A stretch of DNA of 64,000 nt from Balneolaceae bacterium. Lineage in GTDB: Bacteria; Bacteroidota; Rhodothermia; Balneolales; Balneolaceae. The stretch covers positions 1,302,001-1,366,000 of the forward strand of contig CP051242.1 of assembly GCA_017795005.1 (NCBI GenBank). Direction: 5' to 3'. The position numbers were made by a program, and so were the translations under genes. Every line of letters starts with the position of its first letter. Positions within the stretch are counted from its first letter, which is position 1. This document shows positions 1 through 64,000 of this stretch, one piece after another. The notes under the pieces were generated by a model that worked only from the letters and a program-made list of their open reading frames with translations, was not told where the DNA came from and did no database searches.

Positions 1-1
1 A

Positions 2-1144
2 GATCCAGTAATCAAAACATTGTTACCAGCTACCTGGTTAGCCGCCCGGCGCCGAACTATTTTAGTTATTTACGATCGGGGAAATGATGAAGGTTTGGAA
101 ACATTAGCCGTTGCCAGATATGATGTCGGTGAAATCTTCAAAAAAGCCTGGAATAAAGAAGTACAACCGGACCAATGGGTGAGGTTACTTGAGATAATAG
201 AAGAACGTGACCCCAAAAAAATTGGAATCAATATCTCAGAAACATGGCAGCATGCGGACGGGATGGTAGTAACAGATTATGAAGAGTTAAAAAAAGGGAT
301 TGGAAAAAAGTATACCGATCGGTTGGTTTCTGCTGAAAAGGTGGCAGTAGGTTGGCTGGAAACGAGATCGGCAAAAGAGATGATCATATATCCACAAGTG
401 GTTAGAATAGCGCATGAAATAATTGCGGAAGGATTTTCAGATAAAGTGATACAACCGGGAGTAACAACTACTGATGATGTAGTTTGGTGGTATCGCGAGA
501 AAATAAGTGAGTTAAAACTGGTTACCTGGTTTCATCCCAGTGTTTCAATTCAGCGAGCTGATCCCGAATCATTTGATCACCTCAGAACTTTTGATAGTCG
601 TCCATCTGAGAATGTGATTCTTCCCGGTGATTTGTTGCATGTCGATTTTGGAATTACTTATCTGAGATTAAATACCGATACACAACAACATGCCTATGTG
701 CTTAGACCGGGTGAAACTTCAGTTCCGGAATACCTGAATAAAGCATTTGATAACGGGAACAGACTTCAGGATATCTTTACTGGTAATTTCAAAGAAGGGA
801 GAACCGGCAATGAAGTACTAAAAATGTCCAGAGAACAGGCTATCGAAGAAGGGCTAAAACCTTCTATCTATACACATCCGATTGGATACCACGGGCATGC
901 CGCCGGTACTACGCTCGGAATGTGGGATGCCCAGGACGGCGTTCCCGGAGATGGAGATTATCCTCTTCATCTGAATACAGCCTATTCAATTGAGCTGAAT
1001 GCGGCAACTTATATCGAAGAGTGGGGAAAAGAAATCAGGATTATGCTGGAAGAAGATGCTTTCTTTGATGAAACAGGAGTTTGGTATATCGACGGGAGAC
1101 AAAAAGAAATTATGACGATTCCGAGAGTTCGAGCCAAACAATAA
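2..1144 (+). CDS. M24 family metallopeptidase (Xaa-Pro aminopeptidase-like), 5' partial
   Basis: The reading frame is open to the left edge, so the N-terminus lies outside the window. The pita-bread metallopeptidase core is recognisable. Likely metal ligands are the Asp of HVDFG (codon 644-646), the Asp of NTD (677-679), the His in the HPIGYHGHAAG segment (about 875-898), the Glu of ELNAA (about 995) and the Glu of the LEEDAFF segment near 1050. M24 enzymes remove N-terminal residues, often before proline, using two divalent metals. Because all five ligand positions appear present it is probably active. Whether it carries a signal peptide cannot be seen. The next gene starts 5 bases after the stop, so the two may be co-transcribed. 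Confidence 0.85.
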   Translation, partial: DPVIKTLLPATWLAARRRTILVIYDRGNDEGLETLAVARYDVGEIFKKAWNKEVQPDQWVRLLEIIEERDPKKIGINISETWQHADGMVVTDYEELKKGIGKKYTDRLVSAEKVAVGWLETRSAKEMIIYPQVVRIAHEIIAEGFSDKVIQPGVTTTDDVVWWYREKISELKLVTWFHPSVSIQRADPESFDHLRTFDSRPSENVILPGDLLHVDFGITYLRLNTDTQQHAYVLRPGETSVPEYLNKAFDNGNRLQDIFTGNFKEGRTGNEVLKMSREQAIEEGLKPSIYTHPIGYHGHAAGTTLGMWDAQDGVPGDGDYPLHLNTAYSIELNAATYIEEWGKEIRIMLEEDAFFDETGVWYIDGRQKEIMTIPRVRAKQ

Positions 1145-1149
1145 TAAGT

Positions 1150-1776
1150 ATGAAGAAAATAGGCTGGTATATTTTTGTAGTTCTATTTTCTATGGTCTTT
1201 TTTTCTGAGAATAGCTTAGGTCAGAATTCAAAATATTCACTTAATGCTGGTTATTTATATTCACCAACAATTCTATCATATGGACTGATTTATCGATCGG
1301 ACCATGGTTCAGAGCCTTTTAAAGTTGAAAAAATTCAAGGGTTTGGAGTCGGATATTCGATAAGAGTATTTAGGTTTTTCAGCCCGGAACTTAGCTTCAT
1401 TCAATATTCTATCATGGGAATAGATGATCATATAGAAGATGAGGTGAAGTTCGAAGGTGTACAGTTAAGATTAGGGGGAGCTCTTCATATTCATTCTAAA
1501 AATCCTGAACTGAATATGAACTTTGGATACATTAAAGTTGAAAGTAGATTTGAAAGACAACAGGAAGATGGTATTAAAATTGAGAGAAACGGGGATGGAG
1601 GTGGGCTTTATTTAGGACCTTCGATTATTGTAAAGATCAATAATACTCATGCTTTAAAATTTTCTGCATATGGTGTTTTAATGGGTTCTGGATTTGATAC
1701 ACCTTCAAGCTTTGATTTAGGTTGGATGCTTACTGTTCATTCAGAACTTTCAATTTCCTATGTATTTAGATTTTGA
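1150..1776 (+). CDS. small exported outer-membrane beta-barrel-like protein
   Basis: I place the start at ATG 1150, which begins MKKIGWYIFVVLF and gives a clean signal peptide ending near NSLGQ. An in-frame start at 1081 would add 23 residues lying inside the M24 gene. The mature part (about 185 residues) has alternating hydrophobic/polar stretches and ends in an aromatic residue (SYVFRF), the usual signature of an outer-membrane barrel. I do not recognise a family and assign no function. It follows the M24 gene by 5 bases. Confidence 0.7.
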   Translation: MKKIGWYIFVVLFSMVFFSENSLGQNSKYSLNAGYLYSPTILSYGLIYRSDHGSEPFKVEKIQGFGVGYSIRVFRFFSPELSFIQYSIMGIDDHIEDEVKFEGVQLRLGGALHIHSKNPELNMNFGYIKVESRFERQQEDGIKIERNGDGGGLYLGPSIIVKINNTHALKFSAYGVLMGSGFDTPSSFDLGWMLTVHSELSISYVFRF

Positions 1777-1849
1777 TCTTGTGAAACAATAACATCATTT
1801 GATCGCTAAAACCCACTCTTTTATCTTAGAGTAATTTAGAGTTTGGGTT

Positions 1850-3745
1850 ATGGTAAAAATTAAAGGGCTTATCATCCTGTTGTTTTGCTTTCTATATACA
1901 ATAGAAGCAGAAAGTAGACAGTTTGGGAATTATACCAGTACCACAGAATTAGAGCAGCAACTGGAACAATCCAATGGTCAGGAACGGGTATTACTACTTT
2001 TACGTATTTCTTCACGTTATAACAGAACAGATATTAACCGGGCAAGAGAACTTGCTGAAGAAGCACTTTCTTTAGCTACAGTTTTTGACCAGGATAGTTT
2101 GATTGCTGAGAGTAATCTTCACTTGGGATACATTTCTTTATTGGAAGAAAAAAGTGCCCAAGCTTTGGATAATTATATAAAAGCCAGAGAAGTTTTTGAT
2201 GATTTTGATATCAAACTTAGAGAAGGAACTGCGCTAACCAGAATAGGTCAGCTGTATTCGGAATTAGGAAACTATCCGGAGGCGTTAGAAAACTATTACG
2301 AAGCTTTAGAAATTTTCAGAGAGAATAATGGAGCAAACGGAGAATTGGATGTGTTGCTTAGAATTTCAATGGCCTTGGGTGAAAGAGGAGAGATGGAATC
2401 TGCATTGAATTATGCAGAACAAACCATAGAGTTTGCTGAGAACATCCAAAATAAAATGGGTATGTCTATGGCTCTGTCCCAAGCGGCGGCAATAGAAAAA
2501 GAACAGAGGAATATTGACAATGCCATTTCCTACTATGAGCGCGCTATGGAAGTCTTAGAGGAAATGGGTAGTTCCCATGGTGCAGTAGCTGTAATGCTCG
2601 ATTTATCTGATTTATATGAAGGTAATACTGATTATTCCAAAGCTATTTCACTTAACAATGAGGTCTATGAGTTTGCAAAAGCAAACAAGAACAATGTGTT
2701 ACTCATTGAAAGCATGTTTAATTTTTCCAGAATCCTGCATACACAAGGAGATTTCGAGGCATCCAATGATACTCTTTTTTCTGCACAGCAATTAATCAAC
2801 GAAAGTGGCCTGGAAATTATGGAAACTCTGTTTCTTCTTTTGATTTCAGATAATTATAAAGAGATGGGAGACTATGATGAGGCTATTACTTATGCAGATG
2901 CTGCAAGATTAAGTGCAGAAGAACAGGGAGACTTAGGTAAGATTGAAGATACCTTGGTTACTTTAATTTCTTTATACCAGCAAAACAGGGATTATTCAAA
3001 GGCGTTTAAGACACAGCAATCTCTGTTAATTATAAGAGATTCGATTTATTCAAAAGAAAACGCTGAACAAATAGCGAGAATGCAGGCTCGGTACGAGATA
3101 AATGAGAGAAAAAAAGAAATAGAATTATTACAGACCCAAAACAGACAGAAGGCTACAAGCCAATTATATATGGGAATAGGGTTAATCCTTGTACTTCTTA
3201 CAGGTTTTTTTGTAGTTCGTAGCCAACGGTTAAAAATTAAAAGCAGCAATACAGAACTCGAAATGTCGAAGTTAAAGAGGGAAGAGCTGAAACGTGATCT
3301 TGAGTTTAAAAACAAGCAGTTGACCACTCAAAGTCTCAATATGGTTCAGAAAAATGAAATGATGGAAGAGATCAAGCAGAAAATTGATACTCTTAAGGAA
3401 GGAGGTTCCTCAAGAGAATTAAACAGTATAGCTCAACTTGTAGATTATAGTGCCAATTTAGATGAAGACTGGAAACAGTTTCAGATGCATTTCGAAGAAG
3501 TTCATTCCAGTTTTTATCATATCCTTAAAGATCGGTATCCTGATCTTACTCCTAATGAAATGAGACTTTCGGCTTTAGTGAAACTCAATCTAACTATTAA
3601 AGAAATGGCTGCAATACTGGGTATTTCTCCGGATAGCGTAAAAACAGCCCGTTACCGTCTTCGAAAAAAGCTGGATATTAATACCGAAGACAACCTTTCT
3701 GAATTTATGTTGGGGCTTGAAAAAGAGTCATTGGAAGTAAACTAA
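1850..3745 (+). CDS. membrane-anchored TPR protein with C-terminal LuxR-like helix-turn-helix
   Basis: This is a 631-residue protein. A signal sequence (about 1-22) precedes six or more tetratricopeptide repeats (about 45-410). One transmembrane helix follows (about 438-458, MGIGLILVLLTGFFV), then a charged coiled coil (about 460-520). A C-terminal LuxR/GerE-like HTH (about 565-620) contains the LTPNEMR and SPDSVKTARYRLRKKL segments. The topology puts the TPRs in the periplasm and the HTH in the cytoplasm. Proteins of this build are common in Bacteroidota and are thought to act as one-component membrane regulators; the ligand and target genes are unknown. The 73-base gap upstream holds an imperfect hairpin ending just before the ATG. 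No partner kinase is adjacent. Confidence 0.85.
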   Translation: MVKIKGLIILLFCFLYTIEAESRQFGNYTSTTELEQQLEQSNGQERVLLLLRISSRYNRTDINRARELAEEALSLATVFDQDSLIAESNLHLGYISLLEEKSAQALDNYIKAREVFDDFDIKLREGTALTRIGQLYSELGNYPEALENYYEALEIFRENNGANGELDVLLRISMALGERGEMESALNYAEQTIEFAENIQNKMGMSMALSQAAAIEKEQRNIDNAISYYERAMEVLEEMGSSHGAVAVMLDLSDLYEGNTDYSKAISLNNEVYEFAKANKNNVLLIESMFNFSRILHTQGDFEASNDTLFSAQQLINESGLEIMETLFLLLISDNYKEMGDYDEAITYADAARLSAEEQGDLGKIEDTLVTLISLYQQNRDYSKAFKTQQSLLIIRDSIYSKENAEQIARMQARYEINERKKEIELLQTQNRQKATSQLYMGIGLILVLLTGFFVVRSQRLKIKSSNTELEMSKLKREELKRDLEFKNKQLTTQSLNMVQKNEMMEEIKQKIDTLKEGGSSRELNSIAQLVDYSANLDEDWKQFQMHFEEVHSSFYHILKDRYPDLTPNEMRLSALVKLNLTIKEMAAILGISPDSVKTARYRLRKKLDINTEDNLSEFMLGLEKESLEVN

Positions 3746-3778
3746 AAGCTTTTTTAGTACAATTTTAGAACATCTTTT

Positions 3779-3807
3779 TTGACATGCTTACCTGATGTTC
3801 ACCTAAT
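3779..3807 (+). promoter_or_regulatory. weak sigma70-like promoter candidate in the 3746-3944 gap
   Basis: TTGACA at 3779-3784 is followed after 17 bases by CCTAAT (4 of 6 matches to TATAAT). It lies about 140 bases before the ATG of the TPR gene at 3945. A TAATTTTG at 3871-3878 matches the Bacteroidota -7 box TAnnTTTG, but no TTG sits at the right distance. Either could drive the downstream gene, and neither is strong. Confidence 0.25.
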
Positions 3808-3944
3808 CTTTAGTGTACTTGTATACCTGTTGTTGACGTAAGGATTCGTATCCCGATTGGTCTGACCCCGTAATTTTGTGCGCATCAGAAATGAGCGTCA
3901 AGAATACTATAAATAATCAATAAACAAGAAACAGAAATACAGAA

Positions 3945-5615
3945 ATGAAAAAAATAATAATGGGTGTGTTGATGATGTTCATCTCAACACAAGTAGAATT
4001 AGCTTTAGGTCAGCCCATGCAGGGTGACAATTTATTCGAGGGACAACATGCTCCTCTTTTTGAAGGCATGGGAGTTCATAATTTTGAGATTTCATCCAAA
4101 GATGAACTGGCAAGTATTTACTTCAACCAAGCTGTAGCACTCACCTATGGATTTAATCATTTGGAAGCAGAACGTTCTTACGAACAGGTTGCATTAATTG
4201 ACCCAAATTCAGCAATAGCATACTGGGGTAAGGCTTTAGTCCTTGGTCCAAACATAAATGCAGCTATGGAATCTTCAGCAGTACAACCTGCTTATAACGC
4301 CATTGAAAAAGCAAAACGCTTGAAAAAGTATGCCTCTGAAAAAGAACGTGATCTTATTGATGCATTAGCAGAACGCTATTCAAATAATGAGTCACTTTCT
4401 GATCGTCAGGAATTAGATAAAGCCTATGCAAATGCGATGAGAAAATTGGCTGAGAAATATCCAAATGATCCAAATATCCGAACCTTGCTTGCAGAAGCGT
4501 TGATGGTGATTCATGCGTGGGACTATTGGTATGGTGATGGTCGCCCAAAAGAATGGACACCGGAAATTGTAGAAGTTCTGGAAACAGGTCTTGCAAATTA
4601 TCCTGATCATACCGGATTGATTCACTATTACATTCATGCTGTTGAAGCCTCAAAAACACCCGGAAGAGCGCTGAAATATGCGAATATCATGGAGGATCTT
4701 GTTCCCGGATCAGGTCATCTTGTACATATGCCAAGTCATATTTATATCCGTACCGGATACTATCAAAAAGGAGTGGAGGCTAATGAACGCGCTATTTTGG
4801 TAGATAATAATTATATCACTCAATGTCGCCAGCAAGGGATTTATCCTTTAGCCTATGTGCCTCACAACCGTCACTTTCTATGGGCTATGGCCACTCTACA
4901 GGGAAACAGCTCTAAAGCAATTATGGCGGCTAAACATATGGCCAATCATATTGATGATGAGAATATGAGAATTCCAGGACTGGGAACTCTTCAACATTAC
5001 TGGGTTACTCCACTCTATGCCTATGTCCGCTTTGGAAAGTGGGACGAAATCATGAGCACAGAAAAACCTGCGGAAGACTTGGTTTATCCATTGGGGGTAT
5101 GGCACTATGCACGGGGTATAGCGTTTATTGCTCAGGGAAAACTCGAAAAAGCGAGAGGTGAGCTTAAATCCTTGGAGAAAGTACGGAAAGACAAAAGGCT
5201 GGAAGGAATTACAGTATGGGAAATAAACCCGGCTACAGATGTACTTTCAATCGCTTCTCTTGTTCTTGAAGGTGAAATCGAGGGCAAAGCAAGAAACTAC
5301 ACCAAAGCGATTTCAATATTGAAAGAAGCAGTAGCTATGGAAGATAAGTTAAACTATAACGAGCCTTCTGATTGGCACTACCCTGTGAGACAAAGCCTAG
5401 GTGCTGTATTATTAAAAGCAGGGAAATTTAATGAAGCAGAAAAAATTTATCAGGAAGATTTGGAAACATTTCCTGAAAACGGGTGGTCACTACATGGTTT
5501 ATATCAGGCTTATGAAAAACAATCTAAGTTGAAACAGGCAGAATCGGTAAAGCTCCGTTTCGAAGAAGCCTGGAAATGGGCCGATATTAGTTTAACAGAG
5601 TCAAGAGTTCTATAA
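3945..5615 (+). CDS. exported tetratricopeptide-repeat protein
   Basis: This 556-residue protein starts with a signal peptide (about 1-22, ending ALGQP). It then has TPR-like helical pairs across the chain, for example the Ala-rich segments near 60-110, 160-220 and 440-530. The HMPSHIYIRTGYYQKG segment (about residues 265-280) is typical of a conserved family of secreted TPR proteins with no known enzymatic role. A scaffold function in the periplasm or outer membrane is inference. It is monocistronic in appearance: a 199-base gap precedes it and a hairpin terminator follows at 5651. Confidence 0.8.
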   Translation: MKKIIMGVLMMFISTQVELALGQPMQGDNLFEGQHAPLFEGMGVHNFEISSKDELASIYFNQAVALTYGFNHLEAERSYEQVALIDPNSAIAYWGKALVLGPNINAAMESSAVQPAYNAIEKAKRLKKYASEKERDLIDALAERYSNNESLSDRQELDKAYANAMRKLAEKYPNDPNIRTLLAEALMVIHAWDYWYGDGRPKEWTPEIVEVLETGLANYPDHTGLIHYYIHAVEASKTPGRALKYANIMEDLVPGSGHLVHMPSHIYIRTGYYQKGVEANERAILVDNNYITQCRQQGIYPLAYVPHNRHFLWAMATLQGNSSKAIMAAKHMANHIDDENMRIPGLGTLQHYWVTPLYAYVRFGKWDEIMSTEKPAEDLVYPLGVWHYARGIAFIAQGKLEKARGELKSLEKVRKDKRLEGITVWEINPATDVLSIASLVLEGEIEGKARNYTKAISILKEAVAMEDKLNYNEPSDWHYPVRQSLGAVLLKAGKFNEAEKIYQEDLETFPENGWSLHGLYQAYEKQSKLKQAESVKLRFEEAWKWADISLTESRVL

Positions 5616-5650
5616 CGGTACCCTAAGCAAGTTAAGAGAGAAAAGCCAAA

Positions 5651-5681
5651 CCGTGATGGAGTTCTTCCATCGCGGTTTTTT
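5651..5681 (+). terminator. rho-independent terminator after the TPR gene
   Basis: CCGTGATGG (5651-5659) pairs with CCATCGCGG (5667-5675), a 9-bp stem with one G-T wobble and a 7-base loop. A run of six T follows at 5676-5681. It lies 36 bases after the stop at 5615 and 15 bases before the next gene, so that gene probably has its own promoter or depends on read-through. Confidence 0.85.
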
Positions 5682-5696
5682 AAAACAGAAAGTACA

Positions 5697-6647
5697 ATGA
5701 GAAAAATGAAGACTAAGAGAATAAACATCAGTCTGCTTTTAATTTCAATTGGGATAATTACACTGAATATGTCATGCTCAAAACATGGAGGAATTAATGA
5801 TCCTGATATCCCGGTGATTATTAAACCGGAACCCGGAAAAGATATCACAACACTTCCAATTATAGTACACATAATTCATGAGGGAGAGCACGTTGGAGAG
5901 GGGACAAATCTTTCAAAAAACCGCATCTTAAGACAGATTGAAATTCTTAACGAAGATTTCAGAAGAAAGGAAAAAACCAGAGGATTCAATGATCACCCTG
6001 ACGGTGCAGACACCAGAATTGAATTTATACTGGCAAAACAGAATCCTGATCGTAAGTTATCAAATGGAATAAACCGGATAAATAGGAATCAGCATAGCGT
6101 TGAAGAATTGGGATATAACCAAAATCATTTTGCACAATATGCATATTGGGATCCCAAAAACTATATAAATATATGGGTTTCTCCCTTACCCAAAGAAGCT
6201 GAATGTTTGGTGTTGGGTGCATCAACAGGACCGGAAACGAATCTTCCAGGAAGCCATTTTCTGTCTGTTCCTGGGCCAAATGATGCAGATGGTATACTTA
6301 TAAACTGGGCTCATTTTGGAGAAACGGATATTAACTGTCATGCACGTTTTGGACGTACCCTAACTCACGAAATGGGACATTTTCTGGGTTTGCTCCATAC
6401 TTGGGGGGATCGAAAATGTGATACCAATGATTATGTTTTAGATACACCGGGAGTAATAAAAGAAGTATTTGGAAGAAATAAATTTATTGGATGTTCAGGT
6501 GAAGAAGTTCAGATAGAAAATTATATGAACTATACCGATGACGAAGTTATGAATATGTTTACAAAAGGGCAGGCAGAGAGAATGCATTATGTTCTCAAAA
6601 ATCACAAAGGGAGAAATTCATTAATTTCCAGTTTTGCATTAGACTGA
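5697..6647 (+). CDS. M43 family zinc metalloprotease lipoprotein (pappalysin/cytophagalysin type)
   Basis: The 316-residue protein has a lipoprotein signal: a hydrophobic stretch followed by LNMSC, with the lipidated Cys at residue 27. The catalytic motif HEMGHFLGLLH begins at residue 224. It matches the extended metzincin consensus HExxHxxGxxH, and an Asp follows within HTWGD. A Met-turn candidate is the YMNYTDDEVMNMFT segment further on. M43 proteases are secreted endopeptidases; here the lipid anchor suggests an outer-membrane, extracellular or periplasmic position. There is no T9SS tail. A second ATG three codons in (MKTKR) is an equally good start. The protein converges with the minus-strand permease 3 bases away. 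Confidence 0.9.
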   Translation: MRKMKTKRINISLLLISIGIITLNMSCSKHGGINDPDIPVIIKPEPGKDITTLPIIVHIIHEGEHVGEGTNLSKNRILRQIEILNEDFRRKEKTRGFNDHPDGADTRIEFILAKQNPDRKLSNGINRINRNQHSVEELGYNQNHFAQYAYWDPKNYINIWVSPLPKEAECLVLGASTGPETNLPGSHFLSVPGPNDADGILINWAHFGETDINCHARFGRTLTHEMGHFLGLLHTWGDRKCDTNDYVLDTPGVIKEVFGRNKFIGCSGEEVQIENYMNYTDDEVMNMFTKGQAERMHYVLKNHKGRNSLISSFALD

Positions 6648-6650
6648 GTT

Positions 6651-9413
6651 TTATTCACTCTTTAAACTCTTTACAGGATTTTGGGAAGCTGCTTTTACAG
6701 TTTGAAAGCAAAGTACTATCCATGCCAGAACTATCGCTGAAATTCCTGAGATTAAAAATATAATTGGGTTGATCTGAATTTTGAATGAAAAATTCTCGAG
6801 CCAATCTTTCATCAACATCCACGAAACAGGGGTGGAAATTATGATGGAAACGAGGATTAGCCTCAAAGTATCTTTGGAAAGGAGAAATACTATTCCGGAT
6901 GCAGACGCTCCCATAACTTTGCGGATTCCGATTTCTTTAGTTCGCTTTTCTATCGCAAAAGAAATAAGTCCTAACAGACCTAATATGGCTATAAATATGG
7001 CAAGTCCTGTGAATATACTTACCACCTTAGCAATTCTCTGTTCTGCCTGATATTGTATATATAACTGATCATCTAAAAAGGTGAATTCAAAAGGTAAGCC
7101 ATTGGTCATACTATTCCATTTCTCTTCAACGGAGCTTAGGAATGGAGTAATGTTTGTATTTGGTGATATTCTGGCTGAAAGGAAATGGTTTGGCCCTTTG
7201 AATACTTCAGAGTTTTCGTGAAAGAAGGCCATGGGTCCAATTTCTGAATGGAGTGATATAAGATTGAAATCTTTTACCACCCCAATTATTTCAAAAGGAT
7301 CATCAAGTCCGCTGTAATAGAAAGTCTCTCCTAAAGGAAAATCTGGTCCACGATCTAAGCCCTCGGGCCATGGGAGTTGATCAATAGCTGTTTCATTTAT
7401 GATTACATAATTGGAATTAGCCTCTGAATAGTCGGAAAATTCCTGCCCCTTAATGAGTTCAAAATTTAAGGTGCTGATGTAATCTGAATCTACAATTAAA
7501 GAATTAAGCGGTATGTCTTTATCACTTCCATAAACCCGTGCAAAATCTTCATTGTAAATATATGGTGGAACAGCATTGGACTTCCCGACAGAAAGTACAC
7601 CTGATTCACTTTCAATAAGCTGCTTAAAGGTTTCGGATTGATCTCCAAGCTTCATCACATTTTTAACTATCAGTACATTTTCTTTATCAAAGCCCAGATT
7701 TTCGTTTTGCAGATAATCAATTTGCTGGTAAATAATCACACTGCATGAAATCAGCATTATCGATATCGCAAACTGAAGAACAACCAATGAATCTCTCAAT
7801 CCATTAAATGATAATTTGTTATTAGTAAGAGCAGCAGTTTTTCCTTTAAATGCTTCAATTGGATTGAAAGAGGTAAGAAAAAATGCAGGGTAAAGACCGG
7901 CAAGAAAACCAATGAGAATAGTGAACCCAATGATATAGAGCAGATTGTAAACAGTAAATAATTCTGAAAACATCAGGTTTTTAGCTGCAATCTGATTGAA
8001 TGGATCAATGGACATATATACCAAAAAAAGCGACAGAATTAATGCCACAAAACTGAACAACATGGCTTCTGATAAAAACTGACCTATTAGAGAAGATTTT
8101 GATGAGCCAAGAGTTTTTCTGATCCCCACTTCTTTTGCACGGTGAACGGACCTTGCTGATGCCAAATTCATAAAATTTATGCTGGCTAAAACGATAATCA
8201 GTAACACAATACTTGAGAACACATATACATAAAAGATATCGCCTACGGCACTAAAACGATTACCTGAATCATTTATATTCAGATAAATATCGGTTACAGG
8301 TGTTAAAAAGAGCTCATAGTTTTTCGGATTTCCTTTGGCTGATTGTTCATCAATGCCAAATACAGGATAGATTTTCGCTTCTGCATAAGCTGGAATGGAT
8401 GCATTAAGTTTTTCCTGAAAGGAGGGGAAGTATACATTCTCATTAAGTAACACATAGGTTACAAAAGTGGTCCAAACCCAGGTATTTTCTCTTTTTTTCA
8501 CATTTGGATTGGAAGTTAATGAACTTAATAAGTCGAAAGTGAAGTGTGAGTTTTCCGGGAATTTTTCAACTACCCCGGTAATTTGGTAACTGACTTCTTC
8601 TCCGGGATTTCCCAATAAAATGGATTTACCCAATCCGGGTTCATTCTCAAAATATTTTTCTCTCGTGTCATTAGTAATCACAACCGAATAGGGTAGCGAG
8701 AGAGCACTTTCCGGGTTTCCTTCAATGAATTCCATAGAGAAGACATCAAAAAAAGTAGAATCGGCTGACAAAAATCGTGGCTCTACAAAGTATTGAGCTT
8801 CACCTTGATCCGATACGATAGTCACTAATCCATCTACCACACTTTGCAACCTGACCGTTGTTTCTATTTCCGGGAAGTCGGCTTGGAGCGTTGGTGCTAC
8901 TCCTGGACCGGTAGATGAGAAATACCCATTGAAGTCAGACCAAATCAAGGTTTGGTCAACTCGGTAAATTCTGTCTGAATGTTCATGAAAGGTATCATAG
9001 CTAAGCTCATTTTGAACAAACAAAAAGATAATGAGGCAGGAAGCCATTCCAATTGCCAGTCCGGAAATATTGATAAAAGAATAACCGGGTTGTCGTTTAA
9101 AGTTTCTTAGAAAGATTTTTAAAATATTTGGCAGTAACTGAGGAATCCACCAACTTGAAAACCATTTTGATTTCGGTTCATGAGAGACACTTGTAAAACG
9201 GTATTCTTCCAGAGTATCTTCAAACCCTTTTTCTATCTCTTTTGAAGCCTTTTGAAAAGCAGCTTTTTCATCCAGTCCTTCTTCAAGTAGTGCGTCGATA
9301 GAGTCATATAAATGATTTTCCAGTTCACTAATATCTCCGGGCTCAAGCTGAGTATACTTGTTCAGCTTTTGCTTCCAGTTTTGAATCTCGTTTTCTAAGT
9401 TAAAATCAGACAT
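6651..9413 (-). CDS. FtsX/MacB-type ABC transporter permease with N-terminal prefix domain
   Basis: I chose ATG 9413 (MSDFNLENE, 920 residues) because AAAGGAAAG sits 5 bases upstream. An in-frame start at 9443 would add ten residues deep inside padR. Residues about 1-65 form the charged, helical permease-prefix domain found in ADOP-type permeases. The rest has two MacB-like halves: TM1 near 115, a periplasmic core, TM clusters near 400-520, and a second set near 550, 790, 840 and 885. RAKEVGIRKTLG and RTKEIGIRKVMG are the paired FtsX motifs. The start overlaps padR by 8 bases (ATGTCTGA), so PadR probably controls it. No ATPase gene is nearby. Family members move lipids, peptides or drugs; the substrate here is unknown. 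Confidence 0.9.
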   Translation of the reverse strand: MSDFNLENEIQNWKQKLNKYTQLEPGDISELENHLYDSIDALLEEGLDEKAAFQKASKEIEKGFEDTLEEYRFTSVSHEPKSKWFSSWWIPQLLPNILKIFLRNFKRQPGYSFINISGLAIGMASCLIIFLFVQNELSYDTFHEHSDRIYRVDQTLIWSDFNGYFSSTGPGVAPTLQADFPEIETTVRLQSVVDGLVTIVSDQGEAQYFVEPRFLSADSTFFDVFSMEFIEGNPESALSLPYSVVITNDTREKYFENEPGLGKSILLGNPGEEVSYQITGVVEKFPENSHFTFDLLSSLTSNPNVKKRENTWVWTTFVTYVLLNENVYFPSFQEKLNASIPAYAEAKIYPVFGIDEQSAKGNPKNYELFLTPVTDIYLNINDSGNRFSAVGDIFYVYVFSSIVLLIIVLASINFMNLASARSVHRAKEVGIRKTLGSSKSSLIGQFLSEAMLFSFVALILSLFLVYMSIDPFNQIAAKNLMFSELFTVYNLLYIIGFTILIGFLAGLYPAFFLTSFNPIEAFKGKTAALTNNKLSFNGLRDSLVVLQFAISIMLISCSVIIYQQIDYLQNENLGFDKENVLIVKNVMKLGDQSETFKQLIESESGVLSVGKSNAVPPYIYNEDFARVYGSDKDIPLNSLIVDSDYISTLNFELIKGQEFSDYSEANSNYVIINETAIDQLPWPEGLDRGPDFPLGETFYYSGLDDPFEIIGVVKDFNLISLHSEIGPMAFFHENSEVFKGPNHFLSARISPNTNITPFLSSVEEKWNSMTNGLPFEFTFLDDQLYIQYQAEQRIAKVVSIFTGLAIFIAILGLLGLISFAIEKRTKEIGIRKVMGASASGIVFLLSKDTLRLILVSIIISTPVSWMLMKDWLENFSFKIQINPIIFLISGISAIVLAWIVLCFQTVKAASQNPVKSLKSE

Positions 9414-9765
9414 GAGACTTTCCTTTGATAAGTGATTCGTCAAGGTTGCTCCATAAGGAATTCAATGTGCTGTGCATAGTTAACCAATGTGCACGTTCTG
9501 TTTGTAGAGCCAGTATTCCTTCTTGAGTGAGTGTATAATACTTTCGCTTCCTTCCGTTTTCCTGTACTTCCCACCTCGATTGTACTAAGCCTTCGGAAGA
9601 AAGACGTTTCAGAACGGGATACAACATGGCCTCCGACCACTCCCAATGTCCGTCCGACAATTCCAGAATATCCTGAAGGATTTGATATCCATAACTTTCC
9701 CCTCTTGCAAGAATTGAGAGGATCATAGGTTTAGTTGATGCCGCTTTTAACTCACGTGAAATCAT
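9406..9765 (-). CDS. PadR family transcriptional regulator
   Basis: At 119 residues this is a standard-length PadR winged-helix repressor. Features visible are SILARGESYGYQI (helix entering the DNA-binding domain), the YPVLKRLSSEGLV recognition region, and the wing with GRKRKYYTLTQEG. A C-terminal dimerisation helix follows. PadR proteins usually repress the transporter gene they are translated with and respond to small toxic ligands. Here the permease gene overlaps its 3' end by 8 bases and two palindromes with the same half-site lie directly upstream. Autoregulation of a padR-permease operon is therefore well supported but not proven. Confidence 0.93.
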   Translation of the reverse strand: MISRELKAASTKPMILSILARGESYGYQILQDILELSDGHWEWSEAMLYPVLKRLSSEGLVQSRWEVQENGRKRKYYTLTQEGILALQTERAHWLTMHSTLNSLWSNLDESLIKGKSHV

Positions 9766-9779
9766 GATAAAAATATTTA

Positions 9780-9798
9780 TACCTAATTGATTTAGGTA
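9780..9798. promoter_or_regulatory. proximal palindromic operator of padR
   Basis: TACCTAA (9780-9786) and TTAGGTA (9792-9798) form an inverted repeat with a 5-base spacer, 15 bases upstream of the padR ATG. The half-site is the same as in the distal operator, with centres 34 bp apart. Position and symmetry fit a PadR dimer site; this is inference from sequence. Confidence 0.7.
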
Positions 9799-9812
9799 GG
9801 TTCAGGGAGCTC

Positions 9813-9833
9813 TTACCTAATTCAATTAGGTAA
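9813..9833. promoter_or_regulatory. distal perfect palindromic operator of padR
   Basis: Arms TTACCTAATT (9813-9822) and AATTAGGTAA (9824-9833) flank a single central base, giving a perfect 21-bp palindrome. It repeats the half-site of the proximal operator. Two copies about three helical turns apart suggest cooperative binding. Confidence 0.75.
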
Positions 9834-9877
9834 AGTTTCGTTTTCTTTGAAAATATTTTCAGACTTCTTTGTACGTA

Positions 9878-9898
9878 ATCCCGGACCTGATCCGGGAT
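9878..9898. repeat. GC-rich hairpin, REP-like
   Basis: ATCCCGGA (9878-9885) and TCCGGGAT (9891-9898) pair perfectly around a CCTGA loop. Short palindromes of this exact type are widespread as dispersed repeats in bacterial intergenic DNA. No T-run follows on either strand. Confidence 0.7.
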
Positions 9899-9933
9899 CT
9901 TAAGAATCAGCCCAGAACATTGGTTTATTTCCT

Positions 9934-9957
9934 CTACTTTTGTGCCGACAAAAGTAG
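9934..9957. repeat. hairpin with 10-bp perfect stem
   Basis: CTACTTTTGT (9934-9943) and ACAAAAGTAG (9948-9957) flank GCCG. I recognise this word pair (ctacttttgtgccgacaaaa) as a recurrent intergenic palindrome in Bacteroidota-type genomes, from memory rather than a search. Confidence 0.65.
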
Positions 9958-9993
9958 CAAAAACTCCCGGCTGCGATTGCTTCGCGGGTTCGA

Positions 9994-10095
9994 TAAAGAT
10001 TCTATTGAATAAATCCGAAGGTCCATCAAACTAAAGCCATATTTACTTTTCATCCGGTGCGGATTTATTCGCATTTCATGCACATAGAATCTTTA
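9994..10095. repeat. 102-base two-part inverted repeat
   Basis: TAAAGATTCTAT (9994-10005) is the reverse complement of 10084-10095, and GAATAAATCCG (10007-10017) is the reverse complement of 10060-10070. The outer arms are 12 bp, the inner arms 11 bp, with 13 unpaired bases on the right side and a 42-base loop. It could be a small non-autonomous element or a structured RNA. Confidence 0.6.
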
Positions 10096-10136
10096 GTCTC
10101 TTTTTTCCGCTCACCAATCTAATGCCGAAGGTAAAG

Positions 10137-11066
10137 TCATTCAGACAGAAGTGAAGAATCTTCACTTCTTGGGCTTGGGCGGTTTGGAATAGTAGCTTCT
10201 ATTCTGATTTTAAGTTTCTTCCCTAATTCTTCGGGGGTTGTCCAACCAATATGATTGAAAGGCTTAGTGTCAAAATGTATGCCACTTATATCATCTTCAT
10301 GGCAAGTCCAAATTACTGGAATACCAAGCCCCATGGCGTAGCCAGCCTCAAAATAAACACCGTGCTTGTGTTCTGTAAAATCTGCAATAACAAGTCCACT
10401 TTTATTAATTTCTGCAATGATATGATCAATAATCATATCATTGTGTTCTTTTTCATCAATTCTTATTGCGTTGTATCCTAGTGATTCAAGAATGGGTTTT
10501 ATTCCTTGTTGCCAGATTTCTTTTTTGTCTTTGGAAAAAGACATTGCAACAAAAGCTTGATTGGATTTAATCTGTTTTTCTTTGAGTTCCTGTAATAGTT
10601 TCCATCCATCCGGAGTTAAGCTATAAATTAGATGTCCTTGCTGTTCAATATATCCAAGTTTAATTGCCTCATTAAAAAGATGAAGCATATCTCCATCTGA
10701 TGATTGAAATATTGCAGGATGATCAGTCAGTTTAATTTTAGCCTTACCCGCAGGTTTTTCTTGTTTTTTTGAAGTAAATAAAACGATCTGATTTATTATT
10801 GAAAAGAAATCAGTCGAAATAGGATAATCTGATGTAAGAGTATCTATGTTGTCAGAATTAAGCTTGAGTGGAGTCCCAAATTCAAAATGGTAGCGAGTTA
10901 TATAGCTAAGTATTTCCTTTTCATACCAATTATTTCTCTCTAGAAGTACTTTAGCAATTCTTGTTATTTCAAAATCTCCACAGCATGGACATTCTACTAT
11001 AAAGGCGTCTAAATTTCGAAGTGACCTAAGTTGGGTATCTTTGTTATTACAAATCGGACAAGACAT
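10137..11066 (-). CDS. zinc-ribbon protein with nucleoside 2-deoxyribosyltransferase-like domain
   Basis: The 309-residue protein begins with a four-cysteine zinc ribbon (C3, C6, C26, C29). A middle helical part (about 60-165) follows, then a Rossmann-like domain (about 170-300) that begins QAFVAMSFSKD. This domain contains GLVIADFTEHKHGVYFEAGYA. The Glu in VYFEAGYA (residue 240) occupies the position of the catalytic nucleophile in nucleoside 2-deoxyribosyltransferases. Related folds cleave nucleosides, NAD or nucleotide sugars, and some act in phage defence. The gene follows purine nucleoside phosphorylase by 10 bases, suggesting a shared transcript and nucleoside substrate. Its 3' end carries a perfect palindrome. 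The precise reaction is unknown. Confidence 0.75.
   Translation of the reverse strand: MSCPICNNKDTQLRSLRNLDAFIVECPCCGDFEITRIAKVLLERNNWYEKEILSYITRYHFEFGTPLKLNSDNIDTLTSDYPISTDFFSIINQIVLFTSKKQEKPAGKAKIKLTDHPAIFQSSDGDMLHLFNEAIKLGYIEQQGHLIYSLTPDGWKLLQELKEKQIKSNQAFVAMSFSKDKKEIWQQGIKPILESLGYNAIRIDEKEHNDMIIDHIIAEINKSGLVIADFTEHKHGVYFEAGYAMGLGIPVIWTCHEDDISGIHFDTKPFNHIGWTTPEELGKKLKIRIEATIPNRPSPRSEDSSLLSE
10147..10169. repeat. 23-bp perfect palindrome at the 3' end of the NDT-like gene
   Basis: AGAAGTGAAGA (10147-10157) and TCTTCACTTCT (10159-10169) flank one base. It lies inside the last codons of the gene. On the minus strand no T-run follows, so a classical terminator is unlikely; an mRNA-stabilising hairpin or a protein site is possible. 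Confidence 0.6.
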
Positions 11067-11076
11067 ATTTTAAAAT

Positions 11077-11874
11077 TTATGATTGTTGTCTCGAAATTAT
11101 CCCCTTAACCAACTCCGCAAATACATCTTTCTTGGCATCAGCAGCGTCTTTCACTTCGGCATGATCTAACTTTTGATCGGTTACTCCCGCAGCTGCATTG
11201 GTGATAAGAGAAATAGCTACAGCTTTGGTTCCAACTCTGGCTGCTTCTATTAATTCAGGTGCGGTACTCATTCCAACGGCATCTCCGCCTAGAAACCGAA
11301 AAGCATGAATTTCTGCTTTGGTTTCATAATTAGGCCCGGTTACATAGAGATAGCTTCCTTTTTGTGTACGTATTCCTAATGAATCAGCAATTTCTTTTAC
11401 AGTGGCTGCATTCTCAGAAAATAATTTATTGACATCAATGGATTCAGGAAATTCAAGTTCTTTAGTGGGACTAAGTATGGAATCTATAACCATCAAGTCA
11501 CCTACTTTGAAATCCAGATTTATACCTCCTGCAGCATTTGAGATAATCAGCTTTTCAACATTAAAAGCATTTGCCAATTGAACAGGTAATACTGTCTTGT
11601 CAAATCCATATCCTTCATAAAAATGAAAACGACCAGAGAAAGCTAAAACCGTTTTTTGGTCAATATTTCCAATAATCAGAGAACCGGAATGTCCTTCTAC
11701 AGTGGATTGAGGAAAGCCAGGTATATCGCTATATGGTACTATTAGCGGATTTTGTATCTCGTCGCCAAAACCACCTAATCCTGAACCCAGTATTACTGCT
11801 GCATCAATATAGTTCGGGGCTCCTTTTTCAGTAAGGAAAGAATGGATGTTATGTATTGCTTCAGGAAGTGACAT
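11077..11874 (-). CDS. punA: purine-nucleoside phosphorylase
   Basis: The 265-residue chain matches the trimeric PNP family. VILGSGLGGFGDE (about 28-40) forms the phosphate loop, followed by GRFHFYEGY, SNAAGGIN, GPNYETKAE and GADAVGMST-like (GGDAVGMSTAPE) segments. ITNAAAG near residue 240 carries the purine-contacting Asn. The enzyme converts purine (deoxy)nucleosides and phosphate to base and (deoxy)ribose-1-phosphate in the cytoplasm. The start overlaps the upstream MBL hydrolase by 14 bases and the NDT-like gene follows 10 bases downstream, so the three genes probably form one operon. Length is normal for the family. Confidence 0.93.
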   Translation of the reverse strand: MSLPEAIHNIHSFLTEKGAPNYIDAAVILGSGLGGFGDEIQNPLIVPYSDIPGFPQSTVEGHSGSLIIGNIDQKTVLAFSGRFHFYEGYGFDKTVLPVQLANAFNVEKLIISNAAGGINLDFKVGDLMVIDSILSPTKELEFPESIDVNKLFSENAATVKEIADSLGIRTQKGSYLYVTGPNYETKAEIHAFRFLGGDAVGMSTAPELIEAARVGTKAVAISLITNAAAGVTDQKLDHAEVKDAADAKKDVFAELVKGIISRQQS

Positions 11875-12673
11875 TTGATTTAACTACTTCAGTAACATAA
11901 CCCGTTTTATTATCAAATCCGTTTATTCTTACAATTGGATGTTCATCATCATGAAAACAGAGAATGGTATATCCCTCATCAAAAGCCAGCTTTGCAAGTC
12001 GTTCCCGTTGTTTCTGACTAGTTTCAGGATCAAAATCATACTTAGCAGCGAACTTTCTGTTTATCTGGCTTCTGGTGGCAATTACATCTCCCGCCTGCAT
12101 GTATTTTTTGTTTCCGTCATCAAAAAGTAATACCTGATGGAATTCAGTATGACCACCTATTTTTTCCACTTTAATTTCCGGATAAGGTTGATCGGTTTCA
12201 TTCAGAAAGTGTACATCGGCCCGGGCATCCACAAAAGAAAGAAATTCTGTTTTCTCTTCATCATACCAGGTTTCTTTTGAAGTAGCTTGTTTCCAATCTT
12301 TTTTTGACGCCCAGATGTTAGCATCAGGAAATGTAAGCTCCCAGTATCCATTTTCTTTATGAGCTAATCCACCAATATGATCGTAATGAAGATGACTCAG
12401 GAAAATATCAGTGATATCAAATTCAGTAAGTCCATGTTCTTCCAAATTCTCCCGAATTACATGGGGACCTGTTTCTTCACCAAATTCACCAATTCCACAA
12501 TCAAACAGGATATTCTTATCCGGAGTTACAATAAGAAAAGGATTCAGAGAAATTTTAAGCGCTCCTTTAGCTGGCTTTCCGTTTCTTGGAATTCTGTTAA
12601 ATTTACGATCCAATCCAACTGAGAATGTACCTTCGTAGAGGGCGGCGGTGTATGTTTTTGGGTTCATGGTCAC
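11861..12673 (-). CDS. MBL-fold metallohydrolase
   Basis: The 270-residue protein has the metallo-beta-lactamase core: LFDCGIGEF (about 62-70), HLHYDHIGG (the HxHxDH zinc site, about 92-100), a later His in GGHTEFHQ, an Asp in MQAGDVIA, and a C-terminal FHDDEHP. The overall order resembles AHL-lactonase-like hydrolases, but the true substrate is unknown. There is no signal peptide, so it is cytoplasmic. Start choice is ambiguous. GTG 12673 has AAGGGA about 7 bases upstream, while ATG 12667 is two codons later. It overlaps punA by 14 bases and heads the likely operon. Confidence 0.85.
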   Translation of the reverse strand: MTMNPKTYTAALYEGTFSVGLDRKFNRIPRNGKPAKGALKISLNPFLIVTPDKNILFDCGIGEFGEETGPHVIRENLEEHGLTEFDITDIFLSHLHYDHIGGLAHKENGYWELTFPDANIWASKKDWKQATSKETWYDEEKTEFLSFVDARADVHFLNETDQPYPEIKVEKIGGHTEFHQVLLFDDGNKKYMQAGDVIATRSQINRKFAAKYDFDPETSQKQRERLAKLAFDEGYTILCFHDDEHPIVRINGFDNKTGYVTEVVKSNVTS

Positions 12674-12695
12674 TTCGTTCCCTTTAAGGTTACAA

Positions 12696-12723
12696 AGTGA
12701 CAGAGATGCAGAGTGACAGAGAT
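12696..12723. repeat. 16-base tandem direct repeat
   Basis: AGTGACAGAGAT occurs at 12696-12707 and again at 12712-12723, a period of 16 bases. It lies between the MBL gene start and the four-helix-bundle gene end. It belongs to the word-like spacers also seen around 48-53 kb. Confidence 0.6.
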
Positions 12724-12731
12724 AGAATAAT

Positions 12732-13088
12732 TCATATCTTTGAAATAAAACTGCTCATCATTCTTTCAACTTCCCTACTGAAGTCATAGAGTTCTGAAAA
12801 TTTCTCATTCGTAATCAATTTGAGATTTTTTGCTATCTCTAACTCCGTTTGAAGTTCAAAAAGTGAACCCATAGATATATTTAAGAATCTCTTAAAATCT
12901 CCTGGAGAGTTTCTTCCAAAACCCTCAGCAATATTGGCTGGAATAGAAACAGAAGATCGTCTTAGTTGCGATGTTAGTCCAAACCTTTCTGAATCTGGGA
13001 AAATACTTGTAGTGGAGTAAATCTCAGTGACTAAATTCATGGACTTTTCCCAGATAAGTAGATCCCGATATGTCTTAATTGTTCCCAT
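12732..13088 (-). CDS. four-helix-bundle protein (S23/IVP family)
   Basis: The 118-residue protein matches the small four-helix-bundle family first found in 23S rRNA intervening sequences. The signature runs through YRDLLIWEKSMNLV (helix 1), RFGLTSQLRRSSVSIPANIA with EGFGRN (helices 1-2 turn), FLNISMGSLFELQTELEIA (helix 3) and a C-terminal helix with EVERMMSSFI. Members form pentamers, and their cellular role is unknown. Here the gene stands free, not in rRNA, flanked on both sides by low-complexity spacers made of ttgtaac/actttg words. This placement is typical for the family and may reflect mobility. No neighbouring gene suggests a function. Confidence 0.9.
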   Translation of the reverse strand: MGTIKTYRDLLIWEKSMNLVTEIYSTTSIFPDSERFGLTSQLRRSSVSIPANIAEGFGRNSPGDFKRFLNISMGSLFELQTELEIAKNLKLITNEKFSELYDFSREVERMMSSFISKI

Positions 13089-13134
13089 TTATCTTTGTAA
13101 CTATGTTACTTTGCATCTTTATCATTCTACAACT

Positions 13135-13944
13135 TTATAACTTTGCTTCCTTGTTACTCTCTTCAGAATCAAAGCGGTCATAAGCATTAATAATATCTTT
13201 CACCAATTTATGCCGAACTACATCTTCATCTTTCAGATACACAAACTGAATTCCTTCCACATCTTTAAGAATCTTCTGAATGGAAATTAATCCGGATTGT
13301 TGTTTTCGGGGAAGATCCGTCTGGGTGATGTCTCCTGTAATAATTGCGCGACTGTTAAAACCAATCCTGGTGAGAAACATCTTCATTTGGGTGTTTGTTG
13401 CGTTTTGTGCTTCATCAAGAATTACAAAGGCATTATTCAGTGTTCTTCCACGCATGTACGCAAGAGGAGCAATCTCAATTACATTTTTTGAGAGATGGAG
13501 GTTTAACTTATCCTGATCAATCATATCCTCTAAAGAGTCATAAAGAGGACGGAGGTAGGGATCAATTTTCTCTTTAAGATCGCCGGGAAGGAAACCGAGG
13601 TTTTCACCCGCTTCAACCGCAGGTCTGGCCAGAATGATTTTCTGGACTTTTCGTTCTTTAAGTGCTTTTACAGCCAGAGCCACCGATGTATAGGTTTTTC
13701 CGGTTCCGGCAGGTCCAATTGCAAAAACAATATCATTTGCCGAAGAAGATTTTACGATTCTTTTTTGACCGGGAGTTTTTGCGAGAATAGCCTCCCCTTT
13801 ATGAGTATAAAGAATTAAATCTCCATCTCCGGTGTAAGCAGGATGTTTTCTCTCTTTTGCACGGAACTCACCACTTTTAAGGGCGATAAGAGTCTTAATA
13901 TCATCTTCGGTAACCTTATTCTTTCTTCGAACAACTTCTATCAT
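13135..13944 (-). CDS. phoH: PhoH-like ATPase (from first standard start codon)
   Basis: From ATG 13944 there are 269 residues carrying the full PhoH P-loop ATPase. Walker A is GPAGTGKT at 77-84, Walker B is in FVILDEAQN near 175, and a sensor-like ITGDITQTDLP lies near 205-215. PhoH proteins are cytoplasmic ATPases linked to RNA metabolism, often next to ybeY. Typical members have about 320-350 residues with an N-terminal KH-like domain. That domain is encoded in frame upstream (13945-14157) but has no ATG, GTG or TTG start, so the true protein is probably longer than this span. The gene follows rpe on the same strand. See the separate entry on the extension. Confidence 0.9.
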   Translation of the reverse strand: MIEVVRRKNKVTEDDIKTLIALKSGEFRAKERKHPAYTGDGDLILYTHKGEAILAKTPGQKRIVKSSSANDIVFAIGPAGTGKTYTSVALAVKALKERKVQKIILARPAVEAGENLGFLPGDLKEKIDPYLRPLYDSLEDMIDQDKLNLHLSKNVIEIAPLAYMRGRTLNNAFVILDEAQNATNTQMKMFLTRIGFNSRAIITGDITQTDLPRKQQSGLISIQKILKDVEGIQFVYLKDEDVVRHKLVKDIINAYDRFDSEESNKEAKL

Positions 13945-14157
13945 CCCCTCGATAACTTCCTTAACCAGAGAAACTTCTCCGGCAGGCCCGGTAATTTTTA
14001 CCCGTTCTCCACGGGCATTTATTTTAGTCTCAGGAAAATTAGTATCTAGTAAACGGATGTTATGATCGTGGACTCCAAACAGCGTAAAGGGGTCGATATC
14101 TTCAATCTGAATAACTTGTTCTAAAAGGGTACGTGCGTCTTCTATGACTAAAGGGAC
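13945..14157 (-). other. in-frame N-terminal extension of phoH lacking a standard start codon
   Basis: These 71 codons are open and continuous with phoH. They encode a typical PhoH N-terminus, including IEDIDPFTLFGVHDHNI and the KH-like KINARGERVKITGP segment. The frame is closed upstream by TAA at 14160-14158. No ATG, GTG or TTG lies in the stretch; possible starts are ATA at 14145-14143, two ATT codons or a CTG. An upstream ATG (14178-14176) reads only MPNSNF before that TAA. Either translation starts at a non-standard codon, or a point change has damaged the start or created the TAA. Confidence 0.75.
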
Positions 14158-14233
14158 TTAAAAATTTGAATTAGGCATTAAAGGTAAGGATTTCACCTAC
14201 AATTCTGTAATTGATAAGAACTATGAATTAGAT

Positions 14234-14905
14234 TTAAGAAGATAGTTTTTCCTGAAGTTCTTTAACTCTGGCAGTAACATCTTTTGCACTGAAAACGGTA
14301 TTTCCAGCTACTAATATATCGGCTCCTGCCTCAGCAACTTGCGAGATGTTTTTAAGATTTACTCCACCATCTACCTGAATAAGGAATCCATACCCCCCTA
14401 ATTCCCGGATATCAGCAAGTTCCTGCAGTCGAGCATAACTGCTTTCAATAAAACTCTGTCCACCATACCCGGGATTAACACTCATAATAAGCACCATATC
14501 TGCGTATTCCATAACCGGTTCAATATTATGAATAGAAGTAGCAGGATTAATTGCAACCCCTGCCATAATTCCATGACTTTTTATCTTTTGAATGGTTCGA
14601 TGAAGGTGGGTACAGGCTTCATAATGAACAGTTATCATTTCCGATCCTGCCTCAACAAAAACATCTATATACTCATCAGGATTTTCAATCATCAAATGGG
14701 TATCGATGAAAGCATCAGGAGCAACTTTACTGACTTGTTTTACAATATTTGGACCAAAACTGATATTAGGCACAAAATGACCATCCATAATATCACAATG
14801 AATCCAGTTTGCACCACCTTTCAGAGCTGCATTTATCTGAGATTCCAGATTAGTGAAATCAGCAGCAAGAATAGAAGGAGCCAGTACCGGGAGATTGAAA
14901 TTCAT
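14234..14905 (-). CDS. rpe: ribulose-phosphate 3-epimerase
   Basis: The 223-residue TIM barrel has all metal-binding residues of the family: H36 and D38 in HCDIMDGHFVP, H70 in IDTHLMI, and D179 in QVDGGVN. SVNPGYGGQSF (about 142-152) is the phosphate-loop segment. It interconverts ribulose-5-phosphate and xylulose-5-phosphate in the pentose phosphate pathway. The ATG overlaps the stop of the PASTA gene by one base (TAATG), indicating translational coupling at the end of the porU-led operon. The pairing of a central-metabolism gene with envelope genes may simply reflect operon packing. Confidence 0.96.
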   Translation of the reverse strand: MNFNLPVLAPSILAADFTNLESQINAALKGGANWIHCDIMDGHFVPNISFGPNIVKQVSKVAPDAFIDTHLMIENPDEYIDVFVEAGSEMITVHYEACTHLHRTIQKIKSHGIMAGVAINPATSIHNIEPVMEYADMVLIMSVNPGYGGQSFIESSYARLQELADIRELGGYGFLIQVDGGVNLKNISQVAEAGADILVAGNTVFSAKDVTARVKELQEKLSS

Positions 14906-15729
14906 TAATTGTTGTTTTCTGGAGCTGGTGTTGGGGAATTATTTCCAGTGGAATCTACGATCACGGCACCACCTTCAATAACTTCCACGGCTTCGAAGCG
15001 TTCTGAAATTACCAAGGTAAGTGTTCCACCTTCCACAAGTTGAGTTACTTTTGGCGTATAGTCAAGTACCGTATTTGGAATTACATCTTTAATAGGCTGA
15101 AAGCGTATTTCACCCACGCGTAAACCAACTTCTCTGAGTTTTAACTGAGCGTCAGGCAATCTTAATCCTACGATTTCAGGTATGTCTACAATTTTATCTC
15201 CAAGACCATCGCTCACTACAAGGTTAATTGTTCTTCCTTTTTCAACGGTAGTTCCTTGCGGTGTCGATTGTCGGAGCACAACATTCTTAAATCTGGATGA
15301 TTCATAACTTATGGAACCAACTTCAAGCCCATAGTTTTGAAGTTGAATTTGAGCGTTTCTAAGGGAAAGATTTACCACATTCGGAACTACTACTTGTGGT
15401 TTCACCGCTGCATTTACGGTCAGATACACTTTTCTGTTAGGCTTTACAATTACAGCAGGGGATGGAGACTGATCAATTACATAATCTGCCGGGAAAGCTG
15501 AATTTGCTCTTCTGTCAGCTACCTCAACTCTTAATCCATTACTGGTTAACAGCTCTTCAGCTTCTTCAAGTGAAATTCGGGTTACATCAGGTACCGTTAC
15601 TCCTTCATTGAAATTGGTATACATCGGCATCACAAACTTATCTAACACAAAAAGAGTAGCCGACCCGATTAAGATTAGGGTACCCAGACTTATGTAAAGA
15701 TATTTGTTTGTAAGTATTTGCTTAAGCAT
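14905..15729 (-). CDS. membrane-anchored PASTA-domain protein
   Basis: The 274-residue protein has a short cytoplasmic N-terminus and one transmembrane helix (about 12-32). Three PASTA repeats follow (about 44-110, 112-180, 182-250), each starting VPDV, VPNV or IPEI. The last residues are a Thr/Pro/Asn-rich tail. PASTA domains bind peptidoglycan fragments or act as spacers; in Gram-positives they are fused to a kinase, but no kinase domain is present here. A periplasmic role in cell-wall binding is inference. It sits 29 bases after the upstream gene and is coupled to rpe. Confidence 0.9.
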   Translation of the reverse strand: MLKQILTNKYLYISLGTLILIGSATLFVLDKFVMPMYTNFNEGVTVPDVTRISLEEAEELLTSNGLRVEVADRRANSAFPADYVIDQSPSPAVIVKPNRKVYLTVNAAVKPQVVVPNVVNLSLRNAQIQLQNYGLEVGSISYESSRFKNVVLRQSTPQGTTVEKGRTINLVVSDGLGDKIVDIPEIVGLRLPDAQLKLREVGLRVGEIRFQPIKDVIPNTVLDYTPKVTQLVEGGTLTLVISERFEAVEVIEGGAVIVDSTGNNSPTPAPENNN

Positions 15730-15758
15730 GAGCTAAAAATACGAGAAGATCAATCATG

Positions 15759-16751
15759 TTAAAAGCGCCATGTTATTGAAAGAGATTCGCTGCGCATTAA
15801 ATTTGCCTGAGTTTCAATTCTGCTGTTTTTCAGTGTTACTGTAAAATATGCGTCAAAAGCTGAAACCACATGATTTAATAACATAAGCCTTAATATGTTC
15901 CCTGCTTGTCGATAATTGTCGTTGAATTCTGCTGCGAGAAAAGTGCCCCGGTCAAATAGGGTTGTTCCCATGGCAGGATTCCATGAATATTGGAATTGAT
16001 TTGCACTCGCTTCGGGGTTTGAATAAAAAGCACTGTTAGATTCATAGAAATCTCTCCAACCCGGCACAAACTGGTAGTATTTACTCATCAATTCATAGTA
16101 CTGTTGAGAACCATAATCCTGAACAACATGAGAAAAACCACTTCCAACCCGATCCGGGTAAATAAAAGGAGTTCTTACTTCAACTGCTCTGATATCATTT
16201 AAATCTACTTTTCTCCAATCGTTTTTTGCATCGATCCAATCTGGCTCTTCACCAAATACCTGTTCCTGTAATCCTCCCGGATTATCAAATCCGTTATCGA
16301 TACTATTAGCCCTTGAATAAGCAACTAACCATTGACCATAGGCCACTACACTCCAGTTTTGATTCGCATAACGTTCGTAATCGCGTTCATTTCTTTTGGC
16401 AGTATTAGTTCGGTTTATATAGTAGAGAATGCTGGCTACATCCACTAAAAAGTAGGCAGCTGCCCGCCCCCATTTACCATTCATAGCCTGACCAGAACCT
16501 GGAATAATTGCAGATGAAAGCATGGCAATACCTGCTTTACTTTTTGCCGCCTCTACATATCCATTACTTTCATAGTTGAATTCTGATTGAGGGATATATC
16601 TAAAATCCTGAATAGTCGGGAAATCAGCTTCATATTTTGCACTGGTATCACTAATAGTTATAAATCCGGGATATGATTGAGAAACAGTTTGGCTCCGTGT
16701 TGAAGCTAAAGGAAACAAAAGAATCGAAACTGAAAGGATTATTTTTCTCAT
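15759..16751 (-). CDS. exported DUF5683-like protein of unknown function
   Basis: The 330-residue protein has a signal peptide (about 1-20). A segment with SSAIIPGSGQAMNGKWGRAAAYFLVDVASILYY-type features (about 78-112) resembles the small-residue and hydrophobic motif of DUF5683 family envelope proteins. Its C-terminus ends in SLSITWRF, which is barrel-like. The ATG overlaps the stop of the 1124-residue gene by 4 bases, so the two are probably made together. I do not know its function; an accessory role for the propeller/barrel partner is a reasonable guess from the overlap alone. Confidence 0.6.
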   Translation of the reverse strand: MRKIILSVSILLFPLASTRSQTVSQSYPGFITISDTSAKYEADFPTIQDFRYIPQSEFNYESNGYVEAAKSKAGIAMLSSAIIPGSGQAMNGKWGRAAAYFLVDVASILYYINRTNTAKRNERDYERYANQNWSVVAYGQWLVAYSRANSIDNGFDNPGGLQEQVFGEEPDWIDAKNDWRKVDLNDIRAVEVRTPFIYPDRVGSGFSHVVQDYGSQQYYELMSKYYQFVPGWRDFYESNSAFYSNPEASANQFQYSWNPAMGTTLFDRGTFLAAEFNDNYRQAGNILRLMLLNHVVSAFDAYFTVTLKNSRIETQANLMRSESLSITWRF

Positions 16752-19700
16752 AACAGCTCAAAATCAAAGGTTAAGCCAAAATGGAAGAGAAACTCCCTGC
16801 CGTAAGTAACTCTGTTACTTTGTGATCCGGTAACAAAATCATCAGGAAGGGTTAATGAAAATTTATCAAATCCATACGACGCACTTACAAAGAAACGAAG
16901 TGGGAAAAGATAGTAACCACTACTTGCTAACCGAAGCTCAGCGCCGATTCCCTTTTTTATATTCTTTCCGGAATCAAGTAAATCTGGATTATTTTTAGCG
17001 GCTTCATTTGGATACCAACCATTTCCTGCTTCAAAAAAGAACCGGGCGTATAACTTGTCAAAGGTATAAGGACCAATTTGGGTGTTCATATCTTTCACAA
17101 TTGGGGTGAACCAACTCAAACTTGTAAATGCGGTTGTATTACCGGCAATTGCAAAGAATGGATAACTTCTCATTCCCAAAAAACCACCGATATAATCGGA
17201 GAAGAAAGAATCGTCAGGTGTATTGAAGTAACTAAATCCTCTAACTCTTGCCTGAAAAGCCTGACCACCAAATGTTCTAAATCCATATCTCAGATGAAGC
17301 TCTGTAGAATGATTTTTAGTGCTTTTAAAAATTGGAATCAATGATCCGTCTTTAATTTCATATTCCTCTAACAACTTTGAGGGTTGGTACTGATATCTCA
17401 AATATCCTTTCAACCCAATAGGTGCAATATCGCCATCGGTAGAAAATTCGTAGTAATCAAACGTATAGGAAGCGGATAAGGTAGTGGCTTTATAATACTG
17501 AGAAGATGATCCGGGGATAAGAGTTCTTAACTCTCGGGAGAAGAAGTTATCTGTTTGAACGGTATATGGAGAATATCCAATGCCGAGTTCAAGAAGGCTA
17601 CGTCTGCTAAGTTTACTTCTGAAGAATAAATTGGCTTCCCAAACTTCATATCCAATATCCACATAAGAAGTATCAGGAGTACATGAAGTACAGGGAAATT
17701 CCTCAATGGAAAGACCGTCATCTACATTTCTATGAAGGTTATATACTTCAACAGATACAGTAGGAGACCAGCTTTTTTTAATAAAAGGGAGTCCGCGGTA
17801 TTCGGCTATGAAGAAGACATCTCTGTCTAGTTTGAATAATCGATTTGGTTGGAAAAACCCGCCAATGCTTTCTGCTTCTCTGGATGCAACACCCAGCATA
17901 ATTCCTCCAAAGATACTTAACTTATCGAGTACATCACGAGACGCGAAATAAATACCCGGTTTAATATCTCTGAGAAGGTTTTCTCCTAATTTTCCGACCT
18001 GTCCGTTTTTCAATAAAGTTCCATTCTGTCCATTTGACTTCGTGTAGTTATCAAACCTAAGCACAGGAAAGAAAGAAAAGCTGGTGAAGGTATCTTCGTA
18101 AGGTCGATAAACCCGTTCGTTTGAAGCCTGTTCAGAATCAATTTCGAAATGATAGCTTCCGGTATCTGCCACTGCATGTGCATCAGCTGAAAAATGATTT
18201 AAATCTTTATCGTCAAATTCGTTCAGATAACTTACAGTAGGTATGGAATCAGGGTCAAAAGAGAATTCAGGAATAACAGGATCATAGCTTCCGGTACCCG
18301 GATTTGAAATTAAATTACGTATTCCAACGCTTTTAATTTTATATCCATCAGCTTCATATTCTGAAAAGTAAAGTTGATTGTTATCTACTTCTGGCATAAA
18401 GGCACCACCAAGAACATTGGTTAGTCGATCCGGAGAATCTGACCCAACAGGTTTTCGGTAAATATTGAAGATACCCCCGATATCTGCGGAGAAGTAAAGG
18501 AATTCACCATCCGGACTTACAGCTGGATCTCTGTAATCAATAAACTCACTTTCAAATATGGTTGATATTTCTTTGCTGTCAATATCAACTGAGTATAAGT
18601 TTCGGTTCCAGTAATCGGCCATTGCATAATAAATAGTATTACCATTTGGGTGCCATGATGGTGTGAAAATAGTCTCTCCGTGCTCGAATGTAGTTAAAGT
18701 TACAATTTCAGATGGATTATCAGGATCAAAAGTAACCAGGTTTTGAGTTCCGGATTTATATTGGATTGCAGCAATGGTTTTTCCATCCGGACTCCACATG
18801 GGAGATTCAATTCTGGCACTATGTGTAAGTCGGGTGATCTCAGAATTTTCAATGTCGAACAAGAAAATATCCCGGTAAAATTCTCCAAACTTATTTTTTT
18901 TATTTACTGCAAAAGCAATCTTGCTTCCATCAGGAGAAAATGAGAATGAGGTACTTAATACAGAAATAAGCGGTTTTAAGGCATCAGCATGATTATGGTG
19001 TGTATGTAATGTTCGCTCCTCAATTTGAGCGATTTCTGTTTCCTCACCATCTTTTTTGAGGTATAGTGAAAGTAGAGAGTAGTCTTTTCCACGATTAGAG
19101 ATATATGCAACGGCATCCCCATTCGGAGATCTCTTTGGGAAGAAATTGAAGAAGCCTTCTTTTTCGATATAGTCTGAAGAAGTAACTTCCATATTAGAAG
19201 TTGATTCAGAATAGAAATCTTTTCTCTCTTTAATCCAATCCTCAAAAACCTGAGTTCCGGAAATTCCGGTTGCTATCTCAATTCCTTCTTCAACAATATA
19301 GACTCCTTTTTCGCCCATTGCTTCCGAGATTCTGCGGAGAACATCTTCTCCAAATCGTTGTACCAGATAAATAACGAATGCATATCCCTGATTATAAACC
19401 GTTTCTCTTTCAAGGCTGTTTTTTGATGAGAATGTGCCCATTTCAGTCAGACTAAAATATGTATCGCTCATGATTCTGGTTCTCAAAATCATATCCCGAT
19501 GGCTGTCCCAGGTATCATATAATAAACCTGCCCGTTGATATTGTGCTGTACCTTCTGCAAACCATGCCGGTATGTTTATTGAAGCAAATGGAAGGGATGC
19601 AATTCCGTTTGGGAATCCATACAATACATCCGGTCGTCGGACTTTTTCATAGGAAAGCCACTGTAAGTATAATGCCGGATATTTTCGTTGGCGTTTTAAG

Positions 19701-20122
19701 GCAGATTGAATTTGAACGATATGGACAAACTCGTGTGAAATTACATTTCTAAGCCAGTTATGAGAACCACGCAATGGAGTATCAAGGGAAGGGAGCCAGA
19801 TATCGATTTTATTGTCAAAGAAATAAGCTGCTCCGTTTGAATAATCTTCCCGGTCTTTAAGTACTATACTCACCTTTTCATCAGGCTCATACATATAAAG
19901 AGAGGTAATTGGTCCATAAATTTCTTCAGCAATCCTTGAACTTACCTGTGCAGAACGACTATTTCCTTCCTGAAAATGGACGATAAAATGGTCACTCTCT
20001 ATTGAAAACCATTTCAAATGATTTTGTGGGTAATCGTAGAACTGCGGATCTGTTTGAGCAAAGGCAGTAACACTAAAGCCGATGGAAAGAAGTAGCAGAA
20101 GATATATGTTAAACCGTTTCAT
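16748..20122 (-). CDS. gluzincin-like peptidase / WD40-like propeller / outer-membrane barrel protein
   Basis: This 1124-residue protein has three modules after a signal peptide (1-22). First is a peptidase-MA-like domain with HEFVH at 130-134 and the third ligand Glu in AEGTAQY at 190, so the zinc site looks intact. Second is a TolB/DPP-IV-type beta-propeller (about 330-640) with repeated FSPDGSKIAF, WSPDGKTIAAI and VSPDGEFLYFS strands. Third is a C-terminal Omp85/surface-antigen-like barrel (about 690-1124) with GMRSYP near 1000 and a terminal Leu-rich strand. Databases usually name such proteins Tol biopolymer transport homologues. The start overlaps the previous stop by one base. It is likely an outer-membrane protein with periplasmic or surface enzymatic activity. 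Confidence 0.8.
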   Translation of the reverse strand: MKRFNIYLLLLLSIGFSVTAFAQTDPQFYDYPQNHLKWFSIESDHFIVHFQEGNSRSAQVSSRIAEEIYGPITSLYMYEPDEKVSIVLKDREDYSNGAAYFFDNKIDIWLPSLDTPLRGSHNWLRNVISHEFVHIVQIQSALKRQRKYPALYLQWLSYEKVRRPDVLYGFPNGIASLPFASINIPAWFAEGTAQYQRAGLLYDTWDSHRDMILRTRIMSDTYFSLTEMGTFSSKNSLERETVYNQGYAFVIYLVQRFGEDVLRRISEAMGEKGVYIVEEGIEIATGISGTQVFEDWIKERKDFYSESTSNMEVTSSDYIEKEGFFNFFPKRSPNGDAVAYISNRGKDYSLLSLYLKKDGEETEIAQIEERTLHTHHNHADALKPLISVLSTSFSFSPDGSKIAFAVNKKNKFGEFYRDIFLFDIENSEITRLTHSARIESPMWSPDGKTIAAIQYKSGTQNLVTFDPDNPSEIVTLTTFEHGETIFTPSWHPNGNTIYYAMADYWNRNLYSVDIDSKEISTIFESEFIDYRDPAVSPDGEFLYFSADIGGIFNIYRKPVGSDSPDRLTNVLGGAFMPEVDNNQLYFSEYEADGYKIKSVGIRNLISNPGTGSYDPVIPEFSFDPDSIPTVSYLNEFDDKDLNHFSADAHAVADTGSYHFEIDSEQASNERVYRPYEDTFTSFSFFPVLRFDNYTKSNGQNGTLLKNGQVGKLGENLLRDIKPGIYFASRDVLDKLSIFGGIMLGVASREAESIGGFFQPNRLFKLDRDVFFIAEYRGLPFIKKSWSPTVSVEVYNLHRNVDDGLSIEEFPCTSCTPDTSYVDIGYEVWEANLFFRSKLSRRSLLELGIGYSPYTVQTDNFFSRELRTLIPGSSSQYYKATTLSASYTFDYYEFSTDGDIAPIGLKGYLRYQYQPSKLLEEYEIKDGSLIPIFKSTKNHSTELHLRYGFRTFGGQAFQARVRGFSYFNTPDDSFFSDYIGGFLGMRSYPFFAIAGNTTAFTSLSWFTPIVKDMNTQIGPYTFDKLYARFFFEAGNGWYPNEAAKNNPDLLDSGKNIKKGIGAELRLASSGYYLFPLRFFVSASYGFDKFSLTLPDDFVTGSQSNRVTYGREFLFHFGLTFDFELL

Positions 20123-23100
20123 TAGTGCGCGACTCCAATTTTGACCAGTTTAGATTCGCTTTTTTCACCAACGGTCGCTTTTACTTTTGCAAAATAAGCA
20201 CCGCTTCCCCAATCAGCAGTTGATATAAGGATTTCTTCCGGACCTCCACCGGTAGCTTGCACTGTTCTTTCAAAAACAATTCGTCCAGAATAATCGATAA
20301 CGGTAATCTCAACAGTTCCGCCGGGAGACTCTACTTCAAAACGAAGATTAGTTTCTTCATCAGCCGGGTTTGGCCAGTTATAGGTTTCTTTAGTATTAAG
20401 TATACTAAAACTGTTTTGGTTCACTTCGCTTATATTTATATAAGCAGATACCTTGTTATATGGATTTGAGCCGTAGCGTGAAGGCCATTGTGAAGAAGTA
20501 TAGTTCTCAAATCGCCATGCCTTTAAATCTCCGACATGACTAATAGCATACAACTTGTCCTCATAAAGAACAGGGTGAATCGGTTGTATATCTTTTCCAA
20601 CTGCTCCTCCAACATATAAGGGAAAACCTGAAATAGGTTCTCCGGTAGTTTCGTAAGCAAAAATATTTACAGAATATTCATCCTGACCAACAACAAGGAT
20701 GTCCTGGGTGTTGTCTCCTGTTATATCTGCAATAAGCGGAGTGCCTATAAATTGAATACCATCTGGTGCAATGATTGGAGTATTAGGAAGTAAAGCACCG
20801 TTTAAATTATATCCTTCAATGCTACTTTCAGAACGATTAACTCTGTAAATGAATCCTTCATCAACAATTGCAGGCCATTCAGCTTTATCTTCTTCAAATA
20901 TTTGAGTGAAGGGTTCTTCCATAGAAGGATTTACTATTGTGAAGGTTCCATCTTCAAAAAGATAATATAGGTTCCCGTTATTGGTACTTATGGTTCCTGC
21001 AAAAAGTCGCTCGGTTGCATTTGAGATATAATTCGGAATGTTTTCACCTACAAAAGAAACCGTATTTCCATTAATACCAACAAAATTACTATTTATGATT
21101 TCGGAGCGGAATTCATATCCGTAGGTATTTTGAATTATCGAACCATCCGAGGTATCAATCGAAGTATTCGTAAAATCAAGCTCAATAACAGAGCCATCCT
21201 GAGAACTTATAAAAGCAGTATTTGGCTGAGTTGTTGATTGCCAGGCTGAGTTCGTTTTGAGATCAATTCCTCGTACAATCATCGAATTATTAAAAGAAAG
21301 TGGATTAGTTCCAATAATAATTCTGTCCAAAACTAATGGTTGTTGGTATAAAAATTGACCAAAACTAACTCCTGCGTTTGGATTCGGATCGGAATAATCA
21401 TATAAATAAACATCATTTGCACCTGTAATAACCAATGTGGTATCTGATTGGGCTTGATAAACTGCTATGCCGAGCGGAAAGTAATCCAAAAAAGAGGAAA
21501 TGAATTGTTCATCAGGTTGTTGAATAGAAATTATTTCCTCAAAACCGAAATCCTGTGAGTCTGTTGCCCTAACTTTAAAGCTGGCTTGAGGTAAATTTTC
21601 CGAGAAGTCATAAAACTCGAAAAAAGATTTTGCTCCAGAATTGCTGTTATTATTCGGATAGGTCTCTGGTCCAAAAACATTATTAGGATTCAGATCAATA
21701 CTTCCACCTTGAGTGATTACCCGATAATCATTTCCTGACCACCAAAAATCATAAGCAAATCCAAAGACAGGGGAGTTATCTAACAACCCAACATCAAGTC
21801 CAATATCCTGAGCTCCGTCGCCTTCCTCTAAATCCACGCCTCGTCTTTGAGGATCTATATTTACTCTTCCACTTTCTAATTGCTGATTTATAACAGATTC
21901 ATCGATATGCCAAATCAATATTCCACCATTTAAAAGTCTGTCATCGTCTGTGCCTTCTCTTTCGTCTGCGCCAATATCAATTCCACCTGGAAGACTCCAG
22001 TCGAAGTTACTTACATCTATGATAGTACCTACATCTAGTAGGCTGTCAAATCCAAGTTCCTGAAAAATGAAAGCTTCATCTTCATTTGTGAATGTTTTTT
22101 GTACTTCAGATCCATCAGGTTGTCTTGTTGTGATGACTACACCAGTCCCGTTTATGTCACGGTGCCTGTTTTCAATCAGAAAATATTCAGTAGAGGAAAG
22201 TTCATATTTTGCAATACTATTCGGATCATTTCCAGATCCTACGGGTAGTTCAATACTAGTCGAGATAGTATCACTTATGATAAAGGGAGTTTCCCATCCC
22301 AGAAATATTTTCTCCCATGCAGATGGTTCCGGAGGAATAAGTCCGTTGTATCCAAAAAAACCGGCGCCATCCATTAATCCAAAACGACCAATAGCAGGTT
22401 CTCCGGTTTCAGTATTAAATAAGTCGGGCAGGCCTAAATGACTTCCGATAGAAGCACATAACAAACCATTAATTGAAAGCGGAAATACAATCTCGTTTTC
22501 CGAGATATCTTCACCTCTGCGAGATTCGGTTCTTGGGATAATCATGGAATTCTTTATTCGAAAAGCACCATTATTTATAGAAAAACCATCAAAATCATTT
22601 CCAAGCCACTGCTCAAGATCAGCTTCTCTCATATAAATAGAGGGGATATCGAAAGGGGTGATATCAAGGCTGGTTCCTGTAAGTTCTACATCTCTTCCAA
22701 CTCCGGCATGAAATACAACAAATGCAGTGCTATCCGGATCTAATCCTGTTGCATCAAATCCTCCTGAGTTCTCTACTGTTGCCCACACATCCTGAAGAAA
22801 TAAAGCCAGTTTTTCGGTTGTAAAACTTTCACCAATTGGAGAATATTCTTCCATTCGCTTTTCTAACTGATAAACAGTGGGAAGAACCTGATATTCTATA
22901 GAGAGTTGTCCGTCGGAAGATTTGTCAAAGTAATTCTTAGCGAATTCCAGATGCGCTTCGAAATAGTGCTGATTATGAGGTAGGGGGTCTATATAAGTAA
23001 TTTCCTGTCTGGATAAATAGGGGAGACCTTCCATACCGTTTACGCCAAAAATTCCTGTACCTGAGGTTAGGCGGTTGTCATCCTCCTGAAACTCAACCAT

Positions 23101-23277
23101 TATTGCGACAATATTAAGGGTGCCAACAGCAGGGGCTGCTTCAAATTTTGGGATTGGTTTCGAAATCGCATGAGTTCTCCGTAACTCAAATTCTTGAGCT
23201 GAAGAAGAGTAAACAAATAAAAAGAGCATGTTTACCAAAACGAACATGCTCTTTAAAATAGCAGATGTGGATTTCAT
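20122..23277 (-). CDS. M6-like (immune inhibitor A) protein with degenerate active site and T9SS tail
   Basis: The 1051-residue exported protein (signal 1-27) follows the M6 peptidase layout up to about residue 340. The catalytic HExGH is replaced by ASIGS at 275-279, immediately before the conserved LGLPDLF (281-287). Thus both zinc-binding His and the catalytic Glu are gone. The rest includes other M6-domain landmarks such as ENRH and WHIDES. A propeller-like region of unknown ligand follows, then a C-terminal T9SS type A sorting domain (about 970-1051, with NWPNPADEETNL and GSGAYFAKV). It should be exported by the T9SS as a binding or structural protein rather than a protease. It lies 4 bases after porV. 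Confidence 0.82.
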   Translation of the reverse strand: MKSTSAILKSMFVLVNMLFLFVYSSSAQEFELRRTHAISKPIPKFEAAPAVGTLNIVAIMVEFQEDDNRLTSGTGIFGVNGMEGLPYLSRQEITYIDPLPHNQHYFEAHLEFAKNYFDKSSDGQLSIEYQVLPTVYQLEKRMEEYSPIGESFTTEKLALFLQDVWATVENSGGFDATGLDPDSTAFVVFHAGVGRDVELTGTSLDITPFDIPSIYMREADLEQWLGNDFDGFSINNGAFRIKNSMIIPRTESRRGEDISENEIVFPLSINGLLCASIGSHLGLPDLFNTETGEPAIGRFGLMDGAGFFGYNGLIPPEPSAWEKIFLGWETPFIISDTISTSIELPVGSGNDPNSIAKYELSSTEYFLIENRHRDINGTGVVITTRQPDGSEVQKTFTNEDEAFIFQELGFDSLLDVGTIIDVSNFDWSLPGGIDIGADEREGTDDDRLLNGGILIWHIDESVINQQLESGRVNIDPQRRGVDLEEGDGAQDIGLDVGLLDNSPVFGFAYDFWWSGNDYRVITQGGSIDLNPNNVFGPETYPNNNSNSGAKSFFEFYDFSENLPQASFKVRATDSQDFGFEEIISIQQPDEQFISSFLDYFPLGIAVYQAQSDTTLVITGANDVYLYDYSDPNPNAGVSFGQFLYQQPLVLDRIIIGTNPLSFNNSMIVRGIDLKTNSAWQSTTQPNTAFISSQDGSVIELDFTNTSIDTSDGSIIQNTYGYEFRSEIINSNFVGINGNTVSFVGENIPNYISNATERLFAGTISTNNGNLYYLFEDGTFTIVNPSMEEPFTQIFEEDKAEWPAIVDEGFIYRVNRSESSIEGYNLNGALLPNTPIIAPDGIQFIGTPLIADITGDNTQDILVVGQDEYSVNIFAYETTGEPISGFPLYVGGAVGKDIQPIHPVLYEDKLYAISHVGDLKAWRFENYTSSQWPSRYGSNPYNKVSAYINISEVNQNSFSILNTKETYNWPNPADEETNLRFEVESPGGTVEITVIDYSGRIVFERTVQATGGGPEEILISTADWGSGAYFAKVKATVGEKSESKLVKIGVAH

Positions 23278-23281
23278 TCCA

Positions 23282-24424
23282 TCAGAAGTTCAGGAGTACA
23301 CTAAATCGTAATGTATTTGCTAACGGATGATCAGACTCTAATGTTTTGATATAACTGAAATCTATTCCAAAAGAGTTATATCTAAGACCGGCACCAAATG
23401 TGATGTATTTTCTGTCTCCATTTTCTGGGTCTTCGTAGTAGAATCCACCTCTTAATGCAAAAAGATTGTTGTACCAATATTCAGCTCCGGCGCCAATCAT
23501 GAATTGTTGCATGAGGCTTAGTTCTACATTTTCCTGACCATTAAATCGTGTATAAGGCCCCCATGATTCAAATAAAGCCTGAATGGGACCTACAGCTCTA
23601 TATTCTGTTATGGTAGAGTCTGCACTTGGCACTTCAAATGCTTCATTTCGGGCCATAATTTTTGAAACATCAGAGGCAATGGTAATCCGGTTAAATCCTT
23701 CAGGATCTAAATCATAATCCAAAGCAATACCAAATCTTAGAACAGTAGGAAGCGGATCCTTTTGGGCATTGTCGGTATACTGAATAGCCGGCCCCAAATT
23801 GGATAGGTTCAGACCAGTACTGAATCTGGCTTTATTTGCACCAATATAAAATGGATCACTTTTGTAAAGGTAAGAAAGGTCGAGCGCAACACTGTTTCCG
23901 GGATTTACTTTTTGAGCATCCACCTCGACACCATTAGCTAAACTTGAGTAGATTACTCTAAGTCCGGCTCCTATAGCAAGATTATCATTTACCGGAAAGC
24001 CGTAAGAAAGCCCAACTGCAACCTCATAACTGTTGAATCGGGAAAGTAAATTATTCGCTCCGTCTCTGTTTTCCTGCTCGCCCAAATTCAGAAAAGTAAT
24101 ATGTCCACCAATGGTACCAATTCCTTCTACATAGTATTTCCCTACTAAATAATCATAGAAAAGGTCACTTACGTTAAAATTGGCTAACCAATTAGAGTGA
24201 GTTATACTGATTTGGTTATCCTTTTGGAAAGCCAGCCCCGCCGGGTTCCAAAACATTGCAGCTGCATTATCAGCGATAGCAACCCCAGTGTTACCCATTG
24301 CGGCGCCTCTTGAGTCGGGTTCAATTTGCAGGAAAGGTACGGCGGTAATACCTATTTGTGCATTCGAAACTGCAGGAAATACGAATAGCGAAATTGCTAT
24401 TGCTAACAAATATACTTTTTTCAT
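23282..24424 (-). CDS. porV: type IX secretion system outer-membrane protein PorV
   Basis: The 380-residue protein has a signal peptide (1-22) and the PorV/LptO hallmark at the mature N-terminus: FLQIEPDSRGAAMGNTGVA and WNPAGLAF (about 30-66). A FadL-like 14-strand barrel pattern follows, ending FSVLLNF. PorV shuttles T9SS cargo from the translocon to the PorU sortase by binding its C-terminal domain. It lies 61 bases downstream of porU on the same strand, which matches the usual porU-porV order in Bacteroidota. Length is normal. Confidence 0.93.
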   Translation of the reverse strand: MKKVYLLAIAISLFVFPAVSNAQIGITAVPFLQIEPDSRGAAMGNTGVAIADNAAAMFWNPAGLAFQKDNQISITHSNWLANFNVSDLFYDYLVGKYYVEGIGTIGGHITFLNLGEQENRDGANNLLSRFNSYEVAVGLSYGFPVNDNLAIGAGLRVIYSSLANGVEVDAQKVNPGNSVALDLSYLYKSDPFYIGANKARFSTGLNLSNLGPAIQYTDNAQKDPLPTVLRFGIALDYDLDPEGFNRITIASDVSKIMARNEAFEVPSADSTITEYRAVGPIQALFESWGPYTRFNGQENVELSLMQQFMIGAGAEYWYNNLFALRGGFYYEDPENGDRKYITFGAGLRYNSFGIDFSYIKTLESDHPLANTLRFSVLLNF

Positions 24425-24485
24425 AGATGATAAATAGTTTGATCCGCAATATAACGGATTAAAGATACATATATGTTGGTTAAAC

Positions 24486-27400
24486 TTATCGGATTATTAC
24501 GAGCTTTTCGATTTTCTCGGTTGTTTTTCTTCCTTCGGGGGTATCTGTTGCAACCCGAAGCACATAAATATAAGTACCGTTACCCAGGCGATCATTATCC
24601 CTGTCACGGCCATTCCATGGAATACTGGCATAAGAACTTAGTGTATTACTTGATGGTATGTATTCTTCAATACGGTGTACAGGTTTACCACTTAAGGTGT
24701 AAATATGGATATCTACATCCAGTGGATTTCCCTGTTGATTATGTTCGAACGTAAAGGAAGTAGCATTATTCATGGGATTTGGATAGTTATAAACCTTCTC
24801 AACTATTAAATCTTCATGATCAGCCACCTGAAAAAAAACTTCTTGTTCAGACGGATTGTTATGCACATCCCATGCACGAACTTTTAGTGCGTAGTTACCT
24901 TCCGGAATATCTTCCAGCGGGTACTCGATACGCCCACTCGTATAATCATTTAAAGTGCCCTCGAAAAAATCGTTGAGCACAAAGGTTTTTTGTGGTTTTG
25001 TATCGATTGTAGCAATTATTTCATGTCCTACTCCTGTTCCTGTAGTGTTAATTCCGGAGCTATCGCTAAGCTCCACGAATAGAGTTGGGGAGTTATTAGC
25101 AAGACTCCCATTTATAAAACTTTGATCATTAAGATAAACATCTAAAAAGGGTCCCTTTCCATCATTAATCGCATTTGAGTTAATCCCATTAAATATGATA
25201 TCCCGATAAGTTCCTCCTGCTGTGATTTGGCCATTTTTTGCATAAACGACAATTCGGCCTTTGTTTTCAGAAAAACTGATATCCTTTGGTATTATAAAAG
25301 TGACGGAATATTCTCCATTTTGTGCGAGGGTTTTGCCCTTAAAAAGAACATCATTTTCTACTTCATAGGTACACTCTTTACTAGTATTTTGATTTAAGTA
25401 GCAATCGTCTGGTTCTTCTAACCAAACCCGATCGGATGGAATACTAACCGTGCGGGGTGCATCAAAAAGAGTAATAGAAACTTCACCGTTGAAGTCCGCT
25501 TCAATATTTCCATTTTGATTTCGGATTGCCCCGTTAATAGTAACCTGATCAAGAGCTTTAACAGTAAGCACAGTATCTTCAGTATTAATATCTATTCCAT
25601 TAATAGATTCTATACGTGCTTCCTTTTCCGGAAAAGCAAATTGCAGGGCCGGGTCTCCAAGTAGAATGAACTTTCTATTATTTGTCTGAGAACCAACACT
25701 TGTATTTTTGGTGCGAAGATATATTTCTCCAAGAGTAAGAGGTTCTCCATTTTCATCTCTCTCAATCATATTTTGAGAAAGCTCTATGTTTAGTCCATAA
25801 TTAAGTCCATTTGGACTTCCGCTTGTATAAACTACCCTTGTAGTAGTAAAGCTGGCTATTGCACCTCCATTATCTGCAAAAACGAGTTTCTCTGCTCCAG
25901 ATTGAACATTAATATCATCATACCTTCCAAACTGGCAGGTTGCAGTAACAAAAAGAGTAAGTCGGTTTCGGTTAGTAAACTGTGACACATATTCTGAACT
26001 ATATAACTCTTCATCAGTCAAATTCTGGGCATTACCATGTCCGGAATAATTCATCACTAAAGTGCCTGAATTAATCGTATTTATAAAATCGTTTGTTGCT
26101 CCCGGAAGTTGACGTCCAGCACCTGTTATTTCTTCAGGATAATCAAAGAGGTAGATTTTTTTAGCTCTTCCTCCTGCATTTTCGAGATTCATTCTTCGAA
26201 GGGTTCCATCAGCATTTTCAACATGTAAATCTCTGTTGCTTTCGGGCTCAGGAAGATCATCATCAGCTGCAAAAGTAAATAGGTTCTGCCAGTCACCATC
26301 ATTATCAGGATTCTCATACCTTTTGATTTTATCAATAGCTATTGCTGCCTCACTCCTGGTTTGAGCTGAAATCCGACCTATTCCGAGATCAACTCTCGCA
26401 GAACTATTCAGAACTCCTTCCGAGTCATCCATTAAGCCAAAAAAATCATCGCTTCCGAATGAATTAGTTCTGTGAATGGATTCTGAAGTTTGATAGGTTA
26501 ATACATGATTGGTGAAAGAATTAGAGACGATATTTTTTGTGTCGTATGTGGTATCTCCAAAAAGCAGTAAATACTTTGGAGGAAGTTCCCCATCAGTAAC
26601 AGCCATATCCCAAAGATGTTTTAGGAAGTCTCTTATTGCAGTAGGATCTTTTACTCCGGATGAAAATTCATTCAGTATTTGATTTTGAGTAACTACTAAA
26701 GGAGTTAAGCCACTTTCACTTCGATGTGATGCCAATTCCTGAGCAAAATCAAGAAGTTGTTCTGATGTGACTATAATATAGTCCGGGTAAGAAGTGTTAC
26801 CGTGAAGATTTTGATTAGCAACTTGTTCACCCATTTGCGGGGTCCAAAGATTCGATTGTACAATAATTTGATTATCAGGATTTGAATTATAGACTAGACT
26901 ATGAATGGAACCTGAGCTACTTACTTCCAAAAGTTTTGGTTGAACAGGATTTGTAACATCCATTGCAAATGGCGTGCTGGAGAAACCAGTCATTCTATAA
27001 TCTGCAATTTCATTTTCAGAACCATCATTAGGAGAAAAAAAATAGAGTTGATTATTCTTTGCTGTTAATTGTCTTCTTACAACGAATCTTAAATAATCAA
27101 TAAAAGCATTCGCACCGGAGTCCGTATTTTTCATCATCAGGTCTAATTCAAAAATGCCGTTTTCGCGATTTTGTTGAACTGGTAAATTTCCAAAGAAAAA
27201 CCTTCTGGCTGATTCATGCTCATATGAATTGTAGTCGCTGGTAAGTCTGGAAATAGTAAAGTTTTGAAACGACTCATCGTTAAAGTTCATCTCAAAAGAG
27301 GTAGAAGTAGTTGATCTAAGATAAATTTGTCCGGAAACAAAGATGGGTGTATTTGTATCAATATCAGGTAAAGTATCCCGAAAAATATTAACGAATTGAT

Positions 27401-28388
27401 TTACTGAAGCAGCCGAAATGGTTTGACCCAGCCAGAAGCGTCCTGATTTTTGTCTTGTTTCAGTTTTTGTTAGCTCTTCCTCTTTCCATATAAAATCATC
27501 AAATGAAGTTATAGTTCTGGTAGCATTTAAGCCTGAATTCTGAACAGTTAAACGTTCACCGGTGGAGTTTCCGATAGTGAGAAATACATACACATGTTCA
27601 CTATAAGGGTGAAGAATTTGACGGAATGAAGTTCCAACACGGGTTTCCTGATGAGGACTATTCCCGTAGAATATCACACGGTCTGAAGGGTCAAAACTGC
27701 CATCTGATTCGCCCTGAACTATAATGGGGATTTGTGAAAACTCAGGTCTTACGTCGCTATTGTTTTCAGATAAAGGTAATCCACCAGTTCCCCAAAGTTG
27801 GATATTTCTTGGATCAATTTGATCTAAACTTACTCCCAGATCCGATAAGTAATTGGCATCTAACTGATAGATTCCATTATTAGTAATTGGAATTTTAAAC
27901 CATGCACCACTTGCTAAAGGGTGGTCTTCAGCTGCAATATTTTTTTTGAGTACAGATGTTGATGGAACTTCTTCAGTTACATGATATAAACGAAAGCGGA
28001 TTTTTGTAGTATGAAAAACAGCATCTGAAGAGAAACGGGTCATATGTATTTTAAGCGAGGCAACTTCTTTACCTCTGTAAAATCCGGATTCCAATACTTC
28101 TGCTACGGGGCTTTCAGAAGAACTTAAATTAAGGGCTATTTTTTTTGATTCAGATAAAGGTTCATTATTGGTTATTACTGATTGATCTAAAATCGAATAT
28201 TTTGCAACTCCATTTTGAACAGGAATCATAAATTCATAGGGAGGATAAATCCCTAAATCAGAATTTGTAATCTCGTAGTCAGTGTATTCAAGAGTGGTAA
28301 CAAGTTTCTTTAACTCCTGCGCTTTAGATGCACCGCTAAAAAGAAAGAAAATCAAGAAGAGGGTGATATATGAAAACCTTGGAAGCAT
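24486..28388 (-). CDS. porU: type IX secretion system sortase PorU
   Basis: The 1300-residue protein (signal 1-23) is a C25 gingipain-type cysteine peptidase. The catalytic pair is H784 in NYSGHGNAQN and C818 in VTATCQFGRYDD, 34 residues apart as in gingipains. N-terminal beta domains (about 30-530) precede the peptidase domain (about 545-910). C-terminally there are Ig-like domains and a FlgD-like segment (about 1210-1300, NYPNPMNNATSF). PorU cleaves the T9SS C-terminal signal at the cell surface and attaches cargo to lipopolysaccharide. It heads the minus-strand operon that runs to rpe. A consensus promoter lies about 190 bases upstream of its ATG. Confidence 0.95.
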   Translation of the reverse strand: MLPRFSYITLFLIFFLFSGASKAQELKKLVTTLEYTDYEITNSDLGIYPPYEFMIPVQNGVAKYSILDQSVITNNEPLSESKKIALNLSSSESPVAEVLESGFYRGKEVASLKIHMTRFSSDAVFHTTKIRFRLYHVTEEVPSTSVLKKNIAAEDHPLASGAWFKIPITNNGIYQLDANYLSDLGVSLDQIDPRNIQLWGTGGLPLSENNSDVRPEFSQIPIIVQGESDGSFDPSDRVIFYGNSPHQETRVGTSFRQILHPYSEHVYVFLTIGNSTGERLTVQNSGLNATRTITSFDDFIWKEEELTKTETRQKSGRFWLGQTISAASVNQFVNIFRDTLPDIDTNTPIFVSGQIYLRSTTSTSFEMNFNDESFQNFTISRLTSDYNSYEHESARRFFFGNLPVQQNRENGIFELDLMMKNTDSGANAFIDYLRFVVRRQLTAKNNQLYFFSPNDGSENEIADYRMTGFSSTPFAMDVTNPVQPKLLEVSSSGSIHSLVYNSNPDNQIIVQSNLWTPQMGEQVANQNLHGNTSYPDYIIVTSEQLLDFAQELASHRSESGLTPLVVTQNQILNEFSSGVKDPTAIRDFLKHLWDMAVTDGELPPKYLLLFGDTTYDTKNIVSNSFTNHVLTYQTSESIHRTNSFGSDDFFGLMDDSEGVLNSSARVDLGIGRISAQTRSEAAIAIDKIKRYENPDNDGDWQNLFTFAADDDLPEPESNRDLHVENADGTLRRMNLENAGGRAKKIYLFDYPEEITGAGRQLPGATNDFINTINSGTLVMNYSGHGNAQNLTDEELYSSEYVSQFTNRNRLTLFVTATCQFGRYDDINVQSGAEKLVFADNGGAIASFTTTRVVYTSGSPNGLNYGLNIELSQNMIERDENGEPLTLGEIYLRTKNTSVGSQTNNRKFILLGDPALQFAFPEKEARIESINGIDINTEDTVLTVKALDQVTINGAIRNQNGNIEADFNGEVSITLFDAPRTVSIPSDRVWLEEPDDCYLNQNTSKECTYEVENDVLFKGKTLAQNGEYSVTFIIPKDISFSENKGRIVVYAKNGQITAGGTYRDIIFNGINSNAINDGKGPFLDVYLNDQSFINGSLANNSPTLFVELSDSSGINTTGTGVGHEIIATIDTKPQKTFVLNDFFEGTLNDYTSGRIEYPLEDIPEGNYALKVRAWDVHNNPSEQEVFFQVADHEDLIVEKVYNYPNPMNNATSFTFEHNQQGNPLDVDIHIYTLSGKPVHRIEEYIPSSNTLSSYASIPWNGRDRDNDRLGNGTYIYVLRVATDTPEGRKTTEKIEKLVIIR

Positions 28389-28583
28389 ATAATGGGTTAA
28401 CGTATTAATAAGCTGAAATTGCTTGATTAGAAAAATCTAGCGTACAGAGTAAATCCGATTAAAAAATCTTTAACGTTTAGAGTGGCAACTAAGTCCATAC
28501 AGAAACAATGTTCTTTTTTTGATTAAAAAATGAATTTGTAGCTGTTTTTTATGGCCTTTTGGATTTGTTAAAGATGAAAGTTA

Positions 28584-28612
28584 ATTATAGCGGTGACATG
28601 GTATAATGTCAA
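28584..28612 (-). promoter_or_regulatory. consensus -35/-10 promoter upstream of porU
   Basis: On the minus strand TTGACA (28612-28607) and TATAAT (28589-28584) are separated by exactly 17 bases, a perfect sigma70 consensus. TGACAT and ATGTCA arms with a 6-base spacer form an inverted repeat over the -35 box and upstream spacer, a possible operator. The predicted start near 28577 gives a 5' leader of about 190 bases. Confidence 0.6.
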
Positions 28613-28627
28613 CTAAAAAAACGCTGT

Positions 28628-29806
28628 TTATAGCATTTCTAATACTATCGAAGATGCACCACCCCCACCATTACAAATACCAGCACAACCGTATTTACCT
28701 GAGGTTCTTTTTAGTGCATGAATCAATGTAACTATAATGCGAGCACCTGAGCACCCAATGGGATGTCCCATACTAACAGCACCACCATGAATATTGACTT
28801 TATCAGGGTTGAGTTCCAGAATTTGATTATTAGCTAGTGCAACAACAGAGAATGCCTCATTAATTTCAAAAAGATCGATTTCTTCTTTTGATAAGTTTGC
28901 CTTTTTCAAAGCAAGTGGAATAGCATCGGCTGGGGCAGTTGTAAACCATTCCGGTGCCTTAGCTGCGCTGGAGTGACTTAAAATTTTTGCAAGAGGTTTT
29001 AATCCTAACTCAGAAGCTTTTTCTTCGCTCATCAATAAAACAGCAGCAGCACCATCATTAATGCTGGAAGCATTTGCAGCAGTAACAGTTCCTTCTTTTT
29101 CGAATACAGGTCTGAGGGTAGGTATTTTCTCAAAATTAACTTTATCCAGCTCTTCATCCTTGATTACCTCAGTTACTTTCCCTTTTCTGTCTTTGACGTT
29201 AATCTTTATGACTTCATCTTTAAAATAACCTTCTTTATGAGCCGTAATTGCACGCTTATAAGAAGCAATGGCGTATTCATCCTGTTCCTCTCGATTTATC
29301 GAGCATTCTTTAGCACATAATTCTGCGGCGTTACCCATGGCGTAGTCATTGTAAACATCCCAAAGACCATCTTTTTGAATACCATCTTCAATTTTACCAT
29401 GCCCATATTTTGATCCCCAGCGTTGACTAGCTAAATAGTAGGGTACGTTACTCATGCTCTCCATACCGCCAGCAACGATTACATCTGCATCTCCTAATCT
29501 GATTTGATCGGCAGCAATCATAATTGCTTTCATCCCTGAGGCGCAAACTTTATTTACAGTTGTGGAAGGAGTGAGTTTTGAAAGCCCTGCTTTTAATGCA
29601 GCTTGGCGTGCGGGAGCCTGACCAACACCTGCTGTTAAAACATTTCCCATTACTACTTCATCCACTAAATCCGGAGAAATACCAGAAGATTTGATTACTT
29701 CAAGTATAGCTGCTGCACCTAATTCGGGAGCAGAAAAAGATGAAAGACTACCTCCGAAAGCTCCAATAGGAGTTCTTTTAGCTTCTACAATAACAACGTT
29801 TCGCAT
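28628..29806 (-). CDS. acetyl-CoA C-acetyltransferase (thiolase)
   Basis: The 392-residue enzyme has all three thiolase catalytic residues: C88 in VNKVCASGMKA, H348 in SMGHPIGCSGAR, and C378 in GCAGICNGGGG. It makes acetoacetyl-CoA from two acetyl-CoA or runs the reverse reaction in fatty-acid or ketogenic amino-acid breakdown. The length and the GICNGGG motif point to the AtoB/PhaA type rather than the trifunctional FadA. It may supply the same catabolic network as the acyl-CoA dehydrogenases and Etf genes near 47-53 kb. The gap to metB upstream is 80 bases. Confidence 0.94.
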   Translation of the reverse strand: MRNVVIVEAKRTPIGAFGGSLSSFSAPELGAAAILEVIKSSGISPDLVDEVVMGNVLTAGVGQAPARQAALKAGLSKLTPSTTVNKVCASGMKAIMIAADQIRLGDADVIVAGGMESMSNVPYYLASQRWGSKYGHGKIEDGIQKDGLWDVYNDYAMGNAAELCAKECSINREEQDEYAIASYKRAITAHKEGYFKDEVIKINVKDRKGKVTEVIKDEELDKVNFEKIPTLRPVFEKEGTVTAANASSINDGAAAVLLMSEEKASELGLKPLAKILSHSSAAKAPEWFTTAPADAIPLALKKANLSKEEIDLFEINEAFSVVALANNQILELNPDKVNIHGGAVSMGHPIGCSGARIIVTLIHALKRTSGKYGCAGICNGGGGASSIVLEML

Positions 29807-29886
29807 TTGGATGAATAGATTTTAGAATTTTTATTGAAAGCGCTTTTTTGAGCAAAAAAGATACGAAATCTACTAAAAAGGTATTA

Positions 29887-31023
29887 TTAAAATGCCTGAT
29901 CTAAATCAGCAATTAAGTCTTCAACATCTTCTATACCAACAGAGATTCTGATTAGTGAATCACTAAGTCCTGCTTTTTCTCTTAATTCTTTGGGAATGGA
30001 TCCATGTGTCATTGATGCAGGGTTACTGATTAAAGACTCTACGCCCCCCAAACTTTCTGCAAGGGTAAATACCTTCGTGGTACTCATAAATTTCACGGCT
30101 GCTTCAATGGAATCATTTTTGAGGGTGAACGAAAGCATTGCACCAAAATCATCCATTTGATTCATTGCCAATTCATGCTGAGGGTGACTTTGTAATCCTG
30201 GATAAAGGACTTGTCCTACTTTTGGATGAGAGTTTAGAAAGTCAGCAATTTTCCTGGCATTTTCGACTGAACGTTGCACTCTTACCGCAAGGGTTTTAAT
30301 TCCTCTGAGTGTAAGGTAACAATCCATAGGTCCTGGAACTGCTCCGGTAGATTTCACCTGAAAACGCAGGTTTTCAAGAATTTCTTTGTTAGACGTAGCG
30401 ACAGCGCCATGGATTACATCTGAATGACCGGCAAGATATTTTGTCGCAGAATGAAGAACTGCATCAGCGCCAAATTCTAGTGGTCGTTGAAGATATGGTG
30501 ACGCAAAGGTATTGTCTACAATCGTTAAAATATTGTTTTCCTTGGCAATTTCTACCAGTTTCTTCAAGTCAACGACTCTGAGCAAAGGGTTTGTAGGAGT
30601 TTCTATCCACATCATTTTAGTTTGTGGAGTAATAGTCTTCCTAACCAATTCTAAATCCGTCATATTGATAAATGAGAATTTAATTCCATATGGTTCAAAA
30701 ATGGAAGTAAACAAGCGATAGGATCCGCCATATAAATCATCCGATGAAATAATGTGATCCCCTGGTCGGAACATTTTCATTAAGGCGTCCATAGCAGCCA
30801 CTCCACTTGCAAAACAGGCTGCTTCATCAGCTCCCTCTAAACCTGCTATCAGCTTTTCCAATGCTGTTCTGGTAGGATTCCCAACTCTTGCATAATCATA
30901 GCCTTTATGAACATTAGGAGCAGATTGCTCATAAGTAGAAGTCTGGAAGATTGGAGGCATAACTGCACCAGAAGTTTCCTCAGACTTTTGGCCGGAATGT
31001 ATCGCTTTTGTATTAAACTTCAT
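29887..31023 (-). CDS. metB: cystathionine gamma-synthase / trans-sulfuration PLP enzyme
   Basis: The 378-residue PLP enzyme belongs to the Cys/Met metabolism family. K195 in HSATKYLAGHSDVIHG is the internal aldimine lysine, YDYARVGNPTR near 42-52 forms the active-site loop, and IVDNTFASPY (about 168-177) holds the PLP-binding Asp. MetB and cystathionine gamma-lyase cannot be told apart securely from sequence. The Balneola/Bacteroidota type is usually annotated as cystathionine gamma-synthase, so the exact activity is tentative. It follows the TPR lipoprotein gene by only 4 bases. Confidence 0.85.
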   Translation of the reverse strand: MKFNTKAIHSGQKSEETSGAVMPPIFQTSTYEQSAPNVHKGYDYARVGNPTRTALEKLIAGLEGADEAACFASGVAAMDALMKMFRPGDHIISSDDLYGGSYRLFTSIFEPYGIKFSFINMTDLELVRKTITPQTKMMWIETPTNPLLRVVDLKKLVEIAKENNILTIVDNTFASPYLQRPLEFGADAVLHSATKYLAGHSDVIHGAVATSNKEILENLRFQVKSTGAVPGPMDCYLTLRGIKTLAVRVQRSVENARKIADFLNSHPKVGQVLYPGLQSHPQHELAMNQMDDFGAMLSFTLKNDSIEAAVKFMSTTKVFTLAESLGGVESLISNPASMTHGSIPKELREKAGLSDSLIRISVGIEDVEDLIADLDQAF

Positions 31024-31027
31024 TAGA

Positions 31028-32209
31028 CTATGAACTGAAACGTGATTCTTTCAATGCTTTCAAACTTTGTAATGTAGACTCTACGGCTTCATTCTGAGTA
31101 GACATTTCTAATAGTTTTTCATAATACTGGATTGCAAACTCTAAAAGTGTACCAGCTTTGATCAAAAGTGATTCTTTATCGTTTTGGAAAGCAACTTCAT
31201 AGACTCCTAAATATTTGCCGGTAAGATTATTATAAAAAACTGCGAGGCTTTCAATATAGTCAGTATTGGTGGTATCTCTGCTGTAAGCTTGAATTAATTC
31301 ACGCTCCGCTTGTTCACCTACTCCCTCAGCTTCAAAACGGATTTGTGTTGCCAGGGATGTATCCTGATCGGCATATGCCTGAGCAAGATCGTCCATTATC
31401 ATTTCTGTGATACTATACAATTGAGTCCCATAAACATTTCTAAGAGTAGCGTCATTGGGATGGTTTTCAATTAATTTGGAAAGTAAATCCACAGCTTTTT
31501 CAGTATTGGAGGTGGAGATGTAGGCATTAACCAATCCAAAAGCGATATTCTTACTTTCGGTTATGTCTTTATTTGCCAGCTCATAATAAAACACAGATTG
31601 ATCTGGCTCTCCATTCTGTAAATATAAAAATCCAAGATTTTCGTAAACTTTTTGAGGAACAGGATCAACAGTATTTTTTGCTACATTTAGAGTTGATATA
31701 GCCCCTTCAATATTTCCGGAGGAAAACTGAGCCGTTGCAAGAGAAATATGGCTACTAACCTCCTGAGGTTTTAAAATGATTGCATTCGTAAAATGTGCTA
31801 CCACAACAGAAGTTTCAGTATTTTCTTCTTCGGTGTTAAATGATGCAGTTCCGGCATTATGCTCTTCAGACCATAATTCAGTTAACATCGAATTTATGGT
31901 CGATTGTTGAGATGAATCAGCACCAACTTCTATAGCATTAGAAAAAGAATAGACAGTTTCAGCGTAGAATTCGCTTCGTTCTCTAGGATCAGATGCCTTA
32001 GCAATAAAGCTATTAATCTCTCCTTTCTTAATATGCAAATCAGGTTGATTAGGGTTTTCTGATAATTGCTCTTCAATTTGAGTGAGAGCTAATTCATATT
32101 GGTTTTCTGCAACCAATGAATCAATAGAGGGTTTAGAGGAGGAACAAGCGAAAAAAAACCCGATGACAAGTACAAGACCTGTCAATCGGGTAGTATGAAA
32201 AATTTTCAT
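31028..32209 (-). CDS. TPR lipoprotein
   Basis: The 393-residue protein has a lipoprotein signal peptide with FFFACSSSK as lipobox. Five or so TPR units follow between about 30 and 250. Its layout (short N-terminal TPR, a stretch with EEHNAGTASF, then paired TPRs) parallels the next gene upstream, which has the equivalent EEHNEGIKYA-like GNEHNEGIKYA. The two are probably a duplicated pair. Position in the envelope is expected, function unknown. metB follows 4 bases downstream. Confidence 0.8.
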   Translation of the reverse strand: MKIFHTTRLTGLVLVIGFFFACSSSKPSIDSLVAENQYELALTQIEEQLSENPNQPDLHIKKGEINSFIAKASDPRERSEFYAETVYSFSNAIEVGADSSQQSTINSMLTELWSEEHNAGTASFNTEEENTETSVVVAHFTNAIILKPQEVSSHISLATAQFSSGNIEGAISTLNVAKNTVDPVPQKVYENLGFLYLQNGEPDQSVFYYELANKDITESKNIAFGLVNAYISTSNTEKAVDLLSKLIENHPNDATLRNVYGTQLYSITEMIMDDLAQAYADQDTSLATQIRFEAEGVGEQAERELIQAYSRDTTNTDYIESLAVFYNNLTGKYLGVYEVAFQNDKESLLIKAGTLLEFAIQYYEKLLEMSTQNEAVESTLQSLKALKESRFSS

Positions 32210-32234
32210 AAAGTAGTTTAATTAAGTAAAGTAA

Positions 32235-33524
32235 TTACATGCCTGCCTTTTCCATGGCAGCTTCAGCTTCTTCACGCATGTCAAGAAGCGTATAAATACG
32301 GAATAAAGAAGACCAATAAGTTGTATTATCTGGGTCTAATTCAGCTGCTTTCTCGTAATTAACCATTGCTTTTCTGGCTTCATCACGAGCGAGTTCATCA
32401 TATCGTGCAGCTTCATCGTTATCAACAGTGTTATTTCTCTTTTCAAATAATCCTGCTGATTTATTTTGGTAAAGAACTCCCAAAGTGTTGAAAGTTGCCG
32501 GAATAGTATCGTCTAATTCAGCAGATTTTAAAAGTGCTTCTTCGGCTGTATCTGTTAATTCAGTGATTTGAGCATCTAAAGCTTCATTTTCTGCTTCCAA
32601 TGCATTTATTTCTGCCTCATCTCCGTCATTTCGTTGAAGCTCGAAAATTTTATCTGAATTCTCAGTGTATTGATCCGAAAGTGTAAGTACTCTCTGATAC
32701 ACTCTGGAACCAATTACAAGATAATATCTTGCGTTATAAGGATCAGTTTCAACCAACCCATTCATAACCTCTAATGCTTCTTCAGTTCTGTCAATTTGAA
32801 AAAGCCCATCAGCAAGTTTCTGAACCAGAGATACACTATCCGGATAAATTTCTAGTCCTTCACGCATTGCGGCAACAGCTTTATCAGGTTGATCACTCAA
32901 GAAATAATAAGATCCCAATCTGTCATACTCGGAAGCAGGTGGAGTCTCTTGAAGTTCCATTGCTGTTGTAATCGCTTCAGCAGCGCTTACATAGTCTTGA
33001 TTCATATAATAAATCTGTGCAAGTACATCGAAGGAAAGTACACTGTCTGGATTTATAGTAGTAGCATTTACCAAATGAGCAATTGATAATTCAAGAGGGT
33101 TGTCAACAGTGGCCATTACACTATCATCAGTAGCGTACTTAATACCTTCATTATGCTCATTACCCCATGTATTAAGAATAAGAGGAGTAACCTCAGCTAT
33201 TTCGACAGATGGTTTTTCCTGGGCGTCAAAAAGTTCTTCAGCAGTTTCAAGATTTGATCTCATTTCTGAATAGATTGGCTTTCTATCAGTAATAACTTGT
33301 TCAGCTTCTGCCATTTTACCTAAAATGACCGCCTTATAATAGTAGCCAAGAGGATTACTGGGCTCTTTAATAATTGCTGAATCAGCAGCAATTATAGCTG
33401 CATCATAATCTTGAGAATTTATTCCTGATTTGATTGGAGAAATTAAAGGGTCGTCAGGAGTACAATTAGCAGCAAATATGACAATAAAAAGAGCAGCGAA
33501 GAGACTAGAGATATGCTTTTTCAT
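32235..33524 (-). CDS. TPR lipoprotein (paralogue of downstream gene)
   Basis: The 429-residue protein has a lipoprotein signal (IFAANCTPDD as lipobox) and TPR helices from about 40 to 300. A coiled-coil stretch (about 280-330, rich in Glu/Asn/Ala) is followed by a final TPR pair. The WGNEHNEGIKYA motif and order of repeats match the gene 25 bases downstream. It opens a minus-strand run with metB. The 127-base divergent gap to ridA has a TATAAT at 33587-33592 on the plus strand but no good -35. Confidence 0.8.
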   Translation of the reverse strand: MKKHISSLFAALFIVIFAANCTPDDPLISPIKSGINSQDYDAAIIAADSAIIKEPSNPLGYYYKAVILGKMAEAEQVITDRKPIYSEMRSNLETAEELFDAQEKPSVEIAEVTPLILNTWGNEHNEGIKYATDDSVMATVDNPLELSIAHLVNATTINPDSVLSFDVLAQIYYMNQDYVSAAEAITTAMELQETPPASEYDRLGSYYFLSDQPDKAVAAMREGLEIYPDSVSLVQKLADGLFQIDRTEEALEVMNGLVETDPYNARYYLVIGSRVYQRVLTLSDQYTENSDKIFELQRNDGDEAEINALEAENEALDAQITELTDTAEEALLKSAELDDTIPATFNTLGVLYQNKSAGLFEKRNNTVDNDEAARYDELARDEARKAMVNYEKAAELDPDNTTYWSSLFRIYTLLDMREEAEAAMEKAGM

Positions 33525-33651
33525 TTTTTTATTCGAATTGAAAGTGGATGATTAAAGATTCTTTTTTAAGTTTTACAAAGTAACCATATAATGAACTTTC
33601 CGCAATAAAAGTACGGACAAGGATTTAACAGGATTAAATAAACAAATACTT

Positions 33652-34029
33652 ATGAAGAAAAGAGTTTCCACAACCACTGCCCCAGCTGCAATAGGACCTT
33701 ATAGTCAGGCAATCATTCACAATGGGTTAGTTTACTGTTCAGGTCAAATCCCTTTAGATCCCGAAACAATGACAATTGTAGGAGAAGATGCTACTACGCA
33801 GGCAATACAAGTAATGAAAAACTTAAATGAAGTACTTAAGGAGGCAGGTAGTGACTTCTCTAAAGTGATAAAGTGTTCCATATTTTTGGATGATATGGGC
33901 GACTTTGGGAAAGTAAATGAAGTTTATGGTAGTTTTTTTGAAGCCGATCCTCCAGCTCGAGAAACGGTAGCCGTGCAAACTTTACCAAAAGAAGTACTCG
34001 TAGAAATCAGCTGTATAGCCTACATCTGA
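33652..34029 (+). CDS. ridA: RidA family enamine/imine deaminase
   Basis: The 125-residue protein is a full-length RidA/YjgF/UK114 protein. It contains IGPYSQAIIHNGLVYCSGQIP near the N-terminus. The PPARETVAVQTLPKEVLVEI segment near the C-terminus carries the catalytic Arg and the conserved Glu. RidA hydrolyses reactive 2-aminoacrylate and other enamines produced by PLP enzymes, which fits the nearby metB-type enzyme, although that gene is on the other strand. The 3' end overlaps the convergent M23 gene by 10 bases. Confidence 0.95.
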   Translation: MKKRVSTTTAPAAIGPYSQAIIHNGLVYCSGQIPLDPETMTIVGEDATTQAIQVMKNLNEVLKEAGSDFSKVIKCSIFLDDMGDFGKVNEVYGSFFEADPPARETVAVQTLPKEVLVEISCIAYI

Positions 34030-35876
34030 TCCACCTTAAAGGACTGAGTTGTTATATTTCCTGCATTATCAAACACAGTTAAGGTAATGGTATTCTCTTT
34101 TTCAGGAATAAACTGAGGATGATAATAAATCAATAAATCTTTCTCATTGTCGTATTCAAGGATACCTTGCTCTCCATTTACAAAGGCTTTCGAATTTTTG
34201 AAATTAATTCCTGAAAGTGAGTCTTCAGCGGTTATATGGATAAGCCATTTTCCATAATCAGTTCTGATAATCTCAGGGGTTTGGAGAACAGGAGGTTTAT
34301 TGTCTGGCTTAATAATAAACTCTCCTAAATTGGAAGGGAATCCATGTACTGTTCTTCCAATTAATTTCGAATTAACATAATTAATTCGGTCTCTTGTTCG
34401 ATCAACTCTGAATAATTGGTAATTGTTACCTTCTTCAAAATCATCTCCAAGATAGAATTCGATTTTGAATTCTTTTCGTGCCGGGATCATAGTAGGTTGA
34501 ATATTCATATAAGGATGTCCATCAAGAGAATCTGTGTAACTAACTACTGAAAGAGTGTCGAAAAAGGTATTTGAGGGAAACCTAACTGTGAGCTCCTTAT
34601 CTGGTGTTTTGAATGAATAAGGTTCAGATGGAATAAATCTGGATATAAGTAAAAGCTGCGATAAAGCCAGGTCTGTTTCCGTAGTACCAAATAAATATTG
34701 GTTTTTTTTCGTATCCCAAATATGGCTCAGTTTGTGCTTAAAGTTTTTCAAATCTATGGTTTGATTCCCATCAAAAACCCAATCTTCAGTCCAGAACCAT
34801 TTGTGTATTGGTTTAAGAATTATTTCTTTTTGAATAAGTGGCTGAACCGGCATTCCATCTACTTGAAATTCGGCAGTTGTTTCATTCCCGTAAAAGTCTT
34901 TCGCAAAAATAGTGAATGATGAAATTGAATCACCAGGATTTATATATGCTCTTGGATCAACAATTCTATAAAATGGATTTGGAGGACCGTCTTTTTTATA
35001 AAGTGTTTGGTATGACCTTCGATAAGCACTTATATCTGGAATTCGGTCTGTAAACATTACATCATCTTCTTCAAACTTAAATTTATCAAGGCGCTCATAA
35101 AAAAGGGTGTCAACGCCACTAATTAAACCAAGTTCATAGGTTGCATATTTGTTAGTTACTCCATCAGCTTCGTCAAAATTTGAAACGGTTATCCCGATTG
35201 GACCATTAGCCTTAATGGTACCAAAACTTATATTTCCTGAATCATCTTTAGATGGATAATAAAGTTGAGGAAATTTGTTGTTTCTAACACTTGATGTCTC
35301 AGAAAGAGGGAATACCAACATAGCTGAGATAGTTGGGGCTATCGAATCTTCCACATTAAGATTAGAACGAAGAGCATTAATAGGGGTATTTTCATCTTTT
35401 CGAATCTCAAAATGTAGGTGGGGAGGTCCAACTCCTGTTGAGCCAGTATATCCGATTACTTCTCCCTGTGAAACTTTGATTCCAAGATCTTCAACTCTAA
35501 GATCTGTTTCAAAGGAAAAGTCCTTCAATCTTATGGAATCAACAAAGGCCTGTAGAGGCTCATTGAAGCGTTGTAAATGTGCATAAACTGTAATCTCTCC
35601 ATCATCATGTTTCAGGTAAATCACTTTTCCATATCCTTCAACTGAAACTCCAAGTCGGTAAATAATACCATCTTTTGAGGCAAAGACTTTGTAGCCTTCA
35701 CGTCCCCATGTTTTAATATCCAGGCCGGAATGGTAATGAGCAGACCTGGTTTCCCCAAAAGTTGAAGTTAGACGTTGACTCGCATCCGTAGGCCATAGAT
35801 AATCCTGAGCCTGACCAAAACTGATTTCAGAAAGAAATAAAAAAGAAAAAAATAAGAGAAAGAGTTTGGTTGTCAC
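34020..35876 (-). CDS. M23 family metallopeptidase, exported
   Basis: The 618-residue protein has a signal peptide (1-22) and an N-terminal LytM/M23 domain. The zinc ligands are H49 and D53 in HYHSGLD and H155 in PPHLHFEI, with H153 and H100 (VYAHLQRF) as the other conserved His. The site looks intact. The remaining 450 residues are beta-rich, Ig-like domains of unknown role. M23 enzymes cleave peptidoglycan cross-links or act as envelope regulators. The N-terminal position of the catalytic domain with a long C-terminal extension is typical of Bacteroidota members. The start overlaps the FAH-family gene by 4 bases, implying coupling. Confidence 0.92.
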   Translation of the reverse strand: MTTKLFLLFFSFLFLSEISFGQAQDYLWPTDASQRLTSTFGETRSAHYHSGLDIKTWGREGYKVFASKDGIIYRLGVSVEGYGKVIYLKHDDGEITVYAHLQRFNEPLQAFVDSIRLKDFSFETDLRVEDLGIKVSQGEVIGYTGSTGVGPPHLHFEIRKDENTPINALRSNLNVEDSIAPTISAMLVFPLSETSSVRNNKFPQLYYPSKDDSGNISFGTIKANGPIGITVSNFDEADGVTNKYATYELGLISGVDTLFYERLDKFKFEEDDVMFTDRIPDISAYRRSYQTLYKKDGPPNPFYRIVDPRAYINPGDSISSFTIFAKDFYGNETTAEFQVDGMPVQPLIQKEIILKPIHKWFWTEDWVFDGNQTIDLKNFKHKLSHIWDTKKNQYLFGTTETDLALSQLLLISRFIPSEPYSFKTPDKELTVRFPSNTFFDTLSVVSYTDSLDGHPYMNIQPTMIPARKEFKIEFYLGDDFEEGNNYQLFRVDRTRDRINYVNSKLIGRTVHGFPSNLGEFIIKPDNKPPVLQTPEIIRTDYGKWLIHITAEDSLSGINFKNSKAFVNGEQGILEYDNEKDLLIYYHPQFIPEKENTITLTVFDNAGNITTQSFKVDQM

Positions 35877-36526
35877 TTTGCGATAGATACAGTTAAAGAT
35901 GTTAAACCATTATTTAAGGTTGCGGTAACTTCATCACCTGCTTTTACTGCTGATACCCCTTCAGGAGTTCCCGTGAAAATGAGATCACCTTCTTCAAGGG
36001 TAAAAATATTCGATAGGTAACTTATCAATGTTTGAACGCCAAAAATCATTTCAGAAGTAGAAGCCTTTTGTCGGCTTTCACCATTAACTTTCAATTCAAG
36101 GTTAAAGTCAGGAATGGAACTATCATTAAATGAAATAAAATGACTAATAGGAGCAAATTGATCAAAACCTTTACTGACACTCCAGGGATGTCCATATTTT
36201 TTGGCTTTTTGTTGCAGGTCTCTGGCTGTAAAATCAATTCCGATACCGAATCCTGATATATACTCTTTAGCTTCTTCAGCAGGGATATTTTTACCAGTTT
36301 TACTTATTGCAACAACTAACTCAACCTCATGATGAATGTCGGAACTTTGTACTGGCAATTGAATTCTGGAGCCATCAAAGCAAATAGAGCTCAGTGGTTT
36401 TAGGAAGACCATTGGAGAAGAAGGAGGCTCACTTCCTAACTCACGCGCATGTTTTTCATAATTTTTGCCAATGCAGTAGATTGTATGGATTGGGGTATTT
36501 AACCCCTGGATTCTTGGATATTTCAT
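35873..36526 (-). CDS. fumarylacetoacetate hydrolase family protein
   Basis: The 217-residue protein is a short FAH-fold enzyme. Conserved features include IYCIGKNYEKHARELG near the N-terminus, IHHEVELVVAI with metal-binding Glu residues (about 64-74), GIDFTARDLQ, and the C-terminal GDLIFTGTPEGVS. Short members include acylpyruvate hydrolases and oxaloacetate decarboxylases, and the substrate cannot be assigned from sequence. It is cytoplasmic. Its ATG is 68 bases downstream of rpmA with a terminator between, so it has a separate promoter or is read through. Its end overlaps the M23 start by 4 bases. Confidence 0.9.
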   Translation of the reverse strand: MKYPRIQGLNTPIHTIYCIGKNYEKHARELGSEPPSSPMVFLKPLSSICFDGSRIQLPVQSSDIHHEVELVVAISKTGKNIPAEEAKEYISGFGIGIDFTARDLQQKAKKYGHPWSVSKGFDQFAPISHFISFNDSSIPDFNLELKVNGESRQKASTSEMIFGVQTLISYLSNIFTLEEGDLIFTGTPEGVSAVKAGDEVTATLNNGLTSLTVSIAK

Positions 36527-36539
36527 AAGTATAAGATAT

Positions 36540-36577
36540 AAAAAAAGCCCCGCACATTTGTAATGAACGGGGCTTTT
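36540..36577 (-). terminator. rho-independent terminator after rpmA
   Basis: On the minus strand AAAAGCCCCG (36577-36568) pairs with CGGGGCTTTT (36552-36543) around a 15-base loop, and the T-run continues to 36540. The stem is symmetrical enough to work in both directions. It closes the rplU-rpmA operon. Confidence 0.9.
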
Positions 36578-36594
36578 ACATAGATGATAAAATC

Positions 36595-36852
36595 TTAGTT
36601 TGCTGGATCTACGTTTACAAATTTTCTACCACCGGTAGATGTAGAGAATGAAACGTGACCATCAGCAGTAGAGAACAAAGTATCGTCTCCACCTCTTTTT
36701 ACATTGTTTCCAGGGTGAAATTTAGTTCCGCGTTGGCGTACAATAATTCCTCCGGCTCGAACAAATTCTCCACCGAATCTTTTTACTCCTAGTCGTTTAC
36801 TTTCTGAATCACGACCGTTTTTAGTTGAACCCTGACCTTTCTTATGTGCCAT
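36595..36852 (-). CDS. rpmA: 50S ribosomal protein L27
   Basis: The 85-residue protein is a typical L27: it opens [16 protein letters not shown], continues with LGVKRFGGE and the [13 protein letters not shown] segment. L27 reaches the peptidyl-transferase centre with its N-terminus. No N-terminal leader peptide of the kind cleaved by Prp in Firmicutes is present. It follows rplU by 15 bases in the usual order and is followed by a strong terminator. Confidence 0.97.
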
Positions 36853-36867
36853 TGTTTATCCTTAATT

Positions 36868-37362
36868 TTAGCTTAAAGCTTCGATTAATTCGGCTTTTTT
36901 CATACTAGAATAGCCGGTAATGTTTTGTTCTTTAGCCATTTCTTTAAGCTCAGCGACAGTTTTTGAACTTAAATCAGAAGAAGCCTCTTTTATAGGAGCA
37001 GTTTCTTCTTTCTTGGCTTCAGCTTTTTTAGGAGCTGCTTTTTTCTTAGTTCCACCTAACGTGATGCCATCAATCTGAATTTGAGACATTACTTGTCGGT
37101 GACCGTTCATTTTTTGATATCCTTTTCGGCGTTTCTTTTTGAAAACAAGAACCTTGTCAGATTTAACAGTATCAAGAAGCGTAGCTGTAACTTCAGCACC
37201 TTCAACAACCGGGGTTCCAACTTTAACGCCATTGTCATCTTTTACAAGTAGTACTTTGTCAAATGATAGACTATTGCCTTCTACGTTTTGCTTATCAACA
37301 AACAAAACATCTTTTTCAGCTACTTTGTATTGATGTCCGCCAATTTCTACGACCGCGTACAT
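36868..37362 (-). CDS. rplU: 50S ribosomal protein L21 with C-terminal Rho_N-like extension
   Basis: Residues 1-103 are a normal L21 (MYAVVEIGGHQYKVAEKD, then KKKRRKGYQKMNGHRQ and IQIDGI). The chain then continues with a Lys/Ala/Glu-rich linker (about 104-126) and a 37-residue helical domain resembling the Rho N-terminal/SAP fold (about 127-164, with TVAELKEMAKEQNI and SMKKAELIEAL). Usual L21 is about 100-110 residues, so the protein is half as long again. The tail may bind nucleic acid. A TATCTTTG at 37413-37406 on the minus strand matches the Bacteroidota -7 box. This may be the operon promoter, though no -33 box is clear. Confidence 0.93.
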   Translation of the reverse strand: MYAVVEIGGHQYKVAEKDVLFVDKQNVEGNSLSFDKVLLVKDDNGVKVGTPVVEGAEVTATLLDTVKSDKVLVFKKKRRKGYQKMNGHRQVMSQIQIDGITLGGTKKKAAPKKAEAKKEETAPIKEASSDLSSKTVAELKEMAKEQNITGYSSMKKAELIEALS

Positions 37363-37405
37363 AATGTTATATAATTTCTTTCTTTTGCGATTTTATCAGA
37401 GCTTT

Positions 37406-37413
37406 CAAAGATA
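37406..37413 (-). promoter_or_regulatory. possible TAnnTTTG -7 box for rplU-rpmA
   Basis: TATCTTTG on the minus strand matches the Bacteroidota -7 consensus exactly and lies 44 bases upstream of the rplU ATG. I cannot find a convincing TTG about 20 bases further upstream, so confidence is limited. Confidence 0.3.
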
Positions 37414-37554
37414 AGGGAATACCTTTATAAATGAAAGAGAAAAGAACTCTATTTTTTTACTATGTGATAAAAAGATTGATAATGTGTTAAGCGGGTTTTT
37501 TTAATTATTCGATAGCAATATGTTATATCCAATCAGAATTTTAAAAAAAGGGTC

Positions 37555-38085
37555 ATGATCAATAAAAAACTTTTTCATTTAACAGCTTTAATACTCCTTA
37601 TAAGCCCTCTTAACCTATTTGCTCAACAAGCACAGCAAAGCAGGTGTCAAACCCAACCAGAATACAGGCAATTCGATTTCTGGGTAGGAGAGTGGGAAGT
37701 TAAAAACCCAAATGATGTGGTTGTTGGCAATAGTGTGATTGAGCTGGTCGTAAACGATTGCTTAATTATTGAGAATTGGACGAATTCAGCAGGAATTCCT
37801 GGTAAAAGTATGAACTTTTACGACTTACAGGATAGTAAATGGCACCAGCTATGGATGGGAAGTAATGGAGTGCCAATTCGTTTTGATGGTGAATACAATT
37901 CTGAAAGAAAATCGATGGACTTTACCGGAAAAGGATTTGACCAAAATGGTGCTGAAGTCGATTTCAGGTTTACATTCTTCCATATAAATGATGACTATGT
38001 CCGACAGTTATGGGAGCAATCAGCAGATGGTGGAGAAACCTGGTCAATACTGTTTGATGGACAGTATCACAGGAAAACAGATTAA
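37555..38085 (+). CDS. exported DUF1579-like protein
   Basis: The 176-residue protein has a signal peptide (about 1-24, ending NLFAQQ). A lipocalin-like beta domain follows, with QFDFWVGEWEVKNPN, WHQLWMGSNG and the C-terminal GGETWSILFDGQYHRK. This motif order is that of the DUF1579/heme-binding-like beta-barrel family, whose role is unknown. It converges with lexA, with 3 bases between the stops. The upstream 192-base gap contains no clear promoter. Confidence 0.8.
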   Translation: MINKKLFHLTALILLISPLNLFAQQAQQSRCQTQPEYRQFDFWVGEWEVKNPNDVVVGNSVIELVVNDCLIIENWTNSAGIPGKSMNFYDLQDSKWHQLWMGSNGVPIRFDGEYNSERKSMDFTGKGFDQNGAEVDFRFTFFHINDDYVRQLWEQSADGGETWSILFDGQYHRKTD

Positions 38086-38088
38086 TTG

Positions 38089-38745
38089 TTAAGCGACTTT
38101 GGAAGCTGCTCTTTGAAACCCTTGTCGGTTTACATGACCAATATATTTACCAATAATTTTCACTTCTTCGAATACGTCTGGTGATACAGTAATGTCATCA
38201 TAGTCTTCATTAGCTGCTTCTAAGCGTAAACCATTGTCATCCCAGAATACTTTTTTCAGAGTGGTTTCACCGTTATAAAGAACAGCTCCGATTTCACCGT
38301 TTTGAAGTTTGGTATCCATCAATAAAACAAAATCGCCATCATAGATATTAGCATTCTTCATACTGAAGCCAGAAACACGTAAAGCAAATAACTTATCAAG
38401 ATTTGGAAATAGGGTTGAAAGAGTAATACTTCCTAAATCAGCTTCAACTGCTTCTTGCAAATAACCTGCGGCAATCAAACCCCGGATGGGAATGCCTTCT
38501 TCCTCGATATCATCTCCAAGCATACTCTTCTTATCAGAAGGGAGATCATATTCTTCATCATTTTTTTTGACAAGAAATCCTTTTTTAAGCAAAGCCTGGA
38601 TATTTTGGGTCACACTATTAGGAGATCGGTATCCGAAATGTTCAGCAATTTCACGATAGGTAGGCCAAACATCGTACTCTTTTTTGTAGTCAACAATGAA
38701 TGAAAAAAATTCCTGTTGTTTTCGGGTTAAATGTGCATTATCCAT
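38089..38745 (-). CDS. lexA: LexA family SOS repressor
   Basis: The 218-residue protein has a winged HTH (about 1-65, VWPTYREIAEHFGYRSPNSV) and a C-terminal S24 self-cleavage domain. The cleavage bond is A93-G94 in LIAAGYLQ, the nucleophile is S128 in SGFSMKN, and the general base is K164 in TTLKKVF. All parts needed for RecA-stimulated self-cleavage are present. The divergent gap to the HEAT/cyclophilin gene is 50 bases. It carries two ATGTGT words 11 bp apart that may be the operator for both genes. The protein is normal in length. Confidence 0.93.
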   Translation of the reverse strand: MDNAHLTRKQQEFFSFIVDYKKEYDVWPTYREIAEHFGYRSPNSVTQNIQALLKKGFLVKKNDEEYDLPSDKKSMLGDDIEEEGIPIRGLIAAGYLQEAVEADLGSITLSTLFPNLDKLFALRVSGFSMKNANIYDGDFVLLMDTKLQNGEIGAVLYNGETTLKKVFWDDNGLRLEAANEDYDDITVSPDVFEEVKIIGKYIGHVNRQGFQRAASKVA

Positions 38746-38760
38746 AGTAATATTTACTTA

Positions 38761-38777
38761 ATGTGTGAAACATGTGT
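38761..38777. promoter_or_regulatory. 11-bp-period direct repeat between lexA and the divergent gene
   Basis: ATGTGT occurs at 38761-38766 and 38772-38777, exactly one helical turn apart, in a 50-base divergent intergenic region. A related ATGTGC lies at 38731 inside the lexA start. Direct-repeat operators of LexA are known in some phyla. This assignment is inference. Confidence 0.4.
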
Positions 38778-38795
38778 AATAAAAGGAGTTTTTGA

Positions 38796-40835
38796 ATGAA
38801 GGTCAATAAAAAATGTGTGCAATACATGTATATGTTTTTAATAGTAGGGTTTGTGTTTTCGAATTGTGCAAAAACCACTCCCGAACAAACTCAAGTCTTA
38901 CTAGATGAATACCCTCTACTTTATGAGGCTGTTTTTGAGAGAGACGCTCAAGCTATTTTAGAATACACGGAATCGGATATTCCGGCTGTTAAAAACCAAG
39001 CCTGGAAAGCATTGATTAGTACCAATGTTGACGATCCAGAAATCCTTATTGAAAAAGTTATTGAAGCTAACTCAAAAGAAGCATGGGCTTCGCTTTGGTT
39101 TAAAGAAATTAATGAGGTTCAGTTAGCTTATTTTCATCAATTATGGGAGAGTAATCCGGAGCTAAGAACAGGTTTAGCTTCGGTACTGGGACTTCATGGT
39201 AATAGTGAGTCTTTTGATGTACTAATAAAAACTCAGAAAGCGAATAATTTTGAAGAACAGTATCAGATAGCTCTTGCAATCGGAAGACTTAGTTTAACTA
39301 CAGAACTGTCTAAAGATCTTGAACATCAAATTCTGAATAAAGCTTTAGAAAACACAAATGGTGAATTGATTCAAGCATACTTATACGGTTTCTACAGGTC
39401 AAGGAGGGTACTTAGTGAAGATAATATTGAAGCTTTTAAAGATAGTCTTGAAAATTTTTATCCAGATAGTCCGGTTGGTGAACAGTACATAAGCCGAATA
39501 CTTATCGCTAATAATAATGTTGACGCTGCTCTTTTCAGATTTGAACTGGATGAATTTGAGACTATGGATGTACAATTGGCTATTGAGTTAGCACAAGGTA
39601 TTTCGCGCTATGAACTTACAAGGCATTCGAAAGTAGTATTGAATGCAATGCTTGATCATGTGAACCACAATGTAACTTTGGAAGCCTTAAGGGCAATAGA
39701 AAATAGGCTCGATGAATTGGGTTTTGAATTGGATCGGGCTGTATTAAATAAAATTGGACTAATTCGGGGAATTCAGCCTGCGATTCGTTTGCAAGCCTTA
39801 AACTCTATCTCGAATCCTGCACGTTATAAAGAACTGGTTTTTGAATTAGGAAAAGAAAATGCCTTTAATAATGGTATACGGTATGAAATTCTTACTAAGA
39901 TATTACTTGATAAGGAGTTTCTTGACTATCTGAAAACGGATCTAACATCTGATAACCGACTTACAAAAGTTTTTGCCATTCAGCAATTAGCAGCTTGGTG
40001 GTTGGATATTGAAGATGACGCTAAATCCGATTCTTTAACCACAGAGCTAAGAGCTTTGGTGATTGAGAAAATGGAAACAACGGATCGATCAGTAATTTAT
40101 GGTTTGAATACATTATTAAGAGATGAGCAGCTTATTTATCCAACTGAGTTTTCGCTATTTGAAGAGATGCTATCCAATTTTACTCTTCCGGATGATATTG
40201 AAGTATACCAGGTAATTTCATCGGTGCTTAAAGAACGTTTCGAAATAGAAGCAAAACCGCTAATTGATTCATTGGCCGCAAAAGGAAACGCCGCTCTTAA
40301 TCAAACATTAATAAATCAAGGATGGGAAATACAAGAACAGGGTACTCCTCAGACTGAATTTAGAACACCGGATTGGAAGAAGCTGACAAGATTGGGAGCT
40401 ACTCCAATACTAGTAGTGGAAACGAATAAAGGAGACTTTACTATTCAGATGGATGTTCTAAATGCTCCGGCAACCATTTCAGGAATTCAAAGTCTGGTTG
40501 ATAATAAGTTGTATAATCGAACTCCTTTTCACAGAGTAATCCCGAATTTTGTGATACAGGGTGGGGATGTCGGAAGTCAGGATGGATTTGGAGGTCCGGA
40601 TTATGTGGTACCTACTGAAGCAAGTTCAAAACAATACAAAAGAGGAGTTTTAGGAATAGCCAGTGCCGGAACCGATACTGAGGGAAGCCAGTTTTTTGTG
40701 ATGCATCAATGGAAACCTCATTTAAATGGTGGTTATACTATCATTGGGGAGGTTGTAGAAGGAATGGAAGTTGTTGATCGAATTATCCGGGGAGATTATA
40801 TCGAGAAAGTTTACTGGAAATTAGAATGGTTTTAA
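38796..40835 (+). CDS. HEAT-repeat lipoprotein with C-terminal cyclophilin domain
   Basis: The 679-residue protein has a lipoprotein signal (VFSNCAKTTPE, Cys near residue 24). A long alpha-helical region of HEAT-like repeats (about 40-530) follows, then a peptidyl-prolyl isomerase domain (about 540-679). The cyclophilin landmarks are present: TPFHRVIPNFVIQGGD, QFFVMHQWKPHLNGGYTIIG and the VVDRI end. It should be anchored in the envelope as a folding catalyst with a helical scaffold. It starts 50 bases from lexA, divergently. It may also be regulated by LexA, but this is only suggested by position. The downstream DUF1080 gene starts 26 bases later. Confidence 0.88.
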   Translation: MKVNKKCVQYMYMFLIVGFVFSNCAKTTPEQTQVLLDEYPLLYEAVFERDAQAILEYTESDIPAVKNQAWKALISTNVDDPEILIEKVIEANSKEAWASLWFKEINEVQLAYFHQLWESNPELRTGLASVLGLHGNSESFDVLIKTQKANNFEEQYQIALAIGRLSLTTELSKDLEHQILNKALENTNGELIQAYLYGFYRSRRVLSEDNIEAFKDSLENFYPDSPVGEQYISRILIANNNVDAALFRFELDEFETMDVQLAIELAQGISRYELTRHSKVVLNAMLDHVNHNVTLEALRAIENRLDELGFELDRAVLNKIGLIRGIQPAIRLQALNSISNPARYKELVFELGKENAFNNGIRYEILTKILLDKEFLDYLKTDLTSDNRLTKVFAIQQLAAWWLDIEDDAKSDSLTTELRALVIEKMETTDRSVIYGLNTLLRDEQLIYPTEFSLFEEMLSNFTLPDDIEVYQVISSVLKERFEIEAKPLIDSLAAKGNAALNQTLINQGWEIQEQGTPQTEFRTPDWKKLTRLGATPILVVETNKGDFTIQMDVLNAPATISGIQSLVDNKLYNRTPFHRVIPNFVIQGGDVGSQDGFGGPDYVVPTEASSKQYKRGVLGIASAGTDTEGSQFFVMHQWKPHLNGGYTIIGEVVEGMEVVDRIIRGDYIEKVYWKLEWF

Positions 40836-40861
40836 ATTTTAAATAAAAGTGAAATAACACA

Positions 40862-41656
40862 ATGAAGAAATTAAGTCTAGCTATTTGCGTAATCTTAATC
40901 ACATCAACAGTTTATGCTCAACAACCAGTACCCGAAGCAACCGAGCTTTATGTTGAGTTACAAAAAGTAACCCCTGGTAATGGAGCCGGTGCCCCGTCTG
41001 ATGCAATCATTTTATTTGATGGTAACGACCTTTCTCAGTGGCAGAGTCAAAAAAGAGGACTCGGCGCAAGTATGGTTGATATGAAAGATGTAATTCCGCT
41101 ATTGAGAGCCGAGGCTGATGGAGAAGACGCACCTTGGTTTGTAGAGAATGGAGAAATCGTTGTCAATCCTGGTACAGGTTATATCGAGACCAGACAAGGT
41201 TTTGGAGATGTACAACTTCATATAGAGTGGTTAGCGCCTCCGGCTGAAGGAAAAAGTGGACAATTGTACAGTAACAGTGGAGTCTTTTTTATGGGAATGT
41301 ATGAGGTTCAAGTACTCAATTCATATGAAAATCCTACATATAATAATGGACAGGCCAGTTCAGTATACAAGCAACATATTCCATTAGTAAATGCATCAAA
41401 ACCAGTGGGGGAATGGCAAACATACGATATCATTTTTATGTCGCCTAAATTTTCGGATAAAGGAACCCTGGTATCGCCAGCCAGAGTGACGGTATTCCAT
41501 AATGGGGTGTTAGTCCAGAATAATGTAGAACTCTTAGGACCTACCTGCTATATCGGAACTCCATATTATGTGGCACATGAGCCAAAACTTCCAATAGCTC
41601 TGCAAGATCATGGTGATCCTATGCGATTCAGAAATATATGGTTAAGAGAACTTTAG
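40862..41656 (+). CDS. exported DUF1080 (3-keto-disaccharide hydrolase domain) protein
   Basis: The 264-residue protein has a signal peptide (1-20, ending VYAQQ) followed by a single DUF1080 domain: IILFDGNDLSQWQS, GFGDVQLHIEWLAP, SGVFFMGMYEVQVLNS and VGEWQTYDIIF. The family has a concanavalin-like fold and includes hydrolases of 3-keto-glucosides; many members are uncharacterised. It probably acts in the periplasm. It follows the cyclophilin gene by 26 bases and its 3' end overlaps a convergent hydrolase gene by 4 bases. Confidence 0.88.
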   Translation: MKKLSLAICVILITSTVYAQQPVPEATELYVELQKVTPGNGAGAPSDAIILFDGNDLSQWQSQKRGLGASMVDMKDVIPLLRAEADGEDAPWFVENGEIVVNPGTGYIETRQGFGDVQLHIEWLAPPAEGKSGQLYSNSGVFFMGMYEVQVLNSYENPTYNNGQASSVYKQHIPLVNASKPVGEWQTYDIIFMSPKFSDKGTLVSPARVTVFHNGVLVQNNVELLGPTCYIGTPYYVAHEPKLPIALQDHGDPMRFRNIWLREL

Positions 41657-42618
41657 AGGTTATTCAAAATCCATGTTCGAAAAACCTGCTGAAAATAATC
41701 TGAATAAGGTTCTTCAGATGCTTCCTGATCAGATACACACATGGTAGTGAGTCTGAAATCATGATTAGCTCCCGGGATGATTTGAAGATTGAAATTCTCC
41801 GGGACTGAATGATTAAAGGTTTCATTCAGAGCACCTAGTGCCCAGCCTGGATATACGAAATAATCATTCTCCGCAAATACGAATAGGGAAGGAATATCAA
41901 GTTCTAGCAAGTGCGGAGCAGGATCAAATTCGCTGTTCTCTTTTAGTTGTCGCCATGCCTTGGTTACAGGGAACCAGGTAACCCAGTTGATATCTGATAT
42001 CGCTTTCTTACTTGCTTTATCAAACGCTTCGTTATCAGGGGTTCCTTCACACAGGAACCTGCTGTAGTAGTCGTTAGTAAGCTGGAGTTTGATCTCAAAA
42101 GTTGGAGCTGCGAGAGAAGCGATTAATTTAATGTCATTTCTGTATCGGTCTCCTACAATTTGAGCAACCCAGCCACCCTGACTGTGACCAATAACTCCTA
42201 TGCGTGAAGCATCAATTCTCCCTTGTGTTTTTAAAAAATCTATCGCCGCTTTTGCATCAGATGCGCGTTCATATAAATTAGTTCGTTGCCATCTTCCATC
42301 TGATTTTCCAACTCCACGTTTATCAAAATAGAGTAGGGCGACCCCTTCCTGTAAAAAAAGATTTTCAAGGTTATTGACTAAAAAATCTTTGTATAAAGTA
42401 CGATGAGAAGAGTTTGGGCCGGATCCAACTAAAAAAACAAGAACCGGAGCATTATCAGAAGTATCCGGGATTACTAATTCGCCATGTAATGTGAATCTAC
42501 CATTATCGAAGGTAACATTGGTTCGGGTTACATCCTGTGCATATGTGCTTTGGATGACTAAACAAAAAAAGAAGAATAAGAATGCAGAAAAACTTAGAAG
42601 ATTCTTAATGGTATTCAT
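41653..42618 (-). CDS. exported alpha/beta hydrolase
   Basis: The 321-residue protein has a signal peptide (about 1-28, ending STYAQ). The alpha/beta-hydrolase core carries the nucleophile elbow GHSQGG (S146), with the oxyanion segment VFLVGSGPNSS and a late His in PGANHDF. The acid is probably the Asp in FAENDYF. Similar proteins are dienelactone-hydrolase-like or peptidase S9/S15-like esterases; the substrate is unknown. It is likely periplasmic. It converges with the DUF1080 gene and starts 205 bases from the haem protein gene upstream. Confidence 0.87.
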   Translation of the reverse strand: MNTIKNLLSFSAFLFFFFCLVIQSTYAQDVTRTNVTFDNGRFTLHGELVIPDTSDNAPVLVFLVGSGPNSSHRTLYKDFLVNNLENLFLQEGVALLYFDKRGVGKSDGRWQRTNLYERASDAKAAIDFLKTQGRIDASRIGVIGHSQGGWVAQIVGDRYRNDIKLIASLAAPTFEIKLQLTNDYYSRFLCEGTPDNEAFDKASKKAISDINWVTWFPVTKAWRQLKENSEFDPAPHLLELDIPSLFVFAENDYFVYPGWALGALNETFNHSVPENFNLQIIPGANHDFRLTTMCVSDQEASEEPYSDYFQQVFRTWILNNL

Positions 42619-42768
42619 GTGCTGTTTTTTTCAAAATCACCCGACTATGTATGATGGCTGATCCCCTAAAGTAAATTAATTATCGCCTGTTTGCTCAAAG
42701 AATATTACTAACTCTTCAAAGAACTTAAAAACAATTGATCGAAGTTGTAAAAAAAAATCGAAAACCAT

Positions 42769-42801
42769 AAAAAAAGGCATAAGCTTTTACACTTACACCT
42801 T
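42769..42801 (-). terminator. rho-independent terminator after the cytochrome peroxidase gene
   Basis: On the minus strand AAGGTGTAAG (42801-42792) pairs with CTTATGCCTT (42783-42774) with two G-T wobbles and an 8-base loop, followed by a T-run to 42769. It is 23 bases after the stop of the gene at 42824. Confidence 0.75.
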
Positions 42802-42823
42802 TAGGGTACATGTTATCGGGGTA

Positions 42824-43978
42824 TTATTCTTTAAAAGGGTCAGAGAATTTTTCATCATTAATGAGTTCATAATCAGTCAGCGTTTTCATAAATGCCACTA
42901 ACGCAGCTTTTTCCTGATCAGTAAGATTCATTCGTACAGGACGGTTATTTCGTTGAAGTCGGTTGTCTAAATTTGGGCTATTTTCAACTCCTGAATTATA
43001 ATGTTCCACGACTTCTTCTAACGTTTGAAAACGACCATCATGCATGTAAGGTGCTGTGAGTTCTATATTTCTGAGTGATCCAGTCTTGAACTTCCCGTTG
43101 TCCTGATTTCGTCCGGTAACTTCGCCCAATCCTAAATCGGTAAGTACTTCATCTAAACCATTATCTCTGGCTTCATCTCCAACAAAAAGATCGGAGGTGT
43201 GGCATGCGGAACATTCAGTCTCTCTTGAAAAGAATACTCTTTTGCCTAGGTTTTCAAGGTCGGAGAAATTAGGGAAGTCATCATCAGGACGGTTAACCTG
43301 AGCACGTCCTTCGTCATATTTAGATTGGTAAGAAACAATAGAACGAACAAACTGGGACAGAGCCAATGCAATTCTACTGGAAGTGACTTCTTCATCACCA
43401 TATACCTGATTAAATAAAATTGGATAGTAGGGCTGAGATTCAACTTTTGTGACTAACTCATCTAAGGTAAGTCCCATTTCTACAGCATCCTGTATGGGCA
43501 TTAATACCTGTTCTTCAAGGGATTCTGCTCGTTCATCCCAGAAAAAATGTCCGTTCTCATAAAAGCGCGAGTTTGAAAGTCCCATAGAGTTTCTGCCGGT
43601 TAATCCTCCATCAAAGCCTTCACTCAATACCGCTGGATCAGAAAAACCGGATTCCTGAACATGACAGGAAGCACATGAGATGGTATTATTTGCGGAAAGA
43701 TTTACATCATAAAAAAGAACACGCCCTAAGGTAGCCCCCCAGTCTGTTATGGGGTTATTATTTGGAGTGTTATCCTGTTCAATGTTGGGTTGATTGTTGA
43801 AGAAAGCAGGCAGATCCAGATCGGTATAGTTATCTGCTTGGTCGGATATAGTTAAAAATTGATCCAGAACTGCTGCTTCTTCAATCTCATCAATACTATT
43901 AGAACCTGTACCGGGGATTTCTTCACATGAAGTGAAAATGAAAAAAGTAAAAATGAAAAAGCCGATTAGCACCCTCAT
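42824..43978 (-). CDS. di-haem cytochrome c peroxidase-family lipoprotein
   Basis: The 384-residue protein has a lipoprotein signal (IFTSCEEIPG, Cys 18) and two CxxCH haem-binding sites at C102-H106 (CASCH) and C256-H260 (CSACH), spaced as in bacterial di-haem peroxidases. GATLGRVLFYD, the ERAESLEEQVLMPI motif and the C-terminal TGSLRNIELTAPYMHDGRF are typical. The family includes H2O2 peroxidases and MauG-like enzymes, and which applies is uncertain. It should face the periplasm from the outer or inner membrane. The CotH protein gene is divergent, 23 bases away. Confidence 0.92.
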   Translation of the reverse strand: MRVLIGFFIFTFFIFTSCEEIPGTGSNSIDEIEEAAVLDQFLTISDQADNYTDLDLPAFFNNQPNIEQDNTPNNNPITDWGATLGRVLFYDVNLSANNTISCASCHVQESGFSDPAVLSEGFDGGLTGRNSMGLSNSRFYENGHFFWDERAESLEEQVLMPIQDAVEMGLTLDELVTKVESQPYYPILFNQVYGDEEVTSSRIALALSQFVRSIVSYQSKYDEGRAQVNRPDDDFPNFSDLENLGKRVFFSRETECSACHTSDLFVGDEARDNGLDEVLTDLGLGEVTGRNQDNGKFKTGSLRNIELTAPYMHDGRFQTLEEVVEHYNSGVENSPNLDNRLQRNNRPVRMNLTDQEKAALVAFMKTLTDYELINDEKFSDPFKE

Positions 43979-44001
43979 GGTATATAAGTTTTATTCCTGT
44001 T

Positions 44002-46680
44002 GTGATACTAATACACATGAAATGGGAAGCACCCCTAAAAGAAATTGTAAATGGATATTATAAGGTGCAGATTGGACTTAGTAGTTTTCTATATTATGTA
44101 CTAATCAAAGAAATAAAGTCAGCCACAGTTTTGCTCATAAAGCAATTTTTACTGTCATTTTTAATAATTCTCACTTTTAGCCAACAAGCACTAAGAGCAC
44201 AGCAATTTACTGTTGCTCCAGAATCGGGTTTTTACAATGATTCTTTAATTGTTGAAGCTATTTTTGATAATAGTCTGATCGTTTATTATTCAGTAGATGG
44301 TTCACTGCCTGATACATCTGATTTTTTTTACAAGAATCCGGTAACTATCAGAAATACTAAAGCAATTCGGTTTGTTGGGTATACTTCAGACTTTCAAGAT
44401 ACCATTTATATAAACAGATCTTATTTTATAAATGAGGGCACTGAACTTCCCGTATTTTCTATTATTACAGATCCCGATAATTTATTTTCAGCTGAAAGAG
44501 GAATTTATGTAGAAGGTATAAATGGTATTCCGGGATATTGTCGGGAAACTCCTAAAAACTGGAATCAGGATTGGGAGCGTCCGGCTTACTTTGAGTTTTT
44601 TGAGAAAGATAGGAGTGAAGGATTTAAAATTCATGCAGGTATTAAAATCGGGGGAGGTTGTACCCGGTTATACGACCAGAAATCGTTGGACATTTTTTTC
44701 AGAAGTGAATATGGAGCCAGTAAACTGGATTATCCGGTTTTTGAAGACAAACCTTTCAAAGAATTTGACCGTCTTGCATTAAGAAGTGGGGGACAGGACT
44801 GGTACAGAGCTCTTATCAGGAATGCAGCTGCACAATCAATTGTAAAAAACAGAATGGACCTTGGTTATCAGGCTTTTAAACCTGTAGTAGTTTTTATCAA
44901 TGGAGAATACTGGGGTATACACATGCTCAGGGAGAAACAAAATGAGGATTTTATAGAGTCGAATTATGGCTTTGATGAAAATGAATTAGATATACTTAGT
45001 GGTGGTAGTGCTAATGTTAAAGAAGGAAGCGCAGATCATTACAATGCAATGTTAGATTATATCCGGGAGAACGATATTTCTGAGAAGGAGCATTATGATT
45101 GGGTTTCCACTCAGATGGACATTGACCAGTATATCGATTATTACATCGCCCAGATTTACATGGCAAACGGTGATTGGCCTGCAAATAACATCATTTTATG
45201 GAGACCACAGCAACCTAATGGAAAATGGAAATGGTTGATGTATGATGTGGATATGTCGATGGGAAGTCATTCCAGAGGAGTATCGAGTACAAATATCCTG
45301 AAAAAACTTACTACAACAACAAGCACTCCTTATGAAAGCCCTCCAACGGCTACTTTTTTGTTTCGAAACCTGATTAAGAATCAGGAGTTTGTGAACACAT
45401 TAATTCAAAGATACAGTATGCATATGCACAGCACTTTTAAACCGGAAAGAATGCAGTTCTTTGTAGATAGTGTCGCAGCTATTATCGAATCAGAGATACC
45501 TGCACATGGTGCCAGATGGGAAAAATCTATGTCTTTGGGCTCAGGGATGAATTGGGAAAAACATCTTAACCTGATAAAAAACTTTATTGATCAACGACCG
45601 GTTATGGCAAGATCTCATCTATACGATTTATTTGATTTGGTAAGGCTACATAGTGTGAAAACGAATATTGAACCGACCGGAGCAGGTGAAGTATTTATAG
45701 AAGGAGTCAGAGCAGATGAACTTGAATATGGATTAATTTATCAAACGGTTCCCTTTGAACTTAAAGCAGCGGCCAAACCGGGATATACCTTTACAGGCTG
45801 GAGTGGAGATGTCACAGGATCAGAGCATTCGAAAGAGCTTAGCATTACAAAAAACTCTGTACTCACCGCTCATTTTAAGAGAAATGAAATAACCATATCA
45901 GGAGTGGTTATTAATGAAATCAATTATCGCTCTGCTGATACCTTTAATCCTGAGGATTGGGTGGAGTTTTATAATAACTCTGGACAGGTAGTAGATATGT
46001 CCGGATGGTATTTTTCGGATTCGGATAATACTCATCGGTTTACTTTTCGGGAAGGAACCATTCTTGATCCGGATTCTTATTTAGTGCTTACCCAGGATAG
46101 TTCTTTATTCAGTCCATTATTTCCTGAGGTTCAGAACAGAATCGGGGATATGGACTTTGGGTTATCGGGAGATGGAGAGTTAGTCAGACTATTCGACGAA
46201 TCAGGAAATATTATTGATGAGCTGACTTATAATGATAAATCTCCCTGGCCCATAGAACCAGATGGATTAGGTGCAACGCTTTCCTTATCTAATCCGGGTT
46301 TTGATAATTCCAAAGGTAAAAACTGGGCGGCCTCCAATGGAAATGGGACTCCCGGAAGAATGAATGAAGGTATTTTTGTAGGCAATGAAAGTAAAAATGA
46401 ATACAATGACCGTGCAACAGGGGTGAGCCTTTATCAAAATTACCCGAATCCATTTAATCCTGAAACAATCATAGAATATAATCTGGGTCAACCTATGTTT
46501 ATTAAACTAAGCATTTTTGATTTGCAGGGAAGAGAAGTAGCAATCATTGAACAAGGAAGGAAGTCATCGGGATTACATCAGTCAATCTGGAACGCGTCCG
46601 AATTCGCTTCTGGAGTATATTTTTACAGACTTGAAGCGAATGGTTTATTTATAAATCGAAAACTTACGTTGATTAAATAG
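44002..46680 (+). CDS. CotH-kinase/lamin-tail protein with T9SS sorting tail
   Basis: Modules in order: a signal peptide, a chitobiase-C-like bridge (VYYSVDGSLPD, about 95), a CotH kinase domain (about 145-540, with WGIHMLREKQNEDF and LMYDVDMSMG), an InlB-like repeat (PGYTFTGWSGDV), a lamin tail domain (about 630-740), and a T9SS type A tail (about 805-892, YQNYPNPFNPE). The start is uncertain. GTG 44002 and ATG 44017 leave about 45 extra residues, whereas TTG 44131 begins an ideal signal peptide (MLIKQFLLSFLIIL). CotH-domain proteins phosphorylate protein or surface targets. As T9SS cargo this one would be surface or secreted. It is divergent from the cytochrome peroxidase gene. Confidence 0.88.
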   Translation: MILIHMKWEAPLKEIVNGYYKVQIGLSSFLYYVLIKEIKSATVLLIKQFLLSFLIILTFSQQALRAQQFTVAPESGFYNDSLIVEAIFDNSLIVYYSVDGSLPDTSDFFYKNPVTIRNTKAIRFVGYTSDFQDTIYINRSYFINEGTELPVFSIITDPDNLFSAERGIYVEGINGIPGYCRETPKNWNQDWERPAYFEFFEKDRSEGFKIHAGIKIGGGCTRLYDQKSLDIFFRSEYGASKLDYPVFEDKPFKEFDRLALRSGGQDWYRALIRNAAAQSIVKNRMDLGYQAFKPVVVFINGEYWGIHMLREKQNEDFIESNYGFDENELDILSGGSANVKEGSADHYNAMLDYIRENDISEKEHYDWVSTQMDIDQYIDYYIAQIYMANGDWPANNIILWRPQQPNGKWKWLMYDVDMSMGSHSRGVSSTNILKKLTTTTSTPYESPPTATFLFRNLIKNQEFVNTLIQRYSMHMHSTFKPERMQFFVDSVAAIIESEIPAHGARWEKSMSLGSGMNWEKHLNLIKNFIDQRPVMARSHLYDLFDLVRLHSVKTNIEPTGAGEVFIEGVRADELEYGLIYQTVPFELKAAAKPGYTFTGWSGDVTGSEHSKELSITKNSVLTAHFKRNEITISGVVINEINYRSADTFNPEDWVEFYNNSGQVVDMSGWYFSDSDNTHRFTFREGTILDPDSYLVLTQDSSLFSPLFPEVQNRIGDMDFGLSGDGELVRLFDESGNIIDELTYNDKSPWPIEPDGLGATLSLSNPGFDNSKGKNWAASNGNGTPGRMNEGIFVGNESKNEYNDRATGVSLYQNYPNPFNPETIIEYNLGQPMFIKLSIFDLQGREVAIIEQGRKSSGLHQSIWNASEFASGVYFYRLEANGLFINRKLTLIK

Positions 46681-46688
46681 TCTGAGTT

Positions 46689-47171
46689 TTAAGAATCAGC
46701 GTTTTTTAAACTATCCGGATATACTATAGGTCGAAGTTCAGCAAACCAGTTGATGAGTAGCTCTCTTTGTTCCCAGGTAAGACGGGCTTCTGAATGTCCC
46801 CAGGTGTAGGAGGGAAGGGGCATTTCTTCGGTTTCGGTGTATTCAATTCCTTCTTCCAGTTTATGATCAGCTCTTCTTGGACTATAGGTGCCAAACTCAG
46901 AGAAATTTAATTCACTTCTGCCATGATCAATATGATCGTCAATCCACCACCCAAAAGGCTGAGTGTATGTGTACCACGGATATTTAGTCTCATAGGAGTG
47001 ACAATCGTAACAAGCCACTTTCAGTATCTGTGCAACTTCTTCGGAAGGTGGATACATGTTCATGAAGTCCTGAGTAGCATCATACTCAGGATTGGTTTTA
47101 TCAATTTGAAAAAATTGAAGAATTAGAAGTGCTGCTGCAAGTCCGAGAAGAATTTTTTTGAGCATGATCAT
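46689..47171 (-). CDS. haem-binding domain protein (Haem_bd), exported
   Basis: The 160-residue protein has an N-terminal membrane/signal segment (about 1-22) and a single CxxCH site (CYDCH). Conserved features of the Haem_bd family follow: SYETKYPWYTYTQPFGWWIDDHIDHGR, here visible in parts, and a C-terminal LTWEQRELLINWF. It is a small periplasmic c-type cytochrome-like protein of unknown partner. It converges with the CotH gene 8 bases away. Start at 47171 or the second ATG two codons later cannot be told apart. Confidence 0.88.
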   Translation of the reverse strand: MIMLKKILLGLAAALLILQFFQIDKTNPEYDATQDFMNMYPPSEEVAQILKVACYDCHSYETKYPWYTYTQPFGWWIDDHIDHGRSELNFSEFGTYSPRRADHKLEEGIEYTETEEMPLPSYTWGHSEARLTWEQRELLINWFAELRPIVYPDSLKNADS

Positions 47172-47208
47172 AATATTTGATTAACCATATATGCTTAAAT
47201 CAAACTAA

Positions 47209-48417
47209 TTAATCATTCCCTTTAGGTGTAAAAGATTGGATACCTGTTATTTCCCTTCCAAGAATCAACCCATGGATATCATAGGTACCTTCATAGGTAT
47301 TTACCGATTCCAGGTTCATCATATGATGGATAATTCGGTAATCTCCGGTAATTCCATTACCACCATGCATGTCACGGGCAATACGGGATATTTCCAATGC
47401 TTTACCACAATTGTTCCGTTTTGCAAGGGAAGTCATGGAAGGGTGGTCGCGACCTTCGTCTTTGAGTTTTCCTAAACGAAGTGCCAGCATCTGCATCGCT
47501 GTAATGTCAGTGAGCATATTGGCTAACTTGGTTTGGATAAGCTGATTTGCAGCCAATGGTTTCCCAAACTGTTTTCTATCTAGCACATACTGTCGTGCTT
47601 TCTGGTAGCAGAATTCTGCAGCGCCAATCGTTCCCCAGGAAATTCCATAACGAGCGCTGTTTAAGCACATGAACGGCCCTTTCAATCCACGGATATCAGG
47701 GAATACATTTTCATCGGGAATAAATACATCATCAAAAACCAATTCGCCGGTTTCAGAGGCTCGCAAACTCATTTTGTATTTAGTGTGAGGGGCAGTAAAA
47801 CCTTTCATACCTTTTTCAACCAGAAAACCACGAATAACTCCTTCATCCTCTTTCGATTCTTTTGCTTTGGCCCAAACAACGGCAACATCAGCAATAGGAG
47901 AGTTGGTAATCCACATTTTAGCTCCGTTCATTTTCCAACCACCATCAACCTTTACAGCAGCGGTAACCATCGAGCCAGGATCAGAACCGTGATCAGGTTC
48001 GGTCAGACCAAAGCACCCGATAATTTCTCCTGAAGCCAGACGAGGTATGAATCGGTGTTTTTGTTCTTCAGTGCCAAAAATTGAAATAGGATACATCACC
48101 AACGAGGATTGCACACTCATAAAAGAGCGGTACCCGGAATCGACCCGTTCAACTTCACGCGCAACTAACCCATAAGCGGTATAACTGGCTCCGGCGCCAC
48201 CATATTCCTCGGGAATATTAATACCAAGCAATCCCATTTCGCCCATTTCTTTGGCGATATCCTGATCAAAATATTCTTCGGTATTTCCTTTTAATGCACG
48301 TGGTTCAAGATTCGCCTGAGCATAATCTCTGGCAGTTTCCATAATCAAACGATCTTCTTCATTCAATTCAGATTCAAAAAGAAGAGCATCGTCTATATTA
48401 AACAGGTTTTTGGACAT
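47209..48417 (-). CDS. gcdH: glutaryl-CoA dehydrogenase-type acyl-CoA dehydrogenase
   Basis: The 402-residue flavoprotein matches the GcdH subgroup. CFGLTEPDHGSDPGSM near 133-148 and the C-terminal NTYEGTYDIHGLILGREITG are diagnostic, and the Glu in TYEGT is the catalytic base. It oxidises glutaryl-CoA with decarboxylation to crotonyl-CoA, or a related substrate, passing electrons to ETF. The neighbouring Etf and FixCX genes are the obvious electron acceptors. It lies in the same orientation as the second dehydrogenase and the Etf genes, with a structured spacer of 135 bases upstream. Confidence 0.9.
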   Translation of the reverse strand: MSKNLFNIDDALLFESELNEEDRLIMETARDYAQANLEPRALKGNTEEYFDQDIAKEMGEMGLLGINIPEEYGGAGASYTAYGLVAREVERVDSGYRSFMSVQSSLVMYPISIFGTEEQKHRFIPRLASGEIIGCFGLTEPDHGSDPGSMVTAAVKVDGGWKMNGAKMWITNSPIADVAVVWAKAKESKEDEGVIRGFLVEKGMKGFTAPHTKYKMSLRASETGELVFDDVFIPDENVFPDIRGLKGPFMCLNSARYGISWGTIGAAEFCYQKARQYVLDRKQFGKPLAANQLIQTKLANMLTDITAMQMLALRLGKLKDEGRDHPSMTSLAKRNNCGKALEISRIARDMHGGNGITGDYRIIHHMMNLESVNTYEGTYDIHGLILGREITGIQSFTPKGND

Positions 48418-48487
48418 TTAATTTGGCTTTTTAGAATTTTGAAGAATGGTAAGGAAAGTGGAGTTCTTTTTGTAGTCTGAATAATGA

Positions 48488-48556
48488 TTAATGTTAAATG
48501 CTCAATGTTAAATCAGTTTCCAATTTAACATTGAGCACTAAGAATTTTAACATTAA
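48488..48556. repeat. two-tier inverted repeat in the gcdH/acd spacer
   Basis: TGCTCAATGTTAAAT (48499-48513) pairs perfectly with 48523-48537. TTAATGTTAAA (48488-48498) pairs with 48546-48556, which overlaps the stop codon of the next gene. Each arm also holds direct copies of AATGTTAAA. There is no T-run. Confidence 0.7.
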
Positions 48557-49725
48557 GAAAGAGTTTTCTTTAGCTCCCGGGCAATGATTAGTCGTTGTAC
48601 CTCAGAAGTTCCTTCACCAATAGTCATAAGTTTTGAGTCGCGCAGGAATCGTTCAACATGGTATTCTTTGGTGTATCCATATCCGCCATGAATTTGAACT
48701 GCTTCAAGAGCCGCTCTTACCGAAAGTTCAGAAGCGAATAATTTAGCCATTGATGCTTCAGTCGTATAAGGTTTTCCCTGATCTTTTAGAGTAGCTGCTC
48801 TCCAAACGAGTAATCGTGCTGCATCAATCTCCGTGGCCATATCTACCAGTTTACCTTCAATGTATTGGTTGTCTCCAATAGGCTTTCCAAACTGTTTTCT
48901 TTCCTGAGAATATTTCAGGGATTCTTCTAACGCACCACGTGCAATACCAACTGAAAGAGCTGCGATACCAACTCTACCTCCGTCAAGAACTTTCATCGTA
49001 TCAATAAAGCCCATTCCTTCTTCGCCCAGGAGATTTTCTGCCGGGACTTTAACATTCTCAAAAATTACTTCAGTTGTATCAGAGGAATTCATTCCAAGCT
49101 TATGCATTCCAGGACCTGATTTTACTCCTTCCCAACTGCCCTCTACAATAAAGCCACTAATTCCTTTGGTATCTTTTTCAGGGTCTGTTTTTGCAAGAAC
49201 TACATACGTGTCGCCAACGGAACCTTGTGTAATAAAAATCTTAGATCCGTTAAGAACCCAGTGATCACCTTCTTTAACAGCAGTCGTTTTCATTCCCGAA
49301 GCATCACTTCCTGATCCGGGTTCGGTTAAACACCAGGCACCAAGCTTTTCACCGGAACATAATTCCGGCATATACTTTACTTTTTGCTCATGATTACCCG
49401 CAATAGCGATATGTCCGGTTCCTAATGAGGTATGAGAAGCAACAGTAAGGGCAAGGGAGGCATCCCATCGTGCAATTTCTTCGATAGCGAGACAGAAACT
49501 CAAGGTATCAAAACCAGAGCCGCCGTATTGTTCGGAATGATAGATTCCCAGCATGCCCATTTCTCCGAGCTGTTTTACAATCTCCATGGGGAATTCTTTG
49601 CTGTTATCGCGTTCCATTACACTTGGTGCGACATGACGTTCTACAAAATCTTTTACGCTGTCTCGGATCATTTTCTGATCTTCATTCAATTCAAAAGAAA
49701 GATTGTTCTGACTCATTACTTCCAT
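48553..49725 (-). CDS. acyl-CoA dehydrogenase (short/branched-chain type)
   Basis: The 390-residue enzyme has the standard layout: N-terminal helical domain, [18 protein letters not shown] (about 130-150, flavin/substrate loop), [13 protein letters not shown], and a C-terminal helical domain. This contains [20 protein letters not shown] and a [18 protein letters not shown] end, where the Glu in GEGTSE is the likely base. It is of the butyryl/short-chain or isovaleryl type; the substrate cannot be fixed. ATG 49716 (MSQNNLSF) is an alternative start three codons in. Electrons go to EtfAB, encoded just upstream. Confidence 0.93.
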
Positions 49726-49780
49726 TATTATTTCTTTAATAGTTATAAGTTCACAGAGTACATAGACTTTAAATAATATT

Positions 49781-49812
49781 CAGTGCCTCAGTGCCTCAGT
49801 GCCTCAGTGCTT
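49781..49812. repeat. 8-bp microsatellite, four copies
   Basis: CAGTGCCT is repeated at 49781, 49789 and 49797, with a fourth copy ending TT (CAGTGCTT) at 49805. It sits between the acyl-CoA dehydrogenase start and fixX end and could change length by slippage. Confidence 0.9.
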
Positions 49813-49823
49813 CTGTTCCTTTC

Positions 49824-50126
49824 TTATCCAAAGTTCCAGTTTATTCCACGACCGATTTCCGGATCGGGATAATTCCAATCCACAGCGCCCTGGTCACAGG
49901 CATACATGCAGGTTCCGCACTCGATACAGTCCTCCACCTGGAAATGTACCTCGTTGTTTTCGTCCATGGTGTAGCAGTTTGCCGGGCAGACCCATGTGGT
50001 GCATTTGTGAGGACATCCGGAATTGCAGATGTCGGTATCAACGATGATGTGAGGTTTAATTTCTGACTTCGCCTGATTTCGATAGCTAACCAAACCGAGG
50101 CGTTCACTTAACTTTAAAATTTTCAT
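49824..50126 (-). CDS. fixX: ferredoxin-like protein FixX
   Basis: The 100-residue protein matches FixX. Two cysteine clusters are visible: CNSGCPHKCTTWVCPANCY (about 34-52) and CIECGTCMYAC (about 67-77), which together can bind a 4Fe-4S cluster. FixX-like domains form the C-terminal part of ETF-quinone oxidoreductase in mitochondria, but here they are on a separate chain as in fixABCX. It probably passes electrons from FixC to quinone. It follows fixC after an 85-base structured gap. Confidence 0.92.
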   Translation of the reverse strand: MKILKLSERLGLVSYRNQAKSEIKPHIIVDTDICNSGCPHKCTTWVCPANCYTMDENNEVHFQVEDCIECGTCMYACDQGAVDWNYPDPEIGRGINWNFG

Positions 50127-50161
50127 AGTTTCGATTTTAAATAATGTTAAGCTGTTAGCAA

Positions 50162-50194
50162 TTAGCTTTTAGTTAGAACATAACTAAAAGCTAA
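50162..50194. repeat. perfect 14-bp inverted repeat between fixC and fixX
   Basis: TTAGCTTTTAGTTA (50162-50175) pairs exactly with 50181-50194 around GAACA. Degenerate outer copies of AGCTGTTAGC and its complement lie on either side. No T-run follows the minus-strand hairpin. Confidence 0.75.
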
Positions 50195-50211
50195 AGGCTT
50201 GCAGCTAATAG

Positions 50212-51537
50212 CTACAATGATTTCCTTGCTTTAAATCCTAATTGAAGGAGTTCCCATAGCGATGAATGACGTTTTATCGCTCCAAGCAACATTTTTTCAG
50301 ATTTTGGAGTAGGCTCATTTTTTATCGTGAAGAACTGGCGACCAAAATCACAAACCAGATTTGGAACCTTATTTTGCATGGTATCAGTATGAAGTAAATG
50401 AACAGCGTCCTGAAAATTTTTGATGTCTTTCATCACGTAGCTGTCATCCATTGCTATTCGGTACTCTTTCAATGTAGCAGAGGTGAAATCATTCTTTGCT
50501 TTTGCTTTTACAATGGTTTCAGCAGCAAGAATTCCGGAGCGCATTGCGTAATCCATTCCCTGTATAGCTTTTCCTGCATTCATCAATAAATTAGCAGCTT
50601 CACCGGCAATCAGAATTCCATCTTTATATAATTCTTTGGGCATAACTCTGGAATCTCCGGAAGAAACTACATGAGCTGAATATTCTACTACTTCACCACC
50701 TTTAATAGCGTCAGCGACGGTTGGGTGCTGTTTAAAGTGGTTTAATAGATCGTGAGGACTTCGTTTCTTTTCCCTCATATCTTTAATTCCAACTACCAGA
50801 CCAAGAGAAATGGTATCGCGGTTAGTGTATAAAAAGCCACCACCTTCTACCCCGTCTGTAGCCCAACCAACAAATTCATTACTCATACCGCTTAAACCAT
50901 TCAACTGAAATCGATCTTCCAGTACATGTTGGTCAAAACGAATAATCTCTTTAATGCCCGTTAGCATATGATCAGCGGGAACATATTTATCCTGTAAGCC
51001 AACCTGTCGGGTAAGAAGATTATTTACTCCTTCGGCAATAATTATAGAATCAGCATGAAACTCATCTTCACCCGTTTTAATCCCGACAGCTTTACTATTC
51101 TCCATAAGGACTTCATCCACTTTGATATTAGTGGCAATGAAAGAATCCATGGCAAAATCACTGGCATCAATTGCTTCCTGTACTTTTCCGGAAAGCCAGT
51201 TATCGAATTTAGAGCGTAGAACAACAACCCCTGAATAGGGAGTTTCATTGAAGTGTTTGGATTTGAAATCAAGTGAGAAGGTAGATTGCTTGTCCATGAA
51301 AGTAAGACGGCGGTGATTGATAAAACGCTCCCAGCCTCCGTCTTCCTCTTCCCAGTAATTAGGTACAAGCTTGGCAAGATCGCTTCCCCATAAAACACCA
51401 CCTGAAACATTCTTTGCTCCGGCAAACTCTCCTCTTTCGATGAGTAGAAATTTCATATTGTTTCGGGCAAGAGTCATAGCAGCTGCTAATCCAGCAACCC
51501 CACCACCTATTACTATACAATCAAATTTGTCTTCCAT
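50212..51537 (-). CDS. fixC: FixC/ETF-quinone oxidoreductase-like flavoprotein
   Basis: The 441-residue FAD protein starts with the Rossmann motif IVIGGGVAGLAAAMTLAR (about 8-25) and ends with typical FixC features. These include a GEAANLLMNAGKAIQGMDYAMRSG-like segment (about 300-325), seen here in parts, and no fused ferredoxin domain. It accepts electrons from EtfAB and reduces quinone with FixX. Length agrees with FixC. The order etfB-etfA-fixC-fixX is conserved for the bifurcating or quinone-linked EtfABCX complex. The start is 78 bases from etfA with a structured spacer. Confidence 0.93.
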   Translation of the reverse strand: MEDKFDCIVIGGGVAGLAAAMTLARNNMKFLLIERGEFAGAKNVSGGVLWGSDLAKLVPNYWEEEDGGWERFINHRRLTFMDKQSTFSLDFKSKHFNETPYSGVVVLRSKFDNWLSGKVQEAIDASDFAMDSFIATNIKVDEVLMENSKAVGIKTGEDEFHADSIIIAEGVNNLLTRQVGLQDKYVPADHMLTGIKEIIRFDQHVLEDRFQLNGLSGMSNEFVGWATDGVEGGGFLYTNRDTISLGLVVGIKDMREKKRSPHDLLNHFKQHPTVADAIKGGEVVEYSAHVVSSGDSRVMPKELYKDGILIAGEAANLLMNAGKAIQGMDYAMRSGILAAETIVKAKAKNDFTSATLKEYRIAMDDSYVMKDIKNFQDAVHLLHTDTMQNKVPNLVCDFGRQFFTIKNEPTPKSEKMLLGAIKRHSSLWELLQLGFKARKSL

Positions 51538-51545
51538 TTTCTAGC

Positions 51546-51610
51546 TTTGAGTTATGAGCGGTGAGAAGTGAGTTGAGGTCTCCCTCAAAACTCAAACCTC
51601 ATTGCTCAAA
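51546..51610. repeat. imperfect inverted repeat of GAG/CTC words between etfA and fixC
   Basis: The left part is rich in TGAG words (TTTGAGTTATGAG, GTGAGTTGAGG) and the right part in the complements (CCTCAAAACTCAAACCTC, GCTCAAAAC). Pairing is extensive but interrupted. It is the same style as the other spacers of this cluster. Confidence 0.6.
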
Positions 51611-51614
51611 ACTA

Positions 51615-52589
51615 TTACCCTTTAATCTTCTTCAATTCCTCGATAAACGGAGGTAGTACTTTGTACAAGTCTCCAACAATTCCATAATCAGCCACTTCAA
51701 AAATTGGAGCATCAGGATCTTTATTGATGGCAACAATCACTTTACTATTTGCCATACCTGCAACGTGTTGAATCGCTCCTGAAATTCCTATTGCTATATA
51801 CAGCTGAGGTGAAACAACTTTTCCGGTTTGACCAATTTGTAAACTTGGGTCATATACACCAGCTTCAGTCAAAGCTCTGGAAGCTCCGATTCCGGCATTT
51901 AATACGGAAGCCAGTTCTGAAATCAAATTTTTAGCTTCACCATCTTTTACACCACGACCTGCAGCAACTATACTTTCTGCTTCATTCAAGTCGATAGTAT
52001 CGCCAGTAGCTGAAATAATTTCTCTAAGTTTTGCCTTCAGCTCGTCCCGACTCATTGTGAAACCTATTGAAACAACCTCGGCAGTGGTTGGAGATTCAAC
52101 TAAATCGTAGGAACCAGATCGCACTGAAACTAAAATAGGGTTTCCTGAAACTTCCACATTCCCCACAACTTTAGCAGCCATAACAGGACGTTTTGCAGTT
52201 ACTCCACTACTTGATACATCAAAGGAAGAAACATCAGCGACAACACCGGCAGTTTTATTAGCGGCCAAAGCTCCTAAAATATCTTTTGTTCCTTCTGTAG
52301 ATGCGAATGCAACGACCTTAGGTTGAGCTGTTTCCATTACTTTTGAAAGTGCAGAAAGCAAAGGCGTATTTCTGTGTTGATCAAAAATTGGGTCTTCTAC
52401 AGTATAAATCTTTGAAGCACCATATTTTTGAACACTATCTGTATAAGAAGATGCAATTTGATCAATGATTACAGCTTCGCATGAAAGACCTTGAGCATCA
52501 GCAATTGCTTTGCTTCTGGATAATACTTCAAGTGATGATCGTTTAATTTTACCGTCTGAAATGGCAATATAGGTAAGTATTGAACTCAT
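51615..52589 (-). CDS. etfA: electron transfer flavoprotein alpha subunit
   Basis: The 324-residue protein has the EtfA C-terminal FAD domain. AAGRGVKDGEAKNLI (about 210-224), IGASRALTEAG, GQTGKVVSPQLYIAIGISG (about 256-274) and the closing INKDPDAPIFEVADYGIVGD are all diagnostic. It forms a heterodimer with EtfB that carries FAD and shuttles electrons from acyl-CoA dehydrogenases to FixC. The sequence does not settle whether the complex bifurcates electrons. It follows etfB after a 90-base spacer. Confidence 0.95.
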   Translation of the reverse strand: MSSILTYIAISDGKIKRSSLEVLSRSKAIADAQGLSCEAVIIDQIASSYTDSVQKYGASKIYTVEDPIFDQHRNTPLLSALSKVMETAQPKVVAFASTEGTKDILGALAANKTAGVVADVSSFDVSSSGVTAKRPVMAAKVVGNVEVSGNPILVSVRSGSYDLVESPTTAEVVSIGFTMSRDELKAKLREIISATGDTIDLNEAESIVAAGRGVKDGEAKNLISELASVLNAGIGASRALTEAGVYDPSLQIGQTGKVVSPQLYIAIGISGAIQHVAGMANSKVIVAINKDPDAPIFEVADYGIVGDLYKVLPPFIEELKKIKG

Positions 52590-52600
52590 TTTTCTTTTTT

Positions 52601-52677
52601 GAGCTATCAGTAATCAGCTTCTAGCGGTTAGTCTGTGCTTGTCTGGCCAACCGCTGAAAGCTAATAACTGAACGCTG
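52601..52677. repeat. imperfect inverted repeat between etfB and etfA
   Basis: CAGTAATCAGCTTCTAGCGG (from about 52608) is nearly the reverse complement of 52649-52668, which reads CCGCTGAAAGCTAATAACTG. The central loop contains tgtgcttgtctggc. It belongs to the same class as the neighbouring spacers. Confidence 0.65.
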
Positions 52678-52679
52678 AT

Positions 52680-53450
52680 TTAAATTACATTTGCTTCAGT
52701 ATCGAGAAGCTGGGCTACTTCGCGGGCAATTTCATCTGCCTCGCCTTCAAATTTCTTTCCGGCTTGTCTGGCAGGTTTCTGCTCATATGAAATTACTTTT
52801 GAAGCGGGAGATAAATCTTCTTCAGAAATTCCTAATGAAGAAAGCTCAACCACATCAATAGGTTTTCTTTTGGATGCCATGATCCCTTTTAAATTTGGAA
52901 TACGTGGTTCGTTCATGTCGTTAGAACATGTAACTGCGCAAGGTGTAGGTAGCTCAATCATTTCTTGTCCAGAGTCACCCTGTCGTTTAACCACTAAATT
53001 ATTCCCTTCAATTTCCAGTCCAACAGCGTTAGTTGCATAGGGTAGGTTGAGTTTTTCGGCCACCATGCTACCAGTCAAACCTGAATCGGTATCCTGAGAT
53101 TGTTTCCCGAGCGAAAGAATATCAAATTCTTTATCACCGAAAAAAGAAGAGAGAATAGAAGCGTAACTTGCTGAATCAAATCCCTCATCTCCGGAAGTAG
53201 AAATATGTATTCCTTTATCAGCACCCATCGCAAGTGCTTTTCGAATAGTTTCGGATGCTTTTGCCGGACCAATACAAACTACTTCTACTTCGCCACCATG
53301 TTTTTCTTTTAAAACCAGAGCTTCTTCAACAGCAGATGCGTCATATGCATTAAGCACCATTCTGTCTGCATCCATTATTAATTCGCCTTCTTTAATCTGA
53401 AATGGCGCAGCTACGTCGGGCACCATTTTTATGCATACATAAAATTTCAT
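52680..53450 (-). CDS. etfB: electron transfer flavoprotein beta subunit
   Basis: The 256-residue protein matches EtfB: the N-terminus MKFYVCIKMVPDVAAPFQ, MVLNAYDASAVEEAL, the VVCIGPAKASETIRKALAMGADKG nucleotide-binding stretch (partly quoted), and DTDSGLTGSMVAEKLNLPYAT-type segments. It pairs with EtfA and binds AMP in ordinary ETFs or a second FAD in bifurcating ones. It is first in the etfB-etfA-fixC-fixX cluster. The 122-base gap upstream holds GGAACC and GGTTCC arms 30 bases apart, a possible regulatory palindrome. Confidence 0.95.
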   Translation of the reverse strand: MKFYVCIKMVPDVAAPFQIKEGELIMDADRMVLNAYDASAVEEALVLKEKHGGEVEVVCIGPAKASETIRKALAMGADKGIHISTSGDEGFDSASYASILSSFFGDKEFDILSLGKQSQDTDSGLTGSMVAEKLNLPYATNAVGLEIEGNNLVVKRQGDSGQEMIELPTPCAVTCSNDMNEPRIPNLKGIMASKRKPIDVVELSSLGISEEDLSPASKVISYEQKPARQAGKKFEGEADEIAREVAQLLDTEANVI

Positions 53451-53484
53451 TCGCAGGTAATTTCGTCTTGATGTTTGTTCTCGT

Positions 53485-53526
53485 GGAACCGCTTTTCTGA
53501 AGCAAAGAATATACTAAAATGGTTCC
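53485..53526. promoter_or_regulatory. possible inverted-repeat site upstream of etfB
   Basis: GGAACC (53485-53490) and GGTTCC (53521-53526) are inverted copies 30 bases apart in the etfB upstream gap. Between them on the minus strand is the AT-rich TATATTCTTTG, which could be a -10/-7 region. The 6-bp arms make this tentative. Confidence 0.25.
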
Positions 53527-53572
53527 GAAGTTTTAAGGAGAATAAAGAATAATTTATTAAAGAATTTTGATC

Positions 53573-54118
53573 TTAATAAAGATTTCTACTTTCAGATTCT
53601 CTTTGTTTAACTAAAAATTCGGGAGAATAAATTGTCTTACAATTTTGGTATTCGTCACCTTGGCATATAGTATAAGTAAATCTATATAACCCTGATACTT
53701 CGTTTCCCAAAGATTCAATTCTTTCTGCCGGAAAGATAAAATGTATATTAGCTCCCCACTCCAATGAATGGTAACGAACTGATTGGGTATACAAAACTCC
53801 CCGAGGACTTGTATTGACTTTAGTCCAACTTCTTCCATTCCACTTTTGGAGATGACTATTTGGTCCACCATGTGGAGAAAATGAATAGGCATCAGAAAAG
53901 GGATTACTAAAATTTCCTGAGATTTCTTCGTTAGCGAAGTAACTTCTTTTTTGTGGTTCTAAGATAATTAGCTGAGGTAAACCTAGAGTAGGAGTTCCGG
54001 ATGCATAGGATGTATTGCTTTCGCCCGACCATTCACCTACATATTCGATATATTTGCAGCTCGAAAAACAGAAAGTTAAGCCAATTAAAGTGAGAACTAT
54101 TCTCGAAAGCAAATACAT
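53573..54118 (-). CDS. hypothetical lipoprotein with Ig-like fold
   Basis: The 181-residue protein has a lipoprotein signal (LTFCFSSCKYIEY, Cys near 21). The mature part has beta-rich segments (LIILEPQKRSYFANEEISGNF, GLYRFTYTIC) that resemble bacterial Ig-like domains of the type found in small lipoproteins. I do not recognise a specific family and give no function. It stands alone between etfB and the DUF4835 gene. Confidence 0.6.
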   Translation of the reverse strand: MYLLSRIVLTLIGLTFCFSSCKYIEYVGEWSGESNTSYASGTPTLGLPQLIILEPQKRSYFANEEISGNFSNPFSDAYSFSPHGGPNSHLQKWNGRSWTKVNTSPRGVLYTQSVRYHSLEWGANIHFIFPAERIESLGNEVSGLYRFTYTICQGDEYQNCKTIYSPEFLVKQRESESRNLY

Positions 54119-54195
54119 AACAACTTGATTAGACTCTGCTTTAAGAAAAGAAAAAGTAAAGAAGTAAAAATCACATAAGAATGTTAGAAGAATAT

Positions 54196-55125
54196 CTAAT
54201 TCTGCAATTGCTCGTACTCAAGCAGGTGCCCCTGATCAGTTTCTCGCAAAATATTGTAGGCCTGTAGTTGAATTCGGCTGTCAGCATCAATAAAAATAGA
54301 AGTAATTTCTCTGGACTTAGTATCAAAAAAAAGATCATACAGAAAGTTACTGGTAGAGCGTCTTTTGGCAGCTTGTATTTCTGTTAATGCATTTAACACC
54401 TGTTGCCTTGCTTCAACAGGACTCTGAGTAAAAGTATCAAGCCCTAATCTGTGATAGGTGTAATAAGCATTTCTAAGAGGTTCATAATTGTTACTTAACA
54501 GATCAGCTATCAACACAAAGCGGTTTCGCTGATTATTGCTATTTCGCGTCCAACCAATTGCATTTTCATTTTGAGCAAGGTCTACCACATTCTGTGCTCT
54601 GTCAAAATAAGGTGTACCACCTAAAGGTGAGAAGCTGTCAAAATCGTACCCAAGTAATAAATACATATAGTAATCAATAAAACCGGTCAGGCTTTCGAAT
54701 TGAAGATCATCATGAATAAGGCTTCTTCCTTCTGGATAAGAAAATTGCCAATTCTGATCTCCTAGTATAATAGAAGTCGTTTCAGTGATGGTATTATAAA
54801 TGGGGCGTCGAGCAGATAGTACAGTCTCAGCTGAAAATTGAAAATCCGAAGTACCGCTAGTCAGTACGATGTTAATCTGGCAATTAATTCGCTCCTGTTC
54901 GGTAAATTCAATATCAGTCCAACGAAAATCATTGATATACCCATCTAAATCTGTTCGGAGTGATTCCTTCACATACTCAAAAGAAGTCCCTTCCAGATTT
55001 GAATCATCAATAATTATTTCACAATTAAATTCCTGAGCTAAGGAACTCATTGGAATTAATATCAATGTTAATAAAACATGAAATTTCGACAAGAAAGCTT
55101 TTTTTATTGGTGTCAGATGTATCAT
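54196..55125 (-). CDS. DUF4835 family exported protein
   Basis: The start is set at ATG 55125 (MIHLTPIKKAFLSKFH), giving 309 residues with a signal peptide ending MSSLAQ. A longer frame to 55230 would run into the divergent gene. The mature N-terminus EFNCEIIIDDSNLEGTSF and the TDIEFTEQERINCQINIVL segment are the DUF4835 signature, found across Bacteroidota. The function is unknown; it is likely periplasmic or in the outer membrane. Its start is 24 bases from the divergent barrel gene. Confidence 0.85.
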   Translation of the reverse strand: MIHLTPIKKAFLSKFHVLLTLILIPMSSLAQEFNCEIIIDDSNLEGTSFEYVKESLRTDLDGYINDFRWTDIEFTEQERINCQINIVLTSGTSDFQFSAETVLSARRPIYNTITETTSIILGDQNWQFSYPEGRSLIHDDLQFESLTGFIDYYMYLLLGYDFDSFSPLGGTPYFDRAQNVVDLAQNENAIGWTRNSNNQRNRFVLIADLLSNNYEPLRNAYYTYHRLGLDTFTQSPVEARQQVLNALTEIQAAKRRSTSNFLYDLFFDTKSREITSIFIDADSRIQLQAYNILRETDQGHLLEYEQLQN

Positions 55126-55149
55126 ATTGCAGGTAGCTAATATATTCCA

Positions 55150-55974
55150 ATGATACGAATACGTTCTATTCGAAATAAAATTTCTTTTCTCATCATTTTT
55201 TGTGGGATTTCGACAGGGGTATATGCTCAATTCAGTATTGGTGCTAGAGCTATTAGTCTTGGGCAGGCTGCAACTTCTTTAGCGGACGATGAATGGTCAT
55301 TGTTCTCAAATCCTGCTTTTTTAAATTCAGAATCTATTTCTGCAGGGTTCTATGGTTTAAGAAATTACGGGTTTGCAGAAATTACCGATATGGCTGCTTA
55401 TGGAAGCATTCCTACTTCATTCGGAACCGGCGCTTTGGGTATTCACAGATATGGCGATAACCTATACAATGAAACACGAGTCCGTCTTGGTTATAAAAAC
55501 GAGTGGCAGCAACTTCACTTCGGTGTAGTAGTGAATTACAATCACATTTCATTTGGAGGACCTTACGGGTCGGGAGGAGCATTTGGGATTGATCTTGGGA
55601 TAGCCACTCAGGTTTTAGATCAGCTTTGGATCGCAGCAAAAACGACCAATTTAAATCAGCCTGCTTATTCTTTTTCATCTGGTAACGAGGATTTAGCCAG
55701 AGAGTTAAGTATAGGTTTTAATTATACTCTTGAGGAAACAGCATTATTTGTGATGGATGTTGTAAAAGACGTTCGTTTTCCTGTTTCTTACCGCGGTGGC
55801 TTAGAAGTAAGTATCATTGATGAGCTAAAAGGAAGAGTTGGAGTTACTACGGAACCATTAACGTATTCTTTTGGACTTGGATACGGGAAAGATTTTTGGG
55901 ATATAAATCTTGCAGTCCAGCAGCATCACTTATTAGGACTTAGTCCAGGCTTTGATTTATTATTTAAGTTTTAA
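55150..55974 (+). CDS. PorV/FadL-like outer-membrane barrel protein
   Basis: The 274-residue protein (signal about 1-25) starts its mature part with FSIGARAISLGQAATSLADDEWSLFSNPAFL. This N-terminal motif (short spans quoted: GARAISLGQA, NPAFL) is shared with PorV-type barrels of the FadL superfamily. It ends GFDLLFKF, a typical C-terminal beta strand. It may have a PorQ/PorV-like role in surface protein handling, or be an unrelated barrel. The HhH gene starts 3 bases downstream, indicating an operon. Confidence 0.75.
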   Translation: MIRIRSIRNKISFLIIFCGISTGVYAQFSIGARAISLGQAATSLADDEWSLFSNPAFLNSESISAGFYGLRNYGFAEITDMAAYGSIPTSFGTGALGIHRYGDNLYNETRVRLGYKNEWQQLHFGVVVNYNHISFGGPYGSGGAFGIDLGIATQVLDQLWIAAKTTNLNQPAYSFSSGNEDLARELSIGFNYTLEETALFVMDVVKDVRFPVSYRGGLEVSIIDELKGRVGVTTEPLTYSFGLGYGKDFWDINLAVQQHHLLGLSPGFDLLFKF

Positions 55975-55976
55975 TT

Positions 55977-58028
55977 ATGAAGTGGTTCTGGAGAATTATA
56001 TTGCTCTATTTGATTTGGTTAATTCCAATTCAAACGCTGTCCCAGGATACAACAAAAACAGAAGTAGAACGACAGCTTGAAGAAGCTTTTGAAGAACTCG
56101 ATACTGAAGAATCCGGACTTACCGGTGAACAGCTTACTGAGTTTTTGGAAAATTTGGCTGCCAATCCGATTAATATTAATTCTGCAGGAGTAAGTGAGTT
56201 ACTTCAGGTTCCGGGATTTAATTTATTAATCGCACGAGCTGTAATTGACTATCGTAAGACTAAACCATTCGAGTCGGTTACAGAAATTCAGGAGGTTCGG
56301 GGTGTTGGGGCAGCTACTTTCCAGCGAATGCGTCCTTACATAACAGTCGGGGGCTTAAACGATCGAATAAGAAATTTCTATACAAGTCCAGGATATTGGC
56401 TATCGGGAAATAAGTTGGAAATAATTTCCAGGTATCAACAAAATATTGAAGAACAGGAAGGATTTATCAGAGCTGATTCTTTGGGAGGTTATTTAGGGAA
56501 CCCGGTTAAATACTATCAGCGTCTCAGGATGCAAAGTGAACATCTTTCCATTAATCTGACACAAGAAAAAGATGCTGGAGAAGAATTGGATGGACTTACC
56601 GGATTCGATTATAATTCATGGCATATTGCTCTCACAAATAATGGAAAGTTAAAAAGTTTAGTTATTGGAGATTATAGCCTTAGCTTTGGTCAAGGGCTTG
56701 TTATTTGGACTGGAGGTGCATTTGGTAAGGGACGTGAAGTAACAGGAACAATAAGTAAAAATGAGAGAGGGTTACGACCATATGGATCTGCACAGGAAAC
56801 CGATTTCTTTAAAGGTATAGCGGCATCATATGGGGAACAAGTAGAAGTCACTTTTTTTTATTCAGACAGAGCAAGATCAGCTTCAATAATTGAAGGTGAT
56901 ACAACAAGGTTTCCATCTTCAAGTGGTTTTCATAGGACACAATCTGAATTAGATAGAAGAAATAATATTACTCAGCGGACTTTGGGAGGCAGAATTAAAA
57001 CAGATACGCCTTTGGGCTTATTTGGGTTGACAGGATATACCAGCGAGTTTGATTCATATATAGCAAAAGGAACTTCATTAAGTGATTTGTATGCTTTCGA
57101 AGGCAGATCAAATTCGGTATTCGGTCTGGACTATCGGGGACTGATTGGGAGTTCTCTCGTTTTTGGTGAATTAGCCCGAAGTGAAAACGGGGGAATGGGA
57201 GGTGTTGCTGGTATTGAGGCACCGCTTGGCTTCAATACTGATTTGGCACTTTTATACAGGAATTATCAAAAAGATTTTCAGTCTTTTTTGGGAACGGGGT
57301 TTGGAGAAACATCAGGTGACCCGAATAATGAATCCGGATTATATATAGGAGTAAGCCATCTTCTTCCAAACGGTTTTTCAGTAAGTGGATATATAGATCA
57401 ATATCGGTTTGAAGCTCCAAGATCAGGTACTACTCAATCTACGGATGGATACGATGTTTTGGGATTAATAGAAGGAAGTATTTCAAAAAATCTTGATGCA
57501 TATATTTTGATTCGTAACGAAATCAAGGATGATGAATATGTTATACAAACCGAGTCAGGAAGAGAGCAGAGGATTCTTGGAAAAGAAAAAAGAGCAAGTT
57601 TAAGGGTACAAACTGAATATCAATTGAACAGAAGGGTTAGATTAAGGTCTCGGGGTGAGTTAGTGAGGTATCAAAGTCCGGGGGAGAATTGGGAAACAGG
57701 TTTTTTAATGTATCAGGATTTGAGACTTAGGCTCTCAGAAAAGCTTCAATTAGATACCAGAGTTTCACTTTTTGATACAGATAGTTTTGATACAAGAGTG
57801 TACCAATTTGAAAGCGACCTCCTTTATGTTTTATCTAACGTTGCGTTAAGTGGCAGGGGAGAGCGGTTGTATGGAGTATTGAAATATGATGCTTCAGAGT
57901 GGCTTGAATTCTGGGTGAAATATTCAGTAACTACAATTGAAGATGTTCAAACTCTAAGTAGTGGATTGGGGGAAATTCGAGGAAATAAAAGAAGCTTTTT
58001 AGGAATTCAAGGGAGAATCAGGTTCTAG
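55977..58028 (+). CDS. outer-membrane barrel protein with N-terminal helix-hairpin-helix domain
   Basis: The 683-residue protein has a signal peptide (about 1-22) and a ComEA-like HhH pair (about 68-135: ININSAGVSELLQVPGF, AVIDYRKTKPFESV, VRGVGAATFQRMRP). A long beta-barrel-like region follows (about 150-683), ending GIQGRIRF. The HhH motif usually binds DNA without sequence preference. With export and a barrel, the protein could bind or take up DNA at the cell surface, but this is inference. It is co-directional with the barrel gene 3 bases upstream. Confidence 0.8.
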   Translation: MKWFWRIILLYLIWLIPIQTLSQDTTKTEVERQLEEAFEELDTEESGLTGEQLTEFLENLAANPININSAGVSELLQVPGFNLLIARAVIDYRKTKPFESVTEIQEVRGVGAATFQRMRPYITVGGLNDRIRNFYTSPGYWLSGNKLEIISRYQQNIEEQEGFIRADSLGGYLGNPVKYYQRLRMQSEHLSINLTQEKDAGEELDGLTGFDYNSWHIALTNNGKLKSLVIGDYSLSFGQGLVIWTGGAFGKGREVTGTISKNERGLRPYGSAQETDFFKGIAASYGEQVEVTFFYSDRARSASIIEGDTTRFPSSSGFHRTQSELDRRNNITQRTLGGRIKTDTPLGLFGLTGYTSEFDSYIAKGTSLSDLYAFEGRSNSVFGLDYRGLIGSSLVFGELARSENGGMGGVAGIEAPLGFNTDLALLYRNYQKDFQSFLGTGFGETSGDPNNESGLYIGVSHLLPNGFSVSGYIDQYRFEAPRSGTTQSTDGYDVLGLIEGSISKNLDAYILIRNEIKDDEYVIQTESGREQRILGKEKRASLRVQTEYQLNRRVRLRSRGELVRYQSPGENWETGFLMYQDLRLRLSEKLQLDTRVSLFDTDSFDTRVYQFESDLLYVLSNVALSGRGERLYGVLKYDASEWLEFWVKYSVTTIEDVQTLSSGLGEIRGNKRSFLGIQGRIRF

Positions 58029-58095
58029 CTAAAACTGTTAATTTAGAACTCATAACTAATCACTATATTCAGCCGAATTTTAAAATTATTCTCAC

Positions 58096-59865
58096 ATGAC
58101 GTTTGAAGGCTGGTCAGTAATAGCTGTTATCATTACGTGTTTGGTTTTGCTTATAACTACCAATCTATCTGTGGATATGGTGCTTCTTGCAGGGCTTGCA
58201 TTATTGTTAGTAGCAGGGATTGTTGAACCAGAAGCTGCACTATCGGGTTTTTCAAATGAAGGTATGCTCACGGTTGCTGCACTTTATGTAGTTGCAGCCG
58301 GCCTTAAGGAAACAGGTGCCATTCGATACATCACACAAAAAGTTATGGGAGATGTAAAAACGGTTCGTGGAGCTCAAACTAGAATCATGCTTCCGGTAAT
58401 GGTAATGAGTGCTTTTTTAAACAATACACCTATCGTAGCATCTTTTATTCCTGCTCTTGAACACTGGAGTAAAAGAACCAGAATACCGGTTTCAAAAATT
58501 CTTATTCCTCTTAGCTATGCTGCTATTTTAGGTGGTACTTGTACTTTAATAGGAACAAGTACGAACCTAATTCTAAATGGACTATTAATTGAAGAAGGAA
58601 GTACCCGGGCTCTGGGTTTATTTGAACCAGCATGGATAGGAGTTCCTTGTGCCATAGCTGGCTTTATTTATCTCTTTTTATTTGGAGATAAACTTTTACC
58701 CTCTCGAGGAGAAGCCTTCGAAAGTTTTAAAGATCCGAGGGAGTACACCATAGAAATGACGGTGCCTAAAGGAAGTCCTTTGGCAAGACAAAGTATTCAG
58801 GATGCAGGTCTTCGGCAATTACCGGGCCTTTACCTTGTAGAAATATTCAGGGATAAAAAAGCACTTCCAGCAGTTGGTCCGGATCAAAGGCTTAGAGAAG
58901 AGGATAGGTTAATATTTGCCGGAGTTGTAGATTCAATAGTTGATTTGCAAAATATTCAGGGACTTGTTCCTGCTACTAATCAGATTTTTAAAATTGATAC
59001 TCCAAAAAATGATCGTGTTTTATTTGAAGCTGTAGTTTCATCTTCCAATCCAATTAAAGGAAGAACCATTAAAGAAGGAAAATTTCGCGATCGCTATAAT
59101 GCAGTGGTTTTAGCAGTTTCGAGAAGCGGGGAACGACTAAAAGAAAAAATAGGGGATATTGAATTACAAACGGGAGATACTCTTCTAATTGAAGCAAAAA
59201 AATCTTTTCAGAGAAGGTATCGAAACTCAAACGATTTCTTCCTGATCAGCTCTATCGAAGATGTTCAATCTACTAATTATGAAAAATCCGGTATTGCTCT
59301 TTTTATCCTTTTTGGGATGGTGGGGTTAGCAGGCTTTGGTTTTCTAACAATGCTGCAGGCAGCTTTTTTAGCAGCTGCATTAATGATAGTAAGTAAAGCC
59401 ATTCGGTACACTGTTGGAATTGAAACAGTGGACTGGCGGGTATTAATAGCAATTGCCGCATCTTTGGGGATAGGGAATGCTCTTATGACAACAGGTGTGG
59501 CTACTCATTTGGCAGATTTTATGCTTAATTCGGCCAGTAGAAGCCCGATGTTAGCATTAATAATCACCTATTTGATTACCTGGATTTTAACGGAATTAAT
59601 TACAAATAATGCCGCTGCAGTTTTGGTTTTTCCAATAGCACTTTCAATTGCTGAATCTTTAGGAATAAACTTCATTCCTTTTGCACTAGTAATAATTATG
59701 GCAGCTTCGGCAAGTTTTTCAACACCTGTTGGATATCAGACAAATCTAATGATATATGGACCAGGTAGTTACAGATATACAGACTATATTAAAATTGGTC
59801 TTCCATTAAATTTTATTGTAGCTATTCTAACGGTTCTAATCGTACCAAAAATCTGGAGCTTTTAA
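58096..59865 (+). CDS. SLC13 family permease with RCK (TrkA_C) domains
   Basis: The 589-residue protein has two groups of transmembrane helices (about 1-215 and 400-589) around two TrkA_C domains (about 220-285 and 300-380). FLNNTPIVASFIPAL and GTSTNLILNG are the sodium/anion symporter motifs, and the second half has NNAAAVLVFPIAL. SLC13/DASS transporters carry sulfate or dicarboxylates with Na+. The cytoplasmic RCK domains suggest ligand control. The adjacent cysQ, cysD and cysNC make sulfate the likely substrate. Confidence 0.88.
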   Translation: MTFEGWSVIAVIITCLVLLITTNLSVDMVLLAGLALLLVAGIVEPEAALSGFSNEGMLTVAALYVVAAGLKETGAIRYITQKVMGDVKTVRGAQTRIMLPVMVMSAFLNNTPIVASFIPALEHWSKRTRIPVSKILIPLSYAAILGGTCTLIGTSTNLILNGLLIEEGSTRALGLFEPAWIGVPCAIAGFIYLFLFGDKLLPSRGEAFESFKDPREYTIEMTVPKGSPLARQSIQDAGLRQLPGLYLVEIFRDKKALPAVGPDQRLREEDRLIFAGVVDSIVDLQNIQGLVPATNQIFKIDTPKNDRVLFEAVVSSSNPIKGRTIKEGKFRDRYNAVVLAVSRSGERLKEKIGDIELQTGDTLLIEAKKSFQRRYRNSNDFFLISSIEDVQSTNYEKSGIALFILFGMVGLAGFGFLTMLQAAFLAAALMIVSKAIRYTVGIETVDWRVLIAIAASLGIGNALMTTGVATHLADFMLNSASRSPMLALIITYLITWILTELITNNAAAVLVFPIALSIAESLGINFIPFALVIIMAASASFSTPVGYQTNLMIYGPGSYRYTDYIKIGLPLNFIVAILTVLIVPKIWSF

Positions 59866-59876
59866 CTACGAATTTA

Positions 59877-60650
59877 ATGCTTAATACTGTTATTGATCTT
59901 GCAAAAAAAGCTGGTTTAGCAACGTTAGAATTTTATACAGAGGATGTTGACATCATATCAAAAGAAGATAACTCACCACTGACTAAAGCTGACTTGGCTT
60001 CTCATCATATCATTGTAGAAGGTCTGAAAAAGTTAACTCCGAGTATCCCGATAATATCTGAGGAATCAGGAGTTCCTGATTATGATATTAGAAAACAATG
60101 GCAAAAATTTTGGATGGTAGATCCATTAGATGGAACAAAAGAATTTATCAAAAGAAACGATGAGTTTACTGTAAATATAGCTTTAATTGAGGATGGTGTT
60201 CCTATTCTAGGAGTTGTATATGCACCCGCTCTGGATTTACTGTATTATGGAAAGAAAGGTCTGGGTTCTTTTAAAAAATCTATAGAATCTGATGTAATTC
60301 AGTTAGATAGTAAAGCTTTTAAAAAACCGGGAAAAGCCAGGATAGTTGTCAGCCGGTCGCATGGAAATGATTCTACCGCTAAGAAACTAGACTCTATTGG
60401 AATTAAAGTGACAGAGGAAGTGCCGTCAGGTAGTTCAATTAAGTTTTGCTTGGTTGCAGAAGGTAAAGCCGATATTTATCCAAGATTAGGGCCAACCATG
60501 GAATGGGATACAGCAGCAGCAGATGCCGTTTACAGATATTCTTTAAAAAATGGGATAAAGCCATCTCCATTGATTTACAATAAAGAAAACCTATTAAATC
60601 CATATTTTATCCTTGGATTAGACGAAAATATAGACATGGGAATATTTTGA
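59877..60650 (+). CDS. cysQ: 3'(2'),5'-bisphosphate nucleotidase
   Basis: The 257-residue protein has the inositol-monophosphatase-family motifs: SEESGVPDY (about 61-69), DPLDGTKEFIKR (about 82-93), and MEWDTAAADAV near 208-218. CysQ hydrolyses PAP to AMP, or PAPS to APS, preventing toxic PAP build-up after sulfotransfer. It sits 11 bases after the transporter and 1 base before cysD, so it belongs to the sulfate-activation operon. The catalytic metal site is complete. Confidence 0.95.
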   Translation: MLNTVIDLAKKAGLATLEFYTEDVDIISKEDNSPLTKADLASHHIIVEGLKKLTPSIPIISEESGVPDYDIRKQWQKFWMVDPLDGTKEFIKRNDEFTVNIALIEDGVPILGVVYAPALDLLYYGKKGLGSFKKSIESDVIQLDSKAFKKPGKARIVVSRSHGNDSTAKKLDSIGIKVTEEVPSGSSIKFCLVAEGKADIYPRLGPTMEWDTAAADAVYRYSLKNGIKPSPLIYNKENLLNPYFILGLDENIDMGIF

Positions 60651-60651
60651 C

Positions 60652-61560
60652 ATGACTTCTTTAAAGAAACACTCTCATCTTAAGCATCTAGAAGATGAGG
60701 CTATATATATAATGAGAGAAGTAGCAGCTCAGTTTGATCGCCCTGTACTTCTTTTTTCTGGTGGTAAAGATTCTATAGTGATGTTTCATTTAGCTCTAAA
60801 AGCCTTTTATCCAGGTAAAGTCCCTTTTCCGCTAATGCATGTAGATACCGGCCATAATTTTCCTGAGACAATTGAATTCCGAGATCAGCTTGTTGAAAAG
60901 TATGGAGTGGAATTGATTGTAGGGAGTGTTCAGGAATCCATTGATAATGGCAGGGTTGAAGAAGAAACTGGACCCGACGCAAGCAGGAATGCACTTCAAA
61001 CGGTAACATTACTCGATACTTTAAAAAAACATCAGGTAGATGCAGCTTTAGGGGGCGGGAGAAGGGATGAAGAAAAAGCTCGGGCAAAAGAACGATTTTT
61101 CTCACATCGTGATGTATTTGGACAATGGGATCCTAAGAATCAGCGACCTGAGCTTTGGAATCTGTACAATGGTCGAAAAAAACCAGGCGAGAACTTCAGA
61201 GTATTTCCAATTAGTAACTGGACGGAAATGGATGTATGGCAGTATATTGCTCAGGAAGAGATAGAAATACCTTCTATTTATTTTGCTCATGAACGAAAAG
61301 TATTTAATCGTCGGGGAGTGTGGCTTGCAGATACTGAATTTGTAAATAAAATGAATGATGAGGAAGTAGAAACCCGAACAGTACGGTTCAGAACTATTGG
61401 TGATGCAACCTGCACCGGCGCAGTGGAATCTGAAGCATCAAACCTTGAAGACATTATTCAGGAAGTTGCTTCTGCCCGAGAAACGGAAAGGGGTACTCGC
61501 CACGATGACAAAAGAAGTGAAACGGCAATGGAAGACCGCAAAAAGCAGGGATACTTTTAA
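60652..61560 (+). CDS. cysD: sulfate adenylyltransferase subunit 2
   Basis: The 302-residue protein has the PP-loop LFSGGKDSIVM (about 35-45), HVDTGHNFPET (about 64-74), GGGRRDEEKARAKERFFS and a C-terminal RHDDKRSETAMEDRKKQGYF region. This matches CysD. With CysN it makes APS from ATP and sulfate using GTP hydrolysis. The gene follows cysQ almost without gap and precedes cysNC by 60 bases. Confidence 0.96.
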   Translation: MTSLKKHSHLKHLEDEAIYIMREVAAQFDRPVLLFSGGKDSIVMFHLALKAFYPGKVPFPLMHVDTGHNFPETIEFRDQLVEKYGVELIVGSVQESIDNGRVEEETGPDASRNALQTVTLLDTLKKHQVDAALGGGRRDEEKARAKERFFSHRDVFGQWDPKNQRPELWNLYNGRKKPGENFRVFPISNWTEMDVWQYIAQEEIEIPSIYFAHERKVFNRRGVWLADTEFVNKMNDEEVETRTVRFRTIGDATCTGAVESEASNLEDIIQEVASARETERGTRHDDKRSETAMEDRKKQGYF

Positions 61561-61581
61561 TTAAAATTATGAACTATCAAT

Positions 61582-61604
61582 TTTGAATTGATTATTAATT
61601 CAAA
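61582..61604. repeat. AT-rich inverted repeat between cysD and cysNC
   Basis: TTTGAATT (61582-61589) pairs with AATTCAAA (61597-61604) around GATTATT. Similar TTTGAA/TTCAAA words recur on both sides. It is another word-like spacer, without T-run. Confidence 0.55.
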
Positions 61605-61620
61605 GTTCAAAATTAATGAA

Positions 61621-63519
61621 ATGATCGAAAATAAATTACAAACTGGAGAAGCGTATTTAAATATGGATATGCTCCGGTTTACCACTGCTGGTAGTGTTGA
61701 TGATGGCAAAAGTACTCTGATTGGACGGTTACTTTATGATTCAAAATCAATTTTTGAAGATCAGATGGAGGCCATTGAGAAAACAAGTAAAAGCAGTGGA
61801 GAAGAAGAAGTAAATCTGGCTTTGTTGACTGATGGCCTTCAAGCTGAAAGAGAGCAAAAAATTACTATCGATGTAGCCTACAGATATTTTGCAACTCCAA
61901 AAAGGAAATTTATAATTGCTGACACTCCCGGACATACCCAGTACACTCGTAACATGGTTACCGGAGCTTCTACAGCTGATCTTGCAATAATTCTGGTTGA
62001 TGCTTCAAAAGGTTTACTTACACAATCCCGAAGACATGCATTTATTTCTTCACTCCTAAGAATACCTCACCTTGTAGTTGCAATAAATAAAATGGATTTA
62101 GTGGATTATGATGAAAAAGTATTTGATAAGATTGTCTCTGATTTCAAAGAATTTTCACATAAACTGGATATCTCAGATATTACCTTCATTCCTATTTCTG
62201 CACTTAAAGGTGATAATGTAGTAGATAAAAGTGATAATACAGATTGGTATAACGGGTCTACACTTCTCCACCACCTTGAAAATGTAAAAGTAGATGCTGG
62301 TGAAAATATTCGTGACTTCAGGCTTCCGGTTCAATATGTTATCCGTCCAAACAGAAACTTCAGAGGTTTTTCAGGTCAAGTTGCTTCCGGGCACGTTCGA
62401 CCAGGTGATGAGGTAAAAGTGCTACCCTCTGGACTTACAACCAAGGTAAAAGAAATAGTAACAAGAGATGGGAATTTAGAAGCGGCTTTTACCGGTGATT
62501 CCATTACTCTTACAATGGAAGATGAGATTGATATCAGCCGTGGTGATATGATTGTTCGCAAGAATAATGTCCCTACTGTAAGAAATGAATTTGAAGCCTA
62601 CATTTGCTGGATGAATGAAAAGGCAATGGGTTTGAATAAGCAATATATATTACAGCATACCAGCAGGACTGTTCAGGTTTTTGTTGAAGATCTTTTTTAC
62701 CGAATAAATGTAGATACATTAAGTAGAGAACAAGCTGAAAAACTTGATTTAAATGAGATAGGTAGAGTTAAGCTTAAAACAAGTCTACCTCTATTCTTTG
62801 ATCCATATCAGATCAATCAAAAAACAGGTAGTTTCATAATTATTGATCCTGCATCAAATGTAACTGTAGGAGCTGGAATGATAAGAGCAGGATCTACAGT
62901 AGCTAAAGAAAGTGGACAAACCATCTCTGAAAAACTCATTTCTCCAAATGTAATATGGGAGCCCTGGAATATTCCAAGAGAGGAGCGTGAGAAAAGGAAT
63001 GGACATAAAGCCAAGGTTTTTTGGTTTACTGGTATTTCCGGAGCCGGTAAAAGTACTATTGCCAGAGAGTTGGAAAAGAAGCTCTGGAATGAAGGTAAAC
63101 GTACAATGCTTCTGGATGGCGATCAGGTACGTCATGGACTTAATGGAGACTTAGGATTCAGCCCAAAAGATCGGGCAGAAAATATTAGAAGAGTAGGGCA
63201 GGTAGCTCGGTTATTCTTTGAACATGGTAATATCGTGCTCTGTACATTTGTATCACCTTATGTCAAAGATCGAGAAGCAGTAAAAGCAATGTTTCCTGAA
63301 GAAACCGACTTCATTGAAATTCATGTGACATGTAGTCCCGATACAGCTAAAAAAAGAGACCCTAAAGGACTTTATAAGAAAGCAGAAAAAGGTGAAATTT
63401 CAGGATTAACAGGATTTGATTCTGAACATGAGTCTCCTAAAAATCCAGATCTTATCATTAATACAGATAGTCTTTCAGTAGAAGAAGCTGTAAATGAAAT
63501 ATATAAACTTTTTGAATAG
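61621..63519 (+). CDS. cysNC: bifunctional sulfate adenylyltransferase subunit 1 / adenylylsulfate kinase
   Basis: The chosen ATG 61621 (MIENKLQTGE) gives 632 residues; an in-frame TTG at 61588 would add 11 residues from a repeat-like spacer. Residues about 1-430 are CysN: the G1 GSVDDGKST, DTPGHTQYTRN, and NKMDLVD GTPase motifs are intact. Residues about 460-632 are CysC (APS kinase), with WFTGISGAGKSTIARELE and LDGDQVRHGLNGDLGFS (each partly quoted). The fusion makes PAPS from sulfate in one enzyme with CysD. No PAPS reductase gene (cysH) is next to it, so the PAPS may serve sulfotransfer. Confidence 0.96.
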   Translation: MIENKLQTGEAYLNMDMLRFTTAGSVDDGKSTLIGRLLYDSKSIFEDQMEAIEKTSKSSGEEEVNLALLTDGLQAEREQKITIDVAYRYFATPKRKFIIADTPGHTQYTRNMVTGASTADLAIILVDASKGLLTQSRRHAFISSLLRIPHLVVAINKMDLVDYDEKVFDKIVSDFKEFSHKLDISDITFIPISALKGDNVVDKSDNTDWYNGSTLLHHLENVKVDAGENIRDFRLPVQYVIRPNRNFRGFSGQVASGHVRPGDEVKVLPSGLTTKVKEIVTRDGNLEAAFTGDSITLTMEDEIDISRGDMIVRKNNVPTVRNEFEAYICWMNEKAMGLNKQYILQHTSRTVQVFVEDLFYRINVDTLSREQAEKLDLNEIGRVKLKTSLPLFFDPYQINQKTGSFIIIDPASNVTVGAGMIRAGSTVAKESGQTISEKLISPNVIWEPWNIPREEREKRNGHKAKVFWFTGISGAGKSTIARELEKKLWNEGKRTMLLDGDQVRHGLNGDLGFSPKDRAENIRRVGQVARLFFEHGNIVLCTFVSPYVKDREAVKAMFPEETDFIEIHVTCSPDTAKKRDPKGLYKKAEKGEISGLTGFDSEHESPKNPDLIINTDSLSVEEAVNEIYKLFE

Positions 63520-63534
63520 TATTATCTTTTGTCA

Positions 63535-63562
63535 GTTCTTGACCATTCTAATTCTCAAGAAC
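63535..63562. repeat. 8-bp inverted repeat downstream of cysNC
   Basis: GTTCTTGA (63535-63542) pairs with TCAAGAAC (63555-63562) around a 12-base loop, 16 bases after cysNC and between convergent genes. It might stop transcription in both directions, but no T-run is present. Confidence 0.4.
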
Positions 63563-63634
63563 AGATTGTGATATTAGAAACGATTATTAAAGAATCATTT
63601 ACTAACTATTAATAATCTGATCTCTCACTAAAAA

Positions 63635-64000
63635 CTAGTTAGTCTCTTCCTGATAATACTCACTATAAGTTCGTTTGTAGTAAGAATAGTTTGTATAATA
63701 ATCTGTACTCCTTTTCGGATCAAAAGCATTAAGCACGATACCCAAAACATCCGCATTTAGATGCTCCAGGCCTTCAAGAGTAAACGAAAGTTCTCGTTTT
63801 GTAGTAACATTAAACCTTGATACGACAACAATTCCGTCAACTAATCTTAACAAAGAAGCAGAGTCTGAAATTATACCATATGGTGCTGTATCCAGAATTA
63901 TGTGGTCATATCTTTCAGAAAGCTTGTCGATTAATTGCTTTAATCTTTTACTATCAAGCACTGTAGCGGGTTCTGGGGTTTTCTTACCAACTGTTATTAA
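63635..64000 (-). CDS. BY-kinase (CpsD/CapB/Wzc-type tyrosine autokinase), partial at the 5' end
   Basis: Only the C-terminal part (122 codons to the window edge) is present, and the frame is open beyond 64000. YDHIILDTAPYGIISDS carries Walker B, and VDGIVVVSRFNVTTKREL and GIVLNAFDP are typical of BY-kinase ends. The tail DYYTNYSYYKRTYSEYYQ is a cluster of tyrosines, the autophosphorylation site. These kinases control polysaccharide chain export with a Wza/Wzx-type system. Walker A and the membrane domain lie outside the window. Confidence 0.9.
   Translation of the reverse strand, partial: LITVGKKTPEPATVLDSKRLKQLIDKLSERYDHIILDTAPYGIISDSASLLRLVDGIVVVSRFNVTTKRELSFTLEGLEHLNADVLGIVLNAFDPKRSTDYYTNYSYYKRTYSEYYQEETN

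Follow-up and report, generated by a model that had tools for sequence, protein, structure and literature searches.

Gene organization at the locus

The window, a stretch of 64,000 nucleotides from the genome of a Balneolaceae bacterium, carries the gene order porU-porV-M6i-MApB-DUF5683. M6i and MApB overlap by 1 base, MApB and the DUF5683 gene by 4 bases. The features of this operon are listed below in the coordinates of the window, (-) indicating the strand.

24486..28388 (-), porU sortase (NF033707, 1058 bits, cut-off 420)
23282..24424 (-), porV (NF033710, 287 bits, cut-off 250)
20122..23277 (-), M6i ORF, 1051 aa: N-terminal hydrophobic stretch, M6 domain, beta-propeller and T9SS type A tail
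21556..23127 (-), M6-like domain of M6i, residues 51-574 (4yu5_A, Z 21.1; profile E 2.8e-6)
22441..22455 (-), codons A275-S279 of M6i, dead HExGH site reading ASIGS, in predicted helix 270-280
20509..21552 (-), beta-propeller of M6i, residues 576-923 (8bvq_B, Z 20.6; 8hmf_E, Z 20.3)
20140..20376 (-), T9SS type A sorting domain of M6i, residues 968-1046 (PF18962, TIGR04183)
16748..20122 (-), MApB: Peptidase_MA_2-like domain with HExxH...E, TolB-like propeller, BamA-like barrel
19721..19735 (-), HEFVH of MApB (H130-H134), with E190 at 19553-19555
16766..18109 (-), predicted Omp85/BamA-type barrel of MApB, residues 672-1119 (6fsu_B, Z 19.6)
15759..16751 (-), DUF5683-like protein, conserved downstream gene (21.9, below the Pfam cut-off of 26.7)

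The same order was found across Balneolota and Ignavibacteria-type genomes (Balneolaceae, Ignavibacteria, Melioribacter, Kryptonia and others). In the Balneolales contig L036, porV is split into two open frames (6654-7871), reflecting either an assembly error or a frameshift. Opposite M6i, a 124-aa ORF (22067-22441, plus strand) has its last base on the dead-site codons and is probably a mechanical ORF.

M6i is an M6-like protein with a beta-propeller and a T9SS tail

Over its full length, M6i matches the equivalog family NF052323, 'T9SS-dependent M6-like inactivated metalloprotease', with 1204.4 bits against a cut-off of 600 (model positions 2-1043 of 1043). The inactivated state is thus already catalogued, as the NCBIfam family name states the same inactivation. 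Kinship with the M6 peptidases stands on three matches: TIGR03296, at 49 bits and below its cut-off of 110.8; a sequence profile hit on 4yu5, an M6 peptidase of solved structure (E 2.8e-6); and the structural match to the same protein. The Pfam M6 family PF05547 did not match M6i, which is uninformative since it gave no match in control genomes either.

The AlphaFold2 model of M6i, built from 33 sequences, consists of three parts (pLDDT 80.3, pTM 0.80). In VIA-align, residues 51-574 superposed on 4yu5_A, an M6 metallopeptidase of the immune inhibitor A type, over 377 residues (Z 21.1, rmsd 3.2 A, 17% identity); 4yu5 was not among the top 50 Foldseek matches. In the propeller, rows for BamB led the structural matches, yet other propellers lay within 1 Z, and no likeness to BamB is claimed. 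Both sorting-domain models scored above their cut-offs at the C-terminus (PF18962, 31.2 bits for a cut-off of 27; TIGR04183, 31.9 for a cut-off of 23), so that the T9SS tail proposed in the earlier note is real. The window's own genome also encodes the T9SS core proteins PorU, PorV, PorZ and SprA. M6i thus has the sorting domain of a T9SS type A cargo, in a genome with the core genes, and its export and tail removal are predicted. Another T9SS cargo candidate is encoded elsewhere in the window (44002-46680, plus strand), an 892-aa protein with CotH kinase, lamin-tail and T9SS tail domains.

The catalytic site is lost throughout the clade and the replaced site is conserved

Residues 270-287 of M6i, translated from ORF 20122..23277(-), read NGLLCASIGSHLGLPDLF. 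ASIGS occupies positions 275-279 and HLGLPDLF follows directly behind residue 279. Two intact M6 sites were used for comparison, HEYGHDLGLPDLYD in Actinoplanes-type rows and HEFGHSLGF.DLYN in the Cloacimonadota rows of the alignment. Alignment with active M6 proteins placed A275, S276 and S279 at the H, E and H of HExGH, and in the AlphaFold2 model the dead site sits on helix 270-280. M6i therefore lacks all three residues of the HExxH zinc site of active M6 metallopeptidases. The earlier note had described this loss at 22435-22460, an interval that brackets codons 275-279 (22455..22441(-)), in a gene with the following motif intact and no stop; each of these statements was borne out, the 1051-aa frame being uninterrupted.

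The same substitution was sought in homologues. Not one of 100 aligned clade rows (91 distinct) kept H, E or H at the three positions. These rows comprise the window, 34 sequences from named contigs and 65 from genome searches (L057 being the window's own gene), and take in all 61 matching genomes of a 148-genome sample; L034, L035, L036 (a fragment without the site) and the Actinoplanes-type L038-L043 were left out of the count, and L044 gave no ORF match. Thus, a mutation of a single strain is ruled out. The commonest residue sets were A-S-S (51 of the 100 rows) and A-N-S (12), with A, S, G or N at position 275 and S, N or G at position 279. A fragment of M6i was also found on L033, a contig titled as a Methanosarcina MAG and probably mis-binned.

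N270, G271, P284, D285 and L286 are invariant among the 91 distinct rows. Since dS was mostly saturated, dN/dS was dropped and pN and pS were used alone. In four pairs, pN was 0.28-0.31 across the propeller and 0.10-0.20 across the M6 domain. It was 0.02-0.04 in the 42 residues surrounding the dead site, which showed the strongest conservation of all the parts compared. Judged from these sequences, the dead site is constrained and not drifting. The open frame and the constrained site rule out a pseudogene.

Only one histidine in the M6 domain, H190, reaches 85% or more within the clade, and the HEFGH-bearing rows have it as an invariant residue too. D196, E322 and D438 were gained in the clade without an accompanying histidine. 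Because the alignment columns of the clade's M6 domain hold no gained conserved histidine, a replacement zinc site is without support, and so is the possibility, raised in the earlier note as one that would overturn its reading, that another His/Glu set binds zinc. It is very improbable that M6i is still an enzyme, holding zinc through another residue set or using a different chemistry: H190, D285, D303, E364 and E369 are strongly conserved, but equally so in the HEFGH group, and no ligand is kept at the three catalytic positions.

With the loss spread over the clade, the replaced site itself conserved and the gene kept under constraint, the designation 'functional pseudoenzyme' holds. At the level of sequence, we conclude firmly that M6i is a pseudoenzyme, one predicted to be without zinc binding and proteolytic activity.

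MApB carries an intact peptidase motif

The gene behind M6i matches Peptidase_MA_2 at 34.1 bits (cut-off 32.4). H130, E131, H134 and E190 are invariant in 15 of 15 aligned sequences, HExxH is present in all 92 distinct MApB ORFs and HExxH...W[FL]AEG in 89 of them. The structural model is of moderate confidence (pLDDT 72.9). It matches a TolB-like propeller over residues 335-605 (3iax_A, Z 26.0) and a BamA-like barrel over residues 672-1119 (6fsu_B, Z 19.6, 319 residues aligned, rmsd 5.0; 8xnb_A, Z 22.3); an Omp85 barrel family was absent from the Pfam matches of MApB. The modelled arrangement, a TolB-like propeller ahead of a BamA-like barrel, resembles that of the WD40-Omp85 proteins of Heinz and Lithgow (PMC4104836), and the portion of that paper available to us mentions no Peptidase_MA domain before the WD40 part. 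In the same portion, the 'Metallo' Omp85 subfamily is defined by PF00149, another domain than that of MApB. MApB would thus be a candidate protease-bearing WD40-Omp85.

Relatives in Cloacimonadota and Delongbacteria

A full-length relative was found in 114 of 117 Cloacimonadota genomes. In the rows read, one form of it lies in a PorV-M6-DUF5683 locus, ordered as in the window minus MApB, and likewise combines an M6 domain with a propeller and a T9SS tail. It differs from M6i in its intact site and in scoring only 215 bits with NF052323, below the cut-off (one sequence checked, L169). HEFGH was kept in 27 of 27 rows examined of this PorV/DUF5683-side protein, rows that are no census and were taken from the best-scoring places and from 20 chosen stretches of the 114 matching genomes. 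Full-length MApB was found in none of the 117 genomes, six of which gave a propeller-only match. The earlier note would have been refuted by HExxH in most orthologues; this fails inside the clade, and it is outside, in the sister group, that the motif is kept.

Cloacimonadota also encode a second paralogue next to a PorQ-like protein (115 bits with NF033711, below the cut-off of 220; one checked), and 12 of its 13 rows have HQxxH. In the aligned sequences, this paralogue marks a second alteration of the catalytic site within the family, one that occurs without MApB. In L163-L167, L171, L173, L175, L177, L180 and L182, where the neighbour belongs to the PorQ/PorV family, Gln replaces the catalytic Glu or the site is altered further. 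All 13 Delongbacteria genomes have the homologue, and all 13 rows read xMxxH with N at the position of D285. MApB lies beside this homologue in 11 of 13; of the others, L162 ends before the gene and L161 has about 200 bases left.

After removal of repeated sequences (82 rows reduced to 77), the tree grouped the clade with Delongbacteria (support 99/96); the HEFGH group was their sister (95/82), and the HQxxH group branched outside. Its root is uncertain, the outgroup being very distant (branch 3.77). The lower-scoring L118 (G148), which showed no HExxH, does not figure in the later table or in the tree. The loss of HExxH and the gain of MApB map to one branch, and the HEFGH of the sister Cloacimonadota likely gives the direction of change.

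M6i co-occurs with MApB more strictly than with PorU

Of 148 genomes of the window's phylum, 61 carried both M6i and MApB, and none carried one without the other. The M6i matches of 57 of these genomes were above the NF052323 cut-off and those of four more lay at 358-388 bits; MApB was taken at E <=1e-60. In a sample of 394 genomes of the phylum drawn by a second search pair, which takes in the earlier matches, both proteins were found in the same 153 genomes, and comparison of the two lists by script showed them to be equal. The Fisher tests ignore phylogeny, and their values are not taken as probabilities. Joint absence was seen in 4 of 8 genomes of one genus (g6), and in G365 as against its congener G085.

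The two genes are unlinked in 15 genomes of several families: in G005 a distance of 0.86 Mb on a single contig separates them, and in the others they lie on separate contigs. Different contigs prove little in fragmented assemblies; G005, G137 and the two-contig G401 are the clear cases.

PorU scored above its cut-off in 103 of the 148 genomes. It was found in 57 of the 61 M6i genomes, and 46 PorU genomes are without M6i. The four M6i genomes without PorU (G061, G081, G108 and G119) have PorV, M6i and MApB in place, keep SprA and gave no PorZ match. Thus M6i is not always accompanied by the sortase, unlike what would be expected of a member of the attachment complex. Taken with the identical lists of M6i and MApB genomes, these four genomes indicate that M6i is tied more closely to MApB than to the sortase. 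Balneolota loci without porU, yet with porV, M6i and MApB, were seen in L112-L115 (from whole genomes) and in the named contig L005. A thiolase gene directly adjoins porV at the expected place of porU in L112, L113, L114 and L005; it was not seen at the L115 locus, also from a PorU-less genome.

Interpretation

Our best explanation, with a probability that we set near the midpoint between right and wrong, is that M6i is an exported non-catalytic partner of MApB and that MApB took over proteolysis. An active M6 enzyme would ancestrally have lain between porV and the DUF5683 gene, as it still does in Cloacimonadota. MApB would then have entered the operon behind this enzyme and taken over proteolysis in a catalytic hand-off, after which the M6 protein would have kept a binding or positioning role. 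Today's M6i would be a T9SS-exported pseudopeptidase of ancient origin, functional but no longer cutting. MApB, according to its model, would be an outer-membrane protein joining an intact gluzincin-type metallopeptidase to a TolB-like propeller and a BamA-like barrel.

This explanation starts from what was directly seen, namely the clade-wide loss of the site, the T9SS tail, the operon, the perfect co-occurrence, the intact motif of MApB and the syntenic HEFGH relative without MApB. From these we infer the partnership itself and, with it, contact between M6i and MApB, the location of both, which of them cuts what, and a causal hand-off. Several points speak against a partnership. An operon inherited as a unit can produce co-occurrence, and each joint loss may go back to one deletion. 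Since the loss of HExxH and the gain of MApB fall on one branch, the link between them is one coincidence in time and not a repeated pattern. The HQxxH paralogue of Cloacimonadota is altered without MApB, so inactivation does not need MApB. Finally, if the peptidase of MApB is periplasmic and M6i lies outside, the two would sit on opposite sides of the membrane.

The chief alternative, which we consider rather unlikely, gives M6i a structural role in the T9SS attachment complex: it would stay bound at the surface to PorV and aid the processing or anchoring of cargo by PorU, with MApB a mere operon neighbour. The order porU-porV-M6i in most loci is consistent with such a role, and PorZ (5m11) was among the Foldseek matches of M6i. 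In the accessible text of PMC8545088, PorZ and PorU of the attachment complex are surface proteins with a T9SS-type tail, and PorZ has beta-propellers too, a pairing of propeller and tail that M6i shares; both differ from M6i in having no M6 domain. Membership is weakened by the PorU-less genomes, where four of 61 M6i genomes have neither PorU over the cut-off nor a PorZ match and still keep SprA, PorV, M6i and MApB, and it also has to accommodate the 46 genomes with PorU and without M6i. Replacement of PorZ by M6i is ruled out: PorZ (PF21544) is present in 99 of the 148 genomes, including that of the window and most M6i genomes, so M6i is no substitute for it.

It is also improbable, in our estimate, that M6i is an ordinary T9SS cargo that binds surface peptides or glycans as an adhesin, scavenger or decoy, its co-occurrence with MApB arising from shared ancestry and joint deletion. 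Its tail is of the cargo type, its propeller evolves fast, linked genes are lost together, and the Fisher tests take no account of phylogeny. However, M6i and MApB persist together where they are unlinked (the 15 genomes of several families), and M6i stays beside porV over great distances.

Returning to a partnership of M6i with MApB, a bolder form of it, which we regard as tentative and doubtful, is that the two constitute an undescribed two-part outer-membrane machine with the pseudopeptidase as its obligate exported subunit, born by hand-off. Such a machine may take part in the maturation or quality control of T9SS or outer-membrane proteins; in lineages where PorU and PorZ have been lost, it may be solely responsible for surface processing.

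The inactivation itself is known; what appeared in none of the texts searched is the context of the dead protease: the operon order, the co-occurrence with MApB and the HEFGH sister locus. The name of the NF052323 model is silent on MApB, the operon, the HEFGH relatives and function, and a search of open-licence PubMed Central, mostly of titles and abstracts, gave no paper on the M6i-MApB pair or on the HEFGH sister locus.

Dead enzymes are usually found singly, and the reason for their survival is hard to see. Here, the dead form shares its genomic place, in different phyla, with a sister whose motif is intact and with a candidate for the enzyme that replaced it, which makes the path from enzyme to non-enzyme directly testable. 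The gene pair beside porU and porV further suggests an overlooked T9SS component outside the intensively studied Bacteroidia, in Balneolota and Ignavibacteria-type bacteria. Because the M6i-MApB pair is kept even where PorU is gone, it is relevant to the handling of cargo in the absence of the classical sortase.

Follow-up and report, generated by a model that had tools for sequence, protein, structure and literature searches.

Our analysis points to a porU promoter of the family Balneolaceae, in a variant seen once per genome, that probably starts a structured 5′ leader. The window, i.e., the whole stretch of DNA analysed, comprises 64,000 nt of a Balneolaceae bacterium (GCA_017795005.1, contig CP051242.1, positions 1,302,001–1,366,000 of the forward strand). 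Comparison between relatives shows the conservation of the promoter boxes, their 17-base spacing, and the covariation and position of a helix, P1, at the predicted 5′ end of the transcript. The sigma factor, the point where transcription starts, a possible effector and an effect on regulation are inferred.

The porU locus and its promoter boxes

The identification of porU by its family matches is secure. The genes and promoter elements of the locus are as follows.

24486–28388, minus strand: porU, encoding the type IX secretion sortase (Peptidase_C25; 1058 bits to NF033707, cut-off 420; PF01364)
23282–24424, minus strand: porV, directly downstream of porU and encoding the outer membrane channel protein of type IX secretion (287 bits to NF033710, cut-off 250)
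28628–29806, minus strand: acetyl-CoA acyltransferase (thiolase) gene, upstream of porU on the same strand (TIGR01930)
28607–28612, minus strand: putative −35 box TTGACA, kept as TTGA[CT][AT] in 29 of the 34 family porU loci scored
28603–28606, minus strand: TTAT, extending the −35 box to TTGACATTAT
28584–28589, minus strand: putative −10 box TATAAT, without the TTTG usual in this lineage; TATTAT or TATAAT in most relatives
28594–28611, minus strand: palindrome TGACAT-N6-ATGTCA, its second arm not conserved, judged to be due to chance

A gap of 239 bases separates the thiolase gene from porU, and the boxes lie within it. A thiolase match was found upstream of porU in all 25 loci tested, ending 502 nt from porU in L018 and 688 nt from it in L139. 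Between this gene and the boxes, 12 of the 25 loci carry a terminator-like hairpin, so porU probably needs its own promoter there. In relatives, a stretch of Ts is conserved 3–8 bases upstream of the −35 box (T in 19–24 of 26 sequences at each place), also in species where no terminator hairpin was detected.

A sequence-only reading of this DNA had reported TTGACA-N17-TATAAT upstream of porU, and the pair is indeed present on the minus strand (28612–28607 and 28589–28584). Searched for at 16–18 bases apart, TTGACA and TATAAT are separated by 17, the usual best spacing, and agree with the sigma-70 consensus at 12 of 12 bases. This is the sole 12/12 match within the 20 kb scanned, where box matches of all grades occur at chance level (62 found, 61.0 expected). 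In the 3.75 Mb genome, TTGACA-N16–18-TATAAT has 3 exact matches against 4 for the reversed control, so that genome-wide counting proves nothing; the two matches outside the porU locus sit within open reading frames. The strict extended form TTGAC[AT]TTAT-N12–14-TAT[AT]AT has a single match in this genome, at porU.

Conservation of the boxes among relatives

The family set holds 39 porU loci, of which five without an N-terminal match were left unscored. Among the 34 scored, where two pairs each come from one genome, TTGA[CT][AT]TT...TAT[AT][AC]T lies 200–268 bases before porU in 29 (27 of 32 genomes). The pattern is absent from L013, L014, L028, L039 and L138, the last of which, by our reading, comes close to it with an identically spaced TTGCTTTTAT...TATTAT. 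The sequence-only reading had staked itself on homologous porU upstream regions keeping the boxes, and most of them do, which makes the boxes very likely the real porU promoter.

The strict form was searched for in 32 genomes, 20 from the family and 12 from elsewhere in the order, not all of which have porU. It occurs in nine of them, once each, and eight of the nine matches stand directly before porU; the ninth falls within a long open frame for a putative cation exchanger. The reversed control matched in none of these nine genomes and once in each of two further ones.

Our early comparison used 18 sequences, several of them chosen since the motif had already been seen in them. The later sets, 26 aligned promoters and 25 leaders, were selected by the box pattern. 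Since this pattern itself excludes TTTG at the −10 position, evidence in these sets can come only from bases that it does not cover. Such bases include the last two of the TTAT extension: 24 of the 26 sequences have A at the first of them, and 24 have T at the second. Across the 26 sequences the spacer is constant in length and variable in sequence and the boxes hold, as expected of a promoter, and the boxes are the best-conserved part of the aligned region.

Promoter type of this genome

Bacteroidota promoters used by the primary sigma factor read TTTG or TTG at −33 and TAnnTTTG at −7. This genome uses promoters of this type for stable RNAs, as had been presumed: of 21 tRNA genes treated as the leading gene of a cluster, 13 have TAnnTTTG within 120 bases upstream, against a mean of 1.6 and a maximum of 7 in base shuffles. 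The count draws on loci for 30 of the 39 tRNA hits, and two of the 21 genes lie, by our own reading, inside rRNA operons.

We examined 11 stable-RNA promoters (ten tRNA and one rRNA), excluding three TAnnTTTG matches 92–106 bases away; the spacing to TAnnTTTG was picked for the best match among 16–19 bases, with TTG at 16–18 bases. Nine begin with TTG, three read TTGAC, and five match TTGACA in at least 5 bases, namely TTGACA-N17, TTGACT-N18 (twice), TTGAAA-N18 and TTGATA-N18, each ahead of TATNTTTG. TTGAC thus stands at the same distance in some tRNA promoters, so the porU −35 box is not foreign to this genome. What is odd at porU is that the −10 box lacks TTTG and that TTAT extends the −35 box. 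A perfect sigma-70 pair had been called unusual for this lineage; this does not hold for the TTGACA half, which is shared with stable-RNA promoters, and does hold for the TATAAT half, since porU has TATAATTAAC in place of TTTG at −7.

The upstream regions of 203 protein genes in a 464-kb stretch were less telling than those of the tRNA genes. Neither TTGACA nor TATAAT was enriched in them, both falling below the shuffles. TAnnTTTG was found 34 times, against 24.9 (sd 5.1) in shuffles and 32 on the reverse strand; being barely above the shuffles and equal on the reverse strand, it did not reveal a general promoter. An unguided word and dyad search in the same 203 regions returned nothing clear.

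The porU promoter would resemble the Bacteroidota primary-sigma type in its TTG-type upstream box, its spacing of about 17–18 bases and a −10 box that starts with TA. It differs in having TATWAT without TTTG at the element-bearing loci, and in the extension of the upstream box to TTGACATTAT. With the sigma-70 consensus of the Escherichia coli type it shares all twelve bases and the spacing, but the fourth place of its −10 box is T, not A, in 20 of the 26 sequences, and the primary sigma factor of this genome is, as we take it to be, Bacteroidota-like in sequence.

The predicted leader and helix P1

If transcription starts about 7 bases after TATAAT, the leader measures about 189 nt. This agrees with the 190 bases or so given earlier, and the leader is itself partly conserved. 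Its features are listed here.

28389–28577, minus strand: predicted porU 5′ leader, about 189 nt, its start placed from the −10 box
28567–28575, minus strand: predicted 5′ arm of P1, AUCUUUAAC, beginning 8 nt after the −10 box
28466–28474, minus strand: predicted 3′ arm of P1, GUUAAAGAU, placed by alignment, clade-permutation tests and a hand-set register
28538–28542, minus strand: GCUAC core of a conserved leader element, copy 1; copy 2 is absent in the window's species

Immediately downstream of the predicted start, the leader can pair with a segment some 100 nt further on, and the letters of the two differ between clades. The window's genus has the arms AUCUUUAAC/GUUAAAGAU, Balneola has AGAUUUUAAU/AUUAAAGUCU, and five of six leaders of Gracilimonas have GACCUG/CAGGUC (genus names as we deduced them). 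We found P1 in 19 of the 25 leaders, 17 of them with at least 6 consecutive pairs and two (L011 and L012) with just 4–5; it was not found in L008, L009, L137, L017, L018 and L139. Of two laboratory-grown relatives, Balneola sp. EhC07 (L048) carries both boxes and P1, and Gracilimonas amylolytica (L017/L043) carries the boxes, with P1 not found. With the register for pair counts set by hand, seven of the nine pairs show changes on both sides, two of these seven resting on one sequence each. Across leaders the 5′ arm starts 6–8 nt after the −10 box.

Permutation tests, with windows chosen after viewing the alignments, showed that the 5′ stretch of a clade pairs better with the partner from its own clade than with partners from elsewhere: none of 5000 permutations reached the observed pairing with 23 leaders in 11 clades, and 3 of 5000 did so with all 25 leaders in 8 genera. 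The same 23 leaders, leaving out L018 and L139, were used to scan 171 window pairs, where P1 ranked first with a z of 3.9 (spread of all z, 1.32) and one pair other than P1 (32 × 102) reached 3.3. Within single species P1 gave p values of 0.01–0.15 (17 leaders). Helices P2 and P5 around the GCUAC elements were not significant (p 0.06–0.12), and RNAalifold over all 25 leaders returned no structure. Compensatory changes, as looked for in a structured leader, were found for P1 only.

P1 begins where transcription should start, so that promoter and helix support each other. On this comparative evidence we hold P1 to be real with good confidence, and we think it likely, a little less firmly, that transcription starts within two bases of its arm. 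No TAnnTTTG occurs within any of the 25 leaders.

The GCUAC element is held in position in 23 of the 25 leaders, 38–46 nt after the −10 box. A second GCUAC follows at 120–160 nt in 20 of the 25, and the window's genus has no copy there; the hairpin after this second copy has a mean z of only −1.09. Two other uses of the element were considered and dropped. As a DNA site elsewhere, TATA-N4–9-GCTACNATT gave 60 matches against 65 for the reversed control in 13 genomes. As an ECF promoter, GCTAC with CGTTA was dropped because its CGT-like part lies, by our own reading, within hairpins whose sequence varies between clades. In three of the loci without the box pattern (L013, L014 and L039), GCTAC is, by our reading, kept and flanked by CGTCTAT and ATAGACG, which could pair.

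Eight Balneola leaders served to build a covariance model. Of 25 held-out sources, four (L124, L007, L010 and L122) gave weak hits in the same domain (E 0.017–0.83); the window's own leader was missed. Run on 89 family genomes, the model matched just its eight source genomes, once each, so that these eight show no second copy and the model does not reach past the genus. In the window, the AT-rich stretch 50162–50194 gave weak, chance-like hits to this model on both strands (E 0.55 and 1.9). No Rfam family matched the window at gathering score: two hits far below it fell on the strand opposite to the leader (E 0.44 and 4.3), and six relatives gave none up to E 1.

Proposed mechanism

We propose that TTGACATTAT and TATWAT, the latter 17 bases from TTGACA, are bound by RNA polymerase carrying, most likely, the primary sigma factor, and that transcription would start 6–8 bases past the −10 box. 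The transcript would thus open with the 5′ arm of P1, whose partner follows about 100 nt on, and the domain so enclosed holds the conserved GCUAC element. In most relatives the second GCUAC lies between P1 and the start codon. The leader could then set the amount of PorU, and perhaps of PorV, encoded next downstream, after transcription has begun. The absent TTTG might mean a low basal rate or dependence on a helper. That the primary sigma factor, possibly with help, uses this promoter is the assignment we narrowly favour, and the leader is probably regulatory for porU expression.

A bolder proposal, which we advance tentatively and hold to be rather less than an even chance, is a porU-specific regulatory RNA of Balneolaceae outside Rfam. 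It would combine a one-of-a-kind promoter, P1 at the 5′ end and one or two GCUAC elements, and would tune sortase synthesis by binding a small molecule, a protein or an RNA. The porU leader is like structured cis-regulatory leaders such as riboswitches and attenuators in its long-range covarying helix roughly at the 5′ end, the conserved element inside it and the gene downstream. It differs from them in matching no Rfam family at gathering score. Searches of the openly available literature listed no mapped porU start or leader RNA for this lineage.

Alternative explanations

The earlier reading had proposed that a repressor sits on the TGACAT/ATGTCA palindrome and blocks the promoter. The palindrome is in the sequence (arms at 28611–28606 and 28599–28594, with a 6-base loop), and its first arm coincides with the −35 box. 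The second arm, however, occurs in just 1 of 26 orthologous promoters, so the palindrome is not conserved with the promoter, and comparable ones are common: 249 perfect 6-base palindromes with a loop of 3–10 bases occur in the window, about one per 257 bases, against 153–180 in five base shuffles. We therefore rejected it as an operator and regard repression by this route as very improbable. Just as improbable is a mere chance match of the boxes: the exact matches in the genome do not outnumber those of the reversed control, but 29 of 34 family loci conserve the boxes and the strict form has its sole genomic match at porU.

An ordinary porU promoter with a long untranslated region, where P1 arises incidentally or does no more than shield the 5′ end and no RNA regulation takes place, is unlikely in our estimate. 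It would suit the boxes being the best-conserved part, the non-significant P2 and P5, the missing Rfam match, and the relatives in which P1 and the second GCUAC are missing; covariation of P1 across clades and the fixed position of GCUAC in 23 of 25 leaders argue against it. Slightly less unlikely is that the boxes are recognised by a dedicated porU regulator, either an alternative sigma factor or an activator. This would be compatible with the leader part of our proposal, and its odds overlap with those of the preferred reading. The strict promoter is single-copy, 17 of the 18 Sigma70_r2 matches in this genome are, by our own reading, not RpoD-like, and porU is among the SM6-type promoters of Flavobacterium psychrophilum (PMC9723704). 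Against it, the −10 region TAT[AT][AC]T has no CGT box, the mark of SM6 in the same source, and the −35 box matches some tRNA promoters of this genome. We retain the primary sigma factor and a structured leader as the preferred explanation.

Control of type IX genes elsewhere

In Porphyromonas and Flavobacterium, ECF sigma factors have been linked to the control of type IX genes (PMC4800418 and PMC9723704). SigP of P. gingivalis binds upstream of porT, ruvA, porV and porP (PMC4800418), and the ECF-type motif SM6 of F. psychrophilum, whose hallmark is the CGT box, counts porU in its promoter list (PMC9723704). The Balneolaceae promoter would be like these in controlling a type IX gene, porU itself being on the SM6 list. 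It differs in having no CGT-type −10 box. If our proposal is true, Balneolaceae set the type IX sortase step differently, by a single sigma-70-like promoter and a folded leader, and porU would offer a clean case for how a Bacteroidota-type polymerase handles a TATAAT box.

The sortase gene itself was not found throughout the family genomes. In the genera g6 and g19, porU was not found in any of 12 genomes of one genus or any of 28 of the other, save two marginal matches, both to the C-terminal tail of porU. At least 90% completeness is reached by 31 of these 40 genomes. Either the type IX sortase has, as it appears, been lost from both genera, or its copies there are too diverged for the search used. 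In the window, the product of the gene after porV (20122–23277, minus strand) matches NF052323 with 1204 bits; it is a T9SS-dependent M6-like inactivated metalloprotease and itself bears a type IX sorting tail.
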